Assembly (NCBI GenBank): GCA_934234035.1
Contig: CAKQHH010000030.1
Span: forward strand, 1-18,197
Direction of reading: 5' to 3'
DNA: 18,197 bases
Source: an uncultured Clostridia bacterium
Lineage (GTDB): Bacteria; Bacillota; Clostridia; Peptostreptococcales; Anaerovoracaceae
Position numbers and translations under genes: made by a program. How positions within the stretch are numbered: position 1 is the first letter of the stretch; each line of letters opens with the position of its first letter. Below the pieces are notes generated by a model, which did not search any database, was not told the origin of the DNA, and worked only from the letters and a program-made list of their open reading frames with translations. Below, one piece after another: positions 1 through 18,197 of the stretch.

Positions 1-608
1 TCGGGAATCGCATAAGCAGACTGGATATAATAGCGCTTGGAACCCTGGTTGCAGACAAAATCAATTTCCAGCTGTTTACGGATGTTGGCGCCTTTCTCAT
101 TGGTTTCATACTGCATGATGACACCCTCATCCACATTGAAGCCCCTCATTTTCAGCTCGTTAAAAATAATATTCTCCATGCTGTGAGTTTCTTCAATCTG
201 ACGGAAATTCAACCGGGCATTGCGAAGCCCCATATCCGTAAAATAATACTTTACCGGGGTGTCAATGTATTTCTTTCCCTTCACATCATATCGAATTGCG
301 CTGTCAATCAGGAAGGAATCACAAAGATAATCAATGTACCGCTTGATTGTGGAATTGCTGATTTTCTTTTTCTTAACCGTTTGAAATGTCGCGGACAGTT
401 TCTGCGGATTAGTCAGAGAACCAATCGCGGAGGACAGAATGTTTAAAAGCTCTTCTAATTCTGCTTTGTTGCGAATATTATGCCTGCCAACGATATCCGA
501 AATATAGGTTTCCTCAAAGAGAGATTTCAAAAACGCAATTTTCAATCCGGCGTGGTAAATTCAAGTACCCAGCAGCTGTACTTCATCAAGCAATACATAA
601 TACTCGTC
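1..608 (-). pseudogene. Remnant of AAA/DUF4143-family ATP-binding protein
   Basis: Read on the minus strand, positions 560 to 3 are one open frame. It contains ETYISDIVGRHNIRNKAELE, then YYFTDMGLRNARLNFRQIEE, then LEIDFVCNQGSKRYYIQSA, which is the typical C-terminal (DUF4143, restriction-like fold) half of the COG1373 AAA ATPases. The same frame upstream, behind a TGA stop at 563-561, contains DEYYVLLDEVQLLGT (608-564), which looks like the Walker B segment of this family. The roughly 100 or more residues that normally separate these two blocks are missing, and no Walker A is found before the neighbouring gene at 716. I infer an internal deletion plus loss of the N-terminus. The C-terminal end runs off the window. 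The role of the family is poorly known; this copy is very probably inactive. Confidence 0.8.
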
Positions 609-630
609 CGTAACCGGTTTACAACTACCG

Positions 631-670
631 TATTTAAGATTTTTGCGGTTTCCCGCAAAAATCTTAAATA
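631..670. repeat. Perfect 18-bp inverted repeat with 4-nt loop
   Basis: TATTTAAGATTTTTGCGG (631-648) is followed by a 4-nt loop and its exact reverse complement (653-670). On the minus strand the loop reads GAAA closed by G-C pairs, a GNRA-type tetraloop. It lies 46 nt past the stop codon of the minus-strand methyltransferase gene, so it may end or stabilise that transcript. There is no clean T-run after it on either side, so a terminator call is only tentative. It sits upstream of the degraded ATPase frame. Confidence 0.75.
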
Positions 671-715
671 GCCATACTTATCAAAATCCGGAGACAGGTG
701 CCAGCCGGTCAAAAT

Positions 716-2449
716 TTACTTTCTTAAGTCATCGTACACGCCGGAGATGTCCTGCCGAAGCGCTTCAATCCGGTGGATGCTTTCGTGCAACTCAGCGATG
801 AGCGATTCTTCTTTTTCGGCAATTCGCTTCTGCTTTTCCGGGTCGATGGCATCGTATTGCAATTCGCAGAGCTGCTTTGGGTTAATGGCAAAAATCATAC
901 TGCCGGTCTGTGCAACGCTGAGGCACAAGTTGCCGTCATCACTGTCGAAGAATGCTTTTAGGTAATATGGCTCTAAAGTGTCGTTGCATCTTACGACAAT
1001 GAGATTCCCCGTCGCGATAATATTTCGATCCTGGATATTTTCCGCAACGGCCGTGCTGATTTTGGTTCCCCGGGCGGAGATAATTACATCGCCGTCTTGC
1101 AGCATGTATTTCTTGTACTTTTCAATTTTGTCAATATGCACTTCCACAAGCTCTTCATCCATGTAGCCGTTGCTGATGTTGGCCAGATTCAGGAGATAGC
1201 CGTTTGGCGCCTTGCCGCCGAGATTCGACATTTCTTTCTGCTTATCGGACGTAATCTGAGCCCCCCTGAAAATGTCTCGGGTTCCTTCGGAAAGCTTCCG
1301 GGCGTTGGTAAAACAAACTTTTTCATCCAGAACGTACCGCATCGGGTCGAAGGAGTAGGTGTTATCCGCAATCGTCCGAGGCGCAACTTCAATATAGTCG
1401 TCGGAAGGACGGTTTTCGTCCTCAAGATTTGCACCACCGTTAAAATACAGGTCCAAGATGCGGTCCCTTTCGGTGTTCGTAAGCACATTTCGGAATTTTA
1501 TTTTTTCATAATAAGAAGCGGCGTTCACCATCTTGATGCGATCGTTGTTCTCACTCAACACCAGCATGGCGATTTGGATGCCGGTATTCATGAGCAGGCC
1601 TTCCGGCAATAAAACGACGCCTTCCAGCGTTCCCGATTCCAGTAGCTCTTTCCGGAATTCTTTTTCGGATTCCAGATACAACAGGCTTGCTCGGATGAAG
1701 GCAATTCCTTTGCCGCCTTCCTTCATCATCTTTCGCATTGCCCGGATGTACGCCCATTCGGAAGAGTGAACGGAAACGCGCTTTGCTGTTTTTTCATCAA
1801 ACAATCCGCATGACAGAAGCTGCTTGGATTCGAGCCGCTGCTTTATCGGCATGTGGCAGAAAACGGCATCGTACTGTGGGAGTTCCGGATTGCGAAAATC
1901 AATATCGAATACGTCTTCACAGCGAATGTTGTTCATATCCCGATTCAGAATGAGCATTTTCATTCGGGCCACGATTGCGTCCTCTTGTTTGATCTCTATG
2001 CCGTGAAGCTCGCCGGCTTTTTCGTGGATTGCGGTTTCGGTCAGAAATACACCTTGGCCGCAGCCGATATCCATTACGGTTTTGGATTCGGAAGGGGCAA
2101 AAACCGCTGCGGCGAGTTTCTCGATATCTCCGCTTGTATACGACCCGTAGATTTCATTATCCCGATTCCGGTAAGCGCTCACAAAATCAGGCACATCGAT
2201 GTCCTCGATGGTGTCTAGGGTTTCCCGAATTCTCCCTGCGTCTTCTTCAGCGGCAAACAGGTCGTGGAAGATGAAAGAGAGAATGTCCCGATGTTCCGGA
2301 CACACTGCGGTATTTAATGTTTCGTGCGCTTCCGAAAGCGCATCCTGTGCCAATGCGTCATCGAGAACTTCTCGTCTAAACATTCGATTCAATGCGAGCA
2401 CACCGAATGTAATTTGGTTCTGAATGACCGGATCGATATTTTTCAACAT
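716..2449 (-). CDS. N6-adenine DNA methyltransferase-like protein fused to an HsdS-type recognition domain; catalytic motif missing
   Basis: 577 aa. The SAM-binding motif I is clear (VMDIGCGQGVFLTET, about residues 125-139). A methyltransferase core follows to about residue 350. The C-terminal part (about 415-575) resembles a type I specificity-subunit recognition domain (LLNLANISNGYMDEE, LQDGDVIISARGTKISTAVA, ATGNLIVVR, YYLKAFFDS, INPKQLCEL) ending in a coiled-coil-like helix. Where motif IV (NPPF/Y or a close variant) is expected, after the strand YDAVF, the sequence is CHMPI (198-202), so the catalytic Asn and the aromatic residue appear replaced. I chose the ATG at 2449-2447 because AGGAGG (2461-2456) lies 6 nt upstream; the longer frame to 2518 would start inside the promoter. 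No restriction subunit is beside it. Family call is confident; activity is doubtful. Confidence 0.85.
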   Translation of the reverse strand: MLKNIDPVIQNQITFGVLALNRMFRREVLDDALAQDALSEAHETLNTAVCPEHRDILSFIFHDLFAAEEDAGRIRETLDTIEDIDVPDFVSAYRNRDNEIYGSYTSGDIEKLAAAVFAPSESKTVMDIGCGQGVFLTETAIHEKAGELHGIEIKQEDAIVARMKMLILNRDMNNIRCEDVFDIDFRNPELPQYDAVFCHMPIKQRLESKQLLSCGLFDEKTAKRVSVHSSEWAYIRAMRKMMKEGGKGIAFIRASLLYLESEKEFRKELLESGTLEGVVLLPEGLLMNTGIQIAMLVLSENNDRIKMVNAASYYEKIKFRNVLTNTERDRILDLYFNGGANLEDENRPSDDYIEVAPRTIADNTYSFDPMRYVLDEKVCFTNARKLSEGTRDIFRGAQITSDKQKEMSNLGGKAPNGYLLNLANISNGYMDEELVEVHIDKIEKYKKYMLQDGDVIISARGTKISTAVAENIQDRNIIATGNLIVVRCNDTLEPYYLKAFFDSDDGNLCLSVAQTGSMIFAINPKQLCELQYDAIDPEKQKRIAEKEESLIAELHESIHRIEALRQDISGVYDDLRK

Positions 2450-2471
2450 GATAGACCTCCTAAAAATATGC

Positions 2472-2549
2472 TTGGTATTTGATAACCTAAATTTAGCACA
2501 CGCGACTGTGGTCGTCAAGAACTTTTTTTGGTATTTGATAACCTAAATT
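2472..2549. promoter_or_regulatory. Two-copy 22-bp direct repeat framing the promoter (probable operators)
   Basis: A 22-bp sequence beginning TTGGTATTTGATAACCTAAA occurs at 2472-2493 and again, unchanged, at 2528-2549 (56 bp between starts). On the minus strand, one copy sits upstream of the -35 box and the other overlaps the -10 box. The inner GGTTATCAAATACC is partly palindromic. This is the layout of a repressor binding at two sites around a promoter. The regulator is unknown; self-regulation by the recognition domain of the methyltransferase-like protein is one possibility. Confidence 0.6.
2490..2518 (-). promoter_or_regulatory. Sigma-A-type promoter of the methyltransferase gene
   Basis: On the minus strand, TTGACG (2518-2513) and TAAATT (2495-2490) are separated by exactly 17 bp, and the predicted start lies a short distance before the AGGAGG and ATG of the methyltransferase gene. 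The -10 box overlaps one copy of a 22-bp direct repeat. Confidence 0.65.
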
Positions 2550-2571
2550 CTACAAAGCGACGTTTTTTGCC

Positions 2572-2600
2572 TTTACGGATTTTTCAATAAATACTATAAT
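2572..2600 (+). promoter_or_regulatory. Promoter for the DUF4428/DUF3320 gene
   Basis: TTTACG (2572-2577), a 17-bp spacer and a perfect TATAAT (2595-2600) point rightwards. A start near 2607 would give a leader of about 280 nt before the ATG at 2889. The promoter is divergent from the methyltransferase promoter, and the 22-bp repeat at 2528-2549 lies just upstream of its -35 box, so one regulator could affect both directions. Confidence 0.6.
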
Positions 2601-2612
2601 TAAAGCAATCAC

Positions 2613-2650
2613 CTGTTTCGGGTAATTGGGGAAACAGTATTTACCCAATT
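2613..2650 (+). ncRNA. Possible H-type pseudoknot in the leader
   Basis: CTGTTTC (2613-2619) can pair with GAAACAG (2631-2637). The loop between them contains AATTGGG (2624-2630), which can pair with CCCAATT (2644-2650) downstream. This gives two 7-bp stems with a 4-nt first loop, no nucleotide between stems and a 6-nt last loop, the classic H-type geometry. A competing hairpin, GGGTAA (2620-2625) with TTACCC (2641-2646), excludes both stems. It lies a few nucleotides after the predicted transcription start, a good place for a regulatory switch. It does not resemble the preQ1 or SAM-II riboswitch consensus that I know. Confidence 0.4.
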
Positions 2651-2702
2651 TGAAAAGCTTTCGACGGACAGCACCGGCAGAAAATCATACTGAGTTGATA
2701 GG

Positions 2703-2724
2703 AAACCGCCGTTAAACCGCCGTT
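2703..2724. repeat. Tandem 11-bp direct repeat
   Basis: AAACCGCCGTT occurs twice in a row (2703-2713 and 2714-2724), directly before the five-copy repeat array in the same leader. It has no evident function. Confidence 0.6.
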
Positions 2725-2727
2725 AAA

Positions 2728-2821
2728 GTGCCGGATACTGTAGGAAGAATGCCGGATACTGCCAATAAAGTGCCGGATACTAAGAAAAAATGCCGGATAG
2801 TTTAGGCGGAGTGCCGGATAC
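2728..2821. repeat. Five-copy phased repeat, core RTGCCGGATACT
   Basis: Cores start at 2728, 2749, 2770, 2790 and 2811, so spacing is 21, 21, 20 and 21 bp, about two helical turns. The spacers differ in sequence. Read as protein on the plus strand, the array gives KVPDT..RMPDT..KVPDT, then, after a one-base slip in copy 4, KMPDS..GVPDT. This resembles the repetitive tails of AlbA_2-type and related Firmicutes proteins, so it may be a relic of a coding repeat. Alternatively it is an operator array for the gene at 2889. Both readings are inference. Confidence 0.7.
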
Positions 2822-2888
2822 GACGTTTGAGAGAAGCATACAGAAGAATAATAATCAGCACAAATAGCACAACACAAAGGAGGTACAC

Positions 2889-5438
2889 ATGGCGAAGGAA
2901 TGTTCTATATGCGGAAAGAAATTGGGTTTCCTGTCGGGGAAAGTGGCGGTATCAGATGGAATCGTTTGCGATTCCTGCTGGTTTGCCGCGGGTCTGGATT
3001 TGAGCATTAATTCCATGATGACCTCGAACACGCGTACCGTGAACCAGCTCCGGGACATGATTGAAATCGAGGTGCTCAAGCGGGCGGCGGAGCTGACGGG
3101 ACGGACAGATCTGGCGGCAGCGGCCCCGCAGGCAGAGGTTCCGGCAGAGAAGACCCCGGCGGTAAAAACAACACCGGCGCGTAAGGCGGGGGCGACCGAT
3201 GCCAAACCGGTGGACATCATTCTGGAAGTGGGTAAGGACCGGAAGGTGAATTTCCAATGCGTGGGACAGCCGGTCATCAACCTGGAAGATTTGATTCAGG
3301 GCAATGAGATGATTATCGGAGATGGTTTCATCCTTAACCAAAGCAAAGAAACCTTGCCGGACGTTCGAATCGCCTGTGAATTCCAGCCGGCCATTGTGGA
3401 CCCGGGACTCCTGTACTACGAAGAGGGTACTTTTACCGCAGGCGTGGAAGGAAAATTCGAAATCGACGACCCGCCGGTGAACCTGGAGGAATACGCGAAA
3501 ATCAAACGCACCCGGAACGGCAAAATCCGTTTCACCCTGTTCATGGGAGAGCAGGAGGTGGGCACCGCGGAGTGCGGCATGCGGGTGAAGCCGGCGCCGG
3601 AAGAGGAAATGCAGAAATACATGAAGTCGGTGATGTACGAGACGGAAAAGAATGCCTCCGGTCCGGTGAACGTGTTTTTATATGCCCGGGCGGACGGAAC
3701 CTTCGACGAGGACCTGATGCGGCGGCCGGACCTGCTGTACGCCATGTACGCCAACGGTCAGGAGCAGCTGATCGGGGACGTGTACGTGGCCAACGAAACC
3801 GGCAAAAAGCTCAAGAACATTCAGTTTCGGGCGGATTTTACGTCGGATATTCTGGAGCCGGTGGATGTTTTTCTGGGGGACGTGCCGGCGGGGGAGAACA
3901 TCGTCTTTGAGGTGGACGACCCGGCCATCAACCTCCGTAAATTAGAGCAGATTACGGAAATCGAGACCTGCACCGCCACCTACACCCTCACCGTGAACGG
4001 CAAAAAAGTCTCGGAGGCCTGCGGCCGTGTGACGATCTGTCCGTACGATCAGTGGAACGGCGCCCTGGTTCTGCTGCCGGCCTACATGACGCCGAACCAT
4101 CCGGATATCATCGGGCTCCTGCAGCAGGCGGCGCGCTGGATGCAGAAGGAAGGCATGAACCCGTCCCTGGAGGGCTATCAGGGCGATGCCAAAAGGGTGG
4201 AAGAGATGACCATGGGCGTGTACAACGCCATAAAAGAAGCCGGCATCATCTACTCGAATCCGCCGGCCAGCTTCTTCGGACCGCAGCGGGTGCGTCTGGG
4301 GGAGACGGTGATGCAGCAGAAATTTGCTACCTGCATGGACATTACCGTGCTCTTCGCTTCCTGTCTGGAATCCTTTGGGCTCCACCCGGTCCTGATTACG
4401 GCACCGGCACATATTTTTGCCGGCGTGTGGCTGACTTCCAAAGGCCGTTGCAGCGAACCGGTTCTTTCCGATACGGCGCAGCTGCGGAAGCTCATTAAGG
4501 AGGGGAAACTGGTGGCTTTGGAATGCACCGCCATGACCCTGGGAAAGAACCTTTCCTACAAAGAGGCGAGGAAGGAAGCGGAAGAAATCCTGAAGGCGCT
4601 GGACGAAAACAAAATCCCGGATAACGATTGCATCGACGTGCAGCTGGTGCGGAACATCGGCATCCGGCCGATTCCGATGCGCCGAAATCCGGCCGGCGTC
4701 ATCGCGGAACCTTCGGTAGAAGCGCCGGCGAAAGCCTCCGGCGAGGCGCCTGCTGAGACCGCTGAGAAGGCACCTCGCAAAACCCCGGCGAAAGAAAAGC
4801 CGGCGGTCCCGGAGATCTCCGAAGCCATTGAAGCTGCAGCTACCGTCAAAACTCCGGCCGCCGCAGCTTCCGCGGAACCTCTCCGCTACATTCGGGAAGA
4901 GTACCGCGTGTTCGAGAAAGACCTCTCGCAGATTACCATCGATAATTTCTACGACCGTCAGACCAAAAAGCTGATCAAGGAGGCCATTTCGGAAATCGTG
5001 CAGGTGGAAGGTCCAATCAGCCAACCGGCCCTGATTCGCACCCTGATTAATTCCACCGGTCTGGGCAGAGCCGGCAAAAACATCTCGGAACACCTAGATA
5101 AGCTGGTGGCAACGGCGGACGTAAAAATCACCCGCCAATCCGGGGTTCGCTTCCTGTGGAATCACGGTTCGAATCCGGCAGACTATCACACCTTCCGTTT
5201 CCGGGAACAGCGGAATACGGAGGACATCTGCAAATACGAACTGAAGAATGCCGTGTGCTGCCTGCTTCAGGAGAACGGCCCTATGACCAAGGAGGAAATT
5301 ACCAAAGCCATGGTGAACCTTCTGGGATACAGCCGCTCCAGCCACCGAATCGAGGAATGCGCGGCGGATGCCATCAAGGCGGCCCGGGAGTTGAAAGCCA
5401 TCGAGCAGAATGAGCGGAAGCAGTTTGTAGTGCGTTGA
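2889..5438 (+). CDS. DUF4428 zinc finger - beta-sandwich - transglutaminase-like - DUF3320 protein
   Basis: 849 aa, start supported by AAAGGAGG shortly before the ATG. Domains in order: a CxxC...CxxC zinc finger (residues 5-30, CSIC and CDSC, DUF4428 type); an Ala/Pro linker (about 75-110); two related beta-sandwich modules (about 113-235 and 245-385), each with an F-E-(I/V)-DDP-x-(V/I)-NL stretch; a transglutaminase-like domain (about 390-600) with C482 in ATCMDIT, H508 in APAHIFAGVWL and probable E545 in LECTAMT; a second Ala/Pro/Glu linker (about 605-660); and a DUF3320 winged-helix-like domain (from about 666, with EGPISQPALIRTL and FLWNHG). The same modules flank the SF1 helicase and nuclease of the large DUF4011/DUF3320 helicases; here no helicase or nuclease motif exists. 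No signal peptide or membrane segment is seen, so it should be cytoplasmic. Substrate unknown. The fic gene follows after 10 bp. Confidence 0.8.
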   Translation: MAKECSICGKKLGFLSGKVAVSDGIVCDSCWFAAGLDLSINSMMTSNTRTVNQLRDMIEIEVLKRAAELTGRTDLAAAAPQAEVPAEKTPAVKTTPARKAGATDAKPVDIILEVGKDRKVNFQCVGQPVINLEDLIQGNEMIIGDGFILNQSKETLPDVRIACEFQPAIVDPGLLYYEEGTFTAGVEGKFEIDDPPVNLEEYAKIKRTRNGKIRFTLFMGEQEVGTAECGMRVKPAPEEEMQKYMKSVMYETEKNASGPVNVFLYARADGTFDEDLMRRPDLLYAMYANGQEQLIGDVYVANETGKKLKNIQFRADFTSDILEPVDVFLGDVPAGENIVFEVDDPAINLRKLEQITEIETCTATYTLTVNGKKVSEACGRVTICPYDQWNGALVLLPAYMTPNHPDIIGLLQQAARWMQKEGMNPSLEGYQGDAKRVEEMTMGVYNAIKEAGIIYSNPPASFFGPQRVRLGETVMQQKFATCMDITVLFASCLESFGLHPVLITAPAHIFAGVWLTSKGRCSEPVLSDTAQLRKLIKEGKLVALECTAMTLGKNLSYKEARKEAEEILKALDENKIPDNDCIDVQLVRNIGIRPIPMRRNPAGVIAEPSVEAPAKASGEAPAETAEKAPRKTPAKEKPAVPEISEAIEAAATVKTPAAAASAEPLRYIREEYRVFEKDLSQITIDNFYDRQTKKLIKEAISEIVQVEGPISQPALIRTLINSTGLGRAGKNISEHLDKLVATADVKITRQSGVRFLWNHGSNPADYHTFRFREQRNTEDICKYELKNAVCCLLQENGPMTKEEITKAMVNLLGYSRSSHRIEECAADAIKAARELKAIEQNERKQFVVR

Positions 5439-5448
5439 GGAGTAAAAG

Positions 5449-6459
5449 ATGAATGAATATACCCCACCTTTCCAAATGACGGAAGAAATCACCAATTTGA
5501 TTATTGAAATCGGAGAATACGTTGGATCCATTTCAACATATGAATCGCTGCATGCGAATCCTGTTTTGCGGCGGGAGAATCGAATCCGATCGATTCACTC
5601 GTCGTTGGCCATTGAACAGAACACATTAACATTAGAGCAAGTAACAGATATTGTGAATGGGAAACGGGTTCTGGGACCTCCGGAGGATGTACGGGAAGCA
5701 AAAAACGCGTATGAAGCATATGAGCTTGCATCACAACTAAATCCATATGATGTTAGAGATTTGCTGAAGGCACATAAGATTATGATGGGAGGACTTGTTC
5801 GTGAAGCGGGCATCTTTCGGTCAAATAATGTAGGAGTCTATTCCGGAACCGAACTGATTCATGCAGGGACTCCCGCAAATTACGTGCCGGAAGTAATGGA
5901 GCAGTTATTTTCCTGGTTGAAAAAATCAAAGTACCATCCGCTGGTGAAGAGTTGTATTTTTCACTATGAGTTTGAATTTATCCATCCGTTTGCGGATGGA
6001 AACGGTCGAACCGGTAGGTTATGGCAATCGCTGATTTTACAGAAATGGAAGCCCTTTTTTGCATGGCTGCCTATAGAGACTTTGGTTCATGAGAATCAGG
6101 AAGTATATTACAATGCGTTGCAGACGGCAAATAATATGGGGGAGTCAACTGTTTTTGTAGAATTTATGCTTGAAATAATTCGGGATGCTTTGCGAGAAAT
6201 TGAAACTCAGAATACGAACGAAGAGAATGCTACAGCAGAACAATTAATGGATGAAAGCAATGTTAAAGGCGGTCTTGTTGTAAATGAAGAAAGAATTTTA
6301 AAACTGCTAGAGCAAGATGGGCATCTTACCGCAAATGTATTGGCAAGCACACTTGGAATTACATCCAGACAAGCACAAAGAATCTTGGCGAAGCTAAAAA
6401 AAGCGGGAAAAATTGTTCGCCATGGAGCTAGTAAGAACGGATGGTGGGAGGTCCGCTAG
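5449..6459 (+). CDS. Fic-family protein (predicted protein AMPylase) with C-terminal winged helix
   Basis: 336 aa, a normal length for this family. The active-site motif is intact: HPFADGNGR at residues 179-187, followed by TGRLW. In this family it transfers AMP, or another nucleotide or phosphate moiety, onto a target protein. An N-terminal helix carries SSLAIEQNTLTLEQV with E56, corresponding to the inhibitory (S/T)xxxE(G/N) motif of class II Fic proteins, though with Q after the Glu. The C-terminus (about 285-336) is a winged helix-turn-helix (VLASTLGITSRQAQRILAKL). The ATG is preceded by GAGGAG and starts 10 bp after the upstream gene, suggesting co-transcription and coupling. Its sequence is visibly richer in A+T than the upstream partner, so the two may have different histories. 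Targets are unknown. Confidence 0.9.
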   Translation: MNEYTPPFQMTEEITNLIIEIGEYVGSISTYESLHANPVLRRENRIRSIHSSLAIEQNTLTLEQVTDIVNGKRVLGPPEDVREAKNAYEAYELASQLNPYDVRDLLKAHKIMMGGLVREAGIFRSNNVGVYSGTELIHAGTPANYVPEVMEQLFSWLKKSKYHPLVKSCIFHYEFEFIHPFADGNGRTGRLWQSLILQKWKPFFAWLPIETLVHENQEVYYNALQTANNMGESTVFVEFMLEIIRDALREIETQNTNEENATAEQLMDESNVKGGLVVNEERILKLLEQDGHLTANVLASTLGITSRQAQRILAKLKKAGKIVRHGASKNGWWEVR

Positions 6460-6511
6460 GTGTAGATTGCTTTTCGGAGGCAGGTTTTAATTGCATGGTG
6501 CCGACATGCTC

Positions 6512-6559
6512 ATGTCGTAGTAAATGTCGTAAGAAATGTCGTAGCAAATGTCGTAAGAA
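6512..6559. repeat. Four tandem 12-bp repeats (ATGTCGTARRAA-like)
   Basis: ATGTCGTAGTAA, ATGTCGTAAGAA, ATGTCGTAGCAA and ATGTCGTAAGAA follow each other without gaps about 50 bp after the fic stop codon. In one frame they read NVVRNVVANVVRKIV, which resembles the repetitive tails found on some Firmicutes DNA-binding proteins. There is no start or gene context, so this is listed as a repeat and possible coding relic. Confidence 0.75.
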
Positions 6560-6662
6560 AATAGTTCGCAACTTTTTTCCGCCGCATAGCGTGCGGGTTT
6601 GGCCCGGTCGACAAGGCGGAAAGGGACCGGGCAAGAAGGGGCCGGCCCGGGAGGAGATGATA

Positions 6663-6718
6663 AGAATTGACGACGAACGGGGAACGATGGGGACGTTCGT
6701 CGTTAATTCTTTTCCTTT
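6663..6718 (+). terminator. Terminator-like hairpin 1 after fic
   Basis: A 17-bp stem (6663-6679 with 6694-6710, one G-T pair) with a 14-nt loop is followed by TTTTCCTTTT. It is the first good stop signal downstream of the two-gene unit. Confidence 0.7.
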
Positions 6719-6734
6719 TGGAATGATGATGTGA

Positions 6735-6778
6735 AGAGCTGAGCGGAGGCCGGGCCTCTGCTCAGCTCTTTTCACTTT
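6735..6778 (+). terminator. Terminator-like hairpin 2
   Basis: AGAGCTGAGCGGAGGC (6735-6750) pairs with 6754-6769 with one G-T pair and a 3-nt loop; TTTCACTTT follows. The A-rich left flank and T-rich right flank suggest it may work in either direction. Confidence 0.65.
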
Positions 6779-6792
6779 GGAATTAAGATGAA

Positions 6793-6837
6793 GAAAAGCG
6801 ATGCGGGAAGGCCGGTGGGCCTTCCGCATCGCTTTTC
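6793..6837 (+). terminator. Terminator-like hairpin 3
   Basis: GAAAAGCGATGCGGGAAGGCC (6793-6813) pairs with 6818-6837 over 20 bp with a single bulged G and a GGTG loop; ATCTTTCATC follows. The stem is unrelated in sequence to the two hairpins before it. Confidence 0.6.
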
Positions 6838-6851
6838 ATCTTTCATCAGAC

Positions 6852-6961
6852 GGCGGCCCGGGACTAATTTGGGACGCCGGCCGAAAACCCTCCGGGACTT
6901 GGTGCACCGGAAACGGAGTCACAAGGGTTTGTGGGATTTTGTGGACCAAGCCCGTGCCGCC
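6852..6961. other. Possible branched RNA fold
   Basis: GGCGGCCCGGG (6852-6862) can pair with CCCGTGCCGCC (6951-6961) with one mismatch. Directly inside on the 3' strand, CTTGGTGCAC (6898-6907) can pair with GTGGACCAAG (6941-6950) with one mismatch. Inside that is CACAA-GGGT-TTGTG (6920-6933). The left arm 6863-6897 has a further CCGG...CCGG palindrome. No protein frame with a start signal covers it. The nesting is suggestive but was judged by eye in GC-rich DNA. Confidence 0.35.
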
Positions 6962-7042
6962 TGCCGGCCGGAAACAGTGTTGTTCTAATAGAATTATCTG
7001 TATTCCAGACGCACAATCCCATATGCCTAGAAAATTAAGGGC

Positions 7043-7084
7043 GGTTCACGCTATTTGACAGAAAACTCGAAAATAGCGTGAACC
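7043..7084. repeat. TTCACGCT hairpin, copy 1
   Basis: GGTTCACGCTATTT (7043-7056) and its exact reverse complement (7071-7084) enclose a 14-nt loop. It is the first of three hairpins with the same stem core in 250 bp. Confidence 0.85.
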
Positions 7085-7136
7085 CAATTTGCCGATTTGG
7101 CAGAACTCTAATTTTGAAGCGACGGATTATCATTGT

Positions 7137-7181
7137 CAGTTCACGCTAAAAATGGGAGGCCCCTTCAAAAAGCGTGAACTG
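7137..7181. repeat. TTCACGCT hairpin, copy 2
   Basis: CAGTTCACGCT (7137-7147) and AGCGTGAACTG (7171-7181) are exact reverse complements around a 23-nt loop. The loop is unrelated to that of copy 1. Confidence 0.85.
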
Positions 7182-7245
7182 TTTTCCGAAGACTGGTTTG
7201 CACACAAAGGATTACAGGGTGAAACCGTGTATCGCCAAAAAATGA

Positions 7246-7290
7246 TTCACGCTAATCAGTCCCAATTGCAAATTGCAAAATTAGCGTGAA
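7246..7290. repeat. TTCACGCT hairpin, copy 3
   Basis: TTCACGCTAAT (7246-7256) and ATTAGCGTGAA (7280-7290) are exact reverse complements around a 23-nt loop that contains the direct repeat AATTGCAAATTGCA. Only the inner stem core TTCACGCT is shared by all three copies; outer bases differ but stay paired. Confidence 0.85.
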
Positions 7291-7291
7291 C

Positions 7292-7620
7292 TCACTTCAA
7301 AATTCTAGACATATTTAACTACGTGGGTGCACAAGGTCTCTAATTCCTGCCCCGGCACCGGATGACACGCACGCCAAGAAACCCGAAGTTTATAAATACC
7401 CGTTTTCGGTTTAAAAGCAAGCCGGATGATAATAAATGTGTACTGAAGGGGAATTTTTTTTGTGGTACAGTAGGTGCACAAAGAGGCGGGGCGGCAACTG
7501 CAAACCGCGCCGGCCGCCGCCGGAGGCGCGGGACACCCGGAGGGTTACAAGGGCGGCGCGGGAATGGAAGGCGCATAGCAAAAGGCGGCGCCGGCGGGTG
7601 CGGAGCGAGAGGACAAAGCG
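7292..7620. other. Gene-free leader before the Tad operon
   Basis: I see no credible coding frame here. GGTGCACAA occurs at about 7325 and again at about 7474. A stretch of eight T at about 7454-7461 and several A+T-rich motifs lie at 7390-7475, but no -35/-10 pair with good spacing stands out. The last 120 bp become very GC-rich. The Tad operon promoter is presumably in this interval. Confidence 0.5.
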
Positions 7621-8469
7621 ATGAGATTGAAACTGGTGATGAAGGATCGGGAATATCGGGATGCGTTGGCGGAGCGAATTCGCCGGAGCCGGTGGAACCT
7701 GTACGTGATAATCGAAGATAATTTTCGGATGGAAGAGGATACGCTGCTGGTGACGGATGTGGGCGAAGGCAAGCTGCGGGAAGGCATGGTGCTGCTGAGC
7801 TCGGAGTGCCGGCGGGAGGTGGAAGGCAAGGGCCCCTATGTGTTGTTCAAGTATGCCGGCGTGGATGAATTGCTGACGGACCTGCGGCTGTGCGCTTTTC
7901 TCTGGACGGGAAAAGGAGATTTGCGAAGGGGCGAGGACCGCATCGTTACCGTGGGTGCGGTGGAGCGCACGGATCTGGGGCACCGGCTGGCGGAACAGGT
8001 GGCTTTGGAATTGGGAGAGGGTCTGGAAGAACCGGTACTGCTGCTGGATTTAACGTATTTTTATCGGGAGGGGCAGCCGGAAGAATCGGGGAATACCTTT
8101 CGGAAGCTGGTGTACTACCTTCAGAGCGGGAAGAACATTCCGGTGGAGGTGTTTTTTCGGCGGGAGACGGGGAACGTGTTTCGGATCCGGATGCCGCGGG
8201 GGATGAACGAGCTGATGCGGATTCCGGGAGCGGAGTGCTTGGAGCTGATTCGAGAGATGGGACGGTATTTTTCGGCGGTGGTGTGCAGCGTGGGGGATTG
8301 TTTCTCGGAGCGGAACATCGAGTTGATGAAGAATTCCGAGTGGTGCATCTACATGGCGGAGGAAGATATGCGGGAATATTTTCCGAAGACGTCGCTGGTG
8401 GTGCCGGAGCGGGCCGGGGAGATTCGGAATGCGGCGCGGCTGGTACAAGGAATTTTGGCGACGCCGTGA
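7621..8469 (+). CDS. TadZ/CpaE-like Tad pilus assembly protein without P-loop
   Basis: 282 aa; ATG with GAGAGGAC upstream. The N-terminal part (about 1-115) looks like the atypical receiver domain of TadZ/CpaE. The C-terminal part (about 125-282) matches the layout of a MinD/ParA fold (RIVTVGAVERTDLGHRLAEQ, then EPVLLLDLTYFY), but the Walker A Gly-Lys-Thr/Ser is absent: the expected place reads GAVERTDLGH. TadZ proteins localise the pilus machine at the membrane; this one probably does not hydrolyse ATP. It is the first gene of the Tad operon, 45 bp before the TadA start. The identification rests on position and fold-like pattern more than on conserved residues. Confidence 0.65.
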   Translation: MRLKLVMKDREYRDALAERIRRSRWNLYVIIEDNFRMEEDTLLVTDVGEGKLREGMVLLSSECRREVEGKGPYVLFKYAGVDELLTDLRLCAFLWTGKGDLRRGEDRIVTVGAVERTDLGHRLAEQVALELGEGLEEPVLLLDLTYFYREGQPEESGNTFRKLVYYLQSGKNIPVEVFFRRETGNVFRIRMPRGMNELMRIPGAECLELIREMGRYFSAVVCSVGDCFSERNIELMKNSEWCIYMAEEDMREYFPKTSLVVPERAGEIRNAARLVQGILATP

Positions 8470-8514
8470 GTGCGGAACACCAGCAACGGCGGAGCACAAT
8501 ACAAAGGAGACAAG

Positions 8515-9741
8515 ATGCTGAAGGAAGTGACGGAAAAGTACAGCCGGGAGCTGGATGGTTTTATCCGGGAATTGCGGAAGAAGTTGTCCCACTCGGAGGT
8601 GACGGAGGATGCGGAGCGGCTGCTGAAATATGTGGAGGATGAGTTTTTCGGGTCGGAGCTGGCCGGCCGGGTGGAGTACTGGGAGATTTGCGATATGGTG
8701 CGGGCGGTGTACCTTCGCCTCCGGAGCAAGTACGGAATCCTGCAGGAATATTTGGAGGATCCGGCCATCAACGAGATTATGGTGAACGGGCCGGAGCATA
8801 TTTTTGTGGAGAAGAACCGGAAGGTACAGGCGGTGGACAATGCGTTCATTTCGGCGGAGGAACTGGAGGGAGTGATTCGCATGCTGGCATCGGACGTGCA
8901 CCGGGAGATCAACGAAGCGAATCCCATCGTGGACGCGCGGATGCCCAGCGGGTACCGGATCAACGGGGTGCTTCGGAATGTGGCGCTAAACGGGCCGGCT
9001 CTCACCATCCGGAAGTTCGCAGAATCCATGATTACCATGGAGGAGCTGGTGCAGCGGAAGAGTTTGACGGAGGAGTGCAAGGAGGACCTGTGTGCGCTGA
9101 CGGAGTGCGGATACAATATTTTTATCAGCGGCGGAACCTCCTCGGGCAAAACCACGATGCTCAATGCGCTGGCGTCCTACATTCATCCGGAGGAGCGGGT
9201 GGTGATTATTGAGGATTCCGCGGAGCTGCAGCTGAACCACTTGGAGAACCGGGTACAGATGGAGTGCCGCAGTGCCAATTCCATCGGGAAGGGGGAGGTG
9301 CGGATGGACCAATTGATTCGCACCAGCCTGCGGATGCGGCCGGACCGGATTATCGTGGGGGAAGTGCGAGGCGGGGAGGTTTTGGACATGATTCAGGCCA
9401 TGAACACGGGGCATTCCGGGAGCATTTCCACCGGCCACGGAAATTCCATTCGGGGCATGCTGAACCGACTGGAGACCATGTACATGATGGGCGCCCCGGT
9501 GCCGGTGTACACGGTGCGGAATCAGATTGCCAATGCCATTGAGATTTTCGTGCACCTGAAGCGAGACGGCGATGGGAACCGGCGGGTGATGGAAGTGGCG
9601 GAGCTGGCGGGTTTCGACGGAAAGGAATACAACATCAATTATCTGTATCGTACCGATGGGGCGGGGGAACTGGTTCGAACCGGGAACGCGCTGCTGCATC
9701 GGGACAACCTAAAAAGAGGTGGCATGAATGACCGACTTTAG
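8515..9741 (+). CDS. tadA: TadA/CpaF-type pilus assembly ATPase
   Basis: 408 aa. This hexameric secretion ATPase powers Flp pilin assembly at the inner face of the membrane. Visible motifs: NPIVDARMPSGYRINGV (about 136-152), Walker A GGTSSGKT (206-213), Asp box VVIIEDSAEL (about 229-238), Walker B RIIVGEVRGGE (about 279-289) and His box GHSGSISTGHGNS (about 299-311). All are intact. I chose the ATG at 8515 because AAAGGAG lies 5 nt upstream; a GTG at 8470 in the same frame has no such site. Its 3' end overlaps the next gene by 14 bp, so translation is probably coupled. Confidence 0.95.
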   Translation: MLKEVTEKYSRELDGFIRELRKKLSHSEVTEDAERLLKYVEDEFFGSELAGRVEYWEICDMVRAVYLRLRSKYGILQEYLEDPAINEIMVNGPEHIFVEKNRKVQAVDNAFISAEELEGVIRMLASDVHREINEANPIVDARMPSGYRINGVLRNVALNGPALTIRKFAESMITMEELVQRKSLTEECKEDLCALTECGYNIFISGGTSSGKTTMLNALASYIHPEERVVIIEDSAELQLNHLENRVQMECRSANSIGKGEVRMDQLIRTSLRMRPDRIIVGEVRGGEVLDMIQAMNTGHSGSISTGHGNSIRGMLNRLETMYMMGAPVPVYTVRNQIANAIEIFVHLKRDGDGNRRVMEVAELAGFDGKEYNINYLYRTDGAGELVRTGNALLHRDNLKRGGMNDRL

Positions 9742-10471
9742 AATTTATGAAATGTCCCAAAAGGAGAACGCGTTGTTCTACGGGGTTTCCGGGGCGGTCG
9801 CCCTGCTCGTGGCCCTGTTGTTCTACCGAAACATCCTGTTCGGCGCGGTGATTATCCCCTTTCTGCCGCGGCTGAGAAAATTCGCCGTGGAGATTCTAAA
9901 GGAACGAAGAAGGCGGGAGTACCTGATGCAGTTCAAGGATTTCCTGTTCATCGCCGCCACTTCCATCGGCGCCGGGCGGTCCATGAAGGATTCCATCGAA
10001 GAGGCGATCCCCCGGATGGCGGATATTTACGATGAAGATGCTCTTCTGGTGCGGGAAATGAAACTCGTTCATCAGCGAATTGAGCACGGAAACGAAGACG
10101 ATGTGGATGTGCTGGCGGATTTGGCCGCCTTGAGCGGGCAGGAGGATGTGATCGATTTCGTGACCATCTACGCCACCTGCAAAATCACGGGGGCCAGCTT
10201 AATCCGAGCCATGAACCAGGCCGCCATGGTGATCATCGACAAGATGACCATCGAGCGGGAAATCCGGGAGCTGATTCGGCGAAAGGAACAGGAAGGGCTG
10301 ATCATCCTCCTGGCACCGGTGGTGGTGATTTGTTTTCTGAACCTGGCCTCGCCGGACTACATCGCCCCCATGTACGAAACCATTCGGGGGCGGCTGATTA
10401 TGACGGGAATGATTGGAGCGAATATTGGAATTTATGAATTGGTGCAGCGGATTGTAAAGGTGAAGATATGA
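9728..10471 (+). CDS. tadB: TadB-like membrane platform protein (T2SSF)
   Basis: 247 aa. Hydrophobic segments lie at about 17-50, 192-210 and 219-240, enclosing a cytoplasmic helical domain (FKDFLFIAATSIGAGRSMKDSIEEAI ... LIRAMNQAAMVIIDKMTIEREI) typical of the type II secretion F / GspF-like family. With the next protein it should form the platform on which the TadA ATPase acts. The start overlaps tadA by 14 bp and has AGAGGTGG 5 nt upstream. The end overlaps tadC by ATGA. Confidence 0.9.
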   Translation: MTDFRIYEMSQKENALFYGVSGAVALLVALLFYRNILFGAVIIPFLPRLRKFAVEILKERRRREYLMQFKDFLFIAATSIGAGRSMKDSIEEAIPRMADIYDEDALLVREMKLVHQRIEHGNEDDVDVLADLAALSGQEDVIDFVTIYATCKITGASLIRAMNQAAMVIIDKMTIEREIRELIRRKEQEGLIILLAPVVVICFLNLASPDYIAPMYETIRGRLIMTGMIGANIGIYELVQRIVKVKI

Positions 10472-11514
10472 GTGAAAAAATAAAGCAAATCGCAGAATCG
10501 AAGGTCGTCCGGTGGATCCGGGAGATGCTTCGGCGGATTCGGGCGGACCCGGCGCTGCTTCGGCAGCTTTATGGAATTACGCTGGTGTGCGCCCTTTTCC
10601 TGGCTTCTTTTGTGATAAAGAGCGGTCTGGAATCGGGAAAATACATCGTGGACGGAAGTGGCAACGTGACGGGGATTCAGCGGCGGTCCCTCAATTCCTA
10701 CGAGGAGTACCCCGTGCGGGTGCGGATTCAGGGAAAGGACGAGGTGCTGGAGAAGGAGGTGATTATTTCCAAGCGTTCTCTGAAGGAGATGGAGGAAAGC
10801 CGGAACGCCGGGAAGAAAGACCGGCGAAAGGAGGTGAAGCAGAACCGGGAGATGGAGCTGGGCCGGATTCTTTCCGACATCGAATCGTCTGCGGGCAAAA
10901 AGATTGAGTTTCCGTCGGAGCTTTCCGATGGCAGCCCCATCACTTGGCAGAAGGGAGATCCGGGGCGCAGCGAAGAGCTGACCATTCTTGGAATGTACTG
11001 TCTGTTGGTTGGAATGGTGCTCTACAGCCGCCTGGCTCCCCGCAAGAAGAAAAAGGGCGACGACGGACTTCTTCGAGGACTTCCCCGGTTCGTGAATCAG
11101 CTGGTGATGATGCTTTATGCCGGCGTGATTCTCAGCGATGCCTTTGACCGAATCTGCCAGAGCTATTCCATGATTCCGGCGGAGGCCCGAAGCGATTTCG
11201 AAAACGAGATGGTGGAGCTGTACCGCGCGCACCGGGATCACCGGGTGAGTACGGCCATGCTGCTGAATCATTTTGCGGGAATGCACAACGTAAAGGAAAT
11301 GCTGCGAATTTCCACCATCCTGCTGGAAAACGAACGTCGGGGAAGCGACGTGGTGGAAAGTCTCAGCCGGGAGAGCCGATTTCTGTGGGAGGAGCGGAAA
11401 ATCGTGGCGGCGGAGAAGGGCAAAGCCATCGATACCAAAATGGCCGGGCCCCTGGGCCTGCTGCTGATCCTGCTGATTGTGGTGACCATGGCACCGGCGA
11501 TTCTGGTGATGTGA
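10468..11514 (+). CDS. tadC: TadC-like membrane platform protein with long extracytoplasmic loop
   Basis: 348 aa. Transmembrane segments are predicted at about 36-53, 174-190 and 328-348. The helical T2SSF domain (LPRFVNQLVMMLYAGVILSDAFDRI ... LRISTILLENERRGSDVVESL) lies between the last two. Between the first two is a hydrophilic stretch of about 115 residues rich in Lys, Arg and Glu, longer than the short loop expected for TadC. The start overlaps tadB by 4 bp. It is the presumed partner of TadB in the platform. Confidence 0.85.
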   Translation: MSEKIKQIAESKVVRWIREMLRRIRADPALLRQLYGITLVCALFLASFVIKSGLESGKYIVDGSGNVTGIQRRSLNSYEEYPVRVRIQGKDEVLEKEVIISKRSLKEMEESRNAGKKDRRKEVKQNREMELGRILSDIESSAGKKIEFPSELSDGSPITWQKGDPGRSEELTILGMYCLLVGMVLYSRLAPRKKKKGDDGLLRGLPRFVNQLVMMLYAGVILSDAFDRICQSYSMIPAEARSDFENEMVELYRAHRDHRVSTAMLLNHFAGMHNVKEMLRISTILLENERRGSDVVESLSRESRFLWEERKIVAAEKGKAIDTKMAGPLGLLLILLIVVTMAPAILVM

Positions 11515-11547
11515 GGAAATGATTTGTTTGAAAGGGAGGTAATTGCG

Positions 11548-11700
11548 ATGATGAAATTGTTGAAACAGAAGCGAGGCATGGAAATGGTGCAGGTGGCCAT
11601 ACTGGTGGCCATTGCGGTGGCCCTGGGAATTATTTTCAAATCCCAGATTACCGCGTTCGTTAACGAAGTGTTCTCCAAGCTGGACGCGGGCCAGTTCTGA
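11548..11700 (+). CDS. flp: Flp1-like type IVb pilin (major pilin)
   Basis: 50 aa, a typical size for a Flp pilin. The sequence is a short basic leader (MMKLLKQKRG), then MEMVQVAILVAIAVALGIIF as the hydrophobic helix, then a short tail ending DAGQF. Prepilin peptidase would cut after Gly10; an acidic residue follows at mature position 2 rather than the usual position 5. A strong GGGAGG site precedes the ATG (a second ATG follows directly). It sits between the platform genes and the TadE-like gene, where the pilin is expected in Firmicutes Tad loci. Confidence 0.85.
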   Translation: MMKLLKQKRGMEMVQVAILVAIAVALGIIFKSQITAFVNEVFSKLDAGQF

Positions 11701-11702
11701 CC

Positions 11703-12035
11703 ATGAAAGGGATTCTGAAAAGTCGCCGGGGAAATGAATTTGTGGAGGCGGCCGTGGCCATTCCCCTGATTACCGCAGCGGTATTGCTCATTCTAAATCT
11801 CTTTGTTTTCTATCTTAATATTTTGGCAACCGGGGTGAAAGGCCACAAGGAGGCTTGTCGGCGCTGGGATTCGGACCGGGAGGCGGTGATAAAAATATAT
11901 CGGAAGAGCGAAAGCGTCCGGATGGCGCCGGCGGGCATTCTGCGGACGCGGCCGGAATGCCGGCTGGAAATTCGGTCCTATGAATTTAACGAGGATTTGT
12001 TGGTGCGAGCAAAGGAAGTGCTTCATGAAGAATAG
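11703..12035 (+). CDS. TadE-like pseudopilin
   Basis: 110 aa. It has a basic leader with a prepilin-like site (KSRRG|NEFVEAAVAIP), one hydrophobic helix (about 14-38) and a short extracytoplasmic domain without cysteine pairs of note. TadE-type minor pilins are processed by the prepilin peptidase and help start the pilus. It begins 2 bp after the pilin stop codon and overlaps the next gene by 11 bp. Confidence 0.75.
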   Translation: MKGILKSRRGNEFVEAAVAIPLITAAVLLILNLFVFYLNILATGVKGHKEACRRWDSDREAVIKIYRKSESVRMAPAGILRTRPECRLEIRSYEFNEDLLVRAKEVLHEE

Positions 12036-13347
12036 AAAAGGCTCTGCCACCGTTCTGATGGCGATGATTTCGGTATCCCTTAGCATGGCGATTCTTTCTT
12101 CTATTATAATAATCCGGCAGATGACGCTGAACAGCATCTGCCGGAGCTACGGAAACGTGTGGACCCGGGGAATCCTGTCGGAATACGACCGGCACCTCCT
12201 TCGGGATTACGGCATCATGGGATTCTACGGAAACAATCCGGAGGTGGCGAAGAAATTGGAATATTACATGCACTATTCCCTGAGCAACCGGCTTCAGGTG
12301 CGCAGCCTGTCGGCTACGGCGGATCTGAACGGCTATGAGCTGTCGGCGCCGGAAAATTTCCGGAAAGCCATGGCCAACAGCTTCGGGACGGAGTCCCTGG
12401 AGGTGCTGCTGAAGAAGGAAAAAAGAAAGGACCGAGGGGACCTTGCGGCTCCGGAGAAGCCGGGGGATAAGGGCGCGCAAAAGACCGAGAACCTTCCCCG
12501 GGAAATCAAGAATCCGGTGGTGCTGCACACCCTGCCTTCGGCTCAAGGGGAAAGCTCTTTTTCCCCGGATTCGGTAATCGAAGCGCTGAAGTCCGGAAAA
12601 TTCGTTTCCCCCGGCGGCGGGTCGGTAAAAAACGTCCCCATGGAAATTGTTTTTATGAGAAAGTACATGAACAGCTATCGCCGGACGGCGGACGGAAAGA
12701 AACATTACTTTCGAAACGAATGGGAGTACGTTCTCAAAGGGGCGGCGAACGACGAGACCAACCTGAAAAGCTGCCGGCGGCGCCTTTTCCTGATTCGGAA
12801 CGGGCTGAATCTGGCCTACCTGTACAAGGATCCGGAGAAGGTGGAGGTGGTGACGGCGATTGCGGAAATCATCTCGCCGGGCCCCATGGGGGTGGTGACC
12901 CAGGGCATTCTCATGGAAGCCTGGGCGGCGCTGGAGTCGGAGAAGGACGTCGAGAATCTGCTGGCGGGCAGGCGGGTGCCGGTGATGAAAACCGCGGCCA
13001 CCTGGAACACGGGCATTGAGGGAATCCTAAAGGACGAGGAGGTGCAAAAAAAATTAGACGAGGATTCCCGGAAGCTGCTGAAGGAGAAAGGGGGTGAGGT
13101 GTCGGAGGCTGCCGGGAAGTCTGCCGGAAAAGCGATAGAGGAAGGGCTGGATTACGAAGAGTACCTGATGATTATGATTCTGGTCCTGCCGGAGGAAACC
13201 CGGCTGCGCCGCCTCATGGACCTGGTGCAGATTAACATGAAATATCGGTATTACCGGGATTTTAACCTGGCGGAATATTACGGAGGGGTGAGTTTTGCGA
13301 TTCATGTTAACGGAAAAAAATATGCGTACAGCAGAGAATATCGGTAA
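12025..13347 (+). CDS. DUF5702-type Tad locus protein
   Basis: 440 aa. A short N-terminus (MKNRKGSATVLMAMISVSLS) leads into one membrane helix (about 8-30) resembling TadG-type minor pilin-like proteins. The rest should be outside the membrane, with a charged linker at about 130-165 and a conserved-looking block from about 210 to the end (NEWEYVLKGAANDETNLKSC, LIRNGLNLAYLYKDP, AWAALESEKDVENLLAGRRV, GLDYEEYLMIMILVL). This pattern fits DUF5702, found in Firmicutes Tad loci. I chose the ATG at 12025 because AAAGGAAG lies just upstream; starting at 11980 would add an unrelated tail. Function unknown, probably pilus-associated. Confidence 0.75.
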   Translation: MKNRKGSATVLMAMISVSLSMAILSSIIIIRQMTLNSICRSYGNVWTRGILSEYDRHLLRDYGIMGFYGNNPEVAKKLEYYMHYSLSNRLQVRSLSATADLNGYELSAPENFRKAMANSFGTESLEVLLKKEKRKDRGDLAAPEKPGDKGAQKTENLPREIKNPVVLHTLPSAQGESSFSPDSVIEALKSGKFVSPGGGSVKNVPMEIVFMRKYMNSYRRTADGKKHYFRNEWEYVLKGAANDETNLKSCRRRLFLIRNGLNLAYLYKDPEKVEVVTAIAEIISPGPMGVVTQGILMEAWAALESEKDVENLLAGRRVPVMKTAATWNTGIEGILKDEEVQKKLDEDSRKLLKEKGGEVSEAAGKSAGKAIEEGLDYEEYLMIMILVLPEETRLRRLMDLVQINMKYRYYRDFNLAEYYGGVSFAIHVNGKKYAYSREYR

Positions 13348-14137
13348 GGAGAGGCGAAAACCTCGGAACCTTTTCGCCGGCCGTCGGCGAAGAGATTGCC
13401 GGCGGGGGAGCTATATCGTGGAGGCGGCCATCACCCTCCCCGTGCTCCTCATCGCCATGATTGTGCTGTCCTCCATCGTTCTGTACTATTCCTGCATTGA
13501 GGACGCGGCGTTCATTACCGCCACGGAATTTCGGAAGGGGAGCATCGAAGCGGTGGTCAGCGAGGGGCAGCCCCTGATTCCGCTGGAGGTGGCCGAGCGA
13601 ACCCGGGACAACCACCCCATCCTGGACTCTCACCGGATTCTGGATTACGGTTTTCGTAAGAACCGAAACGGCCTGAACGAGCTGATTTACTTGAATCTGG
13701 AGCTGGACATGAAAACCCGGAATCCCCTGGGAATCCTCAGCCAATCTCGGTACGATTCCGCGCTGATGACCCGGGCCTATGTGGGGCAGGTGCGAAACTG
13801 CAAAGCCATGACGGAGGCGGAATTCCGGAACGAGCTGGCGGACGGCGTCTTTATTTTTCCCCAGGACGGGGAGAAGTACCACAACAAGAACTGCACCTTC
13901 GTCCGGTCGGAGACCAAAGCCGTGGCGTTGACGGAGTCGGTAAAAAGAAAATACACCGGGTGCCGAGTCTGCCGGAGCAAGGAGGCGGCGTCCGGAACCC
14001 GGGTGTACGTATTTCCGGAATACGGTTCCCGGTATCACCTGTCCGGATGCCGGGTGCTGGAACGGCGGTGCATCGAAATCGAAAAGGACGTGGCGAAGGA
14101 GCGGAAATACAGCCCGTGCAGCAAGTGCGGCGGATAG
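13295..14137 (+). CDS. Pseudopilin-like protein with two C-terminal Cys/His modules
   Basis: 280 aa. A long basic leader (RRRRDCRRG) precedes a pilin-like helix SYIVEAAITLPVLLIAMIVL (39-58) with a possible cleavage site after Gly38. The C-terminus holds two copies of a module: EKYHNKNC (H196, C200) with GCRVC (C223, C226), and SRYHLSGC (H248, C252) with PCSKC (C275, C278). Spacing H-x3-C...C-x2-C suggests zinc binding, similar to the Ada-like metal-binding modules attached to some secreted proteins. The frame opens with a TTG at 13295, with GGAGG 8 nt upstream; the ATGs at 13304 and 13322 lack a well-placed site. It overlaps the DUF5702 gene by 53 bp in another frame. Confidence 0.75.
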   Translation: MRFMLTEKNMRTAENIGKERRKPRNLFAGRRRRDCRRGSYIVEAAITLPVLLIAMIVLSSIVLYYSCIEDAAFITATEFRKGSIEAVVSEGQPLIPLEVAERTRDNHPILDSHRILDYGFRKNRNGLNELIYLNLELDMKTRNPLGILSQSRYDSALMTRAYVGQVRNCKAMTEAEFRNELADGVFIFPQDGEKYHNKNCTFVRSETKAVALTESVKRKYTGCRVCRSKEAASGTRVYVFPEYGSRYHLSGCRVLERRCIEIEKDVAKERKYSPCSKCGG

Positions 14138-14200
14138 GGATTTCTTGGTGCAAATTGCCCCTGCGGAAAAAACGGATTGCGGAAAAGAAAGGAGGACACT

Positions 14201-14731
14201 ATGGATGAGCGGCTCAGCCGGCGGATTGTGGGCCATTCCATTCCGGAGTACATGATTGAAATTTTGATTCAGGATTATGCGGGAACCTTTCTGCGGATGG
14301 TGGTTTCTCGGAACGGGGGCGTCTACGACCTGTCCTACGAGCAGAACGGCTACCGGCGCTGCATGGCGCAGCGCCTTCCTTCCCCGGAAAAGTTCCGCCT
14401 GCTGGAGCTCCTGTACGATATAAATGAAGAGAACGAAAATCACCTGATTCCGGCGGAGCGGTACATGCTGGAGCCGGAATTGATCTATTGGAAGGATCAC
14501 CGGATTAGCCGGAAAACCGTGCGGTTGTTGTTTTACCCCGATGTGAAGGGGGAGTCCTTCCTGCGAAAGTGGCTGATGCTGATTGAAAAAATATTGAATC
14601 CCGGCGTCCCGGAGGAGAAGGGACTGCTGGAACAGATGCGGTATCTCCTGCAGAAGAGCAGCGATCCGGAGAAGCTGCGGGACCTGATTCAGGCTGCCCG
14701 GATTCGCTGCGAAGGACCGGCGGAAGAATAA
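14201..14731 (+). CDS. DUF6382-like protein of Tad locus
   Basis: 176 aa; ATG with AAAGGAGG 5 nt upstream. The pattern of an N-terminal strand-rich part (YDLSYEQNGYRR), then RYMLEPELIYWKDHRISRKT, VRLLFYPD and a helical end (FLRKWLMLIEKIL) resembles DUF6382, the N-terminal domain of FHA proteins encoded in Firmicutes Tad loci. The FHA domain is missing here. No membrane segment is seen, so it should be cytoplasmic. The gene ends within a 15-bp tandem repeat. The family assignment is tentative. Confidence 0.55.
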   Translation: MDERLSRRIVGHSIPEYMIEILIQDYAGTFLRMVVSRNGGVYDLSYEQNGYRRCMAQRLPSPEKFRLLELLYDINEENENHLIPAERYMLEPELIYWKDHRISRKTVRLLFYPDVKGESFLRKWLMLIEKILNPGVPEEKGLLEQMRYLLQKSSDPEKLRDLIQAARIRCEGPAEE

Positions 14732-14761
14732 CCGGCGGAAGAACAACCGGCGGAAGAACAG
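14717..14761. repeat. Three tandem 15-bp repeats spanning a stop codon
   Basis: CCGGCGGAAGAATAA, CCGGCGGAAGAACAA and CCGGCGGAAGAACAG follow one another. The stop codon of the DUF6382-like gene is the TAA at the end of the first unit, where the second unit has CAA. In frame the units read PAEE(stop) PAEEQ PAEEQ. Confidence 0.85.
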
Positions 14762-14782
14762 CGACAGGTTTGCAAAAATCAG

Positions 14783-14811
14783 TGGCAAAAAAGCCCTCAT
14801 TCATATATAAT
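14783..14811 (+). promoter_or_regulatory. Promoter of ispH-rpsA
   Basis: TGGCAA (14783-14788), a 17-bp spacer and a perfect TATAAT (14806-14811). A start near 14818 would give a short leader before AGGAGG (14829-14834) and the ATG at 14844. Confidence 0.7.
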
Positions 14812-14843
14812 CAATCTATTATGGATGTAGGAGGAAATCGGAA

Positions 14844-16832
14844 ATGGAAATCATCCGCGCGGATCGGTCTGGCTTCTGTTTTGGCGTGCAGCGAGCCATC
14901 GATTTGACCATGGAACAGATTGAGAAAAATGAAAAGGGGGAGAAGCGTCCCCTGTACACCTGCGGACCGCTGATTCACAATCGGTCGGTAACCGGCGCCC
15001 TGGAAGAGAAGGGCGTGGGAATGATTCAGGACATCGAGGAAGCCTCGGAGGGGGATGTGGTGATCATCCGCTCTCACGGAGAGCCGGAATCGTTCTATCG
15101 CACGGCGGAGGAGAAGGGGGTTGCCCTGGTGGACTCCACCTGTGTTTTTGTGACAAAAATTCATGACATCGTTCACAAAGCCCATGCGGAGGAGAAGGGC
15201 ATCATCATCGTGGGCAATCCGGAACACCAGGAGGTCATTGCCACCAACGGCTGGTGCGATTATCGGGGGCACATTCTGCAGGACCGAGAGGACGCAGGGG
15301 CGCTGGCGCAGGACCACCCGGAACTGTTTGAGGCGGGCCGGAAACCGGTGATTGTATGTCAGACTACTTTTAAGGTGGAAATCCTGGAAGAGATTCTGGA
15401 TGTTTTTAAGGGCAAAAAATACGAATACGAGCTGTACAACACCATTTGCAGTGCGACGAGAGAGCGGCAGGATGCATGCCGGGATTTGGCCCAAAAAGTA
15501 GAATTGATGGTGGTCATCGGCGACCGGCACAGCTCCAACTCGCGGAAATTATTCGAAATCGCGAAAGAAAATTGTAAAAATTCAATTCTTATACAAGATA
15601 TTTCAGATTTACAGTTGAAACAAGCCGCAAAATATAATAAAATAGGTGTAACCGCGGGTGCATCGACACCTGAATGGATAATTAAGGAGGTTATTGCTAG
15701 TATGAGCGAAAATGTCACAAACACCACAGAAAAGAATCCAATGCTGGATTTCATGGATGACATTGAGAATTCTTTGCGTCTGCCAAGACCGGGAGATGTT
15801 GTTGAAGGTAAGGTGCATCAGGTAACAGAAGATGAAGTCATTGTTAACATCGGATGCAAGAAGGACGGAATCCTGAAGAAGGCTGAAGTATCCCTGGAAG
15901 AGGGTCAGTCTCTGAAGGACGTTTTCCAGGAGGGAGACACCGTTCAGGCCAAAGTCATGAAGACGGACGACAACGATGGCGGAATTCTTCTTTCCAAGAA
16001 GAAACTGGAAATTAATGAGAATTACAAAGAACTCAACGAAGCCATGGAGAACAAGGAGACGCTCTCCGTTAAACTGAGCAAGAAAGTTAATGGCGGCGTA
16101 ATTGCAGTTTACAAGGAAGTTACCGGATTTGTACCGATGTCCCAGCTCGCTGACACCTTTGTCACAGAAGAGAACGTCGATGATTTCATCGGCCAGACTG
16201 TTGATATCAAGGTTCTGAGAGTTGACAACAAGCGGAACAGAGCGGTATTCTCCAGAAAAGCTGTACTAGTTGAAGAGAAGCATAAGCAGGTTGCTGAAGT
16301 ATGGGCAAACCTGAATGTTGGCGACATCGTAGAAGGTAAGGTTATGAGATTTACCGATTACGGTGCATTCGTTGACATCGGTGGCGTTGATGGTCTGCTG
16401 CACATTTCTGAAATTTCTTGGGGCAAGCTGAAGAACCCTCAGGAAGTTCTGAACATCGGAGACATCATCAATGTTAAGATTCTGTCCCTCAACGAAGAGA
16501 AGGGTAAGATTTCTCTGGGTCTGAAGCAGACAACACCGGAACCATGGTCTCAGGTTGGTACGAAATACCAGATCGGTGGAATCATCACCGGTAAGGTTGT
16601 ACAGATCAAAGAGTATGGTGCTTTTGTTGAACTGGAAGCAGGTCTGGACGGACTGGTTCACATTTCGGAAATCGCAAACAAGAGAGTTGAGAACGTTTCC
16701 GACGAGCTGAGCCTGGGTCAGGAAATCACCGCAAAGATCATGGACATCGATTCCGACAGAAAGAGAATCAGCCTGAGCATCAAAGCTGCATTGAACAACG
16801 ATGAAGCAGAGGAAGCACAGGACGAGGAATAG
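14844..16832 (+). CDS. ispH: IspH (HMBPP reductase) fused to ribosomal protein S1 domains
   Basis: 662 aa. Residues 1-286 are IspH, the iron-sulphur enzyme that makes IPP and DMAPP in the last step of the MEP isoprenoid pathway. The three cluster cysteines are present (C12 in GFCFGV, C100 in DSTCVFV, C202 in NTICSATRERQ), as are the motifs LIHN, RSHG and QTTF. Residues from about 315 to 650 form four S1 RNA-binding domains (for example FTDYGAFVDIGGVDGLLHIS and IKEYGAFVELEAGLDGLVHI), as in ribosomal protein S1. Such fusions are known in Clostridia. AGGAGG lies 9 nt before the ATG. The S1 half changes in codon style and has its own strong internal translation signal at 15684-15702, so a separate S1 protein is likely made as well. 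Confidence 0.95.
   Translation: MEIIRADRSGFCFGVQRAIDLTMEQIEKNEKGEKRPLYTCGPLIHNRSVTGALEEKGVGMIQDIEEASEGDVVIIRSHGEPESFYRTAEEKGVALVDSTCVFVTKIHDIVHKAHAEEKGIIIVGNPEHQEVIATNGWCDYRGHILQDREDAGALAQDHPELFEAGRKPVIVCQTTFKVEILEEILDVFKGKKYEYELYNTICSATRERQDACRDLAQKVELMVVIGDRHSSNSRKLFEIAKENCKNSILIQDISDLQLKQAAKYNKIGVTAGASTPEWIIKEVIASMSENVTNTTEKNPMLDFMDDIENSLRLPRPGDVVEGKVHQVTEDEVIVNIGCKKDGILKKAEVSLEEGQSLKDVFQEGDTVQAKVMKTDDNDGGILLSKKKLEINENYKELNEAMENKETLSVKLSKKVNGGVIAVYKEVTGFVPMSQLADTFVTEENVDDFIGQTVDIKVLRVDNKRNRAVFSRKAVLVEEKHKQVAEVWANLNVGDIVEGKVMRFTDYGAFVDIGGVDGLLHISEISWGKLKNPQEVLNIGDIINVKILSLNEEKGKISLGLKQTTPEPWSQVGTKYQIGGIITGKVVQIKEYGAFVELEAGLDGLVHISEIANKRVENVSDELSLGQEITAKIMDIDSDRKRISLSIKAALNNDEAEEAQDEE
15615..15704 (+). 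promoter_or_regulatory. Internal promoter and ribosome binding site for the S1 half
   Basis: Inside the fusion gene, AAGGAGG (15684-15690) is followed 11 nt later by an in-frame ATG (15702) that opens MSENVTNTTEKNPMLDF, a plausible natural N-terminus of S1. Just upstream, TTGAAA (15615-15620), 17 bp and TAAAAT (15638-15643) form a possible promoter in a locally A+T-rich stretch. The binding site is clear; the promoter is less certain. Confidence 0.5.
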
Positions 16833-16847
16833 TCTGATTGTTCGAAA

Positions 16848-16876
16848 GGCCACCGTAAATGCACGGTGGTCTTTTT
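16848..16876 (+). terminator. Rho-independent terminator after ispH-rpsA
   Basis: GGCCACCGT (16848-16856) pairs with ACGGTGGTC (16863-16871), with one G-T pair and a 6-nt loop, followed by TTTTT and a second T-run at 16881-16886. Confidence 0.85.
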
Positions 16877-16965
16877 CCTGTTTTTTGAAAAGCGGCATTT
16901 GCATGGGGACGCCGGGACTCTTACCCTCAAATGCAAAAGCCGTATCGAAAGGAGAAAAAAGCGAT

Positions 16966-17799
16966 ATGAATATTCGTTTAGTTGCACTGGATCTGGACGG
17001 AACGACGATGAACAGCGACAACCGCCTTTCCGATTACAACCGAAAATCCTTGGAGGCAGCGGTGCAGGCGGGGATTCAGGTAGTGGTGGCCTCCGGCCGT
17101 GCCTTCGACGCTCTGCCGAAAGAAGTCTTGGCGATTCCGGGCCTTCAGTACGCCATCTCCTCCAACGGCGCCCATATCACCGATCTGACCACCGGTAAAT
17201 TCATCTATTCCAGCTACATCACCCCCACCACGGTGGACCGGGCCATCGACCTGGCTGTGAAAGAGCACCTGATGGTGGAGGCCTTCTGTCACGGAAAGCC
17301 ATATATTTCCGAAGCGCTTTACGAGGACATTCGGGTAAACGGCAGCGTCTACCGAAACAAGGAATACGTGATGACCACCCGCACCCCGATTCCGGATATC
17401 TTCGGTTTCATGCGGGAAAACCGGGAAATTCTGGAAAACATCAATTTCTTTTTTTATGGGGATGACCGCCTAAAAGAAATGCGCCCGAGAATCCAAGCTC
17501 TTCCGGATTGCAATGTGGTGTCGTCCGTGAAAAATAACATTGAAATCGGCGGAATCAATTCCAGCAAAGCCCACGCCCTGGAGATTCTGTCCCGGAAACT
17601 GGAAATTCCCCGGGAAGGGATTATGAGCTTCGGCGATGCGGGAAATGATATTCCCATGATTCGCTATGCCGGCATGGGTGTGGCCGTTGGCAACGCCTGG
17701 GACGATGTAAAGGCGGCGGCGGATTATGTGGCGGAAAGCAATGATGAGGATGGAGTGGGCCGGACCATCCGCCGCTTCGCCCTGGGGGAGAAACTGTAA
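16966..17799 (+). CDS. Cof-type HAD-IIB sugar-phosphate phosphatase
   Basis: 277 aa, the normal length for Cof-like hydrolases. HAD motifs: I DLDGT (residues 9-13, nucleophile and acid/base Asp), II ASGR, III Lys in SSKAHAL, IV FGDAGNDIPMI. A C2B-type cap lies in the middle. Such enzymes hydrolyse sugar phosphates, nucleotides or pyridoxal phosphate; the specific substrate cannot be read from sequence. The ATG at 16966 has AAAGGAG upstream; the much longer frame starting at 16801 would lie in the preceding gene and terminator. It is probably a single-gene transcript bounded by terminators on both sides. Confidence 0.9.
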   Translation: MNIRLVALDLDGTTMNSDNRLSDYNRKSLEAAVQAGIQVVVASGRAFDALPKEVLAIPGLQYAISSNGAHITDLTTGKFIYSSYITPTTVDRAIDLAVKEHLMVEAFCHGKPYISEALYEDIRVNGSVYRNKEYVMTTRTPIPDIFGFMRENREILENINFFFYGDDRLKEMRPRIQALPDCNVVSSVKNNIEIGGINSSKAHALEILSRKLEIPREGIMSFGDAGNDIPMIRYAGMGVAVGNAWDDVKAAADYVAESNDEDGVGRTIRRFALGEKL

Positions 17800-17835
17800 G
17801 TTCCTTCCTTATAAATAGGATGTAATATGTAATGA

Positions 17836-17887
17836 AAAAACTTTGAATCGGCGGACGCTTCGGTCCGCCGATTCAAAGTTTTTTGGT
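17836..17887. terminator. Strong terminator after the HAD gene, likely bidirectional
   Basis: A perfect 21-bp stem (17836-17856 with 17863-17883) encloses a GCTTCG loop. T-rich sequence continues to 17891. The A-run on the left side makes the reverse direction equally good, which would also stop minus-strand transcription coming from the repeat array. Confidence 0.9.
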
Positions 17888-17906
17888 TTTTGAAGGCCCG
17901 GCTGAC

Positions 17907-18197
17907 AGGCCGGCCGGCTTCTCCTGAACCCGGCCTCAGGGACCTCCCGGTTTGCGCACGCCTCTTCTGAAAGCCAATGAAATCGGTTTTCGTACGCAAA
18001 CCAAGGCCGGCTGGCCCCTCTCGAACCCGGCCTCAGGGGCTTCCCGGTTTGCGTACGCCTCCTCTGAAAGCCAATGAAATCGGTTTTCGTACGCAAACCA
18101 AGGCCGGGCGGTCCCTCCTAAACCCGGCCTCAGGGGCTTCCCGGTTTGCGTACGCCTCCTCTGAAAGCCAATGAAATCGGTTTTCGTACGCAAACCA
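17907..18197. repeat. Three tandem 97-bp repeat units, running off the window
   Basis: Units are 17907-18003, 18004-18100 and 18101-18197, each starting AGGCCGG and ending CGTACGCAAACCA. Each can form two hairpins. The first is AGGCCGG...CCGGCCT. The second is GGTTTGCGTACG paired with CGTACGCAAACC (for example 18046-18057 with 18088-18099), with an inner AAAGCC/GGTTTT stem. The first part of each unit, after AGGCCGG, is the most variable; the long hairpin loop is nearly invariant. A period of 97 is not a multiple of 3, so the array is not a protein repeat, although open frames occur on the minus strand. Confidence 0.95.

What the first reader, a model, noticed from the sequence alone, without database searches (positions are those of the whole stretch)
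2889..6459. Helicase-less DUF3320/transglutaminase-like protein paired with a Fic protein
The 849-aa protein carries the N-terminal beta-sandwich, transglutaminase-like and C-terminal DUF3320 parts that in known families surround an SF1 helicase and nuclease, but here these are replaced by an Ala/Pro linker and a DUF4428 zinc finger is added at the front. The Cys-His-Glu set looks intact, so it may be a protease or acyl transferase. A Fic enzyme with an intact active site follows after 10 bp. Two potential protein-modifying enzymes in one unit, beside a methyltransferase-like protein and an ATPase relic, suggest an undescribed conflict or regulatory system.
Basis: partly seen in the sequence, partly recalled or inferred. 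Interest (0 to 1): 0.75.

Follow-up and report, generated by a model that had tools for sequence, protein, structure and literature searches.

The report
Helicase-less offshoot of anti-phage ProA
A bacterial gene looks like a giant anti-phage protein that has lost its DNA motor and scissors but kept an intact protein-processing active site and a DNA-binding-type tail; the neighbouring Fic gene is probably just a passenger.

Summary
The anatomy is real. The 849-aa protein (2889-5438) has a DUF4428 finger, a duplicated beta-sandwich, a transglutaminase-like (TGL) domain, a variable linker and a DUF3320/winged-helix tail. It resembles the ends of anti-phage ProA without DUF4011, helicase or nuclease. 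A focused AlphaFold model (pLDDT 86) matches TGL-fold proteins. The triad C482-H508-E545 is invariant in 38 chosen short forms and intact in 12 of 17 helicase-type loci examined. Full-length short forms occur in 5 of 349 Anaerovoracaceae genomes and in no other family sampled. They form one clade, show purifying selection (dN/dS 0.07, one pair), and lie within 10 kb of methyltransferase genes in 3 of 5 genomes. One homologue is fused to an exonuclease.

The Fic pairing fails: in 0 of 4 relatives with a visible downstream flank is fic intact, and in the closest it is a wreck. Fic occurs in 32 of 349 genomes, none with the large gene, and differs in GC3. Best reading: a helicase-free ProA derivative acting as a DNA-bound cysteine peptidase or acyltransferase, probably in defence; activity untested.

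The parts
2889..5438 (+). 849-aa helicase-less ProA-type protein (DUF4428 - 2x beta-sandwich - TGL - linker - DUF3320/wHTH x2)
   Evidence: dN/dS 0.073 against the L020 copy
2898..3056 (+). DUF4428 zinc finger (residues 4-56; C5, C8, C27, C30 invariant)
   Evidence: Pfam PF14471 31.9 bits, over cut-off; invariant cysteines in 38 sequences
3201..3596 (+). beta-sandwich 1 (about residues 105-236)
   Evidence: strands at mostly pLDDT 75-91; repeat of sandwich 2, E 6.6e-13; some sandwich-fold matches cover it
3666..4058 (+). beta-sandwich 2 (about residues 260-390); start of the part shared with ProA
4056..4688 (+). transglutaminase-like domain (about residues 390-600)
4332..4334 (+). codon of C482, predicted nucleophile at the N-terminus of the core helix
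4410..4412 (+). codon of H508
4521..4523 (+). codon of E545
4692..4886 (+). variable Ala/Pro/Lys/Glu linker (residues 602-666), at the place where ProA has DUF4011, helicase and nuclease
   Evidence: alignments; pLDDT about 25-45; domain order of ProA
4941..5087 (+). DUF3320 / first winged helix (residues 685-733)
   Evidence: PF11784 46.2 bits; helices
5175..5435 (+). second winged-helix-like unit (about residues 763-849)
   Evidence: helices and terminal strands in the model; PADLOC PDC-S37 match to 842
5449..6459 (+). Fic protein with C-terminal HTH (SoFic-like); adjacent passenger, not judged part of the system
   Evidence: motif at H179, codon at 5983; relic in L020; GC3 0.383
716..2518 (-). 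divergent N6_Mtase / specificity-like protein with CHMP at motif IV; neighbour seen only in the M. kristiansenii copy
3..545 (-). DUF4143 ATPase remnant lacking its N-terminal half
   Evidence: intact 420-aa copy in L002/L020

Best explanation
The 849-aa protein is a helicase- and nuclease-free offshoot of the ProA-type anti-phage proteins. It probably arose once and is kept by selection in a few Anaerovoracaceae. SHOWN: its anatomy, an intact and conserved TGL triad, the TGL fold (predicted), one cluster on the tree, low dN/dS in the one pair measured, no DUF4011 found in the same assemblies, and no conserved fic. INFERRED: it works alone. The DUF4428 finger and the doubled sandwiches anchor it or hold a partner; the two winged helices contact DNA or a DNA-protein complex; the TGL domain then acts as a cysteine peptidase or acyltransferase on a protein, most likely a phage protein on DNA or a host factor whose loss stops infection. 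The motor and DNA-cutting step of ProA has been dispensed with or handed to other nucleases; in one natural homologue an exonuclease is fused on. Fic is an independent, probably recently acquired neighbour.
Confidence: 0.45

Rival explanations
1. A long-resident, non-defence gene: a DNA-associated TGL peptidase of the host (regulatory or housekeeping) that merely descends from ProA.
For: GC3 0.718, as in the Tad-region genes (0.71-0.76), and low dN/dS 0.073; very common in the sequence collections (cluster P0001 stands for 1726 sequences).
Against: Full-length in only 5 of 349 family genomes, in different neighbourhoods; near R-M genes in 3 of 5; the helicase-bearing kin are annotated anti-phage.
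Confidence: 0.25
2. Accessory part of neighbouring restriction-modification systems, or a trans-acting subunit that works with any nearby helicase-nuclease.
For: Type III R-M and an OLD/AriA-like gene in G288, type I R-M in G213, DruE-like and methyltransferase genes in G001.
Against: The neighbouring system is different each time, and no PF02384 or PF01555 methyltransferase lies on the 8.6 and 6.2 kb contigs of G116 and G290.
Confidence: 0.15
3. The TGL fold is used as a scaffold for DNA or protein binding, as in Rad4/XPC, and the protein is not an enzyme.
Against: Triad invariant in 38 of 38 aligned short forms. In the model C482 is the first residue of the core helix, H508 the first of the next strand but one, E545 just after the following strand, the usual TGL places (recalled); distances were not measured.
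Confidence: 0.08
4. One reading: the large protein and Fic form one two-enzyme conflict system.
For: 10-bp spacing, same strand, intact Fic motif; the close relative once had the same pair.
Against: 0 of 4 relatives with a visible downstream flank have an intact fic there; wreck in L020; no shared genomes; different GC3.
Confidence: 0.07
5. A decaying remnant of a deleted ProA gene.
For: A broken copy exists in G091: two pieces, the TGL part missing.
Against: dN/dS 0.073, conserved triad and zinc ligands at about 62% identity, a whole cluster with an added finger and a doubled sandwich.
Confidence: 0.02

Closest known systems
ProA anti-phage protein (NCBIfam NF058533)
   Same: Second beta-sandwich, TGL domain and a DUF3320 tail, with the same C-H-E triad in 12 of 17 helicase-type loci examined.
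   Different: No DUF4011, SF1 helicase or MTES_1575 nuclease; adds a DUF4428 finger and a second sandwich; scores 346 of the 1500 bits required.
MTES_1575-type giant proteins (HEPN/transglutaminase/SF1 helicase/Vsr/wHTH) described by Anantharaman et al. 2013 (PMC3710099; passages read)
   Same: Transglutaminase-like peptidase joined to wHTH (overlapping DUF3320); those authors suggested protein cleavage as a further line of defence.
   Different: No helicase, Vsr nuclease or HEPN in the window protein.
SNIPE homologues (PMC13190303; two figure-legend passages read)
   Same: DUF4428 at the N-terminus of some anti-phage proteins that lack a predicted transmembrane segment.
   Different: SNIPE is a nuclease; no other shared domain was noted.
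Transglutaminase-like superfamily: PNGase, transglutaminases 2/3, factor XIII, bacterial 3kd4 and 3isr
   Same: Predicted fold and order of the triad.
   Different: About 10% identity, different partner domains, substrate unknown.
SoFic-like Fic with C-terminal HTH
   Same: The window's Fic matches PADLOC SoFic over residues 7-325.
   Different: A different gene; judged a passenger here.

Membership tests
ProA (NF058533) | Full-length model score of at least 1500 bits | tested here: not met
   346.3 bits; best stretch covers model positions 3-349 of 1903
ProA (NF058533) | N-terminal sandwich plus TGL domain | tested here: met
   E 3.7e-103, best stretch 285-632; triad shared with 12 of 17 helicase-type loci
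ProA (NF058533) | DUF4011, SF1 helicase and MTES_1575 nuclease | tested here: not met
   No Pfam match at E <= 1 in the window protein, whereas two full ProA proteins show all three; DUF4011 not found in the 5 short-form genomes
ProA (NF058533) | DUF3320 / winged-helix C-terminus | tested here: met
   PF11784 46.2 bits; PDC-S37 C-terminal match
ProA (NF058533) | Protects against phage | not testable with these tools
   needs a phage challenge
Transglutaminase-like superfamily | TGL (papain-like) fold | tested here: met
Transglutaminase-like superfamily | Cys-His-Asp/Glu triad | tested here: met
   C482, H508, E545 invariant in 38 aligned short forms; geometry not measured
Transglutaminase-like superfamily | Sequence match over the Pfam cut-off | tested here: not met
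   The window segment has no TGL match at E <= 1; 5 of 23 relatives hit Transglut_core and 6 of 23 DUF553 at weak E-values
DUF4428 | Match over the gathering score with paired cysteines | tested here: met
   31.9 bits against 27.8; C5, C8, C27, C30 invariant
Fic adenylyltransferase (SoFic-like) | HPFx(D/E)GN(G/K)R motif (recalled) | tested here: met
   HPFADGNGRTGR at 179
Fic adenylyltransferase (SoFic-like) | Inhibitory motif (S/T)xxxE(G/N) (recalled) | tested here: inconclusive
   SLAIEQ at residue 52, with Q at the last place
Conserved two-gene system large protein + Fic | Recurrent adjacency in other genomes | tested here: not met
   0 of 4 relatives with a visible downstream flank have an intact fic; relic in L020; G290 not testable by flank, but no fic at E <= 1e-40 in its assembly

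The most novel reading that the evidence does not exclude
A minimal immune protein in which the proteolytic part of a giant helicase-nuclease defence protein works on its own: a DNA-docked TGL peptidase that stops phages by cutting or crosslinking protein rather than DNA, and that is sometimes re-armed by fusion to a different nuclease. That would make the TGL domain of the ProA/MTES_1575 proteins an effector in its own right.
Probability: 0.25. Interest if true: 0.7.

Novelty: new variant of a known kind. Interest (0 to 1): 0.45.

Why it matters
The transglutaminase-like domain of the giant MTES_1575-type defence proteins was described in 2013 with only a suggested role in protein cleavage (PMC3710099, passages); my searches of the held library listed no later test of it. 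A natural version without the helicase and nuclease isolates that domain in an 849-aa protein that can be cloned, mutated at one cysteine and assayed. It makes the question whether proteolysis is an effector of these systems directly testable.

Tried and rejected
Fic as partner: rejected. With fic in 32 of 349 genomes, finding it in none of the six genomes with the large gene (whole or broken) is expected by chance more often than not, so the disjoint distribution shows lack of association only. Split ProA with the helicase encoded elsewhere: not supported; no DUF4011 in the 5 short-form assemblies, G279 positive. Decay product: rejected on selection and conservation. Mobile-element cargo: no short form in viral contigs; an alignment of TGL domains found 8 loci there, all in open frames of 1876-2207 aa. 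One phage record and 78 plasmid records match, none covering 80% of the query. A weak PDB match of the tail to 60S L31 (E 0.00097) and one of the TGL alignment to a deaminase (E 0.093) were taken as chance. The full-length AlphaFold model was poor in the TGL part (mean pLDDT 64.4); its PDB matches reflect the beta-sandwiches and were not used for the TGL claim. A search of viral structures gave weak, mostly unnamed matches. The third protein search listed only long forms at least 92% like the query and was not used. No Rfam family at gathering score and no tRNA in the window. The publication behind the NCBIfam name ProA was not found. DUF3320 occurs in one held paper, and a search combining it with Fic gave the same paper. 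Recurrence with fic was checked only in whole genomes; the metagenome contigs behind P0001-P0226 could not be read.

Rows dropped before counts: alignment A3 and the tree left out the four loci that had lost the triad (L042, L043, L046, L048) and L051, so '23 of 23' is by choice; the unselected figure is 12 of 17 loci. A2 holds the window and 37 of 226 listed proteins. The matches that cover only fragments were not all examined. The defence-neighbourhood chance (about 0.001) is post hoc, uses methyltransferase loci counted by hand, and counts the degenerate methyltransferase as the G001 neighbour (another methyltransferase gene lies about 9 kb away there). On checking, 'none of five relatives has fic' became 'none of four with a visible flank', and the Fic rival was raised from 0.05 to 0.07 for that reason.
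Full report
WHAT IS THERE. The window's 849-aa ORF (2889-5438, +) and the 336-aa Fic ORF (5449-6459, +) lie 10 bp apart. Pfam finds DUF4428 (residues 4-56) and DUF3320 (685-733), both over their cut-offs. NCBIfam's anti-phage ProA model matches in two stretches, the better one residues 285-632 at model positions 3-349 of 1903, with E 3.7e-103 for the whole protein but only 346 of the 1500 bits required. PADLOC's PDC-S37 matches the tail at its positions 1362-1542 of 1550. For comparison, the full ProA proteins in L021 (a genome of the same family) and L001 score over the ProA cut-off and carry DUF4011, AAA_11/AAA_12, the MTES_1575 nuclease and DUF3320. So the window protein has the two ends and not the middle.

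RELATIVES. The one species hit in the named genome collection is Mogibacterium kristiansenii (L002; family Anaerovoracaceae). In a search of 349 genomes of its family, 10 match and 5 hold full-length short forms (G001 at 97%; G290, G288, G213, G116 at 62-64%). One more (G091) holds a broken copy without the TGL part, one (G279) a 2434-aa full ProA, and three (G148, G178, G193) only partial matches. Samples of the order (13 of 393 with a match), class (21 of 391) and phylum (11 of 398), which overlap one another, gave no full-length short form outside these genomes; long open frames there run from 1355 to 2435 aa, and other matches are fragments that were not all examined. On the TGL tree the 22 short rows are one side of a branch (100/100) of length 2.07, next to long forms including G279. 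The tree is midpoint-rooted, has long branches and omits the five loci named above, so a single loss of the helicase is the natural reading but is not proved. Between the window and L020, dN/dS is 0.073. DUF4011 was not found in the five short-form genomes. Of the 226 proteins listed by two searches (the best 120 shown of 428 and of 416), one, P0206, carries a further Pfam domain: an N-terminal exonuclease (RNase_T, E 5.3e-27) fused to a complete short form.

NEIGHBOURHOODS AND FIC. The contexts differ. G288 has a type III methyltransferase, a helicase with a weak type III match and an OLD/AriA-like gene; G213 has type I R-M and a PDC-S05 gene; G001 has a DruE-like helicase and a methyltransferase further upstream. 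The 8.6 and 6.2 kb contigs of G116 and G290 carry no PF02384 or PF01555 match; other defence genes were not searched for there. Methyltransferase genes lie within 10 kb in 3 of 5; by a rough post hoc estimate chance would give that about once in a thousand. Four of the five relatives show their downstream flank and none of the four has an intact fic there; the contig of G290 ends 132 bp downstream, and its assembly has no fic at E <= 1e-40. In L020, otherwise collinear with the window apart from the ATPase deletion, fic is reduced to four pieces totalling about 340 of 1011 bp and lacks the H179 codon. Fic relatives (E <= 1e-40) occur in 32 of 349 family genomes, none of which is among the 10 with a match to the large gene; that is lack of association, not avoidance. 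They are also found on plasmid records of other phyla. GC3 is 0.718 for the large gene, 0.71-0.76 for five Tad-region genes, 0.57 and 0.64 for two other downstream genes, and 0.383 for fic. The window's Fic is a SoFic-like protein with a C-terminal HTH.

HOW IT MOST LIKELY WORKS. Shown: a conserved helicase-less protein with an intact TGL triad. Inferred: the zinc finger and sandwiches anchor it or hold a partner, the winged helices meet DNA or a DNA-protein complex, and the TGL site cleaves or transfers on a protein. In some SNIPE homologues without a predicted membrane segment DUF4428 stands at the N-terminus (figure-legend passages of PMC13190303), which makes a targeting role plausible. 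Anantharaman et al. suggested protein cleavage as a further line of defence for the giant TGL-helicase-Vsr proteins (PMC3710099, passages). A short form without the DNA machinery is what one would expect if that line can stand alone. A resident non-defence role remains a serious rival because of the host-like GC3.

VERDICT. The Fic pairing is not conserved where it could be tested. What is left is a new variant of a known kind, worth a simple cloning and C482A test.

Noticed in passing
window 716-2518 (-): N6_Mtase/specificity-like protein with DIGCG but CHMP in place of the catalytic NPPY-type motif (motif recalled), also in the 92%-identical L020 copy; possibly a non-modifying DNA-recognition protein.
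   Followed up: partly
window 3-545 (-); L020 12054-13316 (-): DUF4143 ATPase: the N-terminal half is gone in the window, while an intact 420-aa copy sits at the same place in M. kristiansenii. Both copies of this region have lost pieces of genes by deletion (ATPase here, fic there).
   Followed up: partly
P0206 (1227 aa): Natural fusion of an RNase_T-type exonuclease to a complete short form, the only listed protein of 226 with a further Pfam domain.
   Followed up: partly
L042, L043, L046, L048: Helicase-type relatives whose TGL triad is lost: probably catalytically dead versions of the domain.
   Followed up: no
window 17907-18197; also 6876-6975: 97-bp tandem repeat, 3 copies at 92% match, at the window's right edge; the roughly 97-bp stretch at 6876-6975 recurs several times in L020 near its contig end.
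   Followed up: no
window 7621-13347: Run of genes that look like a Tad-type pilus/secretion locus (recalled likeness, not searched).
   Followed up: no
window 14844-16832: 662-aa ORF that looks like an IspH-S1 fusion (recalled likeness, not searched).
   Followed up: no
L020 1-10289: DruE-like helicase, type II-like methyltransferase and a 1134-aa protein without a PADLOC match at 1e-10, in a row, all of low GC3: a possible helicase-centred defence operon.
   Followed up: partly
L019 (G091): Broken copy of the large gene: front and tail kept in separate frames, TGL part missing.
   Followed up: partly
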